Made by a program: the position numbers and the translations under genes. A model generated the notes under the pieces. It had not been told where the DNA came from. It was given only the letters and a program-made list of their open reading frames with translations, and did not search any database. A stretch of DNA of 64,000 bases from Flaviaesturariibacter aridisoli (GTDB lineage Bacteria > Bacteroidota > Bacteroidia > Chitinophagales > Chitinophagaceae), in contig NZ_SKFH01000002.1 in assembly GCF_004343705.1 (NCBI RefSeq), forward strand, positions 124,001-188,000. Direction: 5' to 3'. Below, piece after piece: positions 1 to 64,000 of this stretch (its first letter is position 1; each line of letters begins with the position of its first letter).

Positions 1-60
1 CCACCAATAGTGTATCAGAAAGGTGGCGATGCCCCCGGTGTCGGTTTGCAGAAAAAACAT
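1..60 (-). CDS. Start of an unidentified gene cut by the left window edge
   Basis: Reading leftwards from an ATG at 58-60, a frame stays open to the edge. It begins MFFLQTDTGG and has the G/C-ending codons typical of genes here, whereas the two competing frames are closed or have poor codon use. Only 20 residues are visible, so no function can be given. It lies 69 bp downstream of the OmpA-family gene on the same strand and could be co-transcribed with it. Confidence 0.35.
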   Translation of the reverse strand, partial: MFFLQTDTGGIATFLIHYWW

Positions 61-129
61 AGTAGTGGTTTTTGAACGGAATAAAGATAGCGTCTTCAAT
101 CACATCCGCGCCTACCCATTTCCCGGTAG

Positions 130-1236
130 CTACGGATGGTTGCGCAGGTACAGGTAAATCTCCACGCGCCGGTTGCTGCGGCGTCCCGCGGGCACGCGGT
201 TGTCGGCAATGGGCCTTGTGGCACCCCAGCCGCGCGTTTGCACCGGCACATTCTGACCATATTCAAGATAGTGGCCCACGGCCTGCGCACGTGCCTCCGA
301 AAGCTGCTGGTTGGCTTCGGGCTTACCCACGTTGTCGGTGTGGCCTTCCACCAGGATCGAGTCGAGCGCGTCGGGCGGCAGGCGCCGCATCAGGCTGTCG
401 AGCAGGAGCAGTGCTTTTTTGTCGAGGTCGGCGCGGGCGGTGGCAAAGAGCACGTCGGGCACAATGATCGTGTCGACGCGTATCTGCACACTCGGTGGCA
501 ATACAACCGGGCGCGGAGGCACCTTGCTGCAGCCGTACATAAAGCGGATCTGGTAATTGTGCCGGTAGTCTTCGCTGTAGATTGTATCGCGCTGCTTCCT
601 CCAGTCGGGGCAAAGGCGCTCGTACGGATCGAGGGGCAGCAGCGACACGCTGTCGAGGTACACCTGGTAGCGTTCCGCCTTGCCCCCCAGCGACGCGCTC
701 CAATCGGCGCGGCGGAAGTTGCCGAAGGAAACATAGCCTTCGTCGCCGCGGGCGGTATACTCAAAGGCGATGCGCGTCCACCCGTCGCGTGCGGGCCGCT
801 GCTCGCCATTGCGGAAAAACAGGTCGGCCGCCAGCTCCCCCGGCCGCTTCTTATTACAAAGGATGTCGTAGGAAGAAAACTGCACCCCCGAACTATCAAG
901 CAGCCCGGGATAATCGGCGCGCACCAGCAGCTGCAACCGGTAGCGGGCGCCGGGGCGCATGCCGCATACAAGCCGGCTGCGCACGTAGGCGCGCTGCACG
1001 CGCAGGCGCTCGTTGCCCGACACAAAGCCGATATAGCGGGTGCCGTGAAAGGCATGTTCCGCATCCTCGAAAAAGTAGGGATAGGCCGGCACGGTAGTAA
1101 GCCAGGCTTCGGGCGCGCAATTCTGCTGGTATTCTGTGCAGAGATTCTCCTCTTCGAAGTCGCCGTTCAGCAGCAGGCTTTGCGCTGGCGCCGCCATCAT
1201 CACACCCAACAAACCGAGCAGGAAAACTAGCCGCAT
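130..1236 (-). CDS. OmpA-family outer-membrane protein
   Basis: The 368-residue protein has a signal peptide (about residues 1-19). A beta-rich, cysteine-containing region of about 230 residues follows, probably a carbohydrate-binding-like or structural module. A C-terminal OmpA/MotB domain (about 255-365) carries EGHTDN (297-302) and the RRSNRRVEI box (352-360), which in this family binds diaminopimelate in peptidoglycan. The protein is expected in the outer membrane or periplasm, tethering the envelope to the wall. The function of the N-terminal module is unknown. It stands alone, followed by the pepT gene's tail 75 bp upstream. The family assignment is firm and the specific role is inferred. 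Confidence 0.85.
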   Translation of the reverse strand: MRLVFLLGLLGVMMAAPAQSLLLNGDFEEENLCTEYQQNCAPEAWLTTVPAYPYFFEDAEHAFHGTRYIGFVSGNERLRVQRAYVRSRLVCGMRPGARYRLQLLVRADYPGLLDSSGVQFSSYDILCNKKRPGELAADLFFRNGEQRPARDGWTRIAFEYTARGDEGYVSFGNFRRADWSASLGGKAERYQVYLDSVSLLPLDPYERLCPDWRKQRDTIYSEDYRHNYQIRFMYGCSKVPPRPVVLPPSVQIRVDTIIVPDVLFATARADLDKKALLLLDSLMRRLPPDALDSILVEGHTDNVGKPEANQQLSEARAQAVGHYLEYGQNVPVQTRGWGATRPIADNRVPAGRRSNRRVEIYLYLRNHP

Positions 1237-1287
1237 ATTTCAAAACGAACCGGGCAAACCTTTTCGTATCCTGACTGCCTCATCAAC

Positions 1288-1317
1288 GTGTCACGGTTGA
1301 CGATTCACGATTCACGC
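1288..1317. repeat. Heptamer-word intergenic repeat (GATTCAC type)
   Basis: The words TCACGGTTGAC and GATTCACGATTCACG repeat with period 7 and run into the stop codon of pepT (1312-1314). A related GTGAGCC/CTCACGC element occurs at 63272-63393. The function is unknown. It is one of a set of spacers in this window with the same architecture. Confidence 0.5.
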
Positions 1318-2556
1318 CTCCGCCCAGATGCTGCATAAATGTACGATGGTTTCCACGGCCTTGTTCATGTCCTGCACGCTTACGAATTCCTTCATCGAAT
1401 GGATGCCTTGCATGCCGGCGAACAGGTTCGGGCAGGGCAGGCCCATGAACGACAGGCGCGAGCCGTCGGTGCCGCCGCGGATGCTCTCCATGCGCAGCTC
1501 CAGGCCGGCGCGGCGGATGGCCTCTTTGGCGTTGGCCACCACTTCGGGATGCTGGTCCAGCACCTCTTTCATGTTGCGGTATTGCTCCGTCACCACGAAC
1601 TCAAAGGAGGCGCCGGGATAGCTTTGCACCACAAGGGCGGTCAGCTCCTGCAGGAAGTCTTCCTTCGCCTTCAGCAGCGCCGTATCGAAGTCGCGGATGA
1701 TGAACTCGAGCGTGCAGCGCTCGGCGATTCCTTCGAAGCGCACGGGGTGCACAAAGCCCTGCTTGCCGTCGGTCGTTTCGGGCGACAGCTCGGTTTTGGG
1801 CAGGCGGGCCAGGACTTCGCCACCGATCTTCAATGCGTTTACCAGCTTGTCTTTGGCATAGCCGGGATGGGTGATCACGCCATTGATGACGATACTGACC
1901 GCATCGGCGCTGAAGGTCTCGTCTTCGAGCGAGCCGGCCTCGCCGCCATCGAGCGTGTAGCCGAAGCGGGCGCCGAGCTTTTGCATATCCACCTTCGCGG
2001 TGCCGCGGCCCACCTCTTCATCGGGGGTGAACAGGATGCGGATGGCGCCGTGCTTCACCCCGGGGTGCGTCAGCAGGTAGTGCGCCGCGTCCATGATCTC
2101 GGCCACCCCGGCTTTGTCGTCGGCGCCGAGCAGCGTGGTGCCGGAAGCCGTGATGAGGTCGTGGCCTTTCAATTGTTCCAGGTAAGGAAAATCCTTCGGG
2201 CTGATGACGATCGCGTTGTCGTCGGGAAGCACGATATCGGCACCCGTATAATTACGGTGCAGCAGCGGCTTCACCCCGGTGCCGCTGGCGTCGGGCGCCG
2301 TATCCACGTGCGAGCAGAAGCAGATCACCGGCACGTCCTTGTCCGTATTGGACGGGATCGTTGCATACACATAGCCGTGCTCATCGAGCTCCACATCGGC
2401 CGCGCCCATGGCATTGAGCTCCTCCACAAGGATGCGGGAAAGATTCTTTTGCTTTTCGGTGCTGGGCTGGCTCTGCGACTGCGGGTTGCTTTGCGTATCT
2501 ACCTGCACATAGCGCATAAAGCGCTCGGAGGCGGTGAACGAGTAATCCTGGAACAT
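1312..2556 (-). CDS. pepT: Peptidase T (tripeptide aminopeptidase)
   Basis: This M20B-family, two-zinc exopeptidase removes the N-terminal residue from tripeptides in the cytoplasm. The 414 residues match the usual length (about 410). Metal and catalytic motifs are present: SHVDTAPD (82-89, His83 and Asp85), GADDKAG (144-150, Asp146), TPDEEVGRG (177-185, general-base Glu pair), and a C-terminal GIHSMKEF with the last zinc-binding His. The start ATG is only four bases downstream of a TATTTTTG promoter box, so the mRNA may be leaderless. It is probably monocistronic, between repeats on both sides. Confidence 0.95.
   Translation of the reverse strand: MFQDYSFTASERFMRYVQVDTQSNPQSQSQPSTEKQKNLSRILVEELNAMGAADVELDEHGYVYATIPSNTDKDVPVICFCSHVDTAPDASGTGVKPLLHRNYTGADIVLPDDNAIVISPKDFPYLEQLKGHDLITASGTTLLGADDKAGVAEIMDAAHYLLTHPGVKHGAIRILFTPDEEVGRGTAKVDMQKLGARFGYTLDGGEAGSLEDETFSADAVSIVINGVITHPGYAKDKLVNALKIGGEVLARLPKTELSPETTDGKQGFVHPVRFEGIAERCTLEFIIRDFDTALLKAKEDFLQELTALVVQSYPGASFEFVVTEQYRNMKEVLDQHPEVVANAKEAIRRAGLELRMESIRGGTDGSRLSFMGLPCPNLFAGMQGIHSMKEFVSVQDMNKAVETIVHLCSIWAEA
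2244..2257. repeat. CCGTA-N4-TACGG palindrome inside pepT
   Basis: An exact CCGTATAATTACGG, flanked by further symmetric bases (CAC..GTG). It is one of four exact copies in the window (also 21694, 27770, 37784). Inside a coding region it has no obvious role for the protein. Confidence 0.55.
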
Positions 2557-2560
2557 AGGC

Positions 2561-2568
2561 CAAAAATA
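2561..2568 (-). promoter_or_regulatory. -7 box of pepT (TATTTTTG)
   Basis: On the minus strand this reads TATTTTTG, an exact match to the Bacteroidota TAnnTTTG consensus. It ends four bases before the pepT ATG, which implies a leaderless or nearly leaderless transcript. No clear TTG -33 element is seen, because the upstream side is the ATGGGAGA repeat. Confidence 0.5.
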
Positions 2569-2570
2569 AC

Positions 2571-2600
2571 GGGGTAATGGGAGAATGGGAGAATGGGGGG
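2571..2600. repeat. ATGGGAGA tandem intergenic repeat
   Basis: The word ATGGGAGA recurs about three times with period 8 between the pepT promoter box and the terminator of the FKBP gene. The complementary word type (CCCATTA) occurs at 59085-59122. Function unknown. Confidence 0.5.
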
Positions 2601-2616
2601 ATAAATAGTACTAATG

Positions 2617-2639
2617 AAAAAGCCCCACGGATGCGGGGC
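2617..2639 (-). terminator. Rho-independent terminator after the FKBP gene
   Basis: On the minus strand GCCCC and GGGGC form a short stem around an 8-nt loop, followed by a run of five T. It lies 44 bp past the FKBP stop and before pepT. Confidence 0.6.
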
Positions 2640-2682
2640 CTCAACAGAACTATTCAATAAACATTATTCAATATTCAATAAA

Positions 2683-3135
2683 CTACGGCATGATGATGCG
2701 GCTCGTGGGCACGATCTCCACCAGCTCCAGGTCGAAAATGAGATCCTGACCGGCGAGGGGATGGTTGGCGTCAAGAAGCACGGAATCTTCACGCACTTCG
2801 GCGATGGTGACGGGGAACTGTTGGCCCTGGCCGTTGTTCATCATCAGCTGCATGCCTACTTCGGGCTTCATATCGGAAGGAAACTGGTTCGTCGGAAACT
2901 CGATGATCATCTCCTGGCTTTTCTGACCATAGGCCTGGTCTACAGGGATCTCAACGGTCTTCTTCTCTCCTGCCTGCATGCCGCGCACGCCTTCGTCGAA
3001 GCCCGGGATCACCTGGCCACTGCCCACCGTAAATTCCAGCGGCTCGCGGCCTTCGGAGCTGTCAAAAGTTTCGCCGCTGCGCAGCTTGCCGTGATAATGT
3101 ACGCGAACCTTGTCGCCGTTTTGTACTTGTTGCAT
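2683..3135 (-). CDS. FKBP-type peptidyl-prolyl isomerase, SlyD-like
   Basis: The 150-residue protein starts at MQQVQNGDKV. A longer upstream frame exists but lacks coding character, and the internal ATG gives the normal family start. The FKBP fold is split by an insert-in-flap domain as in SlyD: HYHGKL and TFDSS near residues 14-25, GSGQVIPGFDEGV near 38-50, and the SlyD-type end DANHPLAGQDLIFDLE. It catalyses cis-trans isomerisation of prolyl bonds and has chaperone activity. It lacks the His-rich metal-binding tail of E. coli SlyD. It is cytoplasmic by absence of a signal peptide, and monocistronic with its own terminator. Confidence 0.9.
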   Translation of the reverse strand: MQQVQNGDKVRVHYHGKLRSGETFDSSEGREPLEFTVGSGQVIPGFDEGVRGMQAGEKKTVEIPVDQAYGQKSQEMIIEFPTNQFPSDMKPEVGMQLMMNNGQGQQFPVTIAEVREDSVLLDANHPLAGQDLIFDLELVEIVPTSRIIMP

Positions 3136-3229
3136 AGTAGAGTTTTGAGTGGGCAAAGTCCGGCAAGGTAAGTCTTTACCGCTTCGCCCGTGAAAAATGA
3201 GGTAATTTGAAGCGCACAAAACGAATACC

Positions 3230-4528
3230 ATGTTTGTACGCAGCGCCCTGGCCGCCGCCCTCCTGTTTCTGCTCGCGGGCAGCACGATGGCCCAGAAGAC
3301 GAAGATCAAAACGAAGCTCAGGCAAAAGCGTTCGCCCCACACCGTTGTAGCCGCGCCGAAAGTATCCGCCATCCTCCCCGCCGCCGAACAGCCCACCGCT
3401 TACCTGCCGCAACTGCGGGGTAAGAAGGTGGCCTTGCTGGTTAACCAGACTTCGCGCGCCCAGGGCAGCCACCTGGCCGACTTCCTGAAGCACTCCGGCA
3501 TCGACCTCCGGGTGATCTTCGGTCCCGAGCATGGCTTCCGCGGCAACGCGCCCGACGGCGCCGAGATCCGCAGCAACGTAGACGCCGCCACCGGCGTGCC
3601 CGTAGTATCGCTGTACGGGAAAAAATTGAAGCCCGCACCGGAAGACCTGAAGGATATCGACATCATGGTGTACGACATACAGGACGTCGGTGCGCGCTTC
3701 TATACCTATATCTCCTCGCTGCAGTATTACCTGGAAGCCGCTCTGGAAAACGGCATTCCGCTGATGATCCTGGACCGACCCAATCCGAATGGCTTTTATG
3801 TCGACGGCCCGGTGCTCGACCCGAAGTTCAAGACCTTCGTGGGCCTGCAGCCGATTCCTATTGCCTATGGCATGACGCCCGGCGAATATGCGCAGATGCT
3901 CCTCCTTGAAGGCTGGCTGTCGGATGCCGCTAACCGCGCATTCGAGGTGACAAAGCGGGCCCGCTACGCGCCCGGCGCGCGCTACTTCCGGCTGGAGGTC
4001 ATACCCTGTGCCGGCTACACCCATAAGAGCCGCTACGTACTTCCCGTGCGCCCCTCACCCAACCTCCCCGACATGACGGCGATCTATTGGTATACGTCCA
4101 CCTGCCTTTTTGAGGGCACGGCCGTTACCGAAGGCCGCGGCACAGCACGCCCCTTTGCTACTATCGGCGCCCCGCTCCTGCCGAAGCACCTGTTTGCCTT
4201 TACCCCCGGCCCTACCGAGGGTGCCCCGAAGCCGCGGTACAACGGGCAGACCTGCTACGGCTGGGACCTTTCCGCGGAGCGCAGGGAGCTACATCCCCAA
4301 AACGCCGGGCGCCTACAGCTGCGCTACCTCCTGGAAGCCTATCGCCTTTACCCGCAGAAAGACTCTTTCTTCAAGGCTAACTTCACGCGCCTTGCCGGCA
4401 ACGAGATCCTGGCGCAACAAATCCGCGACGGCAAGACCGAAGACGATATCCGCGCCAGCTGGGAACCGGCATTGAGCAACTTCAAGGCGATCCGCAAGAA
4501 GTACCTTCTTTATGAAGACTTCGAGTGA
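3230..4528 (+). CDS. Exo-beta-N-acetylmuramidase, NamZ type (DUF1343)
   Basis: The 432-residue exported protein has a signal peptide (about 1-21), a Lys-rich linker and then the DUF1343 domain. Characteristic motifs are VNQTS (71-75), GPEHGFRG (98-105), YDIQDVGARFYTY (148-160) and DRPNPNG (182-188). Members of this family (NamZ, glycoside hydrolase family 171) release terminal N-acetylmuramic acid from peptidoglycan glycan ends, which supports wall-sugar recycling or scavenging. A murQ etherase gene lies 16 kb away (20845-21681), so the pathway is represented twice in the window, though the genes are not adjacent. It is divergent from the FKBP gene. The family call is strong. The activity is known only for homologues. 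Confidence 0.9.
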   Translation: MFVRSALAAALLFLLAGSTMAQKTKIKTKLRQKRSPHTVVAAPKVSAILPAAEQPTAYLPQLRGKKVALLVNQTSRAQGSHLADFLKHSGIDLRVIFGPEHGFRGNAPDGAEIRSNVDAATGVPVVSLYGKKLKPAPEDLKDIDIMVYDIQDVGARFYTYISSLQYYLEAALENGIPLMILDRPNPNGFYVDGPVLDPKFKTFVGLQPIPIAYGMTPGEYAQMLLLEGWLSDAANRAFEVTKRARYAPGARYFRLEVIPCAGYTHKSRYVLPVRPSPNLPDMTAIYWYTSTCLFEGTAVTEGRGTARPFATIGAPLLPKHLFAFTPGPTEGAPKPRYNGQTCYGWDLSAERRELHPQNAGRLQLRYLLEAYRLYPQKDSFFKANFTRLAGNEILAQQIRDGKTEDDIRASWEPALSNFKAIRKKYLLYEDFE

Positions 4529-4558
4529 CGAAGAAAGTAAAGAAAAATAGGGTTCGGA

Positions 4559-4677
4559 ACCGCGAAGAAAAGAAGAGAAAAAGGTGTTTCGCAAAGAATA
4601 CGAAAATGGCCCGCCTGTGGCGAATCTGTTTAATTTTCTCTTCGCGTGCCAACTTCTTTTCTTTTTCTCTTCGCGGT
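4559..4677. repeat. Intergenic inverted/direct repeat (CTCTTCGCG type)
   Basis: ACCGCGAAGA (4559-4568) is the exact reverse complement of TCTTCGCGGT (4668-4677). TTCTCTTCGCG occurs twice directly (4636-4646 and 4665-4675), and the rest is purine/pyrimidine-skewed. It fills the spacer between the NamZ gene and fmt. A related phrase (CCTTGGCG ... CCAAGGCG) lies at 61627-61671. No gene is seen here. Confidence 0.5.
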
Positions 4678-4753
4678 GAAAAACCACTTTCCCTTCGCCA
4701 CCTTTCACTGGTTGCATTCTGCTGAAACTTGAAAGGCACACTAACTTCGCCCC

Positions 4754-5686
4754 ATGAATTTCCAGGATCTTCGAATCGTCTTTATGGGCACCCCCGAATT
4801 TGCCGTGGCTTCGCTGAATGCCCTTGTAGAAGCCGGCTGCAACGTAGTAGGTGTGATTACGGCGCCCGACAAACCCGCCGGGCGGGGCATGCAGCTGCAG
4901 GGCAGCGCGGTGAAAAAATACGCACAGGAAAAGGGCCTGCACCTGCTGCAACCGGAAAAGCTGAAAAACCCGGACTTTATTGCCGAACTGCGGGCGCTGC
5001 GTGCCGACCTGCAGGTGGTGGTGGCCTTTCGCATGCTGCCGGAGATCGTATGGAATATGCCGCCGATGGGCACGCTCAACGTACACGGATCGCTGCTGCC
5101 GCAATACCGCGGCGCTGCCCCGATCAATTGGGCCGTCATCAACGGCGAGCCCGAGACGGGCGTGACCACCTTTCGTCTCAAACACGAAATTGACACCGGC
5201 GACATCCTGCTGCAGGAGCGGATGGCGATCGGTCCGAACGATACCGCCGGCGACGTGCACGACCGGATGAAGGACCTCGGCGCCGCGCTGCTGGTGCGCA
5301 CCGTACGCGGGCTCGCCGAAGGCAGCATTACGGAAACGCCGCAATCGCACCTCAACCCGGCCTCGCTCAAACACGCACCCAAGATCTTTACCGACACCTG
5401 CCGCATTGACTGGAGCCAGCCCCTCGCCGACGTGCACAACCGCGTGCGCGGGCTCGCCCCCTTCCCCGGCGCCTTCACCACGCTGAATGGAAAGACGCTC
5501 AAGATCTACCGTAGCCGCACCGACAATAGCGCCCCGGCGGTGGCGCCCGGAAATTTTGATACAGATGGCAAATCGATGCTCCGCTTCGCCTGTCCCGACG
5601 GCTGGCTGCAGGTTGTAGAACTACAACTCGAAGGAAAGAAACGGATGGGTGTGGAAGAATTTTTGAGGGGATACCGCTTTTCCTGA
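4754..5686 (+). CDS. fmt: Methionyl-tRNA formyltransferase
   Basis: The enzyme transfers a formyl group from 10-formyltetrahydrofolate to initiator Met-tRNA. The 310 residues equal the family length. FMGTPEFA (10-17) begins the Rossmann-like N-domain. HGSLLPQYRG (111-120) contains catalytic His111 with Asn109 just before it, and HEIDTGD (144-150) holds the catalytic Asp147. The C-terminal OB-fold that binds tRNA is complete. It is the usual partner of def in many genomes, but no def gene is next to it here. A strong hairpin follows the stop. Confidence 0.97.
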   Translation: MNFQDLRIVFMGTPEFAVASLNALVEAGCNVVGVITAPDKPAGRGMQLQGSAVKKYAQEKGLHLLQPEKLKNPDFIAELRALRADLQVVVAFRMLPEIVWNMPPMGTLNVHGSLLPQYRGAAPINWAVINGEPETGVTTFRLKHEIDTGDILLQERMAIGPNDTAGDVHDRMKDLGAALLVRTVRGLAEGSITETPQSHLNPASLKHAPKIFTDTCRIDWSQPLADVHNRVRGLAPFPGAFTTLNGKTLKIYRSRTDNSAPAVAPGNFDTDGKSMLRFACPDGWLQVVELQLEGKKRMGVEEFLRGYRFS

Positions 5687-5705
5687 AGCCAGTAGGCCCT
5701 CGCAA

Positions 5706-5738
5706 TGACAAAGGGCTCGCTGTGCGAGCCCTTTGTCA
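5706..5738. terminator. Bidirectional hairpin between fmt and the C1 peptidase gene
   Basis: TGACAAAGGGCTCGC and its exact reverse complement form a 15-bp stem with a 3-nt TGT loop between two convergent genes. Its left side overlaps CCTCGCAATGAC (5698-5709), the reverse complement of the GTCATTGCGAGG word found in many dispersed bacterial repeats. Confidence 0.75.
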
Positions 5739-5740
5739 AC

Positions 5741-6859
5741 TTACAACTTCAGTTTCGCTATCAGTTCCTTCGGCAAGCCTGCCTTAGGTACTACCAGCGT
5801 GATCGTATTGATCCGGAAATAAGGCTCCGATACGAGGACATATCCTTTGTAAGGACCGACCGCGCCCCAGGAGTTTTTCACAAGGAAATATTCTTTGCCG
5901 GAAGCATTCCGCTCCAGTCCTACAATATGCATCAGGTGATCGTCCTGCGTCACGAGCGATTCGTAGAGGCGCTGCCGCTCTTCGGGCGTGGCGGCTTCTT
6001 CGGTCATCTCCGGACCAAAGGCCTGCTTGCTGCTGTTTTGCGAAATGTACAGCGCAAGTCCGTCTTTCTGACGGAAGCCCCCGTTGCTGACATCAGCATC
6101 CCACACGATGGAATATTTCTGGCGCAGTGCTGCTTTGGCCGCGGCCGTGAGCTCGTCGAGCGGGACGTTGTAGTACGCGCCGTTGGAATAATTGTCGGGC
6201 ACCTGTACCACGAACGGCGCATAGTAGGGCTGGTGCGTGAACGACGTGAGACAAACGTAATCGTTCGCATTGAACTTCAGTACGTCCTTGGCAAAGCTTT
6301 GCGGCGTATAGGTCTTGCCTTCATAAGGAAAGGAAGCAGGCGGATGACCCAGGTACTGGTCGAGCAGCGCTTCGAATCCCATCTCCCAGGAGGCGGTCTG
6401 CACCGGTGCTTTCACAACGCTGTCCACATAGCGGGTAAGTACGGCAACGAGCTTCTGGTGGTCGATGCCTTTCTGCGGTTCGCGGTAGGCCGGGAACGCG
6501 GTTTCGGGCATGGCTCCATAAAGCGATACGGCCCGCACGAGGTCGTGGCCAAGCCCGCCCTCGCTGAATTGGGCCTTTCCCTGCCGCAGCACGTAGTTGC
6601 GGGCTTTCTCCATATAGATGTTGCGCACGGTGAAGGCTTCGGAGAGGTCGAGCTCGCCGGCGCCTTTGCTCAGGGCCTGCGATTCCAGCATCGACGTTGC
6701 CGAGAAGCACCAGCAGGTGCCGCTGGCGCCTTGGTTTTTGACGGGCGTGGACGGTGTATAGGTCAGCGGCGTAAAGCCCGGAACAACCACCGGCTGCGTA
6801 TTCTGCGCTGCGAGTGCGCCGCCCGTTGCAAGGGCCAGCGCGGTCAAAATTCTTTTCAT
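5741..6859 (-). CDS. Exported C1-family (papain-like, bleomycin-hydrolase type) cysteine peptidase
   Basis: The 372-residue protein has a signal peptide (about 1-19). The active-site signature QGASGTCWCFS (43-53) supplies oxyanion Gln43 and nucleophile Cys49. DDHLMHIVG (306-314) gives the probable catalytic His308, and KNSWG (328-332) gives Asn329. The order and spacing fit the C1B aminopeptidase C/bleomycin hydrolase branch. That branch is normally cytosolic, so export to the periplasm or surface is a point of interest. The gene follows the LysM gene by 25 bp on the same strand, suggesting an operon. The substrate is unknown. Confidence 0.85.
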   Translation of the reverse strand: MKRILTALALATGGALAAQNTQPVVVPGFTPLTYTPSTPVKNQGASGTCWCFSATSMLESQALSKGAGELDLSEAFTVRNIYMEKARNYVLRQGKAQFSEGGLGHDLVRAVSLYGAMPETAFPAYREPQKGIDHQKLVAVLTRYVDSVVKAPVQTASWEMGFEALLDQYLGHPPASFPYEGKTYTPQSFAKDVLKFNANDYVCLTSFTHQPYYAPFVVQVPDNYSNGAYYNVPLDELTAAAKAALRQKYSIVWDADVSNGGFRQKDGLALYISQNSSKQAFGPEMTEEAATPEERQRLYESLVTQDDHLMHIVGLERNASGKEYFLVKNSWGAVGPYKGYVLVSEPYFRINTITLVVPKAGLPKELIAKLKL

Positions 6860-6884
6860 GGTAAGGAGTTAAAACAGGATCGTA

Positions 6885-7856
6885 TTAATACTGGATGCGT
6901 ACGGTGAACTTTTCGGAGTCACCGGCTTCGAGTACGGAAGCCGCCGCGTTGGAAATGCGGATGTCGTAGCCCTGGTTCTGGCGGATGCCGCTCATGCCGC
7001 CCAACACTTTGGCGTAAATGAATTTGCCTGTAGAGGGGCTCGATACCTTAACGATGCTGCCGGGCTCAACGCCGTCGATCAGCAGGTAATACTTGGTGTC
7101 CTGCCAGCCGCTGGCGGTCTTGAAGATCCCCGATACCACGCTGGCATCGCGCGAGGTACCACTCTTCACCTGCTGCTCCCACGCGCCGCGGAAAGCGCCG
7201 CCCTGGCCGTCTTTCACGGCGGTGCGCGGAGCCTGGCTGCTGGGTGCGGGTGTAGGTACTACCTGCACCGGCCGGGCAGAACCCGAGTCGGCCATAGGCC
7301 GCTCTACGGGGGTAACGGGCTTCACCGCCGTGGAATCGCGGCGCGGCGCGGGGTCATGCGTCACGGGAGTCGAAGCCGGGGGATGGCTCGCGGGAGCGCT
7401 CACCGTGGCGGGCGCTGCTTGTGCCGCACCCAGGTAACCCACGATCAGCTTCTGGCCCGTGCTGATCGCATCGCTGCTCAGGTGGTTCCATTTGCGCAGG
7501 TCGGCCATCAGCACCTTGCCGTTTTTCAGGCTAACGCGGTACAGTCCCTCTTTCTCGCCCACCACGTAATACACCGGGCGGCCCTGTGCAGCCGACGCCT
7601 GTGAGAAATTGGCGGCTGTTAGCGGGATCTGGATCGACTGGCCGATGCTGAGCCCATGCGTCATGTCCACGTTGTTGAACGCGGCGATTTCCTTGGGCGA
7701 CAGGGCATACAGGCGGCCGACGGAATAGAAGTTTTCTTTCGGTACTACGGTATGAACGATATATAATCCTTTGTCGCCGCTCTGAACCAGGAGTTCCTGG
7801 CAAAATGCAACAATGGAAAAGCAGATGCTGAGAAAAAGGAGTGTGAGTTTTTTCAT
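6885..7856 (-). CDS. Exported LysM-domain protein
   Basis: The start MKKLTLLFLS is chosen because it opens a clean signal peptide (about 1-19); an upstream in-frame start adds 19 non-signal residues. A LysM-like repeat spans about 27-75 (HTVVPKENFYSVGRLYALS), and a weaker second one contains YYVVGEKEGLYRVSLKNG. A Pro/Ala/Ser/Thr-rich linker leads to a C-terminal beta domain of about 95 residues (WQDTKYYLLID to the end) with the look of a double-psi barrel. LysM domains bind peptidoglycan, so the protein probably sits at the wall. It is likely co-transcribed with the C1 peptidase downstream. The role is unknown. Confidence 0.75.
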   Translation of the reverse strand: MKKLTLLFLSICFSIVAFCQELLVQSGDKGLYIVHTVVPKENFYSVGRLYALSPKEIAAFNNVDMTHGLSIGQSIQIPLTAANFSQASAAQGRPVYYVVGEKEGLYRVSLKNGKVLMADLRKWNHLSSDAISTGQKLIVGYLGAAQAAPATVSAPASHPPASTPVTHDPAPRRDSTAVKPVTPVERPMADSGSARPVQVVPTPAPSSQAPRTAVKDGQGGAFRGAWEQQVKSGTSRDASVVSGIFKTASGWQDTKYYLLIDGVEPGSIVKVSSPSTGKFIYAKVLGGMSGIRQNQGYDIRISNAAASVLEAGDSEKFTVRIQY

Positions 7857-7922
7857 GGTGGTGGCGGGGTTGGGTTCTTCCAGGTGGCGAAGGGCTGCGG
7901 GCAGCCCGTACAAATATGAAGA

Positions 7923-9332
7923 TTATTTTTCAAAAGTCCCTTCGGGCGCTCCAGCCGGATCGGGGCCCGGGGATGGGGCCTGCGCGCGGATGCGCCATTC
8001 ACGCGGGTAGTAGTTGTTGACGCGATTGGGCAGCACATTCATCCATCCAAGCGCTACACCCGCAAAGGTTGCCAGCTGCCAGCCCTTCGGGGCGTCGAGC
8101 GAGAGGTCCTGCCGCTGCAGAAAACGGATGGCGTTGTCGTAATCGAGGGGGCAGCGCAGCACTTCCTCCGATACGCGCGGGCTGAGTGCCAGCGCGGGGT
8201 CGGGCACCAGCTTGTCGCGGATCGGTTCGCCCAGCACCGTTCCGGCGCTCTGCAGGTAGAGTGCCGATTGAAGGATGACCAGGTCGGACACTGCATCTTC
8301 CGGAAAGGCAAACACACGCTGGCCGTGGCGCAGGAAGCGCAGGCCGTCCCCGTCCATCCAGCGGTGGAGGGCGGCGGATTCCTTTTGCGACAGCATTTCC
8401 AGGGATTTCACCTTGTGCCGCGGCGCCGTAGCGGCATCGCGCTTGCGAATGGCCGCCAGGAAAAAGCCCTCGCCTTTTATTTTATCCGGGTAGAACCGGT
8501 AGCCCCAGGCGCCGCGCGGCGACCGTATTTCTACAATACCGGCATCGGGGCGCTGCAAGGGAAGGGATTCGCAATCGAACGTTTCCATCAGCCAGTCGAG
8601 GATCGATTCGTCTTCTTCGGGCGAATAGGAGCAGGTGGAGTACAGGAGCAACCCGTCCTGCCTCAGCGCGGGCCAGGCGTCGGCGAGAATGCGCTGCTGG
8701 CGGCCCTGGCACAATTGCACGGCCGACGGGCTCCATTCGCCGATGGCTTCGGGATCGCGGCGGAACAGGCCCGAGCCGCTGCACGGAGCGTCCACCACCA
8801 GCACATCGAAAAAGCCTTCCAGCCGCGCGAAGTGCGCCGGGTCGTTGTTGCTGACCACCACATTACTGCCGCCCCATTTGGTCAGGTTTTCGGTGAGGAT
8901 CGCAGCGCGCGCCTTGATCACCTCGTTGCTCACAAGCAGGCTCCCTTCCGAGATCAGCGACTGCAGGTGCGTGCTTTTGCCACCCGGTGCTGCACAAAGG
9001 TCCAGCACCCGCAGGGGCTGTGTCACTTCGGCATGTTGCAGCAGCGCCTGCTCCAGGAACATGCTCGAAGCTTCCTGCACGTAGTAGGTGCCGGCGTGAA
9101 ACAGCGGATCGAACGTAAACGAAGGGCGGTGCTCCAGGTAGTAGCCATGCTGCGTCCAAGGTACGGCGCCGGCAAGCGGCAGGCCGTGGCCCCCTGTTCC
9201 GGATACCGGCTTGGCCGGGTTGAAGCGCACCGAGGTCACCTGTGCACCGGACTGGTGTACCGAAACGAACGCGTCCCGGTCGAAGCCGGGAACGCCCTCG
9301 AGCGACTGAAGCAAGGGTTCGGGAAGCTGCAT
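7923..9332 (-). CDS. rsmF: 16S rRNA m5C methyltransferase, RsmF/NOL1-NOP2-Sun type
   Basis: The start at 9332 (MQLPEPLLQS) lies just downstream of a TACTTTTG box; a longer frame would overlap that box. The 469-residue protein has the SAM-binding LCAAPGGKS (112-120), VVDAPCSG (Cys184, release cysteine) and STCSYSPEE (Cys234, nucleophile in the TCS motif), the two-cysteine arrangement of RNA m5C methyltransferases. The long C-terminal part after about residue 300 matches the PUA-like extension of RsmF/YebU. The exact target base is inferred from the family only. Confidence 0.85.
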   Translation of the reverse strand: MQLPEPLLQSLEGVPGFDRDAFVSVHQSGAQVTSVRFNPAKPVSGTGGHGLPLAGAVPWTQHGYYLEHRPSFTFDPLFHAGTYYVQEASSMFLEQALLQHAEVTQPLRVLDLCAAPGGKSTHLQSLISEGSLLVSNEVIKARAAILTENLTKWGGSNVVVSNNDPAHFARLEGFFDVLVVDAPCSGSGLFRRDPEAIGEWSPSAVQLCQGRQQRILADAWPALRQDGLLLYSTCSYSPEEDESILDWLMETFDCESLPLQRPDAGIVEIRSPRGAWGYRFYPDKIKGEGFFLAAIRKRDAATAPRHKVKSLEMLSQKESAALHRWMDGDGLRFLRHGQRVFAFPEDAVSDLVILQSALYLQSAGTVLGEPIRDKLVPDPALALSPRVSEEVLRCPLDYDNAIRFLQRQDLSLDAPKGWQLATFAGVALGWMNVLPNRVNNYYPREWRIRAQAPSPGPDPAGAPEGTFEK

Positions 9333-9337
9333 ACGTG

Positions 9338-9345
9338 CAAAAGTA
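9338..9345 (-). promoter_or_regulatory. -7 box of rsmF (TACTTTTG)
   Basis: Exact TAnnTTTG match on the minus strand, five bases before the chosen ATG at 9332. This favours the shorter start and a leaderless mRNA. Confidence 0.45.
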
Positions 9346-9403
9346 AGGGCCACCTTGCGGCAGCCCTTCGCTATTCTGAATTCCTTGTTTCCGGTTCACT
9401 AGG

Positions 9404-10957
9404 CTATAGGTTCTTGATCTCACCAATGAGGTCCTGCAGCACTTTCTTGGCATCGCCGAACAGCATCGACGTTTTCGGCTCAAAGAAAAGCTCGTTCTCG
9501 ATGCCGGCGTAGCCCGGCTTCATCGAGCGCTTGTTGACGATAACCGTTTTCGCCGCTTCCACTTCCAGGATGGGCATCCCGTAGATGGGCGAGGCCGTGT
9601 CCCGCTTGGCGGCGGGGTTGACTACGTCGTTGGCGCCGAGCACCAGCACCACGTCGGTGGTCGGAAACTCCTCGTTGGCCTGCTCCATTTCCTGCAGCTT
9701 CTCGTACGAAACGTCAGCTTCGGCCAGCAGCACGTTCATATGCCCGGGCATGCGGCCGGCCACGGGATGAATGGCGTACTTCACCTCCACGCCGCGCTCC
9801 TGCAGCATTTTTTCCAGCTCGTGACAGGCATGCTGCGCCTGCGCTACTGCAAGGCCGTAGCCGGGTACGATCATTACCTTGTTGGCATAGGCCATCACAA
9901 CCGCCGCATCAGCGAGCGAGATCTCTTTGACGTGTCCCTGGTCCTTGCCGGACCCTGCGCCAGCGGCTGTATTGTTGCCTCCGCCGAAAGAACCGATCAG
10001 CACGTTCTTCAGCGAGCGGTTCATGGCACGGCACATGAGGATCGTGAGCAATGTACCCGCGGCACCCACGAGGATACCTCCGGTGAGCATCACCTTATTA
10101 TCATACAGGAAGCCGCCGCAGGCCGCGGCCACACCCGTAAACGAGTTGAGCAGCGAGATCACCACCGGCATGTCGGCACCACCAATCGGCAGCACGAACA
10201 GCACGCCGTAGGCCAGCGAGAAAAAGAACAGCGTATAAAACAATACATACACGCTGGTGTTGATACGGAGGAAACTGAGCGGCCCCCGGATCACCACCCG
10301 GTTGGCCGTGTTGGTCAGGCCGCCCTCATCGATCGAAAAAGAGGTGCTGATGTTCGAGAGCAGGATGACCGCGATACCGACGATGGCAGCCAGCAGCGCA
10401 ATGTTCACGATGTGCTGCCCGCGGAACGAAAAGTCCTTGATCCGGCCATTGAGCTTGCCCCAGGCGATCATCGAGCCGGCAAAGGACACGGAGCCGATGA
10501 TGAGCCCGAGGAAGATCGTCACGAGCATGCCGTAGTTGACCGGCAGCCCCTCCGACAGCACCGAAGTGTCGCCGGGATCCTGCACGCGGATCACGAAGTG
10601 CTCGGCGAGAAAGTGGTTGAATTCGAGAATGGAAATGAGGGCCGCGCAGGCGCCGCCCATGCCGTTGAAGAGACTCACCATTTCGGGCATGGCGGTCATC
10701 TTTACGCGGCGTGCCATCAGCACACCGAGGATGCCACCCACCACGAGGGCGAGGAAGATCCAGGGCAGGTTGTGCAGCCCTTCGTCGGTATAGCGGTCGT
10801 GGTAAATAAAGATGGTGCCGAAGACAGCGAGGGTCATGCCGCCCGCCGCAATGAGATTGCCCTTACGGGCGCTCTCGGGGTGCGACAGCATCTTCAGGCC
10901 CAGGACAAAGGTGACGGAGGCGATCAGGTAGATTATCGTAAGCAGGCTCGGTTCCAT
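9404..10957 (-). CDS. pntB: NAD(P)+ transhydrogenase, beta subunit
   Basis: The 517-residue membrane protein has about nine hydrophobic segments in its first 300 residues. A soluble C-terminal NADP(H)-binding domain follows, with VPGYGLAVAQAQHA, GRMPGHMNVLLAEADV and the VLGANDVVNPAA motif. With the two alpha genes upstream it forms the proton-translocating enzyme that couples the proton gradient to NADPH production from NADH. The gene is last of a three-gene operon, five bases after the small alpha membrane subunit. It is slightly longer than the usual 460-480 residues because of a longer membrane/linker region. Confidence 0.95.
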   Translation of the reverse strand: MEPSLLTIIYLIASVTFVLGLKMLSHPESARKGNLIAAGGMTLAVFGTIFIYHDRYTDEGLHNLPWIFLALVVGGILGVLMARRVKMTAMPEMVSLFNGMGGACAALISILEFNHFLAEHFVIRVQDPGDTSVLSEGLPVNYGMLVTIFLGLIIGSVSFAGSMIAWGKLNGRIKDFSFRGQHIVNIALLAAIVGIAVILLSNISTSFSIDEGGLTNTANRVVIRGPLSFLRINTSVYVLFYTLFFFSLAYGVLFVLPIGGADMPVVISLLNSFTGVAAACGGFLYDNKVMLTGGILVGAAGTLLTILMCRAMNRSLKNVLIGSFGGGNNTAAGAGSGKDQGHVKEISLADAAVVMAYANKVMIVPGYGLAVAQAQHACHELEKMLQERGVEVKYAIHPVAGRMPGHMNVLLAEADVSYEKLQEMEQANEEFPTTDVVLVLGANDVVNPAAKRDTASPIYGMPILEVEAAKTVIVNKRSMKPGYAGIENELFFEPKTSMLFGDAKKVLQDLIGEIKNL

Positions 10958-10962
10958 GCGTG

Positions 10963-11277
10963 TTATTTCTTCTTTTTCGATTTGAACATTTCCAGCATCC
11001 GGTCGGTGACCACAAAGCCGCCGACAACGTTGAGCGTGCCCAGCACAACGGCCAGGAAGCCGAGCACGAGGGCGAAATAATTGTCGCTTTCAGCGCGGCC
11101 CATCACGATGATGGCGCCGATGATCACCACGCCGTGGATGGCGTTGGCGCCGCTCATCAGCGGGGTGTGCAGCACGCTGGGCACCCGGCCGATGATCTCG
11201 ATGCCGACGAAGATCATAAGGATGACGATGTAAAAAAGCTCGCGGTTATTGGAGATCCACTCCACTACTGTGTTCAT
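10963..11277 (-). CDS. pntAB: NAD(P)+ transhydrogenase, alpha subunit membrane part (alpha-2)
   Basis: The 104-residue protein has three or four hydrophobic helices (IVILMIFVGIEIIG, GVVIIGAIIVMG, FALVLGFLAVVLGTLNVVGGF). It corresponds to the C-terminal membrane domain of E. coli PntA, encoded here as a separate gene as in Rhodospirillum and many Bacteroidota. It ends in a short Lys-rich cytosolic tail. It lies between the NAD-binding alpha-1 gene and pntB. Confidence 0.93.
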   Translation of the reverse strand: MNTVVEWISNNRELFYIVILMIFVGIEIIGRVPSVLHTPLMSGANAIHGVVIIGAIIVMGRAESDNYFALVLGFLAVVLGTLNVVGGFVVTDRMLEMFKSKKKK

Positions 11278-11286
11278 ATGTCAATT

Positions 11287-11310
11287 TTCGGATTTCAGAA
11301 TTCAGATTTC
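11287..11310. repeat. Short intergenic repeat (GATTTCAGA type)
   Basis: GATTTCAGAATTCAGATTTC is internally repetitive and partly palindromic. It lies between the two alpha-subunit genes of the transhydrogenase operon. It resembles the TGATTTCTGATG words at 46586-46614. Confidence 0.35.
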
Positions 11311-11320
11311 TATGCGCTCG

Positions 11321-12439
11321 CTACACACCCTGCAGGGCACCGGCCACACGCTCGTGCAGCACTTCCCCCTCGTGGGTGACGCAGCTGCCCTTTACGAGAT
11401 CGTCTTCCCAGTTGAGGTGCAGGGCACCTTCTTCCGTGGTGATCAGCTGCAGGAAATTGAGGATGTTCTTTCCGTACAGCTTGCTCGCATCCGAAGGCAT
11501 CGAAGCCTGCAGGTTGCTGTCGCCCACGATGCGGATGCCGCGATGGTCGACGGTGGCGTTGTTTTTCGTAAAGGGGGTGTTGCCGCCGGTGGCCGCAGCA
11601 ATGTCGATGATGACCGATCCGGGACGCATGCGCTGCAGCGTTTCTTCGGTGATCAGCACCGGCGCCCGGCGGCCCGGAATCTGCGCGGTGGTGATGATGA
11701 TATCGGCTTTGGCAGCGCTGTCGGCGATCCGCTGTTGCTGCTTTTGCTTGTATTCGTCACTTTGCTCTACGGCGTAGCCGCCGGCTTTCGAAGCATCGGC
11801 TGCGCCTTCCACTTCCACGAACTTGGCGCCGAGGCTCATAACTTCTTCCTTCACCGCGGGGCGCGTGTCGAACACTTCCACCACGGCTCCGAGGCGGCGG
11901 GCGGTAGCGATCGCCTGCAGCCCGGCCACGCCGGCACCGAGGATGAGGATCTTCGCCGGGGCAATGGAGCCAGCGGCCGTCATGAACATGGGGAAGTAGC
12001 GGGGATACAGGTTGGCGGCCAGCAATACGGCCTTATAACCGGCGATGTTGGCCTGCGAGCTCAGCACGTCCATGCTCTGCGCCCGCGTAGTGCGGGGCAG
12101 CAGGTCGAGGCTGAAGGTGGTCACACCGGCCTCCTGCAATGCGCGGGCGCCGCCCGGATCGGCCAGGAGACCGAAAACACCAATGAGCACCTTGCCGTTT
12201 GCCGGCACCGATGCCGGGCGATGAATGGCCAGGAGAATATCCGATGCGGAAGCAACAGCATCCATTGTAGAAATACGGGCACCGGCGGCCTCGTAGTCGG
12301 CATCGGGAGCGTAAGCGGCGGCGCCCGCGCCCGTTTCCACCAGCACCGTGATCCCTTTTTTCACCAGGGCGGCCACCGCCTCGGGCAGCAGCGACACCCT
12401 TGTTTCCGGCGCCGGTTCTTTCAACACACCTATCGTCAT
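11321..12439 (-). CDS. pntAA: NAD(P)+ transhydrogenase, alpha subunit NAD-binding part (alpha-1)
   Basis: The 372-residue soluble protein resembles alanine dehydrogenase/PntA N-termini. MTIGVLKEPAPETRVSLLPE opens the AlaDH/PNT N-terminal domain. ILILGAGVAGLQAIATARRLG is the Rossmann fingerprint, and DIIITTAQIPGRRAP follows. It binds NADH and faces the cytosol, docking on the membrane subunits encoded downstream. First gene of the operon. No clear promoter box was found in the 100-bp upstream spacer. Confidence 0.95.
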   Translation of the reverse strand: MTIGVLKEPAPETRVSLLPEAVAALVKKGITVLVETGAGAAAYAPDADYEAAGARISTMDAVASASDILLAIHRPASVPANGKVLIGVFGLLADPGGARALQEAGVTTFSLDLLPRTTRAQSMDVLSSQANIAGYKAVLLAANLYPRYFPMFMTAAGSIAPAKILILGAGVAGLQAIATARRLGAVVEVFDTRPAVKEEVMSLGAKFVEVEGAADASKAGGYAVEQSDEYKQKQQQRIADSAAKADIIITTAQIPGRRAPVLITEETLQRMRPGSVIIDIAAATGGNTPFTKNNATVDHRGIRIVGDSNLQASMPSDASKLYGKNILNFLQLITTEEGALHLNWEDDLVKGSCVTHEGEVLHERVAGALQGV

Positions 12440-12541
12440 AGCGTTTTTGTTTTCGTTGCCCGCGTAAGGTAAAGAAAAATTGGCCCCGCCTCCCGGAACG
12501 CAGCACTTCGGCCCGATTATGTTTACGAAATCGTTCCCGGT

Positions 12542-13333
12542 CTAATAGCGGATACTGAAATGACGGGGCACCTTGAATTCATCGCGGAAGAACACAAAGC
12601 CGAGGAAGAAAAGGTCCACCGTGCAGCGCACGCGGGGATGTGCCTTGATCTCGGCCCAGGCCCGTTCCATATCGGCACTCCAGTGAATATCGTCGAACAC
12701 AAGGATGCTGTCGTTGCCGCAATGCTCCAGCAGCTGCGTGAAGTAACGGATCGTGGGCTCATAGCGGTGGTTGCCGTCCACAAAGGCCAGGTCCACCTGC
12801 TCCAGCCGCGAAAGCAGCGCGGGCAGCACCGTATCGAAGTTGCCCTGGTGCAGCTGTGCGCGTGCGCCCAGCGCCTCGAGGTTGCGACGCGCTACCTGGT
12901 GGATCTCGCTGCTGCCCTCGATGGAATGCACGGTACTTGCTCCGCCCTTGACGAGGTACGCTGTGGTAACGCCCAGCGACGTACCCAGCTCCACAATGGT
13001 AGCGGGACGATAGTGCCGTACAAGGCGGTAGAGCAGCTGACCGTATTTACACGGTTTGACGGCCGTACGGGCGAGCTGGGCCACGGTGCGCTGCTTCGCG
13101 GCACCCGTGCGCGAACCGGCGCCGAGGTCTTCCACCGTCAGTTCCGTGCGGTCGCTGCGCAGCTGGTAGCGCAGGTGCTCCACTTCGGCCGGCACGCCGT
13201 AGCGGCTGTAGTCGTTGAGCACATTCCGGATAAAGCTGTAGATAAAAGGCGAGTGCATGCCGTGCCCCTTACCGTTCATCGCAGTCAGGTAATAGCGCAG
13301 GTATTTTACGGCCAGTATTGGAGCGGAGTACAT
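12542..13333 (-). CDS. Class I SAM-dependent methyltransferase (O-methyltransferase-like)
   Basis: The 263-residue protein shows SAM motif I in VELGTSLGVTTAYL, motif II in VHSIEGSSEIHQVARRN and the motif IV-like LAFVDGNHRYEPTIRYF. This order resembles the Methyltransf_24 / caffeoyl-CoA O-methyltransferase group. The N-terminal 60 residues (GKGHGMHSPFIYSFIRNVLND) are a conserved lead-in seen in Bacteroidota homologues. The substrate cannot be read from the sequence. It lies 9 bp downstream of folA on the same strand and may be the third gene of a thyA-folA unit. Confidence 0.8.
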   Translation of the reverse strand: MYSAPILAVKYLRYYLTAMNGKGHGMHSPFIYSFIRNVLNDYSRYGVPAEVEHLRYQLRSDRTELTVEDLGAGSRTGAAKQRTVAQLARTAVKPCKYGQLLYRLVRHYRPATIVELGTSLGVTTAYLVKGGASTVHSIEGSSEIHQVARRNLEALGARAQLHQGNFDTVLPALLSRLEQVDLAFVDGNHRYEPTIRYFTQLLEHCGNDSILVFDDIHWSADMERAWAEIKAHPRVRCTVDLFFLGFVFFRDEFKVPRHFSIRY

Positions 13334-13342
13334 CCGGGATTC

Positions 13343-13846
13343 TTATAGTTCTGAGGATTGAGAAGCACGCTCCCACAGCTGGAAGCTATGGCGCGGCGTG
13401 TCGCCTTCCGCCTCCACCACGTGTTCGTTTACCAGGTACCACTCGGGGCCGAGCTCGGGAAAGAAGGCATCGCCGTCATACCTCTTATAGATGCGGGTCA
13501 GGTACACACGGTCGGCCTGCGGCAGGGCGCTGCGAAAGATCTCCGCGCCACCGATAAGAAACAGCTCGTTGACGGAGCGTCGCTGGGCCGCTTCCAGCGC
13601 GGCCCCGAGCGAATGCACGGTCTCTACGCCTTCGTGCCGCCACTCCGGGTTGCGGGTGATGACGATGCTGTGGCGGCCCGGCAGCGGTTTCCCGATCGAC
13701 TCGAAGGTCTTACGACCCATGAGGATCGGCATGCCCCAGGTGAGGTTCTTGAAATATTTCAGGTCGCCAGGAAGCCGCCAGGGCAGCTCGTTGTTGATCC
13801 CGATCACGTTGGCCTCGTCGGCGGCCACCAGCAGGCTCAGCGTCAT
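13343..13846 (-). CDS. folA: Dihydrofolate reductase
   Basis: The 167-residue enzyme reduces dihydrofolate to tetrahydrofolate with [20 protein letters not shown] contains the active-site Asp28, GRKTFESIG (44-52) contacts NADPH, and GGAEIF is the second cofactor motif. The start overlaps the thyA stop (ATGA), showing translational coupling. A longer in-frame reading runs back into thyA but has no coding character. ThyA produces the dihydrofolate that this enzyme recycles. Confidence 0.96.
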
Positions 13847-14637
13847 ACGGCAACCGGGGCTTTGATGGCGGGATGGCTCTGGTAATTTTCGAGCGTGAAG
13901 TCTTCGTAGCGGAAGGCGAACAGGTCGGTCACCGCCGGGTTGAGCCGCATCACGGGCGGCGGGAAGGGCGCTCGCTGCAGCTGTGTCTGTACCTGCTCCA
14001 AGTGATTCTGGTAGATGTGCACGTCGCCAAAGGTATGGATGAAGTCGCCGGGTTGCAGGCCGGTCACCTGCGCCATCATCATCGTAAGCAACGCATAGGA
14101 AGCGATGTTGAACGGAACGCCCAGGAACACGTCGGCCGAGCGCTGGTAGAGCTGGCAGGACAACTTTCCTTCGCTCACATAAAATTGAAACAGCGCGTGG
14201 CAGGGCATCAGCGCCATTTTGGGCAGGTCGGCCACGTTCCAGGCACTCACCAGCATGCGCCGGCTGTCGGGGTTGGTCCGGATCTGCTGCAGCACATCCT
14301 TGACCTGGTCGTGCACGGTGCCGTCGGCGCCTTCCCAGCTGCGCCACTGCTTGCCGTAAACGGGACCAAGCTCGCCGTCGGGGGCGGCCCATTCGTCCCA
14401 GATCGACACACCATGTTCCTTGAGGTACGCTGTGTTGGTGCTTCCCTGCAAAAACCAGAGCAGCTCATAGATGATGCTTTTGAGGTGCACTTTCTTGGTG
14501 GTCACCAGCGGAAAGCCCTCCTGCAGGTTGAAGCGCATCTGGTAACCAAAGGTGCTGATGGTGCCCGTGCCGGTGCGGTCGCTTTTAGCAACGCCGTTGG
14601 CCAAGATATGCCGCAAAAGGTCGTGGTAGGACTGCAT
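13843..14637 (-). CDS. thyA: Thymidylate synthase
   Basis: The 264 residues equal the length of E. coli ThyA. The enzyme methylates dUMP using methylenetetrahydrofolate. The catalytic Cys is in [14 protein letters not shown], the phosphate-binding arginines in [22 protein letters not shown], and the N-terminal [19 protein letters not shown] is intact. It overlaps folA by four bases. A TPR-protein gene precedes it on the same strand after 48 bp. Confidence 0.97.
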
Positions 14638-14685
14638 GGCCGCAAGTTAAGCACCGCTGCCCGTTCGGCGGCAGCGGGAAAGGGC

Positions 14686-15732
14686 TCATTTATCCACGTT
14701 CCGCGGCCAGCTATAGCCGTTCAGCCAGTCGCGGAAGGCGGTTACGGCTTCTTTGTGCTGGCTCAGCCAGGCGGCGTTGGCGCTGTCGTTTTCGGAGGAG
14801 CAGGCCAGGTGGGCCCAGGCTTCGAGGTGACCGGCCTTTTCGAGGTCGGCCAGCAACGGGGCGTAAAAGCGCCAGCCGAAGCCGCGGTCTTCCTTGCGGG
14901 GTACGGACAGAGACGCGATGGCGCCGCTCATGATCAGGCGGATCCGGTCGGCATGCGCATCGTTCTTGTGTCCGCTCATCACAGTGGCGGCTGTCAGGCT
15001 CATCAGCAGGTGCACCCGGCTGAACTCGTTGTTCTTTTTCTTGTCTTTTTCCGAAGGCATGAATACGGAGATACTGATGTTCTTTTCGTCCTTCTGCTCC
15101 ACGCCCGCACCCAACAGTCGATCGAGACGCTGCAGGGCCGCGGTGGCCCGCTCGCCGCGCTGCTCCAGGGCGAGGAAAAAGGCGGTAGCCAGCAGGCTGT
15201 ATACGGGGTTGGCGGACTCCTGGAGGCGGGCCAACAGGTTGTGCGAGCCGGGATGGTAAGGATTGCGCGCAAGGGCATGCGCGAGGTCGGCTTCGGCATC
15301 ATCGGTCTTATTCTGCTGTGCATAGCTCACCGCCCGGTTGAAATACAATATATAGGAGTCGGGATTTTTCCGGATGCCCTTTGTATAAATACGGACCGCC
15401 TCATCGCCCTGGCCCTGGTAGTCGAGCAGGGTGCCGTAAAGCACATACACGAGACGTGCCGCCGAATCGGGATGCTCCCGGAGCACGAAGTCGCAAAGGG
15501 CCGCGGCATCGGCGTAGCGCTTAAGCTCGGTCAGCGTCAGGGCTTTTTCGTAGTTGGCCAGGTAGTGCTTCGGATCCAGCCGGAGTGCCGAATCGTATTT
15601 GAGAATCGCTTCCTCGAGGTAGCCGCGGTCGTGGAGGTCCACGCCGTCGTTGATGTAGCGCGATGCGGCGTCCTGGCTGCGAGCAGTAAAGAGCAGGCAG
15701 CAAAAAAGAATCATGCAGATGGTTGGCTTCAT
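14686..15732 (-). CDS. Exported tetratricopeptide-repeat protein
   Basis: The 348-residue protein has a signal peptide (about 1-19). Tandem TPR helices follow: YINDGVDLHDRGYLEEAILKY, LANYEKALTLTELKRYADAA, YILYFNRAVSYAQQNKTDDA and SHNLLARLQ. The C-terminal half (after about 190) is predicted alpha-helical without a recognised domain. TPRs are protein-protein scaffolds, so this is probably a periplasmic assembly or sensing factor. It is upstream of thyA, with divergent transcription towards the cytochrome gene. Function unknown. Confidence 0.75.
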   Translation of the reverse strand: MKPTICMILFCCLLFTARSQDAASRYINDGVDLHDRGYLEEAILKYDSALRLDPKHYLANYEKALTLTELKRYADAAALCDFVLREHPDSAARLVYVLYGTLLDYQGQGDEAVRIYTKGIRKNPDSYILYFNRAVSYAQQNKTDDAEADLAHALARNPYHPGSHNLLARLQESANPVYSLLATAFFLALEQRGERATAALQRLDRLLGAGVEQKDEKNISISVFMPSEKDKKKNNEFSRVHLLMSLTAATVMSGHKNDAHADRIRLIMSGAIASLSVPRKEDRGFGWRFYAPLLADLEKAGHLEAWAHLACSSENDSANAAWLSQHKEAVTAFRDWLNGYSWPRNVDK

Positions 15733-15828
15733 GACCTAAAAATAAGCGAACTGGTGCAGGCAAGCAACCGCTCCTTTCCCTTCCCCGTATATAGCTACGT
15801 TCCCATCCGCGGGCCAATCAAAACGCAC

Positions 15829-16203
15829 ATGAAAAAAACGCTGCTCCTTACGTTCCTGTCCGCCGCCGTACTGGCGGGCGCCTTTTCCTGCTCCCATTCA
15901 AAAAAGGAAGCTCTGAACGGACTTTGCAATGCGTCCGGAAGTTCGTACAGCGCGCATATCCTCCCGGTGCTTCAGAATAGCTGCTACAGTTGCCACAGCG
16001 CCGCCAACGCCGACGCACAGGGCAGTCGCCGCATTCTCGAAGGACACGCCAACGTCCTCATCTACGTACAGAACGGGCTCCTGATGAGCGCCATCCGCCA
16101 CGAAGCCCCCGCTTCGTTCATGCCCAAAAACGGACCCATGCTCGACGACTGCACGATCGCCCGCTTCCAGGCCTGGGTCGATGCAGGCGCTCCCAACAAC
16201 TAA
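15829..16203 (+). CDS. Small lipoprotein c-type cytochrome
   Basis: The 124-residue protein has a signal peptide ending in the lipobox AFSC (lipidated Cys21), so it is anchored to a membrane on the periplasmic side. A single haem-binding CYSCH (52-56) follows, and a distal Met in SFMPKNG is a possible axial ligand. ILPVLQNSCYSCH is typical of the cytochrome domains that precede DUF5777 and YceI genes in Bacteroidota. The next gene begins 14 bp after its stop, so an operon is likely. It probably carries electrons, but donor and acceptor are unknown. Confidence 0.85.
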   Translation: MKKTLLLTFLSAAVLAGAFSCSHSKKEALNGLCNASGSSYSAHILPVLQNSCYSCHSAANADAQGSRRILEGHANVLIYVQNGLLMSAIRHEAPASFMPKNGPMLDDCTIARFQAWVDAGAPNN

Positions 16204-16217
16204 ATCGCAGCACACCC

Positions 16218-17135
16218 ATGCATCCACGCTTACGAACCCTGTTTGCCTTCGTGTTGATCGCCCACGCCGCCCGCGGGCAGGACAACCTCGATTCGCTGAT
16301 GACCGCGCAAAAGACTACCGATCCGCCGCAACTTACCTATGTAACGGGCACGTTCAAGGGCACCCGTATCATCCATCTCCATTCGGTAGAAAAGGCCGCG
16401 CCCGGCACCCTGCAGTTGCTGATCCAGCACCGCTTCGGCGCGGTTAACGGTGGGGGCTACGAGTTCTTCGGCCTCGACCAGGCCACGATGCGCTTCGCCC
16501 TTGAATACGGACTGAACCGCCACCTCGCGCTGGGCATCGGCCGCAGTACCCTTGAAAAAAATTTTGACGGCTACGCCAAGGTCAGCCTGCTGCAGCAGGC
16601 GCGCGGCGCCAAGCCCGTGCCGGTGAGTCTCGTCTACTTCGGCTCGGTGGTGCTGCGTGGTCTCAAAGACCTGCCCGGAGAAAAGAACGGCCCCCACCAC
16701 CGCCTCACCTACACCCACCAATTGCTGCTGGCCCGCAAGCTGTCGGAGCGCTTCTCGATCGAGCTGGCACCCACCTTCATCCACAAAAACCAGGTGGACT
16801 ATAACGCCGATCCAAACAACCTGTTCGCTATCGGCGTGGGCGCGCGCGTCAAGCTTACGAAGCGCATCGCCTTCAATGTCGAGTACATCGACCGGGTGCC
16901 GCCGGAGCACTCCTCACCCTCCTTCAACAAGTATTTCAACTCGTTTTCCCTAGGCTTCGACATCGAAACCGGCGGGCACGTATTCCAGCTGCATCTCACC
17001 AACTCCCTGGCCATGGTGGAAAAGGGATTTATAACAGAAACTTCTGAAAGTTGGGGCAACGGTGGGATACATTTGGGCTTCAATATTTCACGCGACTTCG
17101 TGCTGAAGCGCGGTAAAAAGAAAAACACATGGTAA
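16218..17135 (+). CDS. DUF5777 family beta-barrel protein
   Basis: The 305-residue exported protein has a signal peptide (about 1-20). Alternating amphipathic strands end in aromatic residues, as expected of an outer-membrane barrel (GTLQLLIQHRFGAVNGG, FALEYGLNRHLALGIG, LQLHLTNSLAM). The start at 16218 is the first ATG after the cytochrome stop. DUF5777 proteins commonly sit between a cytochrome and a YceI protein. The last codons overlap the YceI start by 7 bp. The transport or structural role is unknown. Confidence 0.8.
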   Translation: MHPRLRTLFAFVLIAHAARGQDNLDSLMTAQKTTDPPQLTYVTGTFKGTRIIHLHSVEKAAPGTLQLLIQHRFGAVNGGGYEFFGLDQATMRFALEYGLNRHLALGIGRSTLEKNFDGYAKVSLLQQARGAKPVPVSLVYFGSVVLRGLKDLPGEKNGPHHRLTYTHQLLLARKLSERFSIELAPTFIHKNQVDYNADPNNLFAIGVGARVKLTKRIAFNVEYIDRVPPEHSSPSFNKYFNSFSLGFDIETGGHVFQLHLTNSLAMVEKGFITETSESWGNGGIHLGFNISRDFVLKRGKKKNTW

Positions 17136-17689
17136 ACAAGCTTCCGGGCCGAATTCGCATCCTGCTGGCCCTGCTCCTGCTGGCGGCCCTGCCGGCCGGC
17201 GCCCAGACCCGTTCCCAGTTCAGCACTTCCACGGTCACCTTTTTCTCGTCGGCACCGCTGGAGGACATCGAAGCGACCAATAAGAGCAGCAAAGCGGTCG
17301 TGGACTGGGAAAAACGCAGCTTCCTCGTGTCCATCCCGATCAAAGGTTTCGAGTTTCGCTCAGGACTCATGCAGAGTCATTTCAACGAAAATTACCTCGA
17401 GAGCGATAGGTACCCCGACTGTACTTACCGCGGCATTTTTGCCGGCCCGGTAGACCTCACTAAGGACGGCGACTACCCAATCACCACCAGCGGAGAGCTC
17501 ACCCTGCACGGCGTTACCCAAAAACGGGTCATCCCGGCCGTGCTGAAGGTGCGTAATGGCCAGGTAACGGTTTCCAGCAAGTTTCCCATCAAAGTGGCCG
17601 AGCATAAGATCGCGATCCCTAAAATGGTGTTCAAGAAGATCGCCGAAACGGTGGATGTGACCATCAATGCCCAGCTCGTGCGGATGTAA
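17129..17689 (+). CDS. YceI family periplasmic protein
   Basis: The 186-residue protein has a signal peptide (about 1-25) and one YceI lipocalin-like domain. SFLVSIPIKGFEFRSGLMQ, HFNENYLESDRYPDCTYRG and GELTLHGVTQKRVIPA are the diagnostic segments. The YceI fold binds long isoprenoid chains such as polyprenols or quinones. Together with the lipoprotein cytochrome and the barrel protein it may handle a lipid-soluble electron carrier. It overlaps the previous gene and is followed by a strong terminator. Confidence 0.9.
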   Translation: MVNKLPGRIRILLALLLLAALPAGAQTRSQFSTSTVTFFSSAPLEDIEATNKSSKAVVDWEKRSFLVSIPIKGFEFRSGLMQSHFNENYLESDRYPDCTYRGIFAGPVDLTKDGDYPITTSGELTLHGVTQKRVIPAVLKVRNGQVTVSSKFPIKVAEHKIAIPKMVFKKIAETVDVTINAQLVRM

Positions 17690-17702
17690 CCAGGGACGTA
17701 CG

Positions 17703-17736
17703 AAAAAGCCCCCGCCAGTGGCGGGGGCTTTTTTTT
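17703..17736. terminator. Bidirectional terminator after the YceI operon
   Basis: A perfect 9-bp stem GCCCCCGCC/GGCGGGGGC (17708-17716, 17720-17728) with a 3-nt loop, flanked by A5 on the left and T8 on the right. It serves both the YceI operon and the convergent SRPBCC gene. Confidence 0.9.
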
Positions 17737-17752
17737 ATGCGGCGGGAACGCT

Positions 17753-18295
17753 TTAGCGCTGTGCCTCGAGGCGGGTCTTCAGGTTGTTGAGGCCGGTTTG
17801 CAGGTCGTTGCCCACGGCGCCTTTCATGAAAAGGCTCATGAGGTTGATCGGCCAGGCCATATGCGTTTGAAACCTCCAGCGCACTTCGCTGCTGCCGGCG
17901 CTCTTCGGCTCGGCTACCATGGTAGCGGCGGCGTTCGATTCGTAGGGTTTGATGAAATGAATGGTAAAGTCGATGCGGCGGGCGGCGGCGTCGATGCTTT
18001 TGATGGTTTGCTCGCCCTTGCCCACGTCGTCTTTGTCGCTTTCCCACGCCGACACAAAGCCAGGCTGGGCATCGGTGCCGCGGAACTCCTTGCGCATCGC
18101 CGGGTCCATCTGCGCCCACTTGCTGAAGTCGTTCTGGTTCTTTAAATACTTGACGTAGGCAAATACCGAGTCGGCGGGCTTTTCAATGAGCACCGAACGC
18201 TCTACCTGGAACTCTTTCGAAATAAAGGCCGCCGCCACCAGGGCGGTCGCAACCAGCAGCACGACAAACAGCAGGATCCTTTTGATGATACGCAT
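17753..18295 (-). CDS. SRPBCC-family protein with N-terminal membrane segment
   Basis: The start MRIIKRILLF is chosen over an upstream GTG because it opens a single hydrophobic anchor (about 5-25). The 180-residue protein continues with a polyketide-cyclase/START-like SRPBCC domain (VERSVLIEKPADSVFAYVKYLKNQ, WRFQTHMAWPINLMSLFM). This fold makes a deep hydrophobic pocket for lipids or aromatics. The ligand is unknown. It is a single gene between terminators. Confidence 0.75.
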   Translation of the reverse strand: MRIIKRILLFVVLLVATALVAAAFISKEFQVERSVLIEKPADSVFAYVKYLKNQNDFSKWAQMDPAMRKEFRGTDAQPGFVSAWESDKDDVGKGEQTIKSIDAAARRIDFTIHFIKPYESNAAATMVAEPKSAGSSEVRWRFQTHMAWPINLMSLFMKGAVGNDLQTGLNNLKTRLEAQR

Positions 18296-18518
18296 AGCAA
18301 TAAGTTTTGTGGCGCTAGGATACGACATTTTCCGCCTTCCCACTACAAAAGTCGTTCGTCGGCGCACGGACGCCGTTCGTCGGCACACCCGCAGCCCGGC
18401 AGCGGCAAACCGGCGTCTGGATGCGCGGGGGCTGCAGGCGTCTATTTGCGGCCCGGCAGGCCTGCCGGGCGCGGTAGCTTCATTTCGTCAACCGATCGTT
18501 CATCGAAAAACAACACGT

Positions 18519-18866
18519 ATGAAAAGCATGTTCCTCGCCGCCCTCCTGCTGTGCGCATTCCTGCTGCTGGCCCGCCAGGCCGGTGCCCGCAGCCTCCCCG
18601 ACGACCGCCTGCCCCGCTGGGTGCCCACCAAGGGTTATTGGGTGGTGGAAGACAACGTCAACAATCCCGGCAAAGCCGTCGTGTATTTCTATAACCGGCA
18701 AAACGTACTTGTGTACCAGGAAACGGTCACCTGCCGCATCAACCTCGACCGGCGCCGGACGCTGCTGCGCCTCAACCGCGTGCTGGAGCATGCCGTTGCC
18801 GGCTGGGAAAGCCAGGCACCGGTGGCGCTGGAAACAGGATTGCTGGCACAACAGATGGCACGCTAA
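18519..18866 (+). CDS. Small exported protein of unknown function
   Basis: The 115-residue protein starts MKSMFLAALL with a signal peptide (about 1-23). The mature part has a beta-hairpin-like segment (GYWVVEDNVNNPGKAVVYFY, then LVYQETVTCRIN) and a helical C-terminus. I do not recognise a named domain. Codon use is like the neighbours. It is followed by its own terminator and lies upstream of lytS-lytT without obvious linkage. Confidence 0.65.
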   Translation: MKSMFLAALLLCAFLLLARQAGARSLPDDRLPRWVPTKGYWVVEDNVNNPGKAVVYFYNRQNVLVYQETVTCRINLDRRRTLLRLNRVLEHAVAGWESQAPVALETGLLAQQMAR

Positions 18867-18891
18867 CCGATCTCTCCTGAGCTAAACCGAC

Positions 18892-18922
18892 GTTCCGCCT
18901 CTTCTGGGCGGAACTTTTCTTT
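18892..18922 (+). terminator. Terminator after the small exported protein
   Basis: GTTCCGCC (18892-18899) pairs exactly with GGCGGAAC (18907-18914) across a 7-nt loop and is followed by TTTTCTTTTG. Confidence 0.8.
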
Positions 18923-19002
18923 TGTCGACGAAACGGTGCTTTCCGTCTACGATGGCCCGCTGTACCCGGTATCCTACACGGGCAATGGCTACCTTAGCAT
19001 AC

Positions 19003-20142
19003 ATGGAAGCCTACCCTTTCATCTTCAGCAACGAACGACGTACCCGCCTGAAGCGGCACCTCCTCTTCTGGGCCTGCTGGTGGGCGTTCCAAAGCTTCCT
19101 TTATTCCTTCGTGGCCGGCTTCAGTCCATATGCCTACGCCCAGCGCCTCCCGCTCGCGGCCGCCGAAGCGTTTCTTTTCCTGGCCTCGCATATGTTCCTG
19201 GCCTATTCGCTGATGTACGCGGTGGTGCCCCGGCTGCTGCTGAAGGGACGCTATGCCGCCACCGCATTCGCCGTTGCCGGTCTCTTCCTCGCCACAGGCG
19301 CCTTGTCAGCGGCAACCTCGCTCAACATCGTGGTACCGCTGCGGCACTCGGTGTTCGGTAACCCCGATTACGCGCACCCGAACGAAACGCACTTTTTCCT
19401 GGGACTACTGGCGGGGCTCCGCGGGGCCATCACCATCGGCGGCCTTGCTGCCGCCATCAAGCTGATGAAGCACCTCTATGCCAAGGAGCAACGCAACCTG
19501 CAGTTGCAAAAAGAAGCCGGCGAGGCGCAGCTGCAGTTGCTCAAAGCGCAGGTGCACCCCCATTTCCTGTTCAACACGCTGAATAACATTTACGCGCAAA
19601 CGCAAACGACGGCCCCCGAAGCCGCCTCGATGCTGCTGCGACTGTCGGACCTGCTCCGCTTCATGCTTTACGACGGCAATAAGCCGCTGGTGCCGCTCGA
19701 CCGCGAGCTGAAGCTGCTGCAGGATTACATGCACCTGGAGCAACAGCGTTACGGCAACAAGCTCGAACTCAGCATCGACCTGCCCGGCGACACCCGCGGC
19801 CTGCAGATCGCACCGCTGTTGTTGCTCCCGTACGTAGAAAACTGCTTCAAGCACGGTGCCAGCCAGCTGCTCGACCAACCGTGGATCTCGCTGCAGGTGC
19901 GCCTGGACGGCAATTGGATGAAGCTGAAGCTGCTCAACGCCTGCGTAGCCCGTGGTGGCGGACGGCGGGAAGGCATCGGTATGAGCAACGTGGCCCGCCG
20001 CCTGCAGCTGCTGTACCCCGATCGCCATCAACTGACGATCACGGCCGGCGAGGAAGTGTTCATTGTCAACCTGAAACTCGAACTGGAACCCGGCGCACCG
20101 GCGCCGGCCCGCAACCGTATTTCTACTGCACACCATGAATGA
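19003..20142 (+). CDS. Sensor histidine kinase, LytS/YehU type
   Basis: The start at 19003 (MEAYPFIFSN) is chosen because upstream codons are non-coding in character. The 379-residue protein has four membrane segments (about 17-40, 52-79, 85-110, 130-152) and a short coiled coil (about 158-180). The His_kinase domain has QVHPHFLFNTLNNIYAQ with phospho-acceptor His185 or His187, and the ATPase N-box reads LLLPYVENCFKHG. No extracellular sensor domain is present, so the signal is probably sensed in or near the membrane. The stop overlaps the next start by 8 bp. Confidence 0.9.
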   Translation: MEAYPFIFSNERRTRLKRHLLFWACWWAFQSFLYSFVAGFSPYAYAQRLPLAAAEAFLFLASHMFLAYSLMYAVVPRLLLKGRYAATAFAVAGLFLATGALSAATSLNIVVPLRHSVFGNPDYAHPNETHFFLGLLAGLRGAITIGGLAAAIKLMKHLYAKEQRNLQLQKEAGEAQLQLLKAQVHPHFLFNTLNNIYAQTQTTAPEAASMLLRLSDLLRFMLYDGNKPLVPLDRELKLLQDYMHLEQQRYGNKLELSIDLPGDTRGLQIAPLLLLPYVENCFKHGASQLLDQPWISLQVRLDGNWMKLKLLNACVARGGGRREGIGMSNVARRLQLLYPDRHQLTITAGEEVFIVNLKLELEPGAPAPARNRISTAHHE

Positions 20143-20848
20143 ACGCAAGCCCATACGCTGTCTCGTGGTCGACGACGAGCCGCCAGCGCGGGAGGTGCTG
20201 AGCCGCTACATTGCGGCCCTGCCGGCACTTGAACTGCAGGGCACCTGCGCCAACGCTCTCGAGGCGCTCGAACGCCTGCAGACCGAAGGAACCGACCTGC
20301 TGTTCCTCGACATCCACATGCCGCAGCTGAAAGGCAATGAGCTGCTGCGCATCCTGCGCAACCCGCCGCCCGTAATTTTTACCACGGCCCATCCGGAATA
20401 CGCCCTCGAAGGCTACGAGCTCGACATCACCGATTTCCTGCTCAAGCCGGTGCAGTTCGACCGCTTCCTGAAAGCCGTAGGCAAGGTGATCGACGGTACG
20501 CCGGCACCGGAGGCGGCCGCAACGCGGCCTGAGGCCAACACGCCTTTCGTGTACCTGCGCGTAGACCGTAAGATGGTGAAGGTGCCGCTGGCCGACATCT
20601 TTTACGTGGAAAGCATGAAGGATTACGTGAAAGTCACTACCCGCAGCGGCGTGCTGGTAACAAAGCAGTCGATCACCGCCATGGAGGCGATGCTCCCCGA
20701 ATCGGAGTTCCTGCGCACCCACCGCTCCTTCATCGTGTCGAAGGCACAGGTGCGTGCCTATACGCACGAGTTGCTCGACATAGGCAATACCGAAGTGCCC
20801 ATCGGGAAGCTGTACCGGCAGCAGGTGCTCCGGGCCCTCGGCGGTTAG
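20135..20848 (+). CDS. LytTR-family response regulator
   Basis: The 237-residue protein has a receiver domain (about 6-125) with acidic Asp13-Asp14, phospho-acceptor Asp59 in LLFLDIHMPQ and the conserved Lys in DFLLKPVQF. It is followed by a LytTR DNA-binding domain (about 140-235; VPLADIFYVESMKDYVKV, FLRTHRSFIV). It is the cognate partner of the kinase whose gene it overlaps. The pair probably regulates a nearby or dispersed gene set through a direct-repeat LytTR site, which I did not locate. Its 3' end overlaps the convergent murQ end by 4 bp. Confidence 0.93.
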   Translation: MNERKPIRCLVVDDEPPAREVLSRYIAALPALELQGTCANALEALERLQTEGTDLLFLDIHMPQLKGNELLRILRNPPPVIFTTAHPEYALEGYELDITDFLLKPVQFDRFLKAVGKVIDGTPAPEAAATRPEANTPFVYLRVDRKMVKVPLADIFYVESMKDYVKVTTRSGVLVTKQSITAMEAMLPESEFLRTHRSFIVSKAQVRAYTHELLDIGNTEVPIGKLYRQQVLRALGG

Positions 20849-21681
20849 CGCCCGAGCGCGTCGAGCGCTTTCTTTACCGAGCCGTGCTCCAGCAGCAGGT
20901 CGCGGGCCTGGCCGTAGTCGTCGATGCCCGAGCGTTCCATCAGCATTTGCACGCCACGGTCCACAAGCTTGTTGTTGGCCAGCATCATATTTACCATCCG
21001 GTTGTCTTCCACGCGTCCCATCAGGATCATCAGGGTAGTGGAAATCATGTTGAGTACGAGCTTCTGGGCGGTGCCGCTTTTCATGCGGGTGCTGCCCGTC
21101 ACCACTTCGGGGCCCACTACCGCTTCGATCGGGAAGTCGGCGGCGGCGCTGAGCGGAGCGTTGGGGTTGCAGCACAGGCTTCCGGTGAGGATGCCGCGCG
21201 CGCGGCAGGCTTCGAGCGCCCCGATCACGTAGGGCGTGGTGCCGCTGGCGGCAATGCCCAGCACCACGTCTAGCGGCGATACGTGGTAGGATTCGAGGTC
21301 CTTCCAGCCCTGCTCCGCATCGTCTTCAGCTCCTTCCACCGCATTTTGCACAGCGTGCTCGCCGCCGGCTATAACGCCCACCACAAGGCCTTTGGGCACG
21401 CCAAACGTAGGCGGGCATTCGCTTGCGTCGAGAATGCCGAGGCGCCCACTGGTGCCGGCACCGATATAAAACAGGCGGCCGCCGAGCCGCATCTTGTCGG
21501 CGGCAGCTTCCACGAAGGCCGTAATGGACGGCAGCACGCGGGCCACGGCAGCGGGCACTGTTTGGTCTTCCTGGTTGATGAGCGCCAGCAGCTCGGCAGG
21601 CTGACGCTGCTCCAGGTGTCGGTAGGGTGATGCCGACTCGGTTACTTTTTCAAACGTCCCGGAAGGTTGGTTTTTTTTCAT
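20845..21681 (-). CDS. murQ: N-acetylmuramic acid 6-phosphate etherase
   Basis: The 278-residue cytosolic enzyme cleaves the lactyl ether of MurNAc-6-phosphate, giving GlcNAc-6-phosphate and D-lactate, the committed step of wall-sugar catabolism. The SIS domain shows FYIGAGTSGRLGILDASECPP, GIAASGTTPYV and the family signature TGSTRMKSGTAQKLVLNMIS. It lies downstream of a DeoR regulator, susC and susD in the same orientation, separated from susD by a hairpin. No MurNAc kinase (anmK/murK type) is adjacent, so the phosphorylating step must be encoded elsewhere. Confidence 0.96.
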   Translation of the reverse strand: MKKNQPSGTFEKVTESASPYRHLEQRQPAELLALINQEDQTVPAAVARVLPSITAFVEAAADKMRLGGRLFYIGAGTSGRLGILDASECPPTFGVPKGLVVGVIAGGEHAVQNAVEGAEDDAEQGWKDLESYHVSPLDVVLGIAASGTTPYVIGALEACRARGILTGSLCCNPNAPLSAAADFPIEAVVGPEVVTGSTRMKSGTAQKLVLNMISTTLMILMGRVEDNRMVNMMLANNKLVDRGVQMLMERSGIDDYGQARDLLLEHGSVKKALDALGR

Positions 21682-21693
21682 AATGCGGAGGTC

Positions 21694-21707
21694 CCGTATA
21701 AATACGG
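21694..21707. repeat. CCGTA-N4-TACGG palindrome before murQ
   Basis: Exact CCGTATAAATACGG, extended to GTCCCGTATAAATACGGAC, located 12 bp upstream of the murQ ATG on the transcribed side. Its position in a leader makes it a possible operator, but identical-type sites also occur inside genes. Confidence 0.55.
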
Positions 21708-21720
21708 ACGACCCGTAGCA

Positions 21721-21747
21721 AAAAGGGAGCCGGGAAGGCTCCCTTTT
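21721..21747 (-). terminator. Hairpin between susD and murQ
   Basis: AAAAGGGAGCC and GGCTCCCTTTT form an 11-bp perfect stem with a 5-nt loop; on the minus strand the 3' arm continues into five T. It should terminate or attenuate transcription coming from susC-susD before murQ. Confidence 0.8.
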
Positions 21748-21767
21748 GCCGGGTTTGAATGAGGATT

Positions 21768-23066
21768 TTAAAACTGGGGGTCGGGCGGTGTGTTCGGGTT
21801 GTTGTCGCGCTCCTGGAAGGGATACGGCAGGAAGTTGCGCTTGCGTTCGGCCAGGGGGCGGTTGAAGCGGCGCATGTCTTCGAGGCGCAGTCCCGACTGG
21901 GTGAGTTCAATGGCGCGCTGGCGATAGATCTCATCCAGGATGGCCTGCTGCGTGGTCAGGTTTACGGCCGGCAGCTCAGCGCCCACACCGAAGGGGTCTA
22001 CCGAGCGCTGCTTGGTGATCACTTTGTTGAGCTCCGTCAGTGCGCTGTTCAGGTCGGGCGGGTTCATGCGGGCATACGCTTCCGCCTTGATCAGCGTGAT
22101 CTCCCCCGGCAGGTAAATGGGCCAGGAAGTGATGTTCGTGGCCGCAAACCCGGCCGTAGCCGAAATGCTCGTGTTCTGCAGGTAGAACGGCAGGCGCTTA
22201 TCGGCCGGGTCGGCGGGAAGTGAAGCCGGCAGCCCGAGGTAGGGTGTAGCCGCCACCACGTTGTTGGTGGAAGTCACGGTTTCCCAGATCGGGTTCGGGT
22301 TGACGAGCGAGAAGCTGAAGACCGACTTTTTAGTGAGGTCCACCGCGTTGGCCGCGGTAAGGGCCGCCTGGTAGTTGCCCAGCATGAGCGAGTAGCGGGC
22401 TTTCAGCGCCTGGAGCGAGTTGGGCAGGTCGATGCCCGCCGGAAGGTTGGCCAGCACCGCCGCCGAAGGCGCGTTAGCGGTCATCGCCGCCAGTGCCCCG
22501 TCGATCTCGGATAGGATGCTGGTAAGGGCCGCGGCTCGGGTCTGGAAGGATATGCTCTGCCCCGTACCCGTAGGCACCTGTTCCCAGAAAGTGGCCATAT
22601 CACCCACGGCCAGCGCCTTGAACAGGGTGGCGTAGGCAATGAGTCCGCTGCCGTAGTTGCGGTCGCCCAGGTTCCGGGCGCCGGCAATGACATTGTTGGC
22701 GTCGAACACGATCTTGTTGCTCGAGGTCCAGAGCCCGGCGAGCATCGTGTTGGTGGCATCTACGTTGCCGCCGCCCAGCCAGAGCTGGTTTTCGGGAATG
22801 TTGCCCGCGTTGAGAATGCTGTCCTGGCGGGTCAGCAGGCCGTCGATCACCACTTTGTTGTAGAGCGAGGAGGCGCGCCCGGCGGTATACACCCGCTGGA
22901 GGCTGACCGCTACCCCGGTAATGCTCGCCGGCGTGGTAAAGGCCTGCGCCGCGCTGATGGCGGACGGATCGGTGAAATCTTTTTTGCAGGAGGTGCCGCC
23001 GGCCACGACCGTGGCAAGGGCAGCCCCGTAAAGGAATTTATGCAGATTACTTTTCATTGCTTTCAA
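21768..23066 (-). CDS. SusD/RagB-family outer-membrane lipoprotein
   Basis: The 432-residue protein has a lipoprotein signal (GGTSC, Cys27) and a mostly helical, TPR-like body typical of SusD substrate-capping lids (FWEQVPTGTGQSISFQTRAA; C-terminal NLTTQQAILDEIYRQRAIELTQSG... EDMRRFNRPLAE). It forms a pedal-bin importer with the SusC-like porin whose stop is 9 bp upstream. Several SusC/D pairs import glycans or peptides; the ligand here is not readable. Association with murQ suggests a peptidoglycan-derived sugar. Confidence 0.93.
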   Translation of the reverse strand: MKAMKSNLHKFLYGAALATVVAGGTSCKKDFTDPSAISAAQAFTTPASITGVAVSLQRVYTAGRASSLYNKVVIDGLLTRQDSILNAGNIPENQLWLGGGNVDATNTMLAGLWTSSNKIVFDANNVIAGARNLGDRNYGSGLIAYATLFKALAVGDMATFWEQVPTGTGQSISFQTRAAALTSILSEIDGALAAMTANAPSAAVLANLPAGIDLPNSLQALKARYSLMLGNYQAALTAANAVDLTKKSVFSFSLVNPNPIWETVTSTNNVVAATPYLGLPASLPADPADKRLPFYLQNTSISATAGFAATNITSWPIYLPGEITLIKAEAYARMNPPDLNSALTELNKVITKQRSVDPFGVGAELPAVNLTTQQAILDEIYRQRAIELTQSGLRLEDMRRFNRPLAERKRNFLPYPFQERDNNPNTPPDPQF

Positions 23067-23075
23067 GGTTTGTAG

Positions 23076-26000
23076 TTAGAAACGGGCATTTACACCGAAA
23101 CGGTAAGTACGCGGGATCGGCACGGCGCCGAAATCGATGGCGCGCAGGATGGTGCTCTGGCCGGCACCGTTCACTTCGGGATCATAGCCTTTGTAATTGT
23201 CCCACGAAATGAGGTTGCGGCCGCTCAGGCTCAGCGTGAGGTCGTTGAAGAAGCCGACCTTGCCGAAGCTGTAAGAAAGCGCGATCTCACGAAGCTTCAC
23301 GAAGGAGCCGTCGTCGACGCGCCACTCTTCGATGCCGTACACACCGGCGATGTAGCCGCGGGGCAACTGGCCGTTGTGTTCCTGCTCGGCGATGAGGCCG
23401 TTGCCCACCCCCTGGCGCGTACGCCAGTCGGCGTTCCACACATCAACACCCTGAACAGCGTCGAGCTGGATGCGAAGGTTCAGCTTTTTGTAACGTAGCT
23501 CATTAACGAGCGAGCCGGTCCAATCGGGGTTCGGATCGCCGATAACGCGGCGCAGCGGTGTGCTGCCGGCGCCGGTGGTCGGCGGCAGGCCATTGGCGTC
23601 GCGGGCCACAACGTAGCTGGTGGGCGACACCTGCGTGCCACGCTCCATCTGCGGAATGCCGGTGGTGGAATGCACCTGGTTGCCGTTGGCGTCCGTCGCG
23701 AAGAAAGTACCGTAGAAGACGCCTACCGGGTAGCCTTGCAGGAGCGCTACCGGTGCGCCGGCGTTGGTGCTCAGCAGGCTGAACGAGGGGTTGATGTCGA
23801 CCAGCTTGTTACGGTTGCGGTTAAAGATCAGCGTGGCATCCCAGGAAAGGTCCTTGCTGCGTACCGGCGTGCCGCGCAGTACGAGCTCGATGCCTTTGTT
23901 TTCCAGTTCGCCGAAGTTGTCCAGCAGGCTGGAGAAGCCCGTCGACGGCGCTACCACGCGGGGCAGCAGCAGGTCGGTCACGCGCTTGTTGTACCAGTTG
24001 AACGTAAGACCGATGCGGTCTTTGAACAGCGACAGGTCGGTACCGATCTCGAGTTCAGCCTGGCGCTCGGGTTTCACGTCCTCGTTGGCGAGGCGGGCAC
24101 TGCCCGAAAACTGCGAACGTCCCAGGAAAGCACCGCCGGCACCCGAATAGGAATTGAAGCGGGCATAGGGCCCGATGCCGGTGAGGTTACCCGACTGGCC
24201 GTAGGCGGCGCGCAGCTTCAGGGCATTGATCCAGGTGGCACCTTCGCGGATAAAGCGTTCTTCCGAAAGTACATAAGACAGCGCTCCTTTCAGGTAGGTC
24301 TGGTTGCGCTGGCCTTCGCCGAAAACCGAAGATCCGTCCACACGCACCGCGCCTGTTACGAACAGCTTGTTGTACAGGCGGAAATTCTGCTGCAGGTAAA
24401 GGCCGGAGATGGACTGCTCGGTACGCTCGTCGCCCGAAGGCTGCGGCGTACTGGCCAGCGGTACGGTCTGCACAAAGGGCGGCAGGCCGCGGCCGTGCAC
24501 AAGGGCAAAGCGGTTGCGCTCATACTGCACCGAGTAACCGGCCTGCGTGGTGGCGCCGATATTTTTGTTGATGTCCCACGAATAGTTGGCGTTGAGGTCG
24601 TGGTTGATCTGGAAGAACTGGTTATTGGCCACCGAGGTGTAGCCATTCTGCGCGGGGTCGAGCGATACACCGCCCCCGAAGAAGGCCGTGCTCACGTTGT
24701 AGGCAAACGGCGGAATGTAGGTCGTGCCGCCCTGTCCGTAGTTGTCGATACCCAGCGTATAATCCACGGTGAGGTTGCGGATCGGCTTCGTCTTGATACC
24801 GAAGGAAGCCAGCACGCGGTTGGTCTCCTGCTGCTGCTTGATGTCTTCGATCACCGACACGGGGTTCACGCGGCCCCGCTCGCCCACGGCCTTCAGGTTC
24901 CCGTTTACATCGCGCTCGAAGATGTTGTGGAAGTTACCGATGATATTGATCGAGTTCATCGGCGAATAGAACGAGTTGCCATCGGGCTTTTCGTTCGCCT
25001 TGGAATTGATGTAGTTCAGGCCCATCGTCAGGGTCACGTACTTGTTGATCGTCTGGTCAACATTGGCGCGGAAGTTAAAGCGCCGGAAATCCGTGTTCCT
25101 GATGATACCCTGGTTGAAGAAGAAGCCTCCCGAGAGGTAGTACTTCGTCATGTCCGTGCCGCCACTAACCGACACGTTGTTGTCCGTGCCGTAACCTTTA
25201 TGGAAGATGAAATCCTGGTAATCGTAGCGCTGCACGGGCGTGGTGGTAGTGAGCGCCGGCGTCAGGATGTCCTGCGTCTGGGCATCTACCGAGCCGCCGA
25301 ACTTCTGGGGCGACTGGTTCACGCCGACTTTTTTGCGCAGCTCCGACAGCATCACGCTGGTAGAGAAAGACACCTGCGGCTTGCCGGTTTTTCCGCGCTT
25401 GGTGAAGATCTGGATCACGCCCGCGTTAGCGCGCGAGCCGTAGATCGCGGCCGCGGCGGCACCGTTCAGCACCTCGATGCGCTCGATATCATCTGGGTTG
25501 ATATCGCTCATGCGGTTCTGCCCGATGGTGCCCACGAAGCCGGCGCCGTCGTAGTTGTTCTGCGTGTTGGTCACCCGCGTGGTGGCATTGCTCACAATGA
25601 CGCCGTCCACGATGTAGAGCGGCTCGGACGACGAATTGATCGAGGAGATGCCGCGCAGGCGCACGGACATACCACCCGCGGGATCGCCCGAGTTTTGCGA
25701 GATCTGCGCACCGGCCGACTTGCCCTGGAGGGCAGCCAGTACGTTGCCGGTGGCGCCGCGGGTAAGGTCTTTGGCGCCGACGGTACTCACGTAGGAACCG
25801 AGCTGGCGGCGCGTGGTGCCTGCCGACGTACCCGTGACCACCACTTCGTCGAGATTAAGGGCGTCGGGACGCAGAACGGCATTCACCGTATACGTACTGG
25901 TGCCGGCCACGACGTCGAGGCCCGACTCCTGCGCCCGCAGGTTCACACCCGTGAACTGCAGCGTATAGCGCCCCGGCTTCAGGTCGGTTTGCAGGGAGTA

Positions 26001-26201
26001 GTTGCCCTGCACGTCGGTCGCCGCGCCAATGGAAGTTCCGCGCACGGTTACCGTTATACCCGGACGGCGCTCGCCGCGCTCGTCGGTTACCTGGCCGCGG
26101 ATCTGTACCTGTGCCATCCCGGCGAGGGAGGCAGCCATAAGCAGCAGCAGGAGCCCGTGCCGCTTATAGCATGTTTTGTTTGCAAGCAATGAATAAGACA
26201 T
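23076..26201 (-). CDS. SusC/RagA-family TonB-dependent transporter
   Basis: The 1041-residue protein has a signal peptide (about 1-30). A carboxypeptidase-D-like regulatory domain follows (VQIRGQVTDERGERRPGITV...). The TonB plug has DEVVVTGTSAGTTRRQLGSY, GVIQIFTKRGKTG and the SusC-specific PLYIVDGVIV. The rest is a large 22-stranded barrel ending in an aromatic residue (GVNARF). It is the energised outer-membrane channel for the substrate captured by the SusD protein. It starts 24 bp downstream of the DeoR-type regulator gene, suggesting one transcription unit. Confidence 0.96.
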   Translation of the reverse strand: MSYSLLANKTCYKRHGLLLLLMAASLAGMAQVQIRGQVTDERGERRPGITVTVRGTSIGAATDVQGNYSLQTDLKPGRYTLQFTGVNLRAQESGLDVVAGTSTYTVNAVLRPDALNLDEVVVTGTSAGTTRRQLGSYVSTVGAKDLTRGATGNVLAALQGKSAGAQISQNSGDPAGGMSVRLRGISSINSSSEPLYIVDGVIVSNATTRVTNTQNNYDGAGFVGTIGQNRMSDINPDDIERIEVLNGAAAAAIYGSRANAGVIQIFTKRGKTGKPQVSFSTSVMLSELRKKVGVNQSPQKFGGSVDAQTQDILTPALTTTTPVQRYDYQDFIFHKGYGTDNNVSVSGGTDMTKYYLSGGFFFNQGIIRNTDFRRFNFRANVDQTINKYVTLTMGLNYINSKANEKPDGNSFYSPMNSINIIGNFHNIFERDVNGNLKAVGERGRVNPVSVIEDIKQQQETNRVLASFGIKTKPIRNLTVDYTLGIDNYGQGGTTYIPPFAYNVSTAFFGGGVSLDPAQNGYTSVANNQFFQINHDLNANYSWDINKNIGATTQAGYSVQYERNRFALVHGRGLPPFVQTVPLASTPQPSGDERTEQSISGLYLQQNFRLYNKLFVTGAVRVDGSSVFGEGQRNQTYLKGALSYVLSEERFIREGATWINALKLRAAYGQSGNLTGIGPYARFNSYSGAGGAFLGRSQFSGSARLANEDVKPERQAELEIGTDLSLFKDRIGLTFNWYNKRVTDLLLPRVVAPSTGFSSLLDNFGELENKGIELVLRGTPVRSKDLSWDATLIFNRNRNKLVDINPSFSLLSTNAGAPVALLQGYPVGVFYGTFFATDANGNQVHSTTGIPQMERGTQVSPTSYVVARDANGLPPTTGAGSTPLRRVIGDPNPDWTGSLVNELRYKKLNLRIQLDAVQGVDVWNADWRTRQGVGNGLIAEQEHNGQLPRGYIAGVYGIEEWRVDDGSFVKLREIALSYSFGKVGFFNDLTLSLSGRNLISWDNYKGYDPEVNGAGQSTILRAIDFGAVPIPRTYRFGVNARF

Positions 26202-26225
26202 AAGCGTGATTATTGGTTTTATGGA

Positions 26226-26972
26226 TCAAAGCACTTCGATACCGGCATCGCGGTAAGGCCGCAGCAGCGGGTCCTCGGGCGGAAGCTCGGTGATAATCGT
26301 ATGAATAGCGTGGAGCGGGCAGACCTGGATCTTCTGCACCGTATTGATTTTTTCGGAGATGGTGAGCGCCACTACGCGGGCCGCATTGGCAATGAGCGCC
26401 TGCTTTACCTGTGCCACTTCGAGGTCGTTGTCGGTGAGTCCTTTCGTGTCGGAAAGCGCGTTGGTGCCCAGGAAGCAGAGATCGGCGTTGAATTGGGCGA
26501 TGCGGGCAATGGCGTCGGGGCCCACCGTGAGCTGTGCGCTGCGCGACACGCGATCACCGATGAAGATGACGTCCAGCTGCGGATGGCGGATGTATTCAAA
26601 GGCGGCGGGCAGCGAGCCGGTGATGACGGTGGCCTGCACGCTGTCGGGGATAGAGCGGGCCAGCTCGGTGATGGTGGTGCCGCCGGTGGAAAAGAAGAAC
26701 ATGCCGTCGCGCAGGAGCGTAAGGGCTTTCTGGGCGATCACCTTTTTCTTTTCAAGCGAATAGATCTCTGAATTCTGAAGCGAGGGGCGGAACGAGCGGG
26801 AGATGGCGCCGCCGTGGACCTTGATGATGCGGCCGGCTTCGGCCAGCTCGAGCAGGTCGCGGCGGATGGTATCCTCCGACACCTGCATTTTCACGCTGAG
26901 GTCGGTAGAGAGCACCTTGTTGTGCAGGTGTAACTGATGGATGATAAACTCCTGTCGTTCCCGCTTAAGCAT
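26226..26972 (-). CDS. DeoR/GlpR-family transcriptional regulator
   Basis: The 248-residue protein has an N-terminal winged helix-turn-helix (RQEFIIHQLHLHNKVLSTDLSVKMQVSEDTIRRDLLELAEAG, shown in part by VSEDTIRRDL). The C-terminal DeoR sugar-phosphate sensor domain has GGTTITELARSI, VITGSLPAAFEYI and FLGTNALSDTKGLTDND. Members are usually repressors released by a phosphorylated sugar. As first gene before susC-susD it probably regulates that operon. MurNAc-6-phosphate or GlcNAc-6-phosphate would be a logical inducer if murQ belongs to the regulon, but that is inference. Confidence 0.92.
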   Translation of the reverse strand: MLKRERQEFIIHQLHLHNKVLSTDLSVKMQVSEDTIRRDLLELAEAGRIIKVHGGAISRSFRPSLQNSEIYSLEKKKVIAQKALTLLRDGMFFFSTGGTTITELARSIPDSVQATVITGSLPAAFEYIRHPQLDVIFIGDRVSRSAQLTVGPDAIARIAQFNADLCFLGTNALSDTKGLTDNDLEVAQVKQALIANAARVVALTISEKINTVQKIQVCPLHAIHTIITELPPEDPLLRPYRDAGIEVL

Positions 26973-26994
26973 TCGTTTTGGGTGTAAGGCGTTT

Positions 26995-27002
26995 CAAAAA
27001 TA
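26995..27002 (-). promoter_or_regulatory. -7 box upstream of the DeoR-type regulator (TATTTTTG)
   Basis: Exact TAnnTTTG match on the minus strand, 22 bp before the regulator's ATG. No well-spaced TTG -33 element is visible. It is a candidate promoter for the regulator-susC-susD unit. Confidence 0.45.
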
Positions 27003-27115
27003 GCGGCGATTCCAAACAAAAACGCATTTTTTTACGCACATACCTGCATAATTCCGCAAACCGTTGGGGCATAACCCGGCAGGGAACGGCATCGAACGGT
27101 AAGGAAAGGGGGAGA

Positions 27116-27517
27116 TCAGGCGGTGGCCCGGTGCTTCAGGATCTCGCGGACGATATCCTTTACGGCGGAGAAAAGCCAGGGTTTCGTGAACATCATCACG
27201 TGGAATTTGGTGCAGAAATGCGTGTCGACGGGGCTGTTCGACGTGGTGAAGACGACCACCGGGATGGCTTGCAGGGCCTGGTCGTTTTTGATGGCGATCA
27301 GGGCTTCCCGCCCGCTCATGAGGGGCATGTTCATGTCCATGATGATCATCGAAGGAAGCTTGTTGTGCTGCGCCGCCTGGTGGAGGTAATTGAGCAGCTC
27401 ACGGCCATTATGCACGCCCGTGATTTTGAGTTCATGGTTGATCTCTTCAGCAGCTTCGTTGAACATCTTAAGGTCGTCGTCGTCGTCGTCGGCCCACACT
27501 ACGTTTAGGTTATTCAT
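27116..27517 (-). CDS. Single-domain response regulator
   Basis: The 133-residue protein is only a receiver domain, of the Rcp1/CheY-like group that pairs with hybrid or phytochrome-type kinases. It has an acidic cluster at residues 10-15, phospho-acceptor Asp61 in MIIMDMNMPLMSGREAL, Thr91 and Lys112 in MFTKPW. It has no output domain, so it acts by protein interaction or phosphotransfer. No kinase gene is adjacent. It is separated from the DeoR gene by about 140 bp. Confidence 0.9.
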   Translation of the reverse strand: MNNLNVVWADDDDDDLKMFNEAAEEINHELKITGVHNGRELLNYLHQAAQHNKLPSMIIMDMNMPLMSGREALIAIKNDQALQAIPVVVFTTSNSPVDTHFCTKFHVMMFTKPWLFSAVKDIVREILKHRATA

Positions 27518-27755
27518 ATAGTTTGATTTACGTCATGACTTGCGCCAGGCGCTACCAAAAAACAGAGTTTCAGCAACCCTTTTGTCGATCCCGGAAAAGG
27601 GTCTTGTAGAGATTGTACTACGCAGCTCAAATGCGCCACAGGCCTGAGTTACGCGCTACAATTGAATTAAGGGTGGGGGGAGAATTGAGAGTACATTAAA
27701 GATAGAAATTCAATCCAACATTCCAAAAAAAATTTGCGTTTCTTTTTTTCGGCCG

Positions 27756-27852
27756 GCACCTTCCGATCTCCGTATTAATACGGAAGGTGCATGCAGGAAT
27801 GTGGAAAAACGGTCTACAAAAATAGACCGCGTCCTGGGGAGCGCGCCCCGGG
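27756..27852. other. Structured noncoding stretch in a 672-bp gap
   Basis: The gap 27518-28189 has no convincing gene. Within it three inverted repeats lie in series: GCACCTTCCG/CGGAAGGTGC (27756-27765, 27781-27790), CGGTCTA/TAGACCG (27810-27816, 27823-27829) and a GC-rich TGGGG/CCCCG stem near 27834-27849. The first contains the perfect palindrome TCCGTATTAATACGGA (27769-27784). AT-rich sequence precedes them. This could be a regulatory leader or a small RNA; I have no family match. Small open frames in the gap lack coding character. Confidence 0.4.
27770..27783. repeat. CCGTA-N4-TACGG palindrome in the noncoding stretch
   Basis: Exact CCGTATTAATACGG, perfect over 16 bp when the flanking T and A are included. 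Third of four exact copies in the window. Confidence 0.55.
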
Positions 27853-28189
27853 ATGCGTGTACCTCGGTAAGCAACGAGCAGCCAAATCAACTGCGCACCT
27901 CAGGAGTCAGAATGCAGGCCCGGCATAGCCGTGTGCGATCGTCTAAAAAATAAATGATGGAAAAGGACCGACGGACGGAATTGTGGTATACGAATTGGTG
28001 CATATTGAATAGCGGCGCACGGATCGAAACGCTCCTGTCGCTTCACTCTCATCAATCTCCCCAACCCTTCTATTGTTCGATGGTACTCGTTGCACCCGCA
28101 CGGAGGCAGCGCTACGGGCTTCGCCTGTGGCCGGCCCTGAGCGGACAGCGAAAAATGATTTTGCTAACCGTAAAAACGAACGACAAAAA

Positions 28190-28795
28190 ATGGTCAGAAA
28201 TCTACGCCACCGGATCGGAGCGTCAGCGATCTGCCTCAGCATATTACCGGCCGCCAGCGGCCTGATCAGCCTACCAACTGCAACTGCATCACATGACGAC
28301 AACAACAACCTGCCAACCAGCCCGACGAACTACAGCAGCTCCCGCCTTTTTCCCGGCACAAACCAGTTGCCCTGCACAGCCACACAAGGGCTACCCCAGC
28401 ACCGTATTCACCTCCGCGGCCTGCTGCGCAGCGGTACGGTGGAACTGCTCTGGGACATTACCGACGAAGTGGACATTGCCAGTTATACCGTGGAGCGGAG
28501 CACCGATGGCACCGCCTTTACAGCAATCGGCGAGGTACGAAGCAGCGGCAACCATTGCCGCTATACCTACCAGTTCCGCGACAACCGTCCGGCACTGGCA
28601 AGTCCCACCAATTACTACCGGATCCAGGCCCGTGAACGCAGCGGAGGGCGGTTTTATTCCGCCACCAAGACGCTGCGGCAAGCGGCCGGCGACAGCGGCG
28701 CACCCGGGCTCACGGTAGGAGCCAACGCGGCGACCCGCTCCCCCAAAAAATCATTTCTGAACAACGGCAGCCAGCCGTCAACTCGTTTCATTTAG
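28190..28795 (+). CDS. Exported protein with a fibronectin-III-like domain
   Basis: The start at 28190 (MVRNLRHRIG) gives a plausible signal peptide (to about residue 33, ending SLPTATA); the longer upstream reading does not. The 201-residue protein contains a segment of the type often found in secreted Bacteroidota proteins: VELLWDITDEVDIASYTVER, STDGTAFTAIGEV and NYYRIQARERSGG. That is an FN3-like fold, usually placed before a type IX sorting domain. No sorting domain is present and the C-terminus is short and basic, so the protein may be truncated or a stand-alone small version. Function unknown. Confidence 0.6.
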   Translation: MVRNLRHRIGASAICLSILPAASGLISLPTATASHDDNNNLPTSPTNYSSSRLFPGTNQLPCTATQGLPQHRIHLRGLLRSGTVELLWDITDEVDIASYTVERSTDGTAFTAIGEVRSSGNHCRYTYQFRDNRPALASPTNYYRIQARERSGGRFYSATKTLRQAAGDSGAPGLTVGANAATRSPKKSFLNNGSQPSTRFI

Positions 28796-28836
28796 CAATA
28801 GTAAGATGAGAGTCTAACCTATGTTCAACACCAACC

Positions 28837-28870
28837 GAGAGCCCCATTCCTGGGGCTCTCTTGCTTTTTT
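28837..28870 (+). terminator. Terminator after the FN3-like gene
   Basis: GAGAGCCCCA/TGGGGCTCTC forms a perfect 10-bp stem with a 4-nt loop (TTCC), followed by TTGCTTTTTT. Confidence 0.88.
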
Positions 28871-28879
28871 ACCCTGCAC

Positions 28880-28917
28880 AAAAAAGCCCGCCATCGCACT
28901 TTTGTGCTTCGGCGGGC
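28880..28917 (-). terminator. Terminator after tRNA-Val
   Basis: On the minus strand GCCCGCC and GGCGGGC pair (28911-28917 with 28886-28892), with an inner GCAC/GTGC helix, followed by six T. It lies immediately 3' of the tRNA gene. Confidence 0.8.
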
Positions 28918-28923
28918 GGCTGT

Positions 28924-28996
28924 GGGACGTACAGGATTCGAACCGGTGACCCCTTCCATGTCAAGGAAGTACTCTAACCAACTGAGCTAACGTCCC
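28924..28996 (-). tRNA. tRNA-Val (anticodon GAC)
   Basis: The minus strand folds as a cloverleaf: acceptor GGGACGT with ACGTCCC, D-arm GCTCAGTTGGTTAGAGT, anticodon stem CTTCC/GGAAG closing the loop TTGACAT (anticodon GAC), a 5-nt variable loop and the T-loop TTCGAAT. The terminal CCA is not encoded and must be added. 73 nt. It reads GUC and GUU valine codons. Confidence 0.95.
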
Positions 28997-29029
28997 AAGG
29001 GGCGGTAAAAGTAAGGTGTTCAACGCGAA

Positions 29030-29069
29030 TTACAAACTTGAAACCCGAAACCGGAAACCGGAAACTTCA
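29030..29069. repeat. GAAACCG heptamer-word repeat
   Basis: The word GAAACCG or close variants repeats about four times with period 7 between tRNA-Val and the proline dehydrogenase stop. No inverted partner was found next to it. Confidence 0.45.
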
Positions 29070-29078
29070 GATTCCCCG

Positions 29079-30302
29079 CTACAACCCTCTCCGCTCCAGC
29101 TCCCGTTTGAGCAGCAGCAGCTCGCGGCCCGTCTGGCCGCCAACGGAGGTGTTTTCCTGGGCGCGGCGCATCAGGTAGGGCACCACATCCTTAATCGGCC
29201 CGAAAGGCAGGTATTTGCTGACGCTGCAGCCCGCTTCGGCCAGGTTGAAGGTAATGTTGTCGCTCATTCCGTATAGCTGGCTGAAATGTACGTGCGGGTG
29301 GTTCAGCGGCAGCCCCTTTTTCTGGAGCAGCTCCACGCCGAGGGCATTGCTCCGCTCGTTGTGGGAGGCAATGATCACGGAGATGCTGTCGAGGTGCTCA
29401 ATGCAGAAGTGCACGGCATCGTTGTAGTCGCGGTCGGACGCTTCTTTGGACGGTTGGATGGGCGAGGCATAGCCCCGCTCCTGCGCACGCCGGCGTTCCT
29501 TTTCCATATAAGCGCCGCGCACCAGCTTGGCGCCGAGCGTAAAGCCGCCCGCCTGTGCGTCGGCGAAGGATTCTTTCAGGAAAGCAAGGCGGTCGTGGCG
29601 GTACAGCTGGATCGTGTTGAACAGCACCACGGCGTCTTTGTTGAAGCGCGCCATCATCAGCATCGTCAGCGCGTCGACAGGGTCCTGGATCCAGGTTTCC
29701 TCGGCGTCTACGAGCACCCCGATGCCGGCGCGGGCCGCCGCCTCGCTGATCCGCAGCATGCGTTCCGCTACGCGGCGCCATTCTTCCCGGGCTGCGGCGG
29801 GCAGCTGCGGCAGCGCCGCCTCGTAGCGGGCCACCAGCGATGCCGCGGGCGTCCGCTCCATCAGGTCGTCGATCTGTTCCAGCAGGGCGAAGCGGGCAAA
29901 GCCGGTCACCTTGATGCTCATGTAGGGGATGTTGGGCTGCGTGGCGGCGTATTCGATCACCCGGATAAACTCCTGGCAGGCGCCTTCAAAGGCCTCCTCC
30001 CCTTCCTTTCCTTCCACGCCGTAGTCGAGGATCACCTGCACGTTGGAAGCGGCCAGCTTGCGGGCCACATCGGCGGTTTGCGCCAGCGTTTCGCCGCCTA
30101 CGAACTGGCGGAAGATCGTTTTCCGGATGATGCCTTTCACCGGTAGCCCGGCGCGGATGCTCCAGGGCGCAAGGCGCGTACCCATCTGCACCAGCCAGGG
30201 CTTGCCCATGAGGCCGAACAGCCAGTGGGCCTGCTTCAGTTCCTTGTCGGTTTTAGAGGCAAAAGCAATCGTCGTGTTGTCGAAGGATAAAGGGGAATTC
30301 AT
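29079..30302 (-). CDS. Proline dehydrogenase
   Basis: The 407-residue FAD enzyme oxidises proline to pyrroline-5-carboxylate and passes electrons to the quinone pool. The ATG at 30302 is preferred to the GTG two codons upstream. PRODH-domain motifs are VILDYGVEGKEG, YMSIKVTGFARF, GVLVDAEETWIQDPVDAL, GAKLVRGAYMEKER, IASHNERSNALGV and FSQLYGMSDNITFNLAEAG, with KYLPFGPIKDVVPYLMRRAQEN at the end. It is the monofunctional form, not fused to P5C dehydrogenase, whose gene is not here. Confidence 0.93.
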   Translation of the reverse strand: MNSPLSFDNTTIAFASKTDKELKQAHWLFGLMGKPWLVQMGTRLAPWSIRAGLPVKGIIRKTIFRQFVGGETLAQTADVARKLAASNVQVILDYGVEGKEGEEAFEGACQEFIRVIEYAATQPNIPYMSIKVTGFARFALLEQIDDLMERTPAASLVARYEAALPQLPAAAREEWRRVAERMLRISEAAARAGIGVLVDAEETWIQDPVDALTMLMMARFNKDAVVLFNTIQLYRHDRLAFLKESFADAQAGGFTLGAKLVRGAYMEKERRRAQERGYASPIQPSKEASDRDYNDAVHFCIEHLDSISVIIASHNERSNALGVELLQKKGLPLNHPHVHFSQLYGMSDNITFNLAEAGCSVSKYLPFGPIKDVVPYLMRRAQENTSVGGQTGRELLLLKRELERRGL

Positions 30303-30325
30303 ATGCACCGCGAAGGTACATACAA

Positions 30326-30366
30326 AGGTTCTTAAGGTTTTTCAGGTTCTTCAGGTTCTATTGGTT
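30326..30366. repeat. TTCAGGTTC tandem intergenic repeat
   Basis: Words of the form TTCAGGTTCT repeat with period 9 upstream of proline dehydrogenase. Same architecture as the other spacer repeats, different word. Confidence 0.45.
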
Positions 30367-30450
30367 AAAGTATACCCGGCGTGCTGTTGCCGGTAAGGCC
30401 GGTTGCCAGGGAACCTTCAGAACGCCGGAACCAGCAAGACCCTTTCCCGG

Positions 30451-30458
30451 TATCTTTG
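30451..30458 (+). promoter_or_regulatory. -7 box of the thioesterase gene (TATCTTTG)
   Basis: Exact TAnnTTTG match, 14 bp upstream of the ATG at 30473. No TTG lies at a usual distance upstream. Confidence 0.55.
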
Positions 30459-30472
30459 CGAAAATTTCCTGC

Positions 30473-30988
30473 ATGCTGACCAGAAAACCTTCCGACAGTT
30501 ACACGAATATGACCGAGCTGGTGCTGCCCAACGATACCAACGTGTTCGGCAACCTGATGGGCGGTCGCCTGATGTACTGGATGGACATCGCCGCGGCCAT
30601 TGCCGCCCAGCGCCACTGCAACGCGCCGGTGGTTACGGCCTCGGTAGACAATATCTCGTTTGAAAACCCGATCAAGCTGGGCAACACCGTGCACATCGAA
30701 GCCAAGGTGACCCGCTCGTTCAATACGTCGATGGAGGTGCACCTGCGCGTGTGGGGCGAAGACTTTACGCAGCAATTCAAATACAAGAGCAATGAGGCCT
30801 ACTACACCTTCGTGGCCCTCGACCCGAACCGCAACCCGCGCCCCGTGCCGGCGCTGCAGCCCGAGACCGACGAGGAGCGCAAGCTGTTCGAAGGAGCCCT
30901 GCGCCGCCGCCAGCTGCGCCTCATCCTCGGCGGGAAAATGAAACCCGATGACGCCGCGGAGCTGAAAGCGTTGTTCGTAAAAGACTAG
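30473..30988 (+). CDS. Acyl-CoA thioesterase (hotdog fold)
   Basis: The 171-residue protein has the BACH/YciA-type hotdog domain: VLPNDTNVFGNLMGGRLMYWMDIAAA with the catalytic Asn/Asp region, then VDNISFENPIKLGNTVHIEA and MEVHLRVWGED. It hydrolyses acyl-CoA to free fatty acid and CoA; chain-length preference cannot be read. The C-terminal 45 residues are a charged helical tail. Single gene with its own -7 box and a downstream terminator. Confidence 0.88.
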   Translation: MLTRKPSDSYTNMTELVLPNDTNVFGNLMGGRLMYWMDIAAAIAAQRHCNAPVVTASVDNISFENPIKLGNTVHIEAKVTRSFNTSMEVHLRVWGEDFTQQFKYKSNEAYYTFVALDPNRNPRPVPALQPETDEERKLFEGALRRRQLRLILGGKMKPDDAAELKALFVKD

Positions 30989-30990
30989 CA

Positions 30991-31038
30991 GTAATTGGTT
31001 TAGTAGTCTAATGGTCTATTGGTAACCAGGACCTACCC
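30991..31038. repeat. Intergenic repeat (TCTATTGGTAACCAGGACC type)
   Basis: TAATTGGTTTAGTAGTCTAA, then TGGTCTATTGG, then GGTAACCAGGACCTACC. A closely similar series is found at 59025-59078 (AATTGGTCTATTTG ... GGTAACAGGGACCTGCC), also just after a plus-strand gene. The pair shows that at least one phrase is shared between distant spacers. Confidence 0.5.
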
Positions 31039-31092
31039 ACTCTGCTCCTGATCTCGGTGAATGCTGGTGATAGACAAACTGAAATATTAGTA

Positions 31093-31125
31093 AGAAAGGT
31101 CGCCGTGAGGCGACCTTTCTTTATT
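31093..31125. terminator. Bidirectional terminator between thioesterase and acyltransferase genes
   Basis: AGAAAGGTCGCC (31093-31104) pairs exactly with GGCGACCTTTCT (31109-31120) around a GTGA tetraloop: a 12-bp perfect stem between convergent genes. Confidence 0.85.
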
Positions 31126-31160
31126 GCACTAATCTGGTTCCTTGAAGTCCGCGCATCGCG

Positions 31161-31195
31161 CAACTACAAACTTCAAACTACAAACTACATACTTC
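31161..31195. repeat. ACTACAA heptamer-word repeat
   Basis: ACTACAAACTTCAAACTACA and further copies, period 7, ending directly at the stop of the acyltransferase gene. The same word is used in the right arm at 41407-41439 and, as complement, at 43911-43946. Confidence 0.5.
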
Positions 31196-31969
31196 TCAAG
31201 ACGCCAGCTTCTCCGGTGTCTTCCAATGGTGCGCGCCCTGCATCATAAACTTCTTGCTCTGCTCGATCGCATCCATTACCTGCTCGAGGATGGCTTCGGG
31301 GGTATCGTCGTAGTTGATCTGCATTGGTTCCTTGAACCGGACCGACAGCAGGGTGCCCTTCTTCTTGAACTGCAGTCCCTTCTTATTGAAAGCACGCCAG
31401 AAGCCGCCGATCACCACGGGGATCACTACGGGTTTCATCTGCTTGATGATATAGGCGGTGCCCTTGCGGCCCGGCGCAAAGGGCTTCGTCGTACCCTGCG
31501 GGAAGGTGATCACCCAGGCCCGGTCGAGGGCGCGCTGGATCTTGCGGGTGTCGGAAGGATCGAGGCCGCGGCGGGTTTCATTACCGTCCTTGCGCCAGGT
31601 GCGGCGCACCGTCAGCGCCCCGGCCAGCGTAAAGAGCCGGCTGATCCAGGAGCTTTTCATCGTTTCTTCGGCCGCCACGTAATACACGCGGGTAAACGGG
31701 TTGAGCAGGTAGTAGGGTACGCCCAGCTTGTTCTTCTTGCGCCATTTTACCGCGCAGAAGATGTGCAGGAACGTGATCACGTCGGCAAAATAGGTCTGGT
31801 GATTCGATACGAAAAGGACGTTGCGCTTCGGCAGGTCCTGAATGTGTTCCGTGCCGCTGATCTGCAGCCGGTTGACGATCATAAGGCCAGGGTACGAGAA
31901 GATTCCGACAAGTGCGTAAACGAATTTGCGCACCAGCGTCCACTCCGCCAGTTTTTTCCAGATATCCAT
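31196..31969 (-). CDS. 1-acyl-sn-glycerol-3-phosphate acyltransferase-like protein
   Basis: The 257-residue PlsC-family protein would acylate lysophosphatidate at the inner membrane. The catalytic block reads VSNHQTYFAD (54-63): His57 and Asp63 are five residues apart, not four as in the canonical NHX4D motif. The substrate-binding block is ITFPQGTTKPF in place of FPEGTRS. The N-terminus has a hydrophobic membrane-contact segment. The family is clear, but the altered spacing means the acceptor could be a different lipid. Single gene between a repeat and a divergent SIMPL gene. Confidence 0.8.
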   Translation of the reverse strand: MDIWKKLAEWTLVRKFVYALVGIFSYPGLMIVNRLQISGTEHIQDLPKRNVLFVSNHQTYFADVITFLHIFCAVKWRKKNKLGVPYYLLNPFTRVYYVAAEETMKSSWISRLFTLAGALTVRRTWRKDGNETRRGLDPSDTRKIQRALDRAWVITFPQGTTKPFAPGRKGTAYIIKQMKPVVIPVVIGGFWRAFNKKGLQFKKKGTLLSVRFKEPMQINYDDTPEAILEQVMDAIEQSKKFMMQGAHHWKTPEKLAS

Positions 31970-32090
31970 CGGGTAAGCAATTGGGCGGTAAAGTTAGGTG
32001 TTTCGGAATTGTTAAGTATCGGCCGGGTTTGCCGGTCATCGTATGCTTTTTGCATGCTTTGTACGTCCTATTAAGTAAATGCAGAAACGT

Positions 32091-32813
32091 ATGAAGAACA
32101 TCTTACTACTCAGCGCACTCCTCCTTGGCGGCATCGGCGCATCGGCACAGAACGTGAACCCCAACCCCTATCCCCGCACGATTACCGTAACGGGCTCCGC
32201 GGAAGAAGAAGTGACCCCCGACGAGATCTATGTGAACGTAGACCTGAAAGAGTACGAGAAAAAGGGCCAGGGCAAGATCGCCCTCGACGTCATCCGCCGC
32301 GACTTTCTCGCCAGCGCCCGCGCCGTGGGCATTCCCGACTCGCTGGTAACCATCGCTGCCTACGACGGCAACAACGGCAACCCCTGGTGGCAGCGCAAGA
32401 AAAAGAAAGAGGAACTGTACGCCTCCATCACCTACCAGGTAAAGCTCAAAAGCAGCAAGCTGATGGATGACCTCGTGGCCCGGCTCGACGACAACGCCAC
32501 GCAGAACTTTTACATCAGCCGCGTGGACCACAGCCGCCTCGCCGACTACCGCAAACAATTAAAAATAAAAGCCACCCAGGCCGCCAAGGAAAAGGCACAG
32601 TACCTTGCGCAGTCGATCGGCGAGCAGGTAAGCGTAGCCGTTACCATCAACGAGCCGGTGGAGTACGGCGGGCCGATTATCTACAACCGCGCCGCGATGG
32701 CCTCCAACGTGGTGATGAAAGACGCAGCCGGATCGCCCGACGATGCGAACCAGCCTGACTTCAAAAAGATCAAATTGAAATACGACGTGACGGTGGTCTT
32801 CGCGCTCAAATAA
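32091..32813 (+). CDS. Exported SIMPL-domain (DUF541) protein
   Basis: The start at MKNILLLSAL gives a signal peptide (about 1-19); another in-frame ATG lies four codons upstream. The 240-residue protein has the SIMPL domain (ITVTGSAEEEVTPDEIYVNV near the mature N-terminus, then KATQAAKEKAQYLAQSIGE). The prominent NNGNPWWQRKKKKEELY insertion is basic. SIMPL proteins form periplasmic oligomers; in BP26/OMP28 homologues they bind the outer membrane. Function here is unknown. Confidence 0.8.
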   Translation: MKNILLLSALLLGGIGASAQNVNPNPYPRTITVTGSAEEEVTPDEIYVNVDLKEYEKKGQGKIALDVIRRDFLASARAVGIPDSLVTIAAYDGNNGNPWWQRKKKKEELYASITYQVKLKSSKLMDDLVARLDDNATQNFYISRVDHSRLADYRKQLKIKATQAAKEKAQYLAQSIGEQVSVAVTINEPVEYGGPIIYNRAAMASNVVMKDAAGSPDDANQPDFKKIKLKYDVTVVFALK

Positions 32814-32846
32814 CGCCGGCAGAACGCGCGGATAATCCGGGCAAAG

Positions 32847-32882
32847 AAAAAGCCCCTCGCTTCACGCGAGGGGCTTTGCTAT
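32847..32882. terminator. Bidirectional terminator between the SIMPL gene and rpsA
   Basis: AGCCCCTCGC and GCGAGGGGCT form a 10-bp stem (32851-32860, 32866-32875) with a 5-nt loop, A-rich on the left and T-containing on the right, between convergent genes. Confidence 0.85.
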
Positions 32883-32894
32883 TTAAAGAAGCGA

Positions 32895-34856
32895 TTAAGC
32901 TTCGGGCGTGTTACCGCCCTGGTTCTTCTCTTCTTTCTGGAGACGCTCCTTGATCTGGGCGAGGGCGCCGAGGTCGCCGAGGGTCGGCTTCTCGACTTTC
33001 TGCTGCAGGTTCTTCACGGCCTTGCTGGTTTGCTCAGCGTTGGCGCGGGCTTCCTTGCGAACAGCGTCCTTCTCTTCTGCCTTGGCAGCTTCCCAGGTAC
33101 GGGTGTGCGATACCACGATGCGCTTCTCGTTGCGATCGAATTCGATCACCATGAACGGAGCTACCTCGTCGGCGCCTACGCTCTTGCCGTCTTCCTTGGC
33201 CAGGTGACGGTTGGGCGCGAAGCCTTCCAGGCCATAGGGCATCTGCACGATAGCGCCTTTGTCGTCCTTGCGGATAACAGTGCCTTCATGCACGGAGCCG
33301 ATGGCGAAGGTGTCCTGGAGCGTGTTCCAGGGATCTTCTTCGAGTTGTTTGTGTCCGAGCTGGAGCTTGCGGTTGTCCTTGTCGATGCCGAGGATCACCA
33401 CGTCGATCTTCTCGCCCACTTTCGTGAACTCGCTGGGGTGGTTGTAGCGCTTCAGCCAGCTCAGGTCGGAGATGTGGATCATACCGCCGATGCCCTGGCT
33501 CAGTTCTACGAATACGCCATAAGGAGTGATGTTCTTCACCGTGCCCTGGTGGCGGCTGCCTTCGGGGAAGTTCACCTCGATGTCGTTCCAGGGATCCTGG
33601 CTCAGCTGCTTGATCGAGAGGCTCATCTTGCGGCTGTCTTTGTCGAGGGTAACGATCTTGGCTTCATGCTCGTCGTTGAGCTTGAAGAACTCCTTGGCAT
33701 TGATGGGGGTGTTGGCCCAGGTGATCTCCGAAACGTGCACGAGGCCTTCTACGCCCGGCATGATCTCGAGGAATGCACCGTAATCTTCGATGTTCACGAC
33801 GCGGCCTTTAACGACAGCACCTTCGTGAATGTTCTCAGGCAGCACGTCCCAGGGGTGCGGGGTGAGCTGCTTGAGGCCGAGGGAGATACGCTTCTTCTCG
33901 TCGTCGAAGTCGAGAACCACTACGTTCAGCTTCTGGTCCAGCTTCAGCACCTCGCTCGGGTGGTTGATACGACCCCAGCTGATGTCGGTGATGTAGAGCA
34001 GACCGTCCAGGCCGCCGAGGTCCATGAACGCACCGAAGTCGGTGATGTTCTTCACAGTACCTTCCAGCACCTGGCCTTTCTCGAGCTGGCCGATGATCTG
34101 GGCGCGCTGCGCTTCGATATCGCTCTCGATGAGGGCTTTATGCGATACAACGGCATTCTTGATGGCTTCGTTGATCTTCACCACTTTGAACTCCATCGTC
34201 TTGCCTACGAACTGGTCGTAGTCGGTAACGGGCTTCACGTCGATCTGCGAACCCGGCAGGAAGGTTTCCATGCCGAATACGTCTACGATCAGGCCGCCTT
34301 TCGTCTTGGAGGTAACGGTACCGGTAACGATTTCGCCGGTCTTGTGTACTTCCACGATCCGCTCCCAGGCGCGGGTAATGCGGGCCTGCTTGCGCGAGAG
34401 ATTCAGGTTACCGTCCCGGTCTTCCTTTTCAACCACCATCACCTCTACTTCATCACCTACATTGAGGCTCTGGAGGTCGCGGAATTCGTTGAGGGAGATG
34501 AGACCATCCGATTTGAAGCCGATGTTCAGCACCACGTCGGTTTTGGTAACGCCCACTACGGTGCCTTTGATCAGCTCGCCGTCGTTGAGCTGTACGAACG
34601 TGCCTTCATACACCTTGTCGTACTTCACCTGCTCTTCTTTGCTGTAGGTGGCTACGTTGCGCTTGTCGATGCTCCAGTCGAAGTCGTCGTGCGCGGTTTC
34701 CACTTTCGGCGCGGGAGCGGGCTTCGAAGTAGCTTCTACAGCCGGCGCTTCCGTTGCGGCAGGGGCATTTGTTGTCGCGGTAGCAGCTTCAGCAACCGGT
34801 GTTGCCGCAGCCTGCTCCTGGCCTTCCGCGTTTGGGTTAACAATATTTTCTTCCAT
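32895..34856 (-). CDS. rpsA: 30S ribosomal protein S1 (bS1)
   Basis: The start MEENIVNPNA at 34856 lies 31 bp from a perfect -7 box; the longer upstream reading passes through the promoter and is rejected. The 653-residue protein has an Ala/Thr/Glu/Pro-rich N-terminal stretch (about 1-60), then six S1 RNA-binding repeats (for example KGTVVGVTKTDVVLNIGF, EGTVKNITDFGAFMDLGG, KGRVVNIEDYGAFLEIMPG, QGTVKNITPYGVFVELSQG). It ends in a charged tail. S1 brings mRNA to the ribosome, which matters in a lineage that rarely uses Shine-Dalgarno pairing. Confidence 0.96.
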   Translation of the reverse strand: MEENIVNPNAEGQEQAAATPVAEAATATTNAPAATEAPAVEATSKPAPAPKVETAHDDFDWSIDKRNVATYSKEEQVKYDKVYEGTFVQLNDGELIKGTVVGVTKTDVVLNIGFKSDGLISLNEFRDLQSLNVGDEVEVMVVEKEDRDGNLNLSRKQARITRAWERIVEVHKTGEIVTGTVTSKTKGGLIVDVFGMETFLPGSQIDVKPVTDYDQFVGKTMEFKVVKINEAIKNAVVSHKALIESDIEAQRAQIIGQLEKGQVLEGTVKNITDFGAFMDLGGLDGLLYITDISWGRINHPSEVLKLDQKLNVVVLDFDDEKKRISLGLKQLTPHPWDVLPENIHEGAVVKGRVVNIEDYGAFLEIMPGVEGLVHVSEITWANTPINAKEFFKLNDEHEAKIVTLDKDSRKMSLSIKQLSQDPWNDIEVNFPEGSRHQGTVKNITPYGVFVELSQGIGGMIHISDLSWLKRYNHPSEFTKVGEKIDVVILGIDKDNRKLQLGHKQLEEDPWNTLQDTFAIGSVHEGTVIRKDDKGAIVQMPYGLEGFAPNRHLAKEDGKSVGADEVAPFMVIEFDRNEKRIVVSHTRTWEAAKAEEKDAVRKEARANAEQTSKAVKNLQQKVEKPTLGDLGALAQIKERLQKEEKNQGGNTPEA

Positions 34857-34886
34857 AAAATTTCCCGAGGGGTTTATTCGGGGGGG

Positions 34887-34894
34887 CAAATATA
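34887..34894 (-). promoter_or_regulatory. -7 box of rpsA (TATATTTG)
   Basis: Exact TAnnTTTG on the minus strand, 30 bases before the rpsA ATG, leaving room for a short untranslated leader. Confidence 0.6.
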
Positions 34895-35023
34895 GCCAAT
34901 CCGCCCCGAAACACCCGGCGCAGAGAACCCCATTTTCGCGTTTTTTTACGCTTTGAAAGGACTTTCTCACCGGTACAAAACGGCCGTTCACCGCCGCGCG
35001 CCCCGCGCCTCCGCCCTTTTGCC

Positions 35024-35031
35024 TAAGTTTG
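35024..35031 (+). promoter_or_regulatory. -7 box of the PagL-like gene (TAAGTTTG)
   Basis: Exact TAnnTTTG seven bases before the ATG at 35039. Transcription would begin within a few bases of the start codon. Confidence 0.45.
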
Positions 35032-35038
35032 GCCCCCG

Positions 35039-36091
35039 ATGCGCCGACCGTCCTGCCTGTTCCTGTTATGCCTGCTCCTGTGCCACGCCGCCACCGCGCA
35101 GGCCCCGTTGCAGGAAGACCGCTTCGGCGCTTCCGCTCACCTGGGCTCCTTCATCACCAAAATGAGCAAGGCCGAGCTGGCCAAGGACGCGTACAGCTTC
35201 CTGCTGCAGGCCGACTGGAGCCGCCGCTCGCGCTATGCCCCGGGCACCTTCCTGGGTGCGTCCCTCCTGCACGGCGCCTCGGGTGGCCGCCAGTACCTCG
35301 GCACCGTTACCGCCGCTTTCGCTTTCGGTGACGCCCCGCTCGCGGGCAGCGGCTGGTACCGTCTCCGCGCGCGCCTTGCCCTTGGCCTTGGCTGGATCGA
35401 AAAGCCCTACGACCCGGTGACCAATCACAAGAACACCCTGCTCGGCTCCCACCTCAACGCCGCCATCCAGGCATCACTCTACCAACAGGTGCGCCTTGGC
35501 CGCCACTGGAGCTGGAATACGGGCCTCTCGTTCCTGCACCTTTCCAACGGGCTTTCCACGTTGCCCAACCTCGGGCTCAACATACCCTGTATCTATACAG
35601 GGCTCGTTTACCGGCGCACCGGCGCTCCGCTGCAGGCCAGGACGCCCCCCTTCCCCGCCCGCCGTGATCAATTTTCGGCCTGGGCTTCGCTGGGCCTGAA
35701 GCAATGGCCGCTGGTCAACAGCCCGCGCACGGTCACCCAGGCATTCAGCGGCGAATGGTCTCGGAAGCTTTCCGGCAATGGCCGCTGGGGCGCCGTGCTG
35801 CACGTCTTCCACGACCCCACGGTCATCTCACCCAACGATACGGTGTTTCACCAACCCGAAGCGGGCGGCTGGCAGGCCGGCGCCGGCGCGCACTACGCGG
35901 TCGTGATCGGCCGCTGGGAGGTGCCGCTGCAAGCAGGTGTTTATGCCTGGAACCCGCGCGACGCCAACCGCGTGTATCAAATACTGGGTGTCCGCTACCG
36001 CGTCGCCCGGCACTGGCTCGCCGGGATTCACCTCAAAACGCATATGGGCAAGGCCGACTATTTCCACGCCGGAATCGGTTACCAATGGTAA
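35039..36091 (+). CDS. Acyloxyacyl hydrolase / PagL-like lipid A 3-O-deacylase
   Basis: The 350-residue outer-membrane barrel has a signal peptide (about 1-20). The PagL active-site block is FLHLSNGLS (165-173) with catalytic His167 and Ser169 and the conserved Asn170, followed by PNLGLNIP (176-183). PagL removes the 3-O-acyl chain of lipid A in the outer leaflet. At 350 residues it is about twice the length of Pseudomonas PagL, with extra strands on both sides, as is usual for Bacteroidota members. The next gene starts 4 bp after its stop. Confidence 0.85.
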   Translation: MRRPSCLFLLCLLLCHAATAQAPLQEDRFGASAHLGSFITKMSKAELAKDAYSFLLQADWSRRSRYAPGTFLGASLLHGASGGRQYLGTVTAAFAFGDAPLAGSGWYRLRARLALGLGWIEKPYDPVTNHKNTLLGSHLNAAIQASLYQQVRLGRHWSWNTGLSFLHLSNGLSTLPNLGLNIPCIYTGLVYRRTGAPLQARTPPFPARRDQFSAWASLGLKQWPLVNSPRTVTQAFSGEWSRKLSGNGRWGAVLHVFHDPTVISPNDTVFHQPEAGGWQAGAGAHYAVVIGRWEVPLQAGVYAWNPRDANRVYQILGVRYRVARHWLAGIHLKTHMGKADYFHAGIGYQW

Positions 36092-36095
36092 GACT

Positions 36096-36821
36096 ATGAA
36101 AACATTCCTCTGCACCGTAGTTATACTATCTGCTGCCGCCGTCGCTTCCTGCAGCAAGCCGGGTTGCGCACAAAAAGAAGGAACCAGCACGCGCACGGTA
36201 CGCAGCACCGGCTCCTTCGAGCAACTGGTGATCCTTGACAACATCAACGTGGTACTGAGTGAAGGACCCTGCTCGGTGACCGTAGAAACCGACGAGGCCC
36301 TGCAGCCGGTTGTCGGCGCCGAGGTGCGCAACGGCCAGCTGTTCCTGCGCAACGATGCCTCCTGTTCTGTCATCCGCCGCCCGGGCGAATCGATCACCGC
36401 CTACGTGTCGCTGCCCCACCTGACAAGGATCGACTACCAGGGCTCGGGCACCGTTACCTGCGCCGACACGCTCCACACCGACTATATTTCCGTGGAAGCC
36501 GACCGGGGCGCAGGCAATGTGCACCTGAAGCTGGCGGCGTTGTTCACGCTGGCGCAGGTCAACAATGAAGTGACCGACCTCAGGTTCGAGGGGCGCAGCG
36601 ACTCCTGCTACGCCTGGTGCTCCTCGCGCGGCACGATCGACTTCCGAAACTTCCAGGTAAAGCGGATGGCGCTTGCTTACGCCGGCGTCCGCGACGCCTA
36701 TGTGTGGGCCACCGAATCGCTCCACACGATCGTATACCAAACCGGAAATGTGTATTACAGGGGAAGTCCGCGCCTGCTGGCGCCGGATTACCGCAGCACG
36801 GGCCGCTTGCTGCCTTTTTAG
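36096..36821 (+). CDS. DUF2807 lipoprotein (putative auto-transporter adhesin head)
   Basis: The start at 36096 gives a lipoprotein signal (AVASC, Cys19). The 241-residue protein is a beta-helix-like DUF2807 domain: GSFEQLVILDNINVVLSEG, YVSLPHLTRIDYQGSGTV and VWATESLHTIVYQTGNVYYRG. The family is found on the surface or in the periplasm of Bacteroidota with unknown function. It is very probably co-transcribed with the PagL-like gene. The convergent flavoprotein gene ends 116 bp away. Confidence 0.8.
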   Translation: MKTFLCTVVILSAAAVASCSKPGCAQKEGTSTRTVRSTGSFEQLVILDNINVVLSEGPCSVTVETDEALQPVVGAEVRNGQLFLRNDASCSVIRRPGESITAYVSLPHLTRIDYQGSGTVTCADTLHTDYISVEADRGAGNVHLKLAALFTLAQVNNEVTDLRFEGRSDSCYAWCSSRGTIDFRNFQVKRMALAYAGVRDAYVWATESLHTIVYQTGNVYYRGSPRLLAPDYRSTGRLLPF

Positions 36822-36937
36822 CGCTGGTCCAGCCATTGACTGCTCACAAGCCTGTCGTCGCGCCGTTGTGCGGCGCTGCGGGGACATACAAGTTCATTTG
36901 CAGGAACTCCAGGTCGAAAAACAGGCCCGGAAGCGCA

Positions 36938-38185
36938 TTACCGGGGGCCGGAAGTGTCTTGCAAGGAGGGGAGCTTCGCGGCAATGAACCCGCTGGTCCA
37001 CGCATGCTGGAAGTTGAAACCGCCCGTGATGCCGTCCACGTCGAGCACCTCCCCGGCGAAATAGAGACCTGGGATTTTGCGGCTCATCATCGTATTCGGA
37101 TCCACCTCGGAAAGCTGCACGCCGCCGGCGGTCACGAATTCTTCTTTGAACGTGGTCTTGCCGGTTACCATAAACACCGAGTCTGTCAGGCCGCGGATCA
37201 GCGCGTTCTCGGCCTTCGCCGGCAGGTCGGCAAAGCGTTGGTCCAAAGAAATACCGGCTGCCTGCAGCAGGAATTCCCAGAGCCGCACCGGGATATCGGT
37301 TGGGTTTCCATTGGCTACTTTCTTTTGCGGATGCATACGACGGGCATCGGCAAGCAAGTCCTTCAGATCGTTTTCGCTCAGGTCGGGCGTCCAGTGCACG
37401 TGCACGGTAAAGTGATATTGTTTTTCGGCCAGCTCACGGGCGCCCCAGGCACTGAGGCGCAGCACCGCCGGGCCGCTGAGGCCCCAGTGGGTGATCAGCA
37501 GCGGGCCTTCCTCGGCCAGCTTGCTCCCTTCCACTTTAACGCGCGCGCGCTCCACGCTGAGCCCCATCAGCGACGTAATGGGATGCCCCGGTATATTGAA
37601 AGTGAACAGCGAAGGAAGGGGCTCCACGATACGATGACCAAGTGCACGCAACCAGTCAAACTGGGCACTTTTGGGTGCACCGCCGGTGGCGATGCACAGG
37701 AAATCAGCTTCCAGCAGCCGCCCGCCGGCTAATTCCACGTGGAATACTTCGTCTTTCCGCACCGAGCGCACATCGGCGTTCATCCGTATTTCTACGGAAA
37801 AACGCGCCGCCTCGCGCAGCAGGCAGGCGATGATCGTTTCGGAAGAATCGGTTTCGGGAAACATGCGGCCGTCCGCTTCGGTCTTCAGCGTCACGCCCCG
37901 CTCCGCAAACCAGGCCACCGTAGCGGCCGCATCGAACTGGTGCAGGGTCTTCTTCAGGAAATTTTGCCCGCGCGGGTAACGCCGGCTGAATGCGCCGATC
38001 TCGAAGAGGCTGTGCGTCACGTTGCAGCGCCCCCCGCCCGATACACGCACCTTCGACAAAAGCTTGCTGCTCTTTTCGAGCAGGATCACCTGCAGACCCG
38101 GTTGGAGACGCGCCGCATTGATGGCGCAGAAGAACCCCGCGGCGCCGCCGCCGATGACTATTAGTCGTTTGTGCGCTCCTTCCAT
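36938..38185 (-). CDS. HI0933/YhiN-family flavoprotein (NAD(P)/FAD-dependent oxidoreductase)
   Basis: The 415-residue protein starts with an FAD-binding Rossmann motif (VIGGGAAGFFCAINAARL) and the family marker SKLLSKVRVSGGGRCNVTHS. It ends with GLYFAGEVLDVDGITGGFNFQHAW, the second FAD signature. The biochemical role of this family is not established. It stands downstream of map on the same strand, separated by a dispersed repeat, in the place where infA or the alpha ribosomal operon would normally continue. Confidence 0.9.
   Translation of the reverse strand: MEGAHKRLIVIGGGAAGFFCAINAARLQPGLQVILLEKSSKLLSKVRVSGGGRCNVTHSLFEIGAFSRRYPRGQNFLKKTLHQFDAAATVAWFAERGVTLKTEADGRMFPETDSSETIIACLLREAARFSVEIRMNADVRSVRKDEVFHVELAGGRLLEADFLCIATGGAPKSAQFDWLRALGHRIVEPLPSLFTFNIPGHPITSLMGLSVERARVKVEGSKLAEEGPLLITHWGLSGPAVLRLSAWGARELAEKQYHFTVHVHWTPDLSENDLKDLLADARRMHPQKKVANGNPTDIPVRLWEFLLQAAGISLDQRFADLPAKAENALIRGLTDSVFMVTGKTTFKEEFVTAGGVQLSEVDPNTMMSRKIPGLYFAGEVLDVDGITGGFNFQHAWTSGFIAAKLPSLQDTSGPR
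37784..37797. repeat. CCGTA-N4-TACGG palindrome inside the flavoprotein gene
   Basis: Exact CCGTATTTCTACGG, flanked by T and A (16-bp TCCGTATTTCTACGGA). Fourth exact copy; the core TTTC is shared with degenerate copies at 8523, 12265 (reverse) and 20115. Confidence 0.55.
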
Positions 38186-38188
38186 AAA

Positions 38189-38279
38189 CCGTCATTACGA
38201 GGCGTCCGACGGGAAGCGAAGGGAAAGCGAAGCAACCCGTTCCCTATGGGACGGATTGCTTTACTGCGTTCGCACGGAC
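38189..38279. repeat. REP-like dispersed repeat with inverted arms
   Basis: The spacer between map and the flavoprotein gene begins GTCATTACGAGG and contains AAGCAACCCGT (38230-38240), which pairs with ACGGATTGCTT (38251-38261) with one mismatch. GTCATTGCGAGG plus a GAAGCAATCC hairpin is a familiar composition of dispersed palindromic repeats in several phyla; this looks like a decayed copy. Confidence 0.55.
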
Positions 38280-38292
38280 GCGCTGAATTGGG

Positions 38293-39093
38293 TTAGTAAT
38301 TACTGAACAGTTCCTGATTGGCCTTCTCCGCCGCTTCGATGGGTGCGTAGTTCGACAGGATGTCGGCCTTATTCTTCCGCACGCACACGTCGTGCTCGAA
38401 GTGAACGGACACCTTCCCGTCTTTCGTGCGTACGGTCCAGCCGTCGTCGTCGGTATACACTTCTTTGCGGCCCAGGTTGATCATAGGCTCGATGGCGATC
38501 ACCAGGCCTTCTTTCATCACCGGTCCCGAGCCGCGCTTGCCGTAGTTGGGCACCTGCGGGTCTTCGTGGAGGCTCTTGCCGAGGCCGTGGCCCACGAGCT
38601 CGCGCACGACACCGTAGCCGTTCTTTTTTTCCGTATGCTCCTGGATGGCGAAGGCGATGTCGCCGATGCGGTTGCCGGCGATGGCCTTTTCGATGCCTTT
38701 ATACAGCGACTCCTTGGTGATCTTCACCAGCTTTATCGCCTCCGCACCGGGGTCGCCGATCATGAAGGTATACGCGTGGTCGCCGTGCCAGCCATTCCTG
38801 ATCACGCCGATGTCGATCGTCACCACGTCGCCTTCCTTCAGCGGGTGGCTGTTCGGAAAGCCGTGCACCACCACGTCGTTGACGGAGATGCAGGCATTGA
38901 ACGGGTAGCCGTTATAGCCGAGAAAGGAAGGAACGGCACCGTTGTCGCGGATAATGCTGCCGATGGTCTTGTCGATGGAAAGCGTGCTGATACCGGGCTT
39001 CAGGAGCGCGGCGACTTCCGCCAGCGTGCTGCTCACCAGGAGGGCGGCGGCGCGCATCTGCTCCACCTGTTCGTCTGTCTTGTAATAGATCAT
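38293..39093 (-). CDS. map: Methionine aminopeptidase, type I
   Basis: The start MIYYKTDEQV at 39093 follows a -7 box; an upstream reading of 26 more residues crosses the promoter and the secY terminator. The 266-residue metalloenzyme has all five metal ligands in place: Asp94, Asp105, His169, Glu202, Glu233, plus His77. It removes the initiator Met from nascent proteins. It follows secY as is usual in the spc operon, but a terminator and a new -7 box in the 78-bp gap suggest separate transcription. Confidence 0.96.
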   Translation of the reverse strand: MIYYKTDEQVEQMRAAALLVSSTLAEVAALLKPGISTLSIDKTIGSIIRDNGAVPSFLGYNGYPFNACISVNDVVVHGFPNSHPLKEGDVVTIDIGVIRNGWHGDHAYTFMIGDPGAEAIKLVKITKESLYKGIEKAIAGNRIGDIAFAIQEHTEKKNGYGVVRELVGHGLGKSLHEDPQVPNYGKRGSGPVMKEGLVIAIEPMINLGRKEVYTDDDGWTVRTKDGKVSVHFEHDVCVRKNKADILSNYAPIEAAEKANQELFSNY

Positions 39094-39101
39094 GGGGAGT
39101 G

Positions 39102-39109
39102 CAAAGATA
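39102..39109 (-). promoter_or_regulatory. -7 box of map (TATCTTTG)
   Basis: Exact TAnnTTTG on the minus strand, eight bases before the map ATG and just after the terminator hairpin of the secY operon. Confidence 0.5.
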
Positions 39110-39122
39110 CTTGGGGTAAAAA

Positions 39123-39150
39123 GAAAACCCGGTCTTTGCGGACCGGGTTT
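39123..39150 (-). terminator. Terminator after secY
   Basis: AAAACCCGGTC and GACCGGGTTTT pair over 11 bp with a 6-nt loop (39123-39133, 39140-39150); the minus-strand 3' arm runs into further T residues. It ends the large ribosomal protein transcript before map. Confidence 0.8.
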
Positions 39151-39171
39151 TCGAAATAGCGGGTAGAGCAA

Positions 39172-40515
39172 TCAGATCTGGGCCTGGGAAACCGTCTGAC
39201 GGCCCTGGATACGACCGCCTTTCATGAGGCCGTCGTACTGGCGCATCAGCAGCTGGGTTTCGACCTGCTGCAGGGTATCGAGGACGACACCGACCAGGAT
39301 CAGCAGCGAGGTGCCGCCGAAGAAGGTCGAGAAGCCGGCCGACACGCCGAGGCGCTGGGCGATACCGGGCAGGATACCAACGAGGGCCAGCAGGATAGCA
39401 CCCGGGAGGGTGATCTTGTCCATGATGGCGCCGATGTAGTCGGCCGTGGGCTGGCCGGGCTTAACGCCGGGCACAAAGCCGTTGTTCTGCTTCAGGTTAT
39501 CAGCGATCTGCTTGGGGTTGAAGATAAGCGCGGTGTAGAGGAACGTGAAACCGATCACCACGGCCGAGTAGATGGCCATGTAACCGAGGTTCATGTGGTT
39601 GGAGAACACGTCGGCAACACCGCTGGTGGTCGCCTTGTTCAGGAACAGCAGCGTGGGCAGGAACATGATCGCCTGGGCGAAGATGATCGGCATTACACCG
39701 GCACTGTTGACCTTGATGGGCAGGTACTGGCGGGCGCCACCACCGAGCTGGCGGTTGCCCACGATTTGCTTGGCGTAGTTCACCGCGATGCGGCGTGTGC
39801 CTTGCACCAGCAGGATACAACCCATGATGATGGCGATGAGGATGGCGATCTCGATAATGAAGATCAGGATCTGGCCCGTGCGTTCCGACTTAAGGGCGAG
39901 TTCTTCCATGAAGTTACGCGGCAGGCGGCCGAGGATACCCACCATGATGATGAGCGAGGTACCGTTGCCGAGCCCTTTGTCGGTGATCTTTTCACCGAGC
40001 CACATCACGAAGAGGGTGCCGGCGGTGAGCAGAACCACGGTGGAGGTCCAGAAGTAGGGCGCGTATTCGGGGCGGATGGCGCCGCCGGCTCCGGAGCCGG
40101 TCATGGTATGGAGGTAGCCCACGTAGGCAGAGGCCTGCACGAGCGTTACGGCTACGGTGAGGTAGCGCGTCCACTGGTTGATCTTCTTGCGGCCGCTCTC
40201 CCCTTCCTTCTGAAGCTTCGCGAAGGAAGGCACCAGCACGGTCATAAGCTGCATGAAGATGGAGGCGGAGATATACGGCATGATACCCAGCGCGAGGATG
40301 GAAGCCTGGTTGAAGGCGCCACCGGCGAAGGAGTTGATCAGGCCCAGCATACCACCGTTGTTCTTCTCTAGATTGAGCTTGGTGGGATCGATGCCCGGAA
40401 GCACGATGTGGCTGCCGATGCGGTAGATGAAAATCAGAAGAAGGGTAACCAGGATCTTGCTGCGCAGCTCCTCGATACTCCAGATATTCTTCAGCGTTTG
40501 AGTTAACTTTTTCAC
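39172..40515 (-). CDS. secY: Preprotein translocase subunit SecY
   Basis: The 447-residue inner-membrane channel has ten hydrophobic segments. SecY motifs include RIGSHIVLPGIDP, NSFAGGAFNQASILALGIMPYISASI (in part IMPYISASI) and GGGARQYLPIKVNSAGVMPIIFA. It forms the protein-conducting pore with SecE and SecG. Last gene of the main spc transcript, followed by a terminator. Confidence 0.98.
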   Translation of the reverse strand: MKKLTQTLKNIWSIEELRSKILVTLLLIFIYRIGSHIVLPGIDPTKLNLEKNNGGMLGLINSFAGGAFNQASILALGIMPYISASIFMQLMTVLVPSFAKLQKEGESGRKKINQWTRYLTVAVTLVQASAYVGYLHTMTGSGAGGAIRPEYAPYFWTSTVVLLTAGTLFVMWLGEKITDKGLGNGTSLIIMVGILGRLPRNFMEELALKSERTGQILIFIIEIAILIAIIMGCILLVQGTRRIAVNYAKQIVGNRQLGGGARQYLPIKVNSAGVMPIIFAQAIMFLPTLLFLNKATTSGVADVFSNHMNLGYMAIYSAVVIGFTFLYTALIFNPKQIADNLKQNNGFVPGVKPGQPTADYIGAIMDKITLPGAILLALVGILPGIAQRLGVSAGFSTFFGGTSLLILVGVVLDTLQQVETQLLMRQYDGLMKGGRIQGRQTVSQAQI

Positions 40516-40586
40516 GGGAAATGTTTACGGTCCGAATTGAAAAAAAGGGCGCATGGAAAACATGCGCCTGTGCAATTTAGGAAAAA

Positions 40587-41036
40587 TTACTTCACGACCT
40601 CTACGGAACCGCCGGCACCTTCGATGGCTGCCTTTGCTTTCTCGCTGATTGCGTTGATCTTGAAGGTAACCTTTGCTTTCAGTTCGCCGTTGCCCAGTAC
40701 TTTCACGCGATCAGTCTGGCTGATCAGTCCGTTCATGTACAGGTTCTCGAGGCTGAATTCGGTGATACCGTATTTCTCCACCAGCTGATCGATCTGGCCG
40801 AGGTTGAACACTTTGTATTCGATGCGGTTGATGTTCTTGAAACCGCGCTTGGGCACCCGGCGCTGGATGGGCATCTGGCCACCTTCGTGGGCAAACTTAC
40901 GGGTGTAGCCGGCGTTGGCCTGCTGACCTTTGTTACCTTTCGTGGACGTACCACCCTTACCGGATGCTTCACCACGGCCTAAACGCTTTTGCTTGTGTAC
41001 GGCGCCTTTTGCAGGCTTCAGTTCGTGCAGTTTCAT
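40587..41036 (-). CDS. rplO: 50S ribosomal protein L15 (uL15)
   Basis: The 149-residue protein starts MKLHELKPAKGA, contains the Gly/Lys-rich rRNA-threading arm (LGRGEASGKGGTSTKGNKGQ) and the C-terminal NGELKAKVTFKINAISEKAKAAIE. It assembles late into the large subunit. Between rpmD and secY, as expected; a CTTCCGA-word inverted repeat lies upstream in the gap to rpmD. Confidence 0.98.
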   Translation of the reverse strand: MKLHELKPAKGAVHKQKRLGRGEASGKGGTSTKGNKGQQANAGYTRKFAHEGGQMPIQRRVPKRGFKNINRIEYKVFNLGQIDQLVEKYGITEFSLENLYMNGLISQTDRVKVLGNGELKAKVTFKINAISEKAKAAIEGAGGSVEVVK

Positions 41037-41088
41037 ACTGTTTGATTTTTACTTTCGGGGAATCGCCCCTCGCATTAATAAATAATAA

Positions 41089-41154
41089 AGTCGGAAAGTA
41101 GAAAGCCGGAAGTAAAGGCCGGAACCAATTCCGACTTCCCACTTCCGACTTCCT
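41089..41154. repeat. Inverted heptamer-word repeat between rplO and rpmD (CTTCCGA type)
   Basis: Left arm 41089-41124 carries AGTCGGAAAGTAGAAAG and GCCGGAAGT; right arm 41129-41154 carries TTCCGACTTCCCACTTCCGA. The arms pair imperfectly around a very short loop. The same words form the element at 43566-43629. It lies in the middle of an operon, so it must be transcribed and would fold in the mRNA. Confidence 0.6.
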
Positions 41155-41161
41155 GACTGAA

Positions 41162-41344
41162 TTAGGCTACTTCTTCTACGGAGAGCATGTGCTCCACCTT
41201 GCGGATCATACCCAGGATCTGGGGGGTACCTTCCACTTCACGGGAAGCGTTCATCTTGTTCAGACCCAGGGCCTGCAGCGTCAGCTTCTGGCGCTCGGGG
41301 CGGTCGATGGGGCTTTTCACCAGTGTGATCTTGATCTTTTTCAT
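41162..41344 (-). CDS. rpmD: 50S ribosomal protein L30 (uL30)
   Basis: 60 residues, the normal bacterial length; IKITLVKSPIDRPERQKLTLQALGL and the C-terminal ILGMIRKVEHMLSVEEV are diagnostic. It sits between rpsE and rplO, with unusual repeat-filled spacers on both sides. Confidence 0.97.
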   Translation of the reverse strand: MKKIKITLVKSPIDRPERQKLTLQALGLNKMNASREVEGTPQILGMIRKVEHMLSVEEVA

Positions 41345-41351
41345 TGCAAAA

Positions 41352-41439
41352 AGTTTGTGGTCTGTGGTTTGTCGTTTGTGGTTCCTCTGCAGTTTCCGGC
41401 GTCAGCCAACTACAAACCACAAACTACAAACTACAAACT
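41352..41439. repeat. Long inverted heptamer-word repeat between rpsE and rpmD (TTTGTGG/CTACAAA)
   Basis: Left arm 41352-41382 consists of GTTTGTGG-type words with period about 7-9; right arm 41407-41439 consists of CTACAAAC-type words complementary to it, with a 24-nt loop. This is the clearest example of the tandem-word inverted repeats in the window. It fills the whole 99-bp spacer of a ribosomal protein operon. Confidence 0.65.
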
Positions 41440-41443
41440 CGGA

Positions 41444-41962
41444 TTATCCGTTAAAGACTTTCTTCAGGTTCACGTTGCGCTGGCGGGCTACACCGATGGG
41501 CTCACGCAGCATGGCGAGGGCTTCGAAGGTAGCTTTCACCACGTTGTGGGGGTTGGCGGAACCCAGCGACTTGGCCAGAACGTCGGTGATACCGGCGCTC
41601 TCGAGCACGGCGCGCATCGAGCCTCCTGCGATCACACCCGTACCGTGAGCGGCGGGCTTGATCAGAACCTTGGCGGCGCCAATGCGGGCGAGCTGGTCGT
41701 GGGGAATCGTACCGTGCATCACCGGAACCTTGATGAGGTTCTTCTTGGCATCTTCGATACCCTTGGTGATGGCTTCCTGTACTTCTTTTGCCTTACCGAG
41801 GCCATGGCCAACGACACCTTGTTCGTTGCCCACCACCACCAGAGCCGAGAAGCTGAAGGTACGGCCACCTTTGGTGGTCTTCACAACGCGGTTGATGGCG
41901 ACAACCTTCTCTTTCAGTTCCAGGTCGCCGGCTTTTACTCGGTTTAAGATTGCTTTTGCCAT
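41444..41962 (-). CDS. rpsE: 30S ribosomal protein S5 (uS5)
   Basis: The 172-residue protein has the double-stranded-RNA-binding-like N-domain ([33 protein letters not shown]) and the C-domain with [28 protein letters not shown]. It shapes the decoding site and mRNA entry. Upstream spacer to rplR is 40 bp. The long motif is given only in part here: [17 protein letters not shown]. Confidence 0.98.
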
Positions 41963-42002
41963 TTGTTATTTAGTTATAGCGATTGCTCGTTTTTGATTGG
42001 GA

Positions 42003-42362
42003 TTAGAATTGGAGGCCACCTTCGCGGGCGCCTTCGGCTACAGCTTTCACACGGCCATGGTACAGGTTACCGCCACGATCGAAGACAACGGTCTCCAGGC
42101 CCAGCTCCTTCGCCTTGCGGGCGACGGCCTGGCCTACCAGGCGGCTCTTCTCGGATTTGGTACCGCTCTGCGCTGCGATGTCTTTATCGCGCGAGGAGGC
42201 GGCAGCCAGTGTTACGCCGTGATCGTCGTCGATCAGCTGCACGTAGATATCCGAGTTGGAGCGGAATACCGACAGGCGGGGCTTCTGGGCCGTACCGCTC
42301 ACCTTGCGGCGGATGCGGTAGCGGATGTTTTGTCTACGGGTCGTCTTTTGACTTGTTCTCAT
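42003..42362 (-). CDS. rplR: 50S ribosomal protein L18 (uL18)
   Basis: 119 residues. [20 protein letters not shown] and the end [20 protein letters not shown] identify the 5S rRNA-binding protein. Order rplF-rplR-rpsE is canonical. Confidence 0.97.
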
Positions 42363-42416
42363 TGTATTTCAGTTTTGGGCCTTGATACTGCCAAGGCCGC
42401 AATTAACAGTTTAAGA

Positions 42417-42971
42417 TTACTTACCAGCAGCTTTACCGGCTTTCTTGCGCACGATCTCGCCCACATAGCGAACACCTTTGCCTTTGTACGGCTCGGGCTT
42501 GCGGAGGCTGCGGATCTTGGCGGCTACCTGGCCGATCAGCTGGCGGTCGATGCCTTCCAGCGTGATGATCGGGTTCTGGCCTTTTTCCTGCTGGGTGGCG
42601 ACTTTCAGTTCGTTCGGAACTTCAATCACAATATTGTGCGAATAACCAAGGGCGAGGTCGAGGAGGTTGCCCGTGTTGGCAGCCTTGAAACCTACACCAA
42701 CGAGCTCAAGCTTCTTGGTGTAGCCATCGGTAACGCCTTTAACCAGGTTGGCTACCAGGGCGCGGCTCAGGCCGTGCAGGGCGCGGTGACGGATCTGGTC
42801 GGTGGGACGGGTGATGTTGATGCTGCCGTCGGCAACCGAAACGGTAATGTCGCGGTCGATGGCTTGCGTGAGGGTGCCCTTGGGACCTTTTACGGTCACG
42901 ATGTTGTCGCTGCCGACCGTGATGGTCACGCCGGAAGGAACGGTGATGGGGGCTTTACCTATACGAGACAT
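42417..42971 (-). CDS. rplF: 50S ribosomal protein L6 (uL6)
   Basis: 184 residues with two duplicated alpha/beta domains. MSRIGKAPITVPSGV and the C-terminal IRSLRKPEPYKGKGVRYVGE are family hallmarks. It binds 23S rRNA near the factor-binding centre. 81 bp downstream of rpsH. Confidence 0.98.
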   Translation of the reverse strand: MSRIGKAPITVPSGVTITVGSDNIVTVKGPKGTLTQAIDRDITVSVADGSINITRPTDQIRHRALHGLSRALVANLVKGVTDGYTKKLELVGVGFKAANTGNLLDLALGYSHNIVIEVPNELKVATQQEKGQNPIITLEGIDRQLIGQVAAKIRSLRKPEPYKGKGVRYVGEIVRKKAGKAAGK

Positions 42972-43052
42972 AGTCTGTTATTTATAAAGATGAAGAAAAG
43001 TTACCGGCCGGTCAGCCCAGGTAAAGGGGCTTAATGTACCGGTAACCGTTGA

Positions 43053-43451
43053 TTAATAGATGTAGCAAAGAACTTCGCCACCCACGTTCTGGGCCTTGGC
43101 TTCTTTGTCGGTCATTACACCTTTGGAGGTGGAGATGATGGCGACGCCGAGACCGTTCTTCACACGGCGGAAGTCGGCCGGCTTGGCGTAGTGACGCAGA
43201 CCGGGGCGGCTTACGCGCTCCATGCTCTGGATCGCGGGAGTTTTCGAAGCGGCGTCGTACTTCAGGGCGATCTTGATCAGCCCCTGCTTGTTGTCGTCTT
43301 CGAATTTGTACTTCAGGATATAACCCTGGTTGTACAGGATCTCCGTCATGCGCTTCTTCAGGTTCGAAGCGGGGATTTCCACGATACGGTGACCGGCCAT
43401 CTGAGCGTTACGGATGCGGGTCAGGAAGTCTGCGATAGGATCTGTTACCAT
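43053..43451 (-). CDS. rpsH: 30S ribosomal protein S8 (uS8)
   Basis: 132 residues. MVTDPIADFLTRIRNAQMAG and the C-terminal GLGVAIISTSKGVMTDKEA are diagnostic. S8 binds helix 21 of 16S rRNA and in E. coli also represses the spc operon by binding its mRNA. Here the gene has an unusual GGAGG sequence eight bases before the ATG and a candidate promoter upstream, so it may open its own transcription unit within the operon. Confidence 0.98.
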   Translation of the reverse strand: MVTDPIADFLTRIRNAQMAGHRIVEIPASNLKKRMTEILYNQGYILKYKFEDDNKQGLIKIALKYDAASKTPAIQSMERVSRPGLRHYAKPADFRRVKNGLGVAIISTSKGVMTDKEAKAQNVGGEVLCYIY

Positions 43452-43459
43452 ATTAAGGC

Positions 43460-43464
43460 CCTCC
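43460..43464 (-). promoter_or_regulatory. Shine-Dalgarno sequence (GGAGG) of rpsH
   Basis: On the minus strand GTAGGAGGGCC lies with its GGAGG eight bases before the rpsH ATG, ideal spacing. Next to it is an 8-bp ATCCCGCC/GGCGGGAT hairpin. Most genes of this lineage, including neighbours in this window, lack such a sequence. Confidence 0.6.
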
Positions 43465-43549
43465 TACATCCCGCCGGGGCGGGATAATGGGATAAGTTAA
43501 ATTGTTAGAATTAAGTTACAGAGCACCCTCTCCTTCCGGAAAGGGAGCG

Positions 43550-43557
43550 CAAAGGTA
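43550..43557 (-). promoter_or_regulatory. Possible internal -7 box upstream of rpsH (TACCTTTG)
   Basis: Exact TAnnTTTG on the minus strand, 98 bases before rpsH and directly downstream of the CTTCCGA inverted repeat. No TTG at usual spacing. It would allow the genes from rpsH onward to be transcribed separately. Confidence 0.35.
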
Positions 43558-43565
43558 GAGAAATA

Positions 43566-43629
43566 AGTCGGAAGTGCGAAGTGGGAACTCGGAAGTAAGG
43601 TTTACTTCACACTTCCGCCTTCCGACTTT
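43566..43629. repeat. Inverted heptamer-word repeat between rpsN and rpsH (CTTCCGA type)
   Basis: Left arm AGTCGGAAGTGCGAAGTGG with CTCGGAAGT; right arm ACTTCACACTTCCGCCTTCC and GACTT. Same word family as 41089-41154. It forms a stem with a loop of about five bases, in a 184-bp intra-operonic spacer. Confidence 0.6.
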
Positions 43630-43635
43630 ACTACT

Positions 43636-43905
43636 TTACCAGCTGGCCTTCTTCAGGCCCGGGATAGCACCGTTCAGCGCCATATCGCGCAGGGCGATAC
43701 GGGAAATGCCGAAGTAGCGGCTGTAGGCACGGGGACGGCCGGTAAGCTGGCAACGGTTGCGCAGGCGAACCGGGGAAGCGTTGCGGGGCAGTTGGTCCAG
43801 GGCAGCATAGTCGCCGGCAGCCTTCAGGGCAGCGCGCTTCTCAGCAAACTTCTGTACCAGCACTTCGCGCTTACGCTGTCTTGCCTTTACGGATTCTTTA
43901 GCCAT
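43636..43905 (-). CDS. rpsN: 30S ribosomal protein S14 (uS14)
   Basis: The start [10 protein letters not shown] at 43905 is the family start; a longer reading through the upstream TTTGTAG repeat is rejected. 89 residues, zinc-free form (no CXXC pairs), with [20 protein letters not shown]. It binds the head of the small subunit. Confidence 0.97.
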
Positions 43906-43910
43906 TGTAA

Positions 43911-43946
43911 ATTGTTTGTAGTTTGTTGTTTGTAGTTTGTCGTTGA
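43911..43946. repeat. TTTGTAG heptamer-word repeat between rplE and rpsN
   Basis: TTGTTTGTAGTTTGTTGTTT and a further TGTAGTTTGTCG, period 7. Only one arm is present; it is the complement of the CTACAAA words at 31161 and 41407. Confidence 0.5.
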
Positions 43947-43993
43947 GCACCGCGCTCCTGATCAGAACATCAGCAGAGCAGCACAATCGCACA

Positions 43994-44560
43994 TTACTTC
44001 TTAATGTTTTTGAAGGGCATACCGAGCTCTTTAAGGAGTTCGTAGGCTTCTTCGTCGTTCTTCGCGGTCGTTACGAACGTGATGTCCATACCCGTGATCT
44101 TGCTCACCTTGTCGATGTCGATCTCGGGGAAGATGATCTGCTCGGTAACACCCATGGTGTAGTTGCCACGGCCGTCGAAGCTCTTCTCGCTCACGCCCTT
44201 GAAGTCGCGTACACGGGGCAGCGAAACGGCGATGAGGCGATCGAGGAATTCGTACATCTTCTCGCCACGCAGCGTTACGCGGGCGCCGATGGGCATGTGC
44301 TTACGGAGCTTGAAGTTCGAGATGTCCTTCTTGGAGAAGGTTGCTACGGCTTTCTGACCGGAGATCGTGGTGAGCTCGTCGATAGCGATATCCACCAGCT
44401 TCTTGTCGTTCACAGCGCCGTTGACGCCGCGGTTGATGGAGATCTTCTCGAGGCGGGGCACCTGCATGCTCGACTTGTAGCCGAAGCGGGTCATCAGGGC
44501 CTTGGCCACTTCTTCCTTATATTTCGTCTTCAGACGGGGTGTTGCTTTTGTCGTTGCCAT
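43994..44560 (-). CDS. rplE: 50S ribosomal protein L5 (uL5)
   Basis: 188 residues. [37 protein letters not shown] and the C-terminal [20 protein letters not shown] identify the 5S rRNA-binding, P-site-tRNA-contacting protein. Its ATG overlaps the rplX stop by one base (TAATG), showing coupling. Confidence 0.98.
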
Positions 44561-44892
44561 TACTTGATTCCCTCCCCAGATTTTTTAGAGATACGCAGTG
44601 TTTTACCGTTTTCTTTTTGGCGCTTCACGCGGGTGCCTTGCTTGCCGTCCCACAGCATCACGTTGGAGATGGCGATGGCAGCTTCCTGCTTCACGATACC
44701 ACCTTTCGTATTCTGGGCCGAAGGCTTGGTGTGCTTGGTGACGATAGCGACACCTTCCACGATAACCTTACCGGCTTCCACCAGTACTTCCTTCACGAGG
44801 CGGGGCTTCGTCAGGTCTTTGTCATCGCCAGCGATCACAACTACCTGGTCGCCTTTCCGGATGTTGTACTTGGGTTTAAATCTTGTTTTCAT
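44560..44892 (-). CDS. rplX: 50S ribosomal protein L24 (uL24)
   Basis: 110 residues with the KOW motif [16 protein letters not shown] near the N-terminus and the usual [23 protein letters not shown] (shown in part: [12 protein letters not shown]). It is an early-assembly initiator of the large subunit. Confidence 0.97.
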
Positions 44893-44974
44893 TGTTATTC
44901 CTCTTTGGGATGTTTATTCGTTCCTGATACTGCCAGGAACTCAGTTTACAATTCGTTCGGCGGGCGTGGAGGGC

Positions 44975-45343
44975 TTAGAGCACCTCGGGGGCCAGCGAAA
45001 TGATCTTCATGTAGCCCTTGTCGCGGAGTTCGCGGGCAACGGGCCCGAAGATGCGGGTACCGCGCGGCTCGTCGGAAGCGTTCAGGATCACGACGGCGTT
45101 GTCGTCGAAGCGGATATAGGAACCGTCTTTGCGGCGCAGCTTGTTCTTGGTGCGCACGATAACGGCTTTGGCAACGGTGCCTTTCTTGATACCGCCGGCG
45201 GGGATCGCGTCCTTAACGGTCACTACGATCTTGTCGCCTACTCCGGCGTAGCGCTGGCCACTGTTGCCCAGAACACGGATGCAAAGAACTTCTTTGGCGC
45301 CGCTGTTGTCCGCTACGTTCAGGCGGGATTCTTGCTGGATCAT
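44975..45343 (-). CDS. rplN: 50S ribosomal protein L14 (uL14)
   Basis: The start [18 protein letters not shown] is the universal one; 13 upstream in-frame residues are spurious. 122 residues, the normal length. [20 protein letters not shown] and [20 protein letters not shown] are diagnostic. It contacts helix 14 of 16S rRNA as an inter-subunit bridge. Confidence 0.98.
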
Positions 45344-45471
45344 TTTCTTAAGCTTTGAGCCCCTCCCCGACCCTCCCGCCATTCGGCAGCAAGGAAGAGA
45401 GCGACCATTTTAAAAACATTATTATTAATGTAGTACCGGCTGCCACCGCCAAAAGCGGTGACCCACGATGC

Positions 45472-45759
45472 TTATTTTACCTTCTCTACGATCTCCACGA
45501 GTCTCCAGCGCTTGGTCTTGCTCAGGGGACGGGTTTCCATGATGCGCACAACGTCGCCGATCGAAGCTTCGTTCTTGTCGTCGTGGGCGTGGAACTTGGA
45601 CGTCTTCTTCACGAATTTGCCATAGATGGGGTGCTTCACCTTACGCTCCACGGCCACCGTGATGGTCTTGGTCATTTTGTTGGAAGTCACCACACCAATA
45701 CGGGTCTTGCGAAGATTGCGGGTTTCTTCTGTGATGGTGGTATTTACTGTTTCAGCCAT
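45472..45759 (-). CDS. rpsQ: 30S ribosomal protein S17 (uS17)
   Basis: 95 residues. [38 protein letters not shown] and [19 protein letters not shown] are diagnostic. The 128-bp gap to rplN holds no gene; the spacer before rpsQ has AAGCTTTGAGCATTGAGC words (45766-45783). Confidence 0.97.
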
Positions 45760-45828
45760 TGTTATAAGCTTTGAGCATTGAGCTTCGGGCAGTGGACTTC
45801 GTCAGCCCTCAGCCCCGCACGCTGCTGA

Positions 45829-46038
45829 TTATGCACTAAGTTGTTTCTTACGTAATTCGGATTTGAGGCGGGCTACGTCGCGGCGCAGGTTCCGGATGCT
45901 CATCGGGTTCTCCAGGGGAGAAAGCGCGTGGGCGAATTCCAGCTTGCGGAGACGCATCTCGTCTTCCTTGATGCGGGCAGCCAGGTCTTCTGTGCTCAGG
46001 CCCTGGATGCTCTTGATGTAATCAGCTGTCTTTGACAT
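45829..46038 (-). CDS. rpmC: 50S ribosomal protein L29 (uL29)
   Basis: 69 residues, two-helix protein; LSTEDLAARIKEDEMRLRKL and the PLENPMSIRNLRRDVARLKS pattern are diagnostic. It lies at the peptide exit and helps dock SRP and trigger factor. Confidence 0.95.
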   Translation of the reverse strand: MSKTADYIKSIQGLSTEDLAARIKEDEMRLRKLEFAHALSPLENPMSIRNLRRDVARLKSELRKKQLSA

Positions 46039-46104
46039 GATGGTTTTTTTTATCGATTAATGCTTCGCGGCTTCGCATACGCTTCGTCGCGCTGGCAGTC
46101 TTCC

Positions 46105-46527
<423 letters not shown>

Positions 46528-46542
46528 ATTATTTCTGTTTTT

Positions 46543-46649
46543 GATCGGATCGCTCCGATCACGTTATGTTATTGTTTTCAATTCGATGTCTGATTTCTGA
46601 TGTCGGATGTCTGATAAATCTGAGATCAGACATCAGCGATCAGAGATCT
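46543..46649. repeat. Paired hairpins and word repeat between rpsC and rplP (TGATTTCTGATG type)
   Basis: GATCGGA/TCCGATC is a perfect 7-bp hairpin (46543-46549, 46554-46560). Next come GATGTCTGATTTCTGATGTC words (46586-46614) and their approximate reverse complement CTGAGATCAGACATCAGCGA (46620-46649). The 123-bp spacer is intra-operonic and would fold in the mRNA. Confidence 0.6.
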
Positions 46650-46650
46650 C

Positions 46651-47442
46651 TTAGCGACGGCCACCGCCACCACTGCGTCCACCACGGTCACCACCACGGC
46701 CACCACGGTCGCCACCACGGCCACCACGATCGCGATCGCGGTCGAAACCACCCGTGCTGCGGGGGCCCTGGTTCTGCTCGTTGCCGATGATGTTGGGGTT
46801 CAGATCGCGCTTCACCAGAACCTCACCTTTACAGATCCATACTTTGATACCGATCTTACCGTAAACCGTTTGCGCGAATACGTTGGCGTAGTCGATGTCC
46901 ATACGGAAGGTGTGCAGGGGCACGCGGCCTTGCATGAACGATTCGTTACGGGCGATCTCCGCGCCGGCCAGGCGGCCGCTCAGCTTGATCTTGATGCCTT
47001 CGGCGCCCATGCGGAGCGTGGAGGCAATCGCCATCTTGGTAGCGCGCTTGAAATTGATGCGGTTCTCGATCTGGCGGGCAATGGTGTCGCCCACGATCAT
47101 GGCGTCCAGCTCGGGACGACGGATCTCCAGGATGTTGATCTGCACATCTTCCTTACCGGTCAGCTTCTTCAGCTCTTCCTTGATGCGGTCTACCTCACCA
47201 CCACCTTTACCGATGATGATACCCGGCTTCGAGGTGTGGATCGTCACGATCAGCTTACCGAGCGTGCGCTCAATAACGATCTTGGAGATACCACCCTTGT
47301 TGATGCGGGCGTTCAGGTAGGTGCGGATCTTGTTGTCTTCGATCAGCTTGTTGGCAAAGTCTTTCTTGTTACCATACCAGTTAGATTCCCATCCACGGAT
47401 GATACCTAAGCGGTTACCAATCGGATTTGCTTTTTGACCCAT
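46651..47442 (-). CDS. rpsC: 30S ribosomal protein S3 (uS3) with RGG-rich tail
   Basis: 263 residues. The core (1-about 210) has [20 protein letters not shown], the KH-type [14 protein letters not shown] and [11 protein letters not shown]. The last 50 residues are a low-complexity Gly/Arg/Asp tail with [10 protein letters not shown] repeats ending GGGGRR. S3 lines the mRNA entry tunnel and has helicase function; an RGG tail could add RNA contacts. Many S3 proteins have variable C-termini, but this one is long. Confidence 0.97.
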
Positions 47443-47467
47443 TTTTATTGGTTGATACGATTATTGA

Positions 47468-47809
47468 TTAGTTGTTTTTCGCGTCTACGATAACAGTAAC
47501 GTGGTTGGAACGCTTGCGGATCTTGTAACCACGACCCTGGGGAGCCGGACGCATACGCTTCAGAGTGCGGGCACCATCAACGAAGATGGTCTTCACAACC
47601 AGAGCGCCTTCATCACCACCTTCGTTCTTCTGCTTCCAGTTGGAGATGGCGCTGAGTACGAGCTTGCGCAGGGGTACGGCGTTGTGCTTGGGATGGTGCT
47701 CCAGCACGGCGATCGCCTTTTCAACCTGCATGCCGCGGATCAGGTCCGCCAGCAGACGCATCTTGCGGGGCGAAGTGGGATAATTTCTCAGTTTTGCTAC
47801 TGCTTCCAT
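47468..47809 (-). CDS. rplV: 50S ribosomal protein L22 (uL22)
   Basis: 113 residues. [20 protein letters not shown] and the tunnel-lining hairpin [20 protein letters not shown] are intact. It lines the polypeptide exit tunnel. Confidence 0.97.
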
Positions 47810-47837
47810 TGTATTATTTTTTTACAGCAAGGAGCGC

Positions 47838-48107
47838 TTAACCCTTCTTGCTTGCATGTCCTTTAAAGTTGCGGGTCGGGGCAAATTCACCCAGTTTGTG
47901 ACCAACCATGAATTCGGTTACGTACACAGGGATGAACTTGTTGCCGTTGTGTACGGCGAAGGTGTGACCTACAAAGTCAGGCGTGATGGTCGAACGGCGG
48001 CTCCAGGTTTTGATGACGCCTTTTTTCGACTTGCCATCGTTCATAGCAACCACCTTGTCTTCGAGGTGATGCGCCACATAGGGACCTTTTTTGATTGAAC
48101 GAGCCAT
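47838..48107 (-). CDS. rpsS: 30S ribosomal protein S19 (uS19)
   Basis: 89 residues. [40 protein letters not shown] and [15 protein letters not shown] are diagnostic. Head protein that forms inter-subunit bridges with S13. Confidence 0.98.
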
Positions 48108-48153
48108 ATTCGGTTTCTGATTTCTGTTTTTTAAAAGGATTTACTCGATACGC

Positions 48154-48993
48154 TTACTTGGCGAGTTTCTTGCCGTTGCTGCGCTGGATGATCAGCTTGT
48201 CGCTGCCCTTGCCGCGCGTACGGGTTTTGAGGCCCTTGGCAACTTTGCCGGTGCGGCTGCGGGGGTGACCACCCGAGGCGCGACCCTCACCACCACCCAT
48301 CGGGTGATCGACAGGGTTCATAGCTACACCGCGGGTACGGGGCTTAACGCCCTTCCAGCGGTTGCGGCCGGCCTTACCCAGCGACTCGAGGCTGTGGTCG
48401 CTGTTGGAGGCGACACCTACGGTAGCAAAGCAGTTGATCAGCACCTTGCGGAGTTCACCGCTCGGCATTTTCAGCACGGCGTATTTTTCTTCCTTGTTGG
48501 ACAGCTGGGCAGAAGCACCGGCGGAGCGGGCGATCTTACCACCCTGGCCGGGCTGCATTTCGATGTTGTGCACCACGGTACCGAGGGGCATGTTCTTCAG
48601 CTGGAGGGCGTTGCCCAGTTCGGGAGCAACAGCCAGGCCGCTTACCACGGTAGCACCTACTTCCAGGCCCTGGGGGGCGATGATGTAGCGCTTCTCACCG
48701 TCGGCGTAGTTCAGCAGGGCGATGAAAGAAGTACGGTTCGGATCATATTCGATCGTTGCTACCGTAGCGGGGATGTCGTACTTGTTGCGCTTGAAGTCGA
48801 TGATACGGTACTGCTTCTTGTGACCGCCACCAATGTAGCGCATCGAGCGACGGCCGGAGGAGTTACGGCCACCCGTGCCCTTCTTGGATTCCACCAGCGA
48901 CTTTTCGGGTACGTTGGTGGTTACTTCTGCATACGCGTTACCAATACGCCAGCGCGTACCTGCGGTAATCGGTTTGTATTTTTTAACTGCCAT
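48154..48993 (-). CDS. rplB: 50S ribosomal protein L2 (uL2)
   Basis: 279 residues. [20 protein letters not shown], the peptidyl-transferase-region loop with [20 protein letters not shown] (catalytic-region His of the uL2 family) and the basic C-terminus are present. Essential for subunit association. Confidence 0.98.
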
Positions 48994-49046
48994 GACTTTT
49001 TTTGGTTTTCAACATTTGCGGCTGTTGCAGCCTTACTTTAATTTAA

Positions 49047-49349
49047 TTAGATCGACGCAGTGTAGAGGTCGATGGTCTCGCCTTCAGCCACCGTTACCAG
49101 GGCTTTCTTGAACGCGGGCTTCACACCGGAAATAAAACCCTTCTTCGTGAAGCGGGTTTTGTTTTTACCAGGCTGCACCTGCGTGTTCACGTCGATCACA
49201 TTCACCCCGTAAAATTCCTCAACGGCTTTCTTGATCTCCAGCTTGTTGGCCTTCTTGGCAACCTTGAAGGCGTAGCGGCGCAGCGATTCCTGCTGTGCGT
49301 TGGCTTTCTCGGTGAGGATGGGCTTTATCAGTACTTCAGAGAGTTTCAT
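49047..49349 (-). CDS. rplW: 50S ribosomal protein L23 (uL23)
   Basis: 100 residues. KPILTEKANAQQESLRRYAF, KKAVEEFYGVNVIDVNTQVQ and FKKALVTVAEGETIDLYT are diagnostic. It is the main docking site at the exit tunnel. The 66-bp gap to rplD contains a short dispersed-repeat fragment. Confidence 0.97.
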   Translation of the reverse strand: MKLSEVLIKPILTEKANAQQESLRRYAFKVAKKANKLEIKKAVEEFYGVNVIDVNTQVQPGKNKTRFTKKGFISGVKPAFKKALVTVAEGETIDLYTASI

Positions 49350-49390
49350 CTGAATTCGTTTGTTACGTTATCAATGTTTTGCGCTCCATT

Positions 49391-49415
49391 TGTCACCCTG
49401 AGCGCAGTCCAAGGG
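49391..49415. repeat. Dispersed-repeat fragment between rplD and rplW
   Basis: TGTCACCCTGAGCGCAGTCC followed by AAGGG abuts the rplD stop. TGTCA-CCTGAGCG-AG-CGAAGGG is a phrase common to dispersed intergenic repeats in several phyla. It appears here as a lone remnant inside a ribosomal operon. Confidence 0.45.
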
Positions 49416-50051
49416 TTAAGCGGCTTCTTCTTCAGAGGCGACGAACATCTTGGCAGCGCTCTCGGTCAGCACAAGTGCCTCGGAGTTCATGATGTCGTAG
49501 GTGTTCATGTCGCTCAGCAGCACACCCAGGATCGAAGGCACATTGCGCATGCTCTTGTACAGGTTGTCGTTGTACTCGGGCGTCACGAACATGAGCTTCT
49601 TGTCAGCCACCTTCATCGTGCCGAGGGCGCCGAGGATGGTTTTCGTCTTGGGAGTATCCAGGTTCAGGTCTTCGATTACGAAGATGGCGTTGGCCTGGGC
49701 CTTGTAAGTGAGGGCCGACATTTTCGCCAGGTCTTTCACCTTGCGGTTCAGCTTGATGTCATACTTGTGGGGCTTGGGGCCGAAGATGGTACCACCACCC
49801 TTGAAAATAGGGTTGCGGATGTTGCCCTTACGCGAGCCACCGGTGCCTTTTTGCTTGTGCAGCTTTTTGCTGGAGCCTTTTACTTCAGCACGGGTCTTTA
49901 CCTTGTGGGTACCCTGACGCTGGGCGGCGAGGTACTGCTTTACAGCCAGGTAAACCGCGTGGTTGTTCGGCTCAATTCCAAAGATTTCTTCGGGGAGTTC
50001 CACCGTGCGGCCGGTCTCCTGACCTTGTATGTTTAATACTTTCAGTTCCAT
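49416..50051 (-). CDS. rplD: 50S ribosomal protein L4 (uL4)
   Basis: 211 residues. NHAVYLAVKQYLAAQRQGTH, the extended tunnel loop with QKGTGGSRKGNIRNPIFKGG and the C-terminal AEALVLTESAAKMF-like end are present. In E. coli L4 represses its own operon by binding the S10 leader; that mechanism is not known to operate in Bacteroidota. Two bases after rplC. Confidence 0.98.
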   Translation of the reverse strand: MELKVLNIQGQETGRTVELPEEIFGIEPNNHAVYLAVKQYLAAQRQGTHKVKTRAEVKGSSKKLHKQKGTGGSRKGNIRNPIFKGGGTIFGPKPHKYDIKLNRKVKDLAKMSALTYKAQANAIFVIEDLNLDTPKTKTILGALGTMKVADKKLMFVTPEYNDNLYKSMRNVPSILGVLLSDMNTYDIMNSEALVLTESAAKMFVASEEEAA

Positions 50052-50053
50052 GA

Positions 50054-50671
50054 TTACTTCTGGATTAATACGATTGAACCAATATGGCCCGGGACGGAGC
50101 CGCTTACGAGGATGTAGTTTTTGTCGGCAAATACCTTCACCACCTTCAGGCCTTTCACCTTCACGCGGTCGGTACCCATACGGCCGGCCATACGCATGCC
50201 TTTGAACACGCGGGAGGGATACGACGAGCCACCCACGGAACCCGGGGCGCGCTGACGGTCGTGCTGGCCGTGAGAAGCCTCACCAACACCGGAGAATCCG
50301 TGACGCTTTACAACGCCCTGGAAGCCTTTGCCTTTGGTGGTGCCGACTACTTCGACCTTCTCGCCTTCTTCAAAAATGTCTACAGTGATGGATTCGCCGA
50401 GTGCCTGCGTAAGCGTCGTGTTGCGGAGTTCCTTAACGACTTTCTTAGGAGATGTGGAGGCTTTTGCGAAGTGATTTGTCTCGGCTTTGACGGAGTGCTT
50501 TTCTTTCTTGTCGCCGAATGCGATCTGAAGCGCATTGTAGCCGTCGGTGTCGACGGTCTTAACCTGCGTTACAACGCAGGGACCAGCCTCGATGATCGTG
50601 CAGGCGGTTTGTTTGCCGCTTGCATCGAAGATGCTGGTCATCCCGATTTTTTTTCCAATGATACCTTTCAT
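50054..50671 (-). CDS. rplC: 50S ribosomal protein L3 (uL3)
   Basis: The start [12 protein letters not shown] is universal; 18 upstream in-frame residues are not conserved-like. 205 residues. [30 protein letters not shown] and the central extension reaching the peptidyl-transferase centre are present. It is separated from rpsJ by 366 bp, whereas these genes are usually almost adjacent. Confidence 0.98.
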
Positions 50672-51037
50672 GTTTGAGGGTTTAACCCCCCCAAGGTTGT
50701 GCAAGACAGACCCATATGGTATCACGGGTCTTCAATCCTGGTTCACCGGCGACCTTTTCCTTTATCCCCAACCTTTGCTGGGTTCACCATAGGTGATTCA
50801 GAAGTACCGCCGGCAAACAAACCTCGAAGGGCTTGTTTATATGTAAGCGCAGATTTGAGTTTGGAACTTCCGCCCTCCTATCTGCAGTATCCTGATCAGA
50901 GCTCTTTTCTTCCCCGTCTGCCGATGCGCATGCGCCAGCGGAGCGATGATTTTGAGAGATGATTCCTTTGTCAATGTGCTGGCCTTTTCAGGCCAAAGCC
51001 TGCTCCTTCGAGCAGGCGGCTCAGCGATCGGCTACCG
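50672..51037 (-). promoter_or_regulatory. Unusual 366-bp leader between rpsJ and rplC
   Basis: No gene is visible. On the transcribed strand it begins with two strong hairpins, GCCTGCTC/GAGCAGGC with a GAAG loop (51016-50997 region) and GGCCT/AGGCC with a GAAA loop. A TTGACAAAGG sequence follows, then AT-rich text, two copies of GGTGAACC, a GACCC/GGGTC stem near 50708-50730 and a run of seven G before the rplC start. This could be a processed or regulatory 5' leader for rplC onward. Upstream extension of rplC and the small plus-strand frames are not convincing genes. Confidence 0.45.
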
Positions 51038-51343
51038 TCACGCTTTGATTTCTACCTCAACACCGGAGGGCAGGTCGAGCTTCGACAGCGCGTCTACCGT
51101 GCGGGAAGAGGACGTGTAGATGTCCAGCAGGCGCTTGTGGGTAGCCAGTTGGAACTGCTCGCGGCTCTTCTTGTTCACGTGGGGCGAGCGGAGTACTGTA
51201 AAGATCTTCTTGCGGGTAGGCAGGGGAATGGGTCCTGTTACTACTGCGCCGGTGCTGCGTACAGTCTTGACGATTTTCTCAGCAGATTTATCTACCAGAT
51301 TGTGGTCGTAGGACTGTAATTTGATTCTGATACGCTGGGACAT
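51038..51343 (-). CDS. rpsJ: 30S ribosomal protein S10 (uS10)
   Basis: 101 residues. [40 protein letters not shown] and [20 protein letters not shown] are diagnostic. First gene of the S10 cluster, preceded by a good promoter and two terminators. S10 also acts in NusB-dependent antitermination. Confidence 0.98.
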
Positions 51344-51374
51344 ATTTCAAATAGCCATTTTTGGAATGGGAGTG

Positions 51375-51405
51375 CAAAGGTAACGGGCCCGGCGCATCTT
51401 TCCAA
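51375..51405 (-). promoter_or_regulatory. Promoter of the S10 operon
   Basis: Minus strand: TTG (51403-51405), 20 bases, then TACCTTTG (51375-51382), an almost ideal Bacteroidota -33/-7 pair, 31 bases before the rpsJ ATG. Confidence 0.75.
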
Positions 51406-51438
51406 GTCTAACTATTACTTTTTCTCAAATAAATGCTT

Positions 51439-51457
51439 AAAAGCCCCGTTTCGGGGC
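51439..51457 (-). terminator. Second terminator upstream of the S10 promoter
   Basis: GCCCCG/CGGGGC stem with a TTT loop, followed on the minus strand by four T. It backs up the stronger hairpin at 51509-51537. Confidence 0.65.
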
Positions 51458-51508
51458 CCGATGCCGGTCTTTTGGCGGCAGGCACGGGATGCCAACGGTC
51501 CGGATGAC

Positions 51509-51537
51509 AAAAAGGGCCCCGCCATATGGCGGGGCCC
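51509..51537 (-). terminator. Terminator after the DUF4382 gene
   Basis: GGGCCCCGCC/GGCGGGGCCC, a perfect 10-bp stem with an ATAT loop, followed on the minus strand by five T. Confidence 0.9.
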
Positions 51538-51564
51538 GGGGTTGCTTACCCGACAAGAAACAGG

Positions 51565-52356
51565 TTACTGGAGACGTACCGTGTCAACCACCGCGGTGCT
51601 GGTGGTGCTAACGGCTACGCCCGGGCGCGTTTGGGTTGCATAGGAGGAGTCGGTTGGTACAAAGCTGAGATCGTAGCTGCCTGCGCTCAGCCCGCGGAGC
51701 GTCCAGGCGCCGCTGCTGGTAAACGTTCCGGCAACGGTATCCGTTCCCTGAAGGGCATAAACGGCGGTGCGCACCGTAGCAGGCGTTACAAAGCCGCGGA
51801 GCCCCCCTCCTGTTGCCTGCAGCGTGGTACGGATCACCGGCTTGAGCATATAGCGGCCGTTACCGGTCTGATGAATGGAGCGTCCGGCGTCAAAGTCGAG
51901 AACCAGGCGATAGGTCGTGCCTTCCACCACATCCTGGTGGATGTTGAGCTTGAGACCGGATTGTTGCGCGCTGGGTGTTTCAAGGTTATAGCGCTGTCCG
52001 CCGGCCACCACGTAGTTATTGGAGCCGAGCAGGAGGCGGATTTGCTCGATGCGGCCGGTCGTGATGTCGGATGCACCCAGCAGTGTGTCGCGGTCGTTAA
52101 CGAGCTGCAGCAGGTTAACAGGCCCGCGGGCGCCACTACCAAGGCTTTGCCAGCCGTTCAGGCTGTCGGAGCTGTAGTTGACGCGCACATCCTGCACGTC
52201 GATGAATACGGAGTCGAAATTACCGGGAGCGTCGGTCAGGAACACTTCAAGGCGGCCGGTGCTGTTGCCCGAAGCGCTGTTTTCCGTTTTCGAGCATGCG
52301 GTGAACAGGGTGCAAAGGCTAGCAACGGCAAGGGTTGTCAGGGCGGTTTTCTGCAT
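51565..52356 (-). CDS. DUF4382 lipoprotein
   Basis: The start MQKTALTTLAV at 52356 gives a lipoprotein signal (LFTACSK, Cys about 21). The 263-residue protein has the DUF4382 domain: GRLEVFLTDAPGNFDSVFID, VQDVRVNYSS and QIRLLLGSNNYVVAGGQRYN, followed by a carboxypeptidase-regulatory-like beta domain near the C-terminus (GLRGFVTPATVRTAVYALQG, YDLSFVP). It is probably surface or periplasmic; the function is unknown. It lies between fusA and rpsJ with terminators on both sides and its own palindromic upstream region, so it is an independent unit inserted in the str-S10 junction. Confidence 0.85.
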   Translation of the reverse strand: MQKTALTTLAVASLCTLFTACSKTENSASGNSTGRLEVFLTDAPGNFDSVFIDVQDVRVNYSSDSLNGWQSLGSGARGPVNLLQLVNDRDTLLGASDITTGRIEQIRLLLGSNNYVVAGGQRYNLETPSAQQSGLKLNIHQDVVEGTTYRLVLDFDAGRSIHQTGNGRYMLKPVIRTTLQATGGGLRGFVTPATVRTAVYALQGTDTVAGTFTSSGAWTLRGLSAGSYDLSFVPTDSSYATQTRPGVAVSTTSTAVVDTVRLQ

Positions 52357-52411
52357 GGGGTTCGTTCTTTTCGCCGGCAAAAGCCAGAACCGTGCCAACT
52401 GTTAAAGAAAG

Positions 52412-52458
52412 CTAAACGGTTCCAGGACACTAAGGGTTTAAACCGTTCAAACGGTTTA
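52412..52458. promoter_or_regulatory. Putative operator of the DUF4382 gene (AAACGGTT sites)
   Basis: A near-perfect palindrome TAAACCGTT-CA-AACGGTTTA (52439-52458) plus a third half-site CTAAACGGTT (52412-52421) lie 56-102 bp upstream of the DUF4382 ATG. Three copies of one 8-mer within 47 bp look like a binding site for a dimeric repressor or activator. The protein that binds it is not identified. Confidence 0.5.
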
Positions 52459-52575
52459 GAAAGTTCAGGGGGCAGGAGTTTTATTTGTCATCCCTTGGAA
52501 CCACCGATCCCTGGCAGAGATGCGATAAGCTGGCAAGTAGCAACTTCAATACGTCCCCTCCCGGTTACCAATAAA

Positions 52576-52607
52576 CAAAAGAGCCTGCCCCTTTCGGAAC
52601 AGGCTCT
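52576..52607 (-). terminator. Terminator after fusA
   Basis: AGAGCCTG pairs with CAGGCTCT (52580-52587, 52600-52607) with a partly paired CC/GG interior; on the minus strand it is followed by TTTTG. Confidence 0.8.
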
Positions 52608-52628
52608 ACTCACTATAAGCAAAAGAGA

Positions 52629-54779
52629 TTAATCTTCGATCTTCACCTTGCCCTTGTTCTTGGCGATCACCTCTTCGGCGATGTTGGTGGGGGCGGGTGC
52701 GTAGTGCGAGAACTCCATGGTCGAGGAAGCGCGGCCCGACGACAGCGAGCGGAGCTGCGTCACGTAACCGAACATTTCGCTCAGGGGAACCTTGGCTTTG
52801 ATCACCTCGGCGCCGGCACGGCTGTCCATGCCTTCCATCATACCACGGCGGCGGTTGAGGTCACCTGTAACGTCACCCATGTACTGGGCGGGGGTGATCA
52901 CTTCCACTTTCATGATCGGCTCGAGCAGCACGGGCTTGCACTTCTTACCAGCTTCGCGGAAACCCTGGCGGGCGCAAAGCTCGAAGGACATGGCGTCGGA
53001 GTCAACCGCGTGGAAAGAACCGTCGTATACGCGCACTTTCAGGTTGTCGAGTGGGTAACCGGCGAGAACGCCCGTGCCCATTGCGTTTTCAAATCCTTTC
53101 TGGATCGAGGGACCGAATTCGCGGGGGATAGAGCCACCGAACAGGTCGTTCACGAACTGGTACTTCTTGTCGGGGTTTTCCTTCAGGAATTCCTCGTCGG
53201 CAGGTCCCATTTCGAAGATGATGTCGGCGAACTTACCACGACCACCGGTTTGCTTTTTCAGCGTTTCGCGGTGCTCGACGTTCTTCGAGAAAGCCTCTTT
53301 GTAAGCAACCTGGGGAGCGCCCTGGTTTACTTCCACCTTGAACTCGCGACGCATACGGTCAACGATGATCTCAAGGTGCAGCTCACCCATGCCACGGAGG
53401 ATGGTCTGGCCGGTATCTTCATCCGTATTTACACGGAGTGTGGGATCTTCTTCAATGAGCTTGGCGATGGCCATACCCATCTTGTCTACGTCGGCCTGCG
53501 TTTTCGGCTCGATAGCGATGGCGATTACCGGCTCGGGAATGAACATGTTCTCGAGGGTGATCGGGTGATCTTCGTGGCAGAGGGTATCACCGGTCTTGAT
53601 TTCCTTGAAACCAACGGCGGCGCCGATATCACCGGCTTCGATGAAGTCGATCGGGTTCTGCTTGTTGGCGAACATTTTCATGATACGGGAGATACGCTCT
53701 TTCTTGCCGCTGCGCACGTTGAGTACGTAGGAACCGGCGTCGAGCTTACCCGAATAGACCCGGAAGAAGGCGAGACGGCCTACGAAGGGGTCGGTCATGA
53801 TTTTGAAAGCAAGGGCAGCGAAGGGCTCCTTGGCGTCGGGGCGGCGGATCTCTTCCTCACCGGTGTCGGGGTTAACACCCTTAACGGCTTCGATATCAAC
53901 CGGCGAAGGCAGGTAGCGGCAAACGGCGTCGAGCGCGGTCTGCACACCCTTGTTCTTGAACGAAGAACCGCACATCATCGGAACGATGCTCAGGTCGATG
54001 GTCGCCTTGCGGATGGCTTCGTGCATTTCGTCCTCGGTGATCGAGTTCGGGTCGTCGAAGAATTTCTCCATCAGCTTGTCGTCGTATTCGGCAACAGCCT
54101 CTACGAGGGCGGCGCGCCATTCGTTGGCTTCGTCCACCATATCAGCAGGCACGTCGATCTCGTCGAAGGTCATGCCTTCGGTTTCCATGTGCCAGATAAT
54201 GCCTTTCATCTTGATCAGATCCACCACGCCTTTGAAGTCGTCTTCGGCGCCGATAGGGAGCTGCAGGGGAACGGCTTTCGAACCCAGCATTTCGCGCACC
54301 TGCTTCACTACCATGAGGAAGTCGGCACCCGAACGGTCCATCTTGTTGACGAAGCCGATGCGGGGTACGTTGTACCGGTTGGCCTGGCGCCAAACGGTCT
54401 CTGATTGGGGCTCAACGCCGTCAACGGCGGAGAACAGGGCAATCAGGCCGTCGAGTACACGCATGGAGCGCTCCACCTCTACGGTGAAGTCCACGTGACC
54501 CGGGGTGTCGATGATGTTGAAGTAATATTTTTTCGTGTTGGCATCTGCCTTACCTTTTACGGTAGGGAAGTTCCACTGGCAGCTTACGGCGGCCGAAGTA
54601 ATGGTGATACCGCGCTCTTTCTCCTGCTCCATCCAGTCGGTGGTAGCGGCGCCATCGTGTACTTCTCCAATCTTGTGGATCATACCGGTGTAGCGCAGGA
54701 TACGCTCGGTCGTAGTGGTCTTACCGGCATCGATGTGCGCGGCAATACCAAAGTTGCGTTGAAATCTTAAGTCTGCCAT
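52629..54779 (-). CDS. fusA: Elongation factor G
   Basis: The 716-residue translocase has all GTPase motifs: [18 protein letters not shown] (P-loop), RGITITSAA (switch I), DTPGHVDF (G3), NKMD (G4) and the usual domains II-V, including the domain IV tip [13 protein letters not shown]. It drives mRNA-tRNA translocation and ribosome recycling. Normally rpsG precedes it and rpsJ follows it directly; here it is separated from both by other genes. It has its own -7 box and terminator. Confidence 0.98.
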
Positions 54780-54828
54780 GAGTGTTGAATTGAAAGAATT
54801 TTGTTGCCCGATTCTCGATTCAGGTTCG

Positions 54829-54836
54829 CAAAGGTA
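54829..54836 (-). promoter_or_regulatory. -7 box of fusA (TACCTTTG)
   Basis: Exact TAnnTTTG on the minus strand, 49 bases before the fusA ATG. It supports fusA being transcribed independently of rpsL-rpsG. Confidence 0.55.
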
Positions 54837-55022
54837 ATGAAAAAGACCGCATACTTATCATGTGGAAAAACAATGTTTGTTAAACCGGAAGCGGTACCAA
54901 AGCGCCTTCGCGCCGTTTAAAAACGTAGCTTCGGACGCCTGTGCATAATTTTTGCAAATCATTTACACTGTTGTAATTTTCGATCAGAAAATTGAATCAC
55001 CCCACATCAAAACCCATTAAAC

Positions 55023-55898
55023 ATGGCAAAAGCAAGCAAGAAAGCTGCTCCCAAAAAAGCCGCCGCTTCCAAAGGCGGACGGGCCACGGCTAAAAAGGCC
55101 CCCGCAAAAGCGGCTCCGAAAAAGGCAGCTGCAAAAAAGGCGGCTCCGAAAAAAGCCGCTGTAAAGAAAGCGGCGCCCAAAAAAGCGGCCGCTAAAAAGG
55201 CAGCCCCCCGGAAAGCCGCCGCCAAAAAAGCGGCGCCCAAAAAGGCAGCCAAGAAAGCGGCGCCCAAAAAAGCAGCCATCAAGAAAGCCGTAGCCAAAAA
55301 AGCAGCACCGAAAAAAGCAGCCGCTAAGAAAGCAGCACCCAAGAAGGCCGCCCCGGCCAAAAAAGGCGCTGCCAAGAAGGCGGCGCCCGCCCGGAAAGCT
55401 GCCCCGGCCAAGAAGGCGGCGCCCGCGAAAAAAGCCGCCGCGAAAAAAGCAGCTCCCGCGAAGAAGGCCGCTCCCGCAAAAAAAGCAGCTCCCGCTAAAA
55501 AGGCAGCTTCGGCTAAGAAAGCCGCCCCGGCCAGGAAAGCCGCTGCCAAAGGCGCTCCTCAGAAAGCAGCAGCAGCCCGCCGCAACCCCGGTGGCGGTGG
55601 CGGCACCCGCGCCAACGCCGGCTCACGCACGGCGCAGGGCGGTAACAGCGGCACGACCGGCGCCATGGGCAAAAACGGCCGCAACAACAACGCCGAACTG
55701 ACCCGCACCGGGAATACCTATGGCCTCAGCAACGACCGCGACCAGGCCATGGATGTGGATTCGGGCAGCTCGATGCCCGCCGATACGGCCCTGGGCAACG
55801 ATACGAGCCTCACCGACGTGCTGGGCGGCGACGCCACCGGTGGCAGCACCGGCAGCGAAATCGGCGGCGGCACTACGGACACCGCTGAGGAAATGTAA
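55023..55898 (+). CDS. Histone H1-like Lys/Ala/Pro-rich protein with acidic tail
   Basis: The 291-residue protein is split in composition. Residues 1-about 185 are almost only Lys, Ala and Pro in short repeats, first of the form KKAAPKKAAA, later PAKKAAPAKKAA. This matches the lysine-rich, H1-like nucleoid proteins of bacteria (AlgP, HctB, BpH1 types). The last 100 residues are Gly/Asn/Thr/Asp-rich and acidic (GNTYGLSNDRDQAMDVDSG, ending DTAEEM). DNA or RNA binding and compaction is the likely role of the basic part; the acidic tail may modulate it. It sits on the opposite strand between fusA and rpsG, with its own terminator. Confidence 0.85.
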   Translation: MAKASKKAAPKKAAASKGGRATAKKAPAKAAPKKAAAKKAAPKKAAVKKAAPKKAAAKKAAPRKAAAKKAAPKKAAKKAAPKKAAIKKAVAKKAAPKKAAAKKAAPKKAAPAKKGAAKKAAPARKAAPAKKAAPAKKAAAKKAAPAKKAAPAKKAAPAKKAASAKKAAPARKAAAKGAPQKAAAARRNPGGGGGTRANAGSRTAQGGNSGTTGAMGKNGRNNNAELTRTGNTYGLSNDRDQAMDVDSGSSMPADTALGNDTSLTDVLGGDATGGSTGSEIGGGTTDTAEEM

Positions 55899-55916
55899 CA
55901 AAGCAGGCTTCAGATA

Positions 55917-55953
55917 AACAAAGCCCCCCGCCACAGGCAGGGGGCTTTGTTTT
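55917..55953 (+). terminator. Terminator after the histone-like gene
   Basis: AACAAAGCCCCC pairs with GGGGGCTTTGTT (55917-55928, 55940-55951), an 12-bp perfect stem with an 11-nt loop and T tail. A second, GC-rich palindrome GCGCACGCCG/CGGCGTGCGC follows at 55961-55981. Confidence 0.85.
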
Positions 55954-56002
55954 GCATGCTGCGCACGCCGCCGGCGTGCGCCGAAGCTCCTGCCCTACGG
56001 CC

Positions 56003-56033
56003 AAAAAGAAAAGCCCCGCGGAAGCGGGGCTTT
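56003..56033 (-). terminator. Terminator after rpsG
   Basis: AAAGCCCCGC/GCGGGGCTTT, a 10-bp stem with a GGAA loop (56010-56033), with TTCTTTTT following on the minus strand. It ends the rpsL-rpsG transcript. Confidence 0.85.
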
Positions 56034-56053
56034 GTTGTTCGTATAATGCTTTA

Positions 56054-56521
56054 CTAGACTTTGAAGTGAGCGAAAGCCTTGTTGGCTTCAGCCATACGAT
56101 GCGTATCTTCTTTCTTTTTGAAAGCGGCACCTTCACCCTTGGCAGCTGCTACGATCTCGTTGGCCAGTTTGTCGGCCATGGAGCGACCGTTGCGCTCGCG
56201 GCTGTAGCGGATCAGCCACTTCATGGACAGGGAGATTTTGCGGTCGGGACGCACTTCCGAGGGGATCTGGAAGGTAGCGCCACCGATACGACGGCTGCGT
56301 ACTTCTACGGCCGGGGTAACGTTCTGGAGGGCTTTCTTCCAGATTTCGTATCCGTCTTCACCGGTGGTCTTGGCCACCTTCTCGATAGCGTCGTAGAAAA
56401 TAACGAAGGCTACGCTCTTTTTGCCTTCCCACATCAGGTTGTTGACGAAGCGGGTTACCAGCTTGTCGTTATAACGGGGATCCGGAGCGAGCGGGAGTTT
56501 TTTGGCTTGTGCTTTACGCAT
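56054..56521 (-). CDS. rpsG: 30S ribosomal protein S7 (uS7)
   Basis: 155 residues. [40 protein letters not shown] and [20 protein letters not shown] are diagnostic. It nucleates assembly of the 30S head. Usually followed by fusA; here a terminator and the opposite-strand histone-like gene come next. Confidence 0.98.
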
Positions 56522-56593
56522 AGTATGCTTGTGTTTCGACCATCAGGTTCTCAGGCGCAGTGCTGAGCTACTTGATCGGCTTAAATTCTTGAA

Positions 56594-56995
56594 TTATTTT
56601 TTCTTGGCAGGAGCTTTTGCACCGCCCTTGTCTTTCTTGGTACCGTACTTCGAGCGGCTCTTCTTACGGTCTTTAACACCGGCAGTGTCGAGCGAACCAC
56701 GAACGATGTGGTAACGTACACCCGGCAGGTCCTTTACACGACCGCCGCGGATCAGTACGATGGAGTGCTCCTGGAGGTTGTGGCCTTCACCGGGGATGTA
56801 GGCAATCACTTCCACTTTATTGGTCAGGCGCACCTTGGCTACCTTACGGAGGGCCGAGTTCGGCTTCTTCGGGGTGGTGGTGTATACGCGGGTGCAAACA
56901 CCGCGGCGCTGCGGGCAGCTATCCAGAGCACGCGATTTGCTCTTGGCGCGGATGATCTCTCTTCCTTTACGAACTAGTTGTTGAATAGTAGGCAT
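56594..56995 (-). CDS. rpsL: 30S ribosomal protein S12 (uS12)
   Basis: The start [13 protein letters not shown] at 56995 is universal. 133 residues. [20 protein letters not shown] with the decoding-centre Lys and [20 protein letters not shown] with the conserved PxGHNLQEH are intact. The C-terminus carries a Lys/Ala-rich tail ([12 protein letters not shown]). No streptomycin-resistance substitution is evident at the classic Lys (KKPNSALR). Confidence 0.98.
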
Positions 56996-57030
56996 TACGA
57001 ACTTCTGTTTATACCCCAATTTTGGGACGG

Positions 57031-57038
57031 CAAAGGTA
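57031..57038 (-). promoter_or_regulatory. -7 box of rpsL-rpsG (TACCTTTG)
   Basis: Exact TAnnTTTG on the minus strand, 35 bases before the rpsL ATG; a T-rich stretch lies upstream in place of a clear TTG element. Confidence 0.55.
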
Positions 57039-57169
57039 GGGAAAAAAGTAAAAAATAGAAAGTCCGAAGTCGGAATTTTTGGAATACGTTTAAAAATGGC
57101 CGAAATCTCAGTCCCGATCCCGCCTTTAATCCCGGTTCGTTCAACCCCTCCGCGGCTCTTTCCGTTGAT

Positions 57170-57196
57170 GAAAAGACCGCCAGCGGCGGTCTTTTC
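57170..57196 (-). terminator. Terminator after ilvE
   Basis: GAAAAGACCGCC/GGCGGTCTTTTC, a perfect 12-bp stem with an AGC loop, located 28 bp after the ilvE stop on the minus strand. Confidence 0.88.
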
Positions 57197-57223
57197 AAAT
57201 CTCTATCGGCGTGGTCTGCATGA

Positions 57224-58279
57224 TTACTTCACGGCCATCATCCAGCCATACTTGTCTTCGCGGCGGCCTTCGCGGATGTCCGTGAGCCACTTCTTGATCG
57301 TGGGCGCGGTCTTCCATTCGTCCACGTTGAAGGTCATTACGAAATCCTTGTAGCGAAGCTCTTTAATGTAGGAGATAGTGGCGGCGGTGCCCGTACCGAA
57401 CACCTCGAACAGGTGACCGGCCTTGTAGGCGTCAATGAGCTCGTCGATGGAGATGGTGCGCTCCTCGATCTCGAAACCGGCTTCTTTCAGCAGGGTAAGT
57501 GCCGAGTCGCGGGTAACACCGGCGAGGATGGTGCCGGCACCCAGGTCGGGCGTAACGGCCTTGTTACCGATGATGAAGATCACGTTCATGGTGCCGATCT
57601 CCTGCACGTATTTGTGTTCGAAGGCATCGGTCCACAGCACCTGGTCGTAGCCTTTTTTCTTGGCTTCGGCAGTGGCGTACATCGAGGCGCCGTAGTTGCC
57701 GGCCGCCTTGGCGTATCCGATCCCGCCCGGTACCGCGCGCACATACTGCTCTTCCACGTAGATACGCATCGGGGCATTGTAATACGGGCCCGTGGGGCTC
57801 AGGAGGATCATGAACTTATAGGTCTCGGAAGGACGAACGCCAATGAGTTCGTCGCTCGAGAACATAAAGGGACGGATATAGAGGGAGTGGTCTTCCTTGT
57901 TGGGAATCCAGCTGCTGTCGAGGGCAACGAGTTGCTTCATGCCTTCCATGAAGATCTCTTCGGGTACGTGGGGCATCTGCATCCGCTCGGCCGACACGTT
58001 GAAGCGGCGGAAATTGTCCTGCGGGCGGAAGATGAACGCATTGCCGTCGGCATCCTTGTACGCTTTTACCCCTTCAAAGATGGCCTGGCCGTAGTGCAGG
58101 GCCGCGATGGAGGGGCTCAGCAGCAGGGGTTGGTAGGGCTTGATCTCCACGTTCTTCCATTCGCCGTTCTCATAGTCCGCTTCCAGCATGTGGTCGGAGA
58201 AATACTTACCGAAGGGAATGTTCTCGAGGTTGAGGTCGTTGAGCTTGGAATGCTCGGCCTTGTGAATAGTAATGTCCAT
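57224..58279 (-). CDS. ilvE: Branched-chain amino acid aminotransferase
   Basis: The start MDITIHKAEH at 58279 gives 351 residues, close to the BcaT group; an ATG six codons earlier is possible. The PLP class IV enzyme transfers the amino group of Val, Leu and Ile to 2-oxoglutarate. GQAIFEGVKAYKDADGN, GGIGYAKAAGNYGASM with the PLP lysine context, EIGTMNVIFIIGNK and TGTAATISYI (phosphate-binding) are present. Long form, as in eukaryotic BCAT. Monocistronic. Confidence 0.95.
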   Translation of the reverse strand: MDITIHKAEHSKLNDLNLENIPFGKYFSDHMLEADYENGEWKNVEIKPYQPLLLSPSIAALHYGQAIFEGVKAYKDADGNAFIFRPQDNFRRFNVSAERMQMPHVPEEIFMEGMKQLVALDSSWIPNKEDHSLYIRPFMFSSDELIGVRPSETYKFMILLSPTGPYYNAPMRIYVEEQYVRAVPGGIGYAKAAGNYGASMYATAEAKKKGYDQVLWTDAFEHKYVQEIGTMNVIFIIGNKAVTPDLGAGTILAGVTRDSALTLLKEAGFEIEERTISIDELIDAYKAGHLFEVFGTGTAATISYIKELRYKDFVMTFNVDEWKTAPTIKKWLTDIREGRREDKYGWMMAVK

Positions 58280-58439
58280 AGTAGTAGAAGCAAGCATATC
58301 GTTGGGATTTTGAAATCGGTGTTCCTGCCGCCTTAAGAAGCTTTCGATACGACCCGTTCCGGACCCGAAAGGAAGACTTAATTTAGCGCAGCAAAGAAAC
58401 GAAAAAACCGCCACAACCTGCGGCGCTTAAAATATTAAG

Positions 58440-59012
58440 ATGGACCTGAACGATATTCAGCTCAGCGGCAATCAGCTGGCCGGGCTGTACGCCCGAAGCC
58501 TCGTGGAGATCGCCCCGGCCGGCGGAGCTGCCGCGCCGTTTCCCCAAACGTGCGAAACAGCCGTCCCGGCTGCGCCGGCGACACCTGAAGCGGCCGCGCC
58601 GGCGCCCTCAGGCACTCCCAAAACACCCGCCTTCCTCGGCCAGAACAGCCGGGGCATCCTGGTGGTCACCGACGAGGCGGGCGCCCCCTACCTCGCCGAC
58701 GCAGACCTTGCCTTTTTAACGAATGTTTTGGGCGCCTGCGGGCTCGGCCTCGGCGATGTGGCCATCGTCAACTGGCGACGACTCGAAGCCCCCGATGGCC
58801 CGGCGCTCGCCGCCGCGCTCCAGGCTCGGCAGGTGCTGCTGTTTGCCGTTACACCCCATACTTTCGGGCTGCCGGCCAACTTTCCGCCCTTCCAGGTGCA
58901 GCCCCTCGCCGACCGCACCTACGTGCATGCCCCTTCCCTCTCCGGCATTGCCGCCGACAAAGAACTGAAGAAAGCCTTGTGGCTATCGCTGAAAAAACTG
59001 TTCGGAGTATAA
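58440..59012 (+). CDS. Conserved-looking protein of unknown function
   Basis: The 190-residue protein has an Ala/Pro-rich low-complexity middle (about 30-62) between a short N-terminal helix and a compact C-terminal domain: RGILVVTDEAGAPYLADADL, FLTNVLGACGLGLGDVAIVN and LPANFPPFQVQPLADRTYVH, ending KKALWLSLKKLFGV. The pattern (a two-layer fold with a late LWxxLKxLF helix) reminds me of the psi subunit of DNA polymerase III or of uracil-DNA-glycosylase-like folds, but I cannot confirm this. Cytosolic. No clear operon. Confidence 0.6.
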   Translation: MDLNDIQLSGNQLAGLYARSLVEIAPAGGAAAPFPQTCETAVPAAPATPEAAAPAPSGTPKTPAFLGQNSRGILVVTDEAGAPYLADADLAFLTNVLGACGLGLGDVAIVNWRRLEAPDGPALAAALQARQVLLFAVTPHTFGLPANFPPFQVQPLADRTYVHAPSLSGIAADKELKKALWLSLKKLFGV

Positions 59013-59024
59013 GCGGCGCTGGTC

Positions 59025-59126
59025 GAATTGGTCTATTTGTCGTTTGGTTTTTGGCCGGATGGTAACAGGGACCTGCCAACCCGACCCATTACCCCATCAG
59101 CCGACAGCCCCATTATCCCATTACAA
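59025..59126. repeat. Intergenic repeat cluster (GGTAACAGGGACC and CCCATTA words)
   Basis: AATTGGTCTATTTG and GGTAACAGGGACCTGCC (59025-59078) parallel the element at 30991-31038. They are followed by CCCATTACCCCATCAGCC and CCCCATTATCCCATTACA (59085-59122), words complementary to the ATGGGAGA repeat at 2571-2600. It fills the 130-bp gap before rdgB. Confidence 0.5.
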
Positions 59127-59142
59127 CCATTCCCTACTCACC

Positions 59143-59724
59143 ATGGAACTCATCTTCGCCACCAACAACGCTCATAAAGTGGACGAGCTGCGGGCCGTGC
59201 TGCCCGCTGGCTTTCGGATCCTTTCACTGAAAGAAGCCGGCATCTTCCAGGATATTCCCGAGCCCTTCGACAGCCTCCGGGAGAATGCCCGGGAAAAAGC
59301 CCGCGTCATCCATGAGCTTACCGGCAGGGATTGCTTCAGCGAAGACACCGGCCTGGAAGTGGCGGCACTGGGCGGCGCCCCGGGCGTGCACAGCGCCCGC
59401 TATGCCGGCGATGACCGCTCCCCTTCCGCCAACACCGACAAGCTCCTCCGCGAGCTCGATGGCGCCACTGACCGCTCGGCCCGCTTCCGAACCATTATTT
59501 GCTTATGTTTGGCGGGCACCTACCATGAATTTGAGGGCATCTGTCCGGGCCGGATCAGCGCAAACCCGCAAGGGACGGGCGGCTTCGGCTATGACCCCGT
59601 GTTTGTTCCGGATGGTGGCGACGGCCGCACTTTCGCCGAAATGACCTTGGCCGAAAAGGGCCGATTCAGCCACCGGCGCAAGGCCCTCGACAAACTGGTA
59701 GCATTTTTGACGATAAACCCATAA
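59143..59724 (+). CDS. rdgB: dITP/XTP pyrophosphatase (HAM1/RdgB)
   Basis: The start MELIFATNNAHKVDEL is the family start; an upstream reading through the repeat is rejected. 193 residues. The enzyme hydrolyses non-canonical purine triphosphates to prevent their incorporation into nucleic acid. FATNNAHKVDELRA, SEDTGLEVAALGGAPGVHSARYAGD (shown in part: EDTGLEVAALGGAPG), GFGYDPVFVPDG and FSHRRKAL are diagnostic. Confidence 0.96.
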   Translation: MELIFATNNAHKVDELRAVLPAGFRILSLKEAGIFQDIPEPFDSLRENAREKARVIHELTGRDCFSEDTGLEVAALGGAPGVHSARYAGDDRSPSANTDKLLRELDGATDRSARFRTIICLCLAGTYHEFEGICPGRISANPQGTGGFGYDPVFVPDGGDGRTFAEMTLAEKGRFSHRRKALDKLVAFLTINP

Positions 59725-59758
59725 AATACCGCACGGCAGAGCCGTTCGACGCAACCAA

Positions 59759-60310
59759 ATGATCAGCGAAAGCGACTTAGTAGAGGGATGCCGCCAGGGC
59801 GACCGGAAGCTTCAGAAGGAGCTGTACGAACGCTTCGCCCCGAAAATGTTCGGGGTGTGCCTGCGTTACGCCGGGGCGACCGAAGAGGCCGAGGATATCC
59901 TGCAGGAGGGGTTCGTGAAAGTGTTCAACAAGATCAGTTCCTTTCGCGGCGAAGGCTCTTTCGAGGGCTGGATCCGCCGGATCATCGTGAACACCGCCAT
60001 CGAGCACTTCCGCCGGAAGACCTACCTGCAGCCCGTCACCGAGCGGGAGGAAGAGACCATGGAGTCGGACTACCTCTCGGTGCTGGACAGCCTGGCCGAA
60101 AAGGATATCATCGGCCTCGTGCAGCAGTTGTCGCCGGGCTACCGCTCGGTGTTCAACATGTACGTGGTGGAAGGCTACACCCACAAGCAGATCGGCGAGC
60201 TCCTCGGCATCTCCGAAGGAACGAGCAAATCGCAATTATCGCGCGCTAAGGCCATCCTGCAAGACCTGGTACGCACCCATCTGGATAAAAAACAAAAACA
60301 GGCTCCCTGA
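59759..60310 (+). CDS. ECF-type RNA polymerase sigma factor
   Basis: The 183-residue protein has sigma-70 region 2 (MFGVCLRYAGATEEAEDILQ, EGFVKVFNKISSFRGEGSFE) and region 4 (LSPGYRSVFNMYVVEGYTHK, QIGELLGISEGTSKSQLSRA). Regions 1 and 3 are absent, as in ECF factors. Gene spacing of two bases to the next gene, a single-pass membrane protein, suggests a sigma/anti-sigma pair responding to an envelope signal. Confidence 0.93.
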   Translation: MISESDLVEGCRQGDRKLQKELYERFAPKMFGVCLRYAGATEEAEDILQEGFVKVFNKISSFRGEGSFEGWIRRIIVNTAIEHFRRKTYLQPVTEREEETMESDYLSVLDSLAEKDIIGLVQQLSPGYRSVFNMYVVEGYTHKQIGELLGISEGTSKSQLSRAKAILQDLVRTHLDKKQKQAP

Positions 60311-60312
60311 GT

Positions 60313-61134
60313 ATGAAAGAGACGTGGCAAGACCGATTGAAGCGATTCGAGGCAATGCCCCCGCCCCAGCTGTGGGACCGGGTGGAAGCGTCGCTGGAGC
60401 AGGACCCTGCTTCGGTGGCCGAACGCCTGCAGGCCTTCACGGCACCGCCACCCGCCGGTATGTGGGACCGCATCGAGCAGCAACTCGACGGTACCGCTAC
60501 CGCCGAAGAGGCACCCGTGGTAGCCTTTCCCCGCCGGCGCAACAGCTTCTTCGCCTATGCCGCTGCTGCGGCCCTCATCGGTGCTATCCTCGTGGGCACG
60601 ACCCTGCTGCTCAACCGCAATGAGCCGGCACCCGCCGTTGCTGTACGCACCGGGCAGCCCGCTACGGCTCCTGCCGCAACCACCGCACCGCTGCACACCG
60701 CCGCTGCACCCGAGGAGGCCGCAACAACGCAAACCGACATCGACGTGGCCATTACCGCGCCCGCAAATAACCCTGCCGCCACCCGGGCAGATCAAACCGC
60801 CAGCCGGGTACCTGCCCGCAGCGCCGCTCCCGGCCCTGCCGTCCGCGTGCCCGCCAATACGTATGCTTCCGCGTCCCTGGCCCGGACGGCGCCCGCCCAT
60901 ACGGCTGCGCTTGACGAAGACCGTTACCTCGTGCGTTCGTACAACAACGGCAGCACGGTTCGCTTTTCCAAGAAAGTATCCCCCGTAGTGGACTGTGCCG
61001 AGCACTCCACCGGCTTCAGCCAAAGCCTCTGCAAGGTGAGCATCGGTGCCGTGCAGGAAAAAATGGCCTTGTCGGTGGTTACCGATTTCGGCGGACTCAT
61101 CGAGCGCTTGCAAGACCTGGAAACCAGCAAATAA
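60313..61134 (+). CDS. Single-pass membrane protein, probable anti-sigma factor
   Basis: The 273-residue protein has a cytoplasmic N-terminus with two similar helical motifs, MPPPQLWDRVEASLEQD (about 14-30) and APPPAGMWDRIEQQLDG (about 44-60). One membrane segment follows (FFAYAAAAALIGAILVGTTL, about 78-97), then an Ala/Pro/Thr-rich spacer and a C-terminal periplasmic domain (about 210-273) with two Cys. No zinc motif of the ZAS type is seen. Position right after the sigma gene supports an anti-sigma role; the family is not one I can name. Confidence 0.6.
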   Translation: MKETWQDRLKRFEAMPPPQLWDRVEASLEQDPASVAERLQAFTAPPPAGMWDRIEQQLDGTATAEEAPVVAFPRRRNSFFAYAAAAALIGAILVGTTLLLNRNEPAPAVAVRTGQPATAPAATTAPLHTAAAPEEAATTQTDIDVAITAPANNPAATRADQTASRVPARSAAPGPAVRVPANTYASASLARTAPAHTAALDEDRYLVRSYNNGSTVRFSKKVSPVVDCAEHSTGFSQSLCKVSIGAVQEKMALSVVTDFGGLIERLQDLETSK

Positions 61135-61136
61135 CC

Positions 61137-61559
61137 ATGGCCCGTATCCGCATCGATCTGCCCGCAGATTTTTCATTTTCCACCGTGCTGCCCGTCCGGG
61201 TCACTGACCTCAATTATGGCGACCACCTCGGCAACCATGCGCTGCTTGGCCTGCTCCACGAAGCCCGGATGCAATACCTGGCCACGGCCGGCGCGTCGGA
61301 ACTGTCGTTCTTCGGTGCTTCCCTGATCATGAGCGACGCAGCTATCGAATACAAGGGGGAAGGTTTTTACGGCGATGCCCTGCGCTTTGAGGTAGTCGCC
61401 ACCGAATGGAGCCGCGTGGGGTTCGAACTATATTACCGCGTTACCAAGGATGACGGAAAGACGCCGATCGCAAACGCCAAGACCGGCATGATCTGCTTTG
61501 ATTATACAGCGCGGAAAGTTGTTTCGGTTCCTGACGTCGCGAAGGCGGCGCTGAAATAA
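61137..61559 (+). CDS. Acyl-CoA thioesterase, 4-hydroxybenzoyl-CoA thioesterase type
   Basis: The 140-residue hotdog protein has VRVTDLNYGDHLGNHALLGL with the catalytic Asp/His-like region of the FcbC/YbgC group and GEGFYGDALRFEVVATEWSR. Substrate unknown; acyl-CoA or acyl-ACP of a small acyl group is likely. Two bases after the membrane protein gene, so probably the third gene of the sigma operon, which is unusual company. Confidence 0.8.
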   Translation: MARIRIDLPADFSFSTVLPVRVTDLNYGDHLGNHALLGLLHEARMQYLATAGASELSFFGASLIMSDAAIEYKGEGFYGDALRFEVVATEWSRVGFELYYRVTKDDGKTPIANAKTGMICFDYTARKVVSVPDVAKAALK

Positions 61560-61682
61560 GGCCAGGCGAAAGCGCACAACGATTTAAAGCCGCTTTTTCT
61601 TCGGTAACGAAAGTGCTGAAATAGTACCTTGGCGTCTTTACGCCGATGCGTTTTGGGGTGAAACCAAGGCGACCGAAGGTCC

Positions 61683-62414
61683 TTACCCGTTCCATATCTT
61701 CCAAGAAGCTTCTGCCTGGAACACCAGCATGTCATATCCATTCCTGATCTGCGCACCCCGCTCCTGGCCTTTCCGTAGAAATGCGGTAACCTCCGGGTTG
61801 TATACGAGGTCAAAAAGGAGGTGCTGCGCTGTGAGTGCTTCGTAGGGAATCGGCGGCAAGCTTTCCACATCCGGCCAGGTGCCGAGCGGCGTGGTATTGA
61901 CGATCAGGTGAAATTCGCCCAGCCGGTCGGCATTCAGATCATCGTAGGAAAAAATTTCGCTTGTGCCCGATCGTGATACGGAGCGGCATTCGATTCCCAT
62001 TTGCGACAGTGCATAACGAACGGCTGCGGCCGCGCCACCGGTGCCCAGCACCAACGCTTTGGGCAAACGCCCGTTCAGCATTGGGAGTAGCGCATCACGG
62101 AAGCCTGTCCAGTCGGTATTAAATCCTTCGAGTTTCCCGTTGCGAAAGCGGATCGTATTAGCTGCGCCGATCGCCTGCACGTCGGGGTGCAGCAGGTCCA
62201 GGAAAGGCAGAATCTCCTTTTTGTAGGGGATCGTTACATTGAGTCCGGCGAGGTCGGGATGTCGCTCCAGCAAAAGCGGGAACGCACCGATCGCGTCGAG
62301 CTCGAACAGCTCATAGACACAATCGGTGCGTTCTTCGCGCAAAAATTTATCAGTGAAGTAGCCCTTCGAAAAGGAGTGCTTCAGCGTCCGGCCGATGAGA
62401 CCGAATCGGCGCAT
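61683..62414 (-). CDS. aroE: Shikimate 5-dehydrogenase
   Basis: The 243-residue enzyme reduces 3-dehydroshikimate with NADPH in the aromatic amino acid pathway. The shikimate-binding SxS is in LKHSFSKGYF (Ser14, Ser16), the catalytic Lys65 in NVTIPYKKEI, and the NADP-binding VLGTGGAAAAVRYAL follows. It is somewhat shorter than E. coli AroE (272). Its start overlaps the comA stop by one base. A spacer with a CCTTGGCG/CCAAGGCG repeat (61627-61671) separates it from the convergent thioesterase gene. Confidence 0.95.
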   Translation of the reverse strand: MRRFGLIGRTLKHSFSKGYFTDKFLREERTDCVYELFELDAIGAFPLLLERHPDLAGLNVTIPYKKEILPFLDLLHPDVQAIGAANTIRFRNGKLEGFNTDWTGFRDALLPMLNGRLPKALVLGTGGAAAAVRYALSQMGIECRSVSRSGTSEIFSYDDLNADRLGEFHLIVNTTPLGTWPDVESLPPIPYEALTAQHLLFDLVYNPEVTAFLRKGQERGAQIRNGYDMLVFQAEASWKIWNG

Positions 62415-63184
62415 CAGGCCTTCTCCTTGTTGAGGTAGAGGTGAAAGGTATCGCCGCGCAGGCCCACGCGCATCGCCTCGAGGGGCAGCACTTCATTGGG
62501 TGCGATGTTGCCGAGGTTCACGTTGCAGCCGATCAACTCGATGAAGTAAAGCTGCTGGGCTTTTTGCGGGGCTTCCCAGAGAATCTTCTCTGCCGGGATC
62601 TGCGTCAGGATCTCCTGCACAAGACCTTCGCGTACTTCACCCGAACCGCGGTAGATACCGACGTTTCCGGCCTCGCGGGCTTCAGCGATCACGTAGGTGG
62701 AGCCGGCTTCCAGCTCGGCACGCATCAGCTCGATCCATTTGTAGGGCGGAATGATATGGGCCGCGTCCTTCGAACCAACTTCGCTAAGGACGGTGCCGTG
62801 GGCCGTTAATTTTTCGATGTAGCCGCATTTTTCGGCATGGGGGATCTCGATGGAGCCATCGCTTACCTCCATATAGGAGATGCCGTAGTTCTTGCACACC
62901 GCGATGTAATCTTCAAACTGGTTGCGGATCAGGAAAGCTTCGAAGAGCGTTCCACCAAAGTAGATCGGCATGCCGTAGTCGGCGTACACTTTCAGCTTTT
63001 CGTCCAGATTGGGCGTTACGTAAGAAGTGCCGAAACCCAGTTTCACGATATCTACGTGCGGACCGGACACGCTGAGAAAATTCTTGACTTCTTCAATGCT
63101 CAGGCCTTTGTCCATGACCATGGTCAGGCCGGAGGTGCGGGGCTTACTGATACGCTCGGGGATCTGCGAAAGGTTGAAATTCAT
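62414..63184 (-). CDS. Phosphosulfolactate synthase-like protein (ComA family)
   Basis: The start MNFNLSQIPERISKPRTSGL at 63184 is preferred to a much longer reading that crosses a promoter box. The 256-residue TIM-barrel protein has SGLTMVMDKGLSIEEVKNFL, VDIVKLGFGTSYVTPNLDEK and YGISYMEVSDGSIEIP, the ComA family pattern. ComA joins sulfite to phosphoenolpyruvate, the first step to sulfolactate (in methanogens, to coenzyme M). Bacteroidota lack coenzyme M; sulfonate metabolism or sulfonolipid supply are possibilities. Coupled to aroE by a one-base overlap. Confidence 0.85.
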   Translation of the reverse strand: MNFNLSQIPERISKPRTSGLTMVMDKGLSIEEVKNFLSVSGPHVDIVKLGFGTSYVTPNLDEKLKVYADYGMPIYFGGTLFEAFLIRNQFEDYIAVCKNYGISYMEVSDGSIEIPHAEKCGYIEKLTAHGTVLSEVGSKDAAHIIPPYKWIELMRAELEAGSTYVIAEAREAGNVGIYRGSGEVREGLVQEILTQIPAEKILWEAPQKAQQLYFIELIGCNVNLGNIAPNEVLPLEAMRVGLRGDTFHLYLNKEKA

Positions 63185-63210
63185 GTACGCGGTTTGTGGT
63201 GGATTGCGCG

Positions 63211-63244
63211 CAAAAGTAAGAAAGTGCGCGGAAGCGCCGGTCAA
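63211..63244 (-). promoter_or_regulatory. Promoter of comA-aroE
   Basis: Minus strand: TTG (63242-63244), a 23-base spacer, then TACTTTTG (63211-63218), an exact -7 box 26 bases before the comA ATG. The spacing is at the long end of the accepted range. Confidence 0.5.
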
Positions 63245-63271
63245 AATGCGGTCAAAACTGGGATGGCCAAA

Positions 63272-63393
63272 GGCGTCAGGCGTGAAGCGTGAGCCGTCAA
63301 CCGTGAGCCGTGAGCACGCATTGCGCGCAAAAAAAGAACGGATGCCGATGGCATCCGTTCTTTCGTCGCAGGCGTCAGCGCTCACGCGTCACG
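63272..63393. repeat. Inverted GTGAGCC/CGCTCACG word repeat around a terminator
   Basis: Left arm 63272-63318 has GGCGTCAGGCGTGAAGCGTG and CCGTGAGCCGTGAGCACG; right arm 63371-63393 has GGCGTCAGCGCTCACGCGTC. The arms are partly complementary and enclose the 14-bp terminator hairpin. The right arm runs into the 3' end of the TPR gene. Confidence 0.55.
63333..63363. terminator. Strong hairpin after the TPR gene
   Basis: AAAGAACGGATGCC/GGCATCCGTTCTTT, a perfect 14-bp stem with a GAT loop, A/T-flanked, located 26 bp after the TPR gene stop on the minus strand. Confidence 0.88.
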
Positions 63394-64000
63394 TCTTCCG
63401 CTTACCGCGCTTGTTCCGTGCGATCACCTCCACTACCTGCTGGTTTTGCAGCAGCTCGGGGCAAAGCTCCAGGAAGCGGTTGAGCAGCTTCGGCGCGGCC
63501 TGCAGGGCGGTTTCCAGCGTCAGGAGGCCTTCCTTGCTCTGGCCCAGGGCCATCTGCACGGCGGCTAGGTAGTAGATGAACAGCGGCTTGCGCTCGGTCT
63601 GCTCCAGCGCGGCATACGTTTGCACCAGCGCCTCGTCGTAGAAACCTGCGCTGAACAGGCAGCGGATCAAGGCCTCCCAGCCGCTTTTGTTGCGCGGCTT
63701 ATTGCCGACCACGATCGAGAAGTAGTGGATCGCCTCCTTGAAGGCGCCCAGCTGCAGCTGGCACTCGCCCATCAGGAGGTTGTATTCGTTCTGCTGGCGG
63801 TTCAGGCGCAAGGCTGCCTCAAGCTGCTTGACAGCGGCGCTCCACTGCTGCTCGTTGTAATAGGTGCAGGCGATCTTGTAGTGCAGGCGGCCGTCTTCCG
63901 GATTGAGGTGTACGGCTTTGCGGTAGTTAAAACGTGCCTGGGCCCAGTTGCGCAGCTTGTCGTAGCAATGACCGATGGCTTCGTAAATGACGTCTTCGGG
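63389..64000 (-). CDS. Tetratricopeptide-repeat protein (5' part outside the window)
   Basis: The frame is open to the right window edge; an apparent start inside (TTG) is not used because TPR units continue upstream (EAIGHCYDKLRNWAQARFNY, LHYKIACTYYNEQQWSAAVK). The visible 203 residues hold at least four to five TPRs, for example YNLLMGECQLQLGAFKEAIH and WEALIRCLFSAGFYDEALVQ, and end with a basic NKRGKRKT. Probably a scaffold protein; which system it serves is unknown. A strong hairpin follows. Confidence 0.85.
   Translation of the reverse strand, partial: PEDVIYEAIGHCYDKLRNWAQARFNYRKAVHLNPEDGRLHYKIACTYYNEQQWSAAVKQLEAALRLNRQQNEYNLLMGECQLQLGAFKEAIHYFSIVVGNKPRNKSGWEALIRCLFSAGFYDEALVQTYAALEQTERKPLFIYYLAAVQMALGQSKEGLLTLETALQAAPKLLNRFLELCPELLQNQQVVEVIARNKRGKRKT

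Follow-up and report, generated by a model that had tools for sequence, protein, structure and literature searches.

Tandem heptamers with inverted partners in the intergenic spacers of Flaviaesturariibacter aridisoli, which may be made and remade at the DNA level

The window analysed here is a stretch of 64,000 nucleotides (positions 124001-188000 of contig C2 of genome G000, an assembly of 4.37 Mb in 84 contigs), and it includes a ribosomal-protein operon in which the spacer separating the ribosomal protein genes S5 and L30 is occupied by a long hairpin (Table 1). The two arms have 32 nt each and enclose a loop of 24 nt. Watson-Crick pairs are formed at 27 of the 32 positions, and the five mismatches are, on the transcribed strand, three A-C, one G-U and one G-G. 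A preliminary description of this DNA had chosen this hairpin as its best case, with arms of about 31 and 33 nt and a 24-nt loop; the hairpin and its loop were found as described and only the arm lengths are corrected here. Folding the RNA of positions 41345-41443 gave -37.1 kcal/mol (z = -4.28), a value equalled by none of 200 shuffled sequences. The closest S5 protein among the matches listed, where very near genomes may be missing, is that of Flavisolibacter sp. RYN_287 (93%), and the other listed matches carry titles of Chitinophagaceae and their kin. The ribosomal stretch of G015, a genome of the same genus, is identical to the Flavisolibacter sp. RYN_287 record.

Table 1. Hairpin arms, arrays and neighbouring genes in the window (positions are those of the window).
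Feature	Position	Strand	Remarks
Focal 5' arm	41408..41439	-	AGTTTGT words on the transcribed strand; 4 nt past the S5 stop codon
Focal loop, 24 nt	41384..41407	-	starts with module GGCTGACGCC, also found beside some other arrays genome-wide
Focal 3' arm	41352..41383	-	ACAAACC/ACAAACG words; ends 7 nt ahead of the L30 start codon
S5 gene (ribosomal protein), adjoining the focal spacer upstream	41444..41962	-	PF00333, E 3.7e-30
L30 gene (ribosomal protein), adjoining the focal spacer downstream	41162..41344	-	PF00327, E 5.6e-21
L30-L15 spacer 5' arm	41129..41151	-	AAGTCGG words
L30-L15 spacer 3' arm	41088..41111	-	degenerate TTCCGAC words
S14-S8 spacer 5' arm	43606..43628	-	AAGTCGG-like words
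S14-S8 spacer 3' arm	43565..43587	-	partner of 43606..43628
S3-L16 spacer 5' arm	46625..46648	-	GATCTCT/GATGTCT words
S3-L16 spacer 3' arm	46592..46615	-	ATCAGAC words
Array upstream of S14	43914..43944	-	ACAAACT words on the coding strand; no clear inverted partner
AACTACA array	31162..31193	.	no clear partner; module CGCGCATCGCGC in the inner flank
GAAACCG array	29040..29065	.	Tandem Repeats Finder
Array of the 9-nt word AAGGTTCTT	30325..30359	.	Tandem Repeats Finder
Array of the 8-nt word AATGGGAG	2576..2597	.	Tandem Repeats Finder
Short TCACGAT array	1291..1316	.	Tandem Repeats Finder
AGGCGTC/CGTGAGC words	63271..63315	.	partner at about 63371-63395 (by eye); the pair brackets a terminator-like hairpin

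The focal spacer is one of about a dozen for which the preliminary description had reported a tandem word, often followed by its reverse complement. Tandem Repeats Finder gave arrays at 10 of the 12 sites (1301, 2571 as an 8-mer, 29030, 30326 as a 9-mer, 31161, 41089, 41352, 43911, 46586 and 63272) and site 43566 was recovered solely as an inverted repeat, making 11 sites for the repeat finders together; the word at 59085 is present by eye, under the thresholds used. An inverted partner is clear at five sites (41352, 43566, 46586, 41089 and, by eye, 63272) and was not seen at the remaining seven.

The arrays were counted in 864 kb of G000, made up of the window and 40 further stretches (800 kb), in which 764 genes called with a purpose-built codon model give 86% coding sequence (746 kb of CDS and 118 kb of intergenic DNA). 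With a threshold score of 12 or more, 48 period-7 arrays were found in the intergenic DNA and 3 in predicted CDS; five dinucleotide shuffles of the intergenic segments contained none. One array listed as CDS (window 43914) falls in a gene start over-extended by the gene caller. Other periods were rare or missing in the same intergenic DNA (6 arrays of period 8, 4 of period 9 and none of periods 4, 5 or 6). The preliminary description had proposed a comparison with shuffled sequence, and by this comparison the feature is confirmed as real and strong. Many unrelated words coexist in this single genome. If the threshold is lowered and CDS hits are counted, the largest word families are AAACTAC (20 arrays), ACGCCTC (13), AAGTCGG (5), AAATCTG (4) and ACATCAG (4). 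Arrays of AAACT words occupy 25 places in the 864 kb, each separated from the next by more than 300 nt. Genome-wide, CTACAAACTACAAA has 169 matches with at most 1 mismatch, overlapping matches counted, and its reversed control 2.

The words are distributed very unevenly among genomes. Triplets of CTACAAA (at most 3 mismatches, overlapping matches counted) occur in 53 of 147 genomes of the family, with more than 30 only in G000 (224), G116 (143), G087 (102) and G003 (58). The reversed word gave 0-13 nearly everywhere, the exceptions being G037 (144) and G076 (41), two genomes that thus carry another word in numbers. Of the 149 genomes searched in the order, five have ACGCCTC triplets (at most 2 mismatches): 324 in G000, 275 in G037, which belongs to another genus, and 1, 2 and 7 in the others; there were none in G133, a congener of G037. 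Period-7 arrays numbered 43 in 19 kb of intergenic DNA of G037 and 0 in 7 kb of G133. Across the intergenic samples of 18 genomes, which together hold 205 arrays of period 7 against 6 of periods 4-6 (sums of the table), density ranges from 0 to 2.2 arrays per kb, seven zeros resting on 4-8 kb each.

The best hairpin was also scored in 1102 spacers of 30-450 nt from five genomes of the genus, every mismatch carrying an equal penalty so that RNA pairing rules introduce no bias. Of the 702 codirectional spacers 134 reached a score of 12 or more, as did 98 of the 185 convergent and 17 of the 211 divergent ones. Heptamer-periodic arms characterise 78 of these 249 hairpins (56 codirectional, 14 convergent and 8 divergent); their median lengths are 22 nt for the stem and 30 nt for the loop, and in codirectional spacers the heptamer hairpins start at a median of 7 nt past the stop codon. 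Among all hairpins of this score, the arms of G000, G002 and G016 show an identity of 0.45, 0.45 and 0.51 at lag 7, compared with values of 0.18-0.35 for lags 3-6 and 8-13; the lag-7 identity falls to 0.37 in G017 and 0.31 in G003. Some arms enclose an ordinary terminator or short palindromes.

The arms have a polarity. Read 5' to 3', which gives the same result on both strands, the G-rich arm comes first by 59:12 in the five genomes (30:1 in G000 and 6:6 in G002), by 82:18 in ribosomal spacers, not all of them heptameric, and by 12:0 in G037. When hairpins of the 18 genomes are counted by context, the ratios are 69:8 in codirectional, 11:2 in divergent and 9:11 in convergent spacers; stricter arrays in convergent spacers do obey the polarity, the paired ones with 8:1 at the left and 3:8 at the right. 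Arrays whose partner is poor (8 of 12 at best) follow the rule as well, since in codirectional spacers G-rich words stand at 13:4 near the stop codon and at 8:19 near the next start (p = 0.005). In G116, where 2 of 18 loci picked by word match form a hairpin of score 12 or more, 13 arrays have a clear skew, and all seven at left edges but none of the six at right edges are G-rich (7:0 and 0:6, p = 0.0006), although their partner scores of 8-11 of 12 mean that some may have partners. G087 showed no orientation rule (8:5 and 3:1). Start codons on the G-rich strand, weighed by eye, are a conceivable reason for the polarity.

Orthologous spacers were compared in the relatives, another check that the preliminary description had proposed, and the plan was found to recur with other words. 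In the S5-L30, L30-L15 and L18-S5 spacers of 13 other members of the genus it is often present with different words, and several spacers are without it. Among 98 ribosomal loci (five of them second copies of the same stretch) 63 have at least one hairpin of score 11 in the spacers covered and 35 have none; arm identity reaches 0.58 at lag 7 and 0.45 at lag 8, while at lags 3-6 and 9-13 it stays within 0.24-0.33. Words with a GTTT core belong to 5 of 12 heptamer hairpins of the S5-L30 spacer and to 3 of 69 from the remaining ribosomal spacers (p = 0.0014); in the S5-L30 spacer this core is kept and the remainder of the word varies. The nearest relative of G000 is G002, with 78% mean protein identity and 144 conserved neighbour pairs, of which 98 have spacers long enough for comparison and 46 were dropped. 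Heptamer hairpins are found in 12 of these 98 spacers in G000 and in 14 in G002, with both genomes having one at 4 (p = 0.067); the corresponding shared cases are 2 of 29 for G016 (p = 0.63), 1 of 55 for G017 (p = 0.56) and 0 of 33 for G003. Persistence of heptamer hairpins is weak and their turnover strong, sharing between orthologous spacers being hardly above chance.

The four hairpins shared by G000 and G002 (window 38, window 43, C2b 17 and C2b 23) have differing words or altered arms, and the sites of several of them can be taken as homologous because their flanks are conserved (by eye). The orthologous S14-S8 spacer of G002, for example, has CTCGGAT words. In eight orthologous comparisons of heptamer hairpins at five loci, three of them in the window, an arm matched its own partner with a mean of 15.3 and the partner of the other species with a mean of 6.4, a result that calls for caution since it is favoured by the choice of hairpins for their self-match. 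In one of the eight, the L30-L15 spacer of G000 and G002, the cross match (17) exceeds the own match of G000 (11); here G002 has a perfect 24-nt stem, GTAAGG/CCTTAC, and the stem of G000 is mismatched. The closest different genomes in the comparison are about 86% identical in nucleotides over the ribosomal region, and at this distance no individual event was captured.

We give nearly an even chance to the reading that these spacers arise and are reshaped at the DNA level, by slippage, template switching and some block copying between loci, and that they are carried and not used as RNA stems; the three kinds of event, and carriage without use, are what we infer from the patterns above. Replication slippage in steps of 7 nt would multiply a short word, and fold-back or template switching at the fork could copy the array in reverse complement, leaving inward-facing arms that bracket the spacer. 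Later recopying of one arm from the other would make both arms change their word together, and blocks consisting of an array and its short inner modules may occasionally be copied to other spacers, giving each genome a vocabulary of its own. Intergenic DNA beside gene ends would tolerate the arrays, which would be excluded from coding DNA because 7 nt shifts the frame. Slippage and fold-back alone appear insufficient, since one word family has 25 separate places in 864 kb and since the same word is abundant in G000 and G037 and missing between them. The polarity and the near-chance sharing of heptamer hairpins between orthologous spacers also weigh against this reading. The preliminary description had argued for a process and against copies of one element. 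One plan with many words speaks for the process, yet the shared inner modules described below and the 25 places indicate some copying between loci, so that both a process and dispersed blocks seem to be at work.

It is rather unlikely, in our judgement, that the spacers are instead a mosaic element dispersed in the genome, either a mini foldback element or the Bacteroidota equivalent of BIME/REPIN, whose heptamer arms surround palindromic modules and terminators and which is moved as a unit by a transposase acting in trans. The polarity resembles that of terminal inverted repeats, and the inner flanks share sequence: pairs of AACTACA arrays with shared 8-mers number 32 of 595 for inner flanks, 18 for outer flanks (partly leftover array letters) and 6 in one shuffle, and for TCACGCC arrays the figures are 21, 6 and 2 of 325. 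Three modules, GCTGGCGYCAGC, CGCGCATCGCGC and GGCGYCAGCC, are found repeatedly next to arrays, and the words adjoining GGCGYCAGCC differ. These shared inner modules point to blocks copied between loci, although most pairs share nothing, and the same holds in comparison with MITEs, where internal sequence is concerned: two word families share some inner modules and most pairs share none. Other word families share flanks little or not at all, as in ACTTCCG arrays (1 of 78 pairs for inner flanks, outer flanks and shuffle alike), and one locus carries different words in different species, both of which speak against such an element. As for the transposase, G000 has 7 Y1_Tnp genes (RAYT-like), and array density is unrelated to gene number in the 18 genomes, some of which were sampled at only 3-8 kb of intergenic DNA (Spearman 0.01 for near-full-length matches and 0.02 for all matches). 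Ten of 30 fetched Y1_Tnp loci, inspected by eye, were mixed: four have other palindromes, three (L223, L213 and L209) a heptamer array within 3.3 kb and three neither. At L223 (about 500-2494) an inverted AACTACA pair about 2 kb apart flanks a Y1_Tnp gene in the genome of the window itself.

Other candidate makers were also considered. A reverse transcriptase (telomerase-like, retron or DGR) is disfavoured by RVT_1, which had no match in the array-rich G000, G002 (85% complete), G016 and G037, and Ku-dependent end joining by Ku, which had none in G037 and G016. With Y1_Tnp not tracking density and with RVT_1 and Ku missing in some array-rich genomes, replication itself is the simplest source left. 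Telomere-like addition at breaks would match the polarity and conflicts with the terminators and shared modules inside the loops. A use of the words as back-up stop codons in all frames was rejected by eye, several of them (AAGTCGG, GGATGTT) containing none. SbcD exceeded the cut-off in G034 alone of 19 genomes and is thus unable to separate array-rich from array-poor genomes. If most members of the family really lack a canonical SbcCD, this may make it easier for palindromes to survive in them.

A more specific proposal, which we consider unlikely, is that of a genome-specific heptamer-writing activity with no need for reverse transcriptase or Ku. It would bracket spacers with its own 7-nt vocabulary, the G-rich strand running from the flanking gene into the spacer even if the second arm is poor or missing, would rewrite both arms of old spacers and would be switched on or off between congeners (2.2 arrays per kb in G037 and none in 7 kb in G133).

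We regard as decidedly unlikely a function at the RNA level, in which hairpins at 3' ends would halt transcription or shield the upstream message. The good folding of the focal RNA, the short distance from the stop codon in codirectional spacers and the fact that hairpins of any kind are commonest in convergent and rarest in divergent spacers would all suit such a role. However, 8 of the 78 heptamer hairpins lie in divergent spacers, T-rich tails (5 or more T within 8 nt past the stem) follow just 22 of the 134 codirectional hairpins, all kinds pooled, and the hairpins of the ribosomal operon sit between genes that are expected to be co-transcribed. Moreover, stems that serve as RNA should tolerate G-U and not A-C mismatches. 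This premise was applied on the transcribed strand to codirectional spacers of the five genomes and ribosomal-operon spacers of the 98 loci, after removal of 45 of 543 hairpins as identical. The heptamer hairpins (n = 165) have no excess of G-U over A-C (57 versus 52, p = 0.70), whereas terminators, a small control (n = 53), have 11 versus 2 (p = 0.02); other hairpins (n = 280) have 54 versus 56. RNA-level maintenance of the arms is thus not supported by the mismatch test. Within the heptamer hairpins the split is 28:34 in the genome samples and 29:18 in ribosomal spacers (p = 0.14), and this lean, which is not significant, leaves room for a weak RNA constraint in the latter.

That DNA- or RNA-binding proteins recognise the words as their sites, with lineage words tracking protein specificity like the regulator proposed for TAACTGA, would account for genome-specific vocabularies and for the orientation to gene edges even with a poor partner, but is very improbable, as the many unrelated words per genome would need many proteins, G087 lacks the orientation rule and a word can be missing from a congener.

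Several known systems invite comparison. REP, BIME and REPIN sequences, associated with RAYT, are palindromic mosaics scattered over intergenic DNA, in many cases close to the 3' ends of genes, and built on a fixed palindrome with its own recognition motif; the present spacers resemble them in being dispersed, intergenic, palindromic and mosaic and in lying often by gene 3' ends, and differ in their variable tandem words and in the missing correlation with Y1_Tnp. The STRR heptanucleotide repeats of cyanobacteria (Calothrix, Nostoc) comprise several intergenic heptamer families, as do the arrays here, and we know of no test of re-wording across species for them. For the Nostoc word GGGGA(C/T)T only a few inverted pairs are reported (PMC4692102).

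The closest likeness is to the GGGAATC arrays of Xanthomonas. One genome is reported to have 186 intergenic arrays, in 70 cases two arrays lie close together in convergent orientation, and the arrays are near the 5' neighbouring gene, 83% of them retaining their context in the sister species (PMC4692102). Both systems consist of intergenic tandem heptamers with inverted array pairs (here 78 heptamer-arm hairpins in five genomes). The Xanthomonas arrays, as far as described there, use one G-rich, quadruplex-prone word, whereas here there are many words per genome, re-worded loci in sister species and some units of 8 or 9 nt; GGGAATC is absent among the array consensus words listed for the 864 kb.

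TAACTGA repeats, described for Beggiatoaceae and five Bacteroidetes, include one inverted case in the 170 sets of the main genome and stand mostly just upstream of starts (PMC4679880). They share with the present arrays their nature as intergenic heptamer direct repeats, a patchy occurrence across phyla and, in some Bacteroidetes, other heptamers nearby; unlike the arrays here they are, as described, a single word, nearly never inverted and mostly just upstream of starts. The same study attributes to Mrazek et al. 2007 the view that 7 nt is a favoured unit of slippage (PMC4679880). The preliminary description knew of no named family, and this has to be revised: intergenic heptanucleotide arrays are known (TAACTGA, the cyanobacterial repeats and long simple sequence repeats), and inverted pairs are reported for GGGAATC in Xanthomonas (PMC4692102).

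Template switching is reported both to create and to mend hairpins and is described for RNA genes (PMC8794818). As in those mutations, one event here could copy a reverse complement and alter both arms at once; unlike the cases described there, the present ones are tandem heptamers in spacers with no clear sign of RNA selection. Inverted repeats past stop codons are also reported for bacteria in general (PMC13155455). Our search, whose scope left subscription journals largely outside, returned nothing on multi-word inverted heptamer spacers in Chitinophagaceae, and the papers found, in their accessible parts, held no match for many words per genome, orthologous re-wording, the mismatch test or the poor-partner orientation rule. 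Intergenic heptamer repeats are thus already known as a kind, and these four points are what is novel here within that literature.

Long stems whose arms change jointly are usually taken as proof of a functional RNA. Dozens of natural stems with word turnover at orthologous loci and no clear RNA selection by the mismatch test could be used as a test bed for hairpin formation by template switching, and the same set is a warning for RNA discovery based on covariation. Moreover, comparative genomics can be used to look for the responsible process, with the polarity and the contrast between congeners as handles.

Some further repeats were observed in the window. An ORF of 291 aa at 55023-55898 on the plus strand contains many tandem repeats of 15-51 nt with AAAAAAGCGGCGCCC-like units and has a weak match, of 26.7 bits and under the cut-off of 40, to the histone H1-like protein HC2 (PF07382); a Pfam search of the overlapping minus-strand ORF 55007-55549 gave no match. 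Tandem repeats of 33 nt and 21 nt lie at 46661-46751, in the part of the gene for ribosomal protein S3 that encodes the C-terminus. Dispersed inverted repeats that are not heptameric, with pairs of ACCGCGAAGAAAAGAAGAG, GTCATTGCGAGC, CTTCGACTNCGCTCAGG and ACGCAGATTTTTTATGATT, occupy spacers of G000 and G002 (for example window 4559-4677). In addition, a dispersed terminator family, GAACGGATGCC...GGCATCCGTTC, is present at several loci of G000 and G002, such as window 63315-63371, and is sometimes placed within heptamer brackets (by eye).
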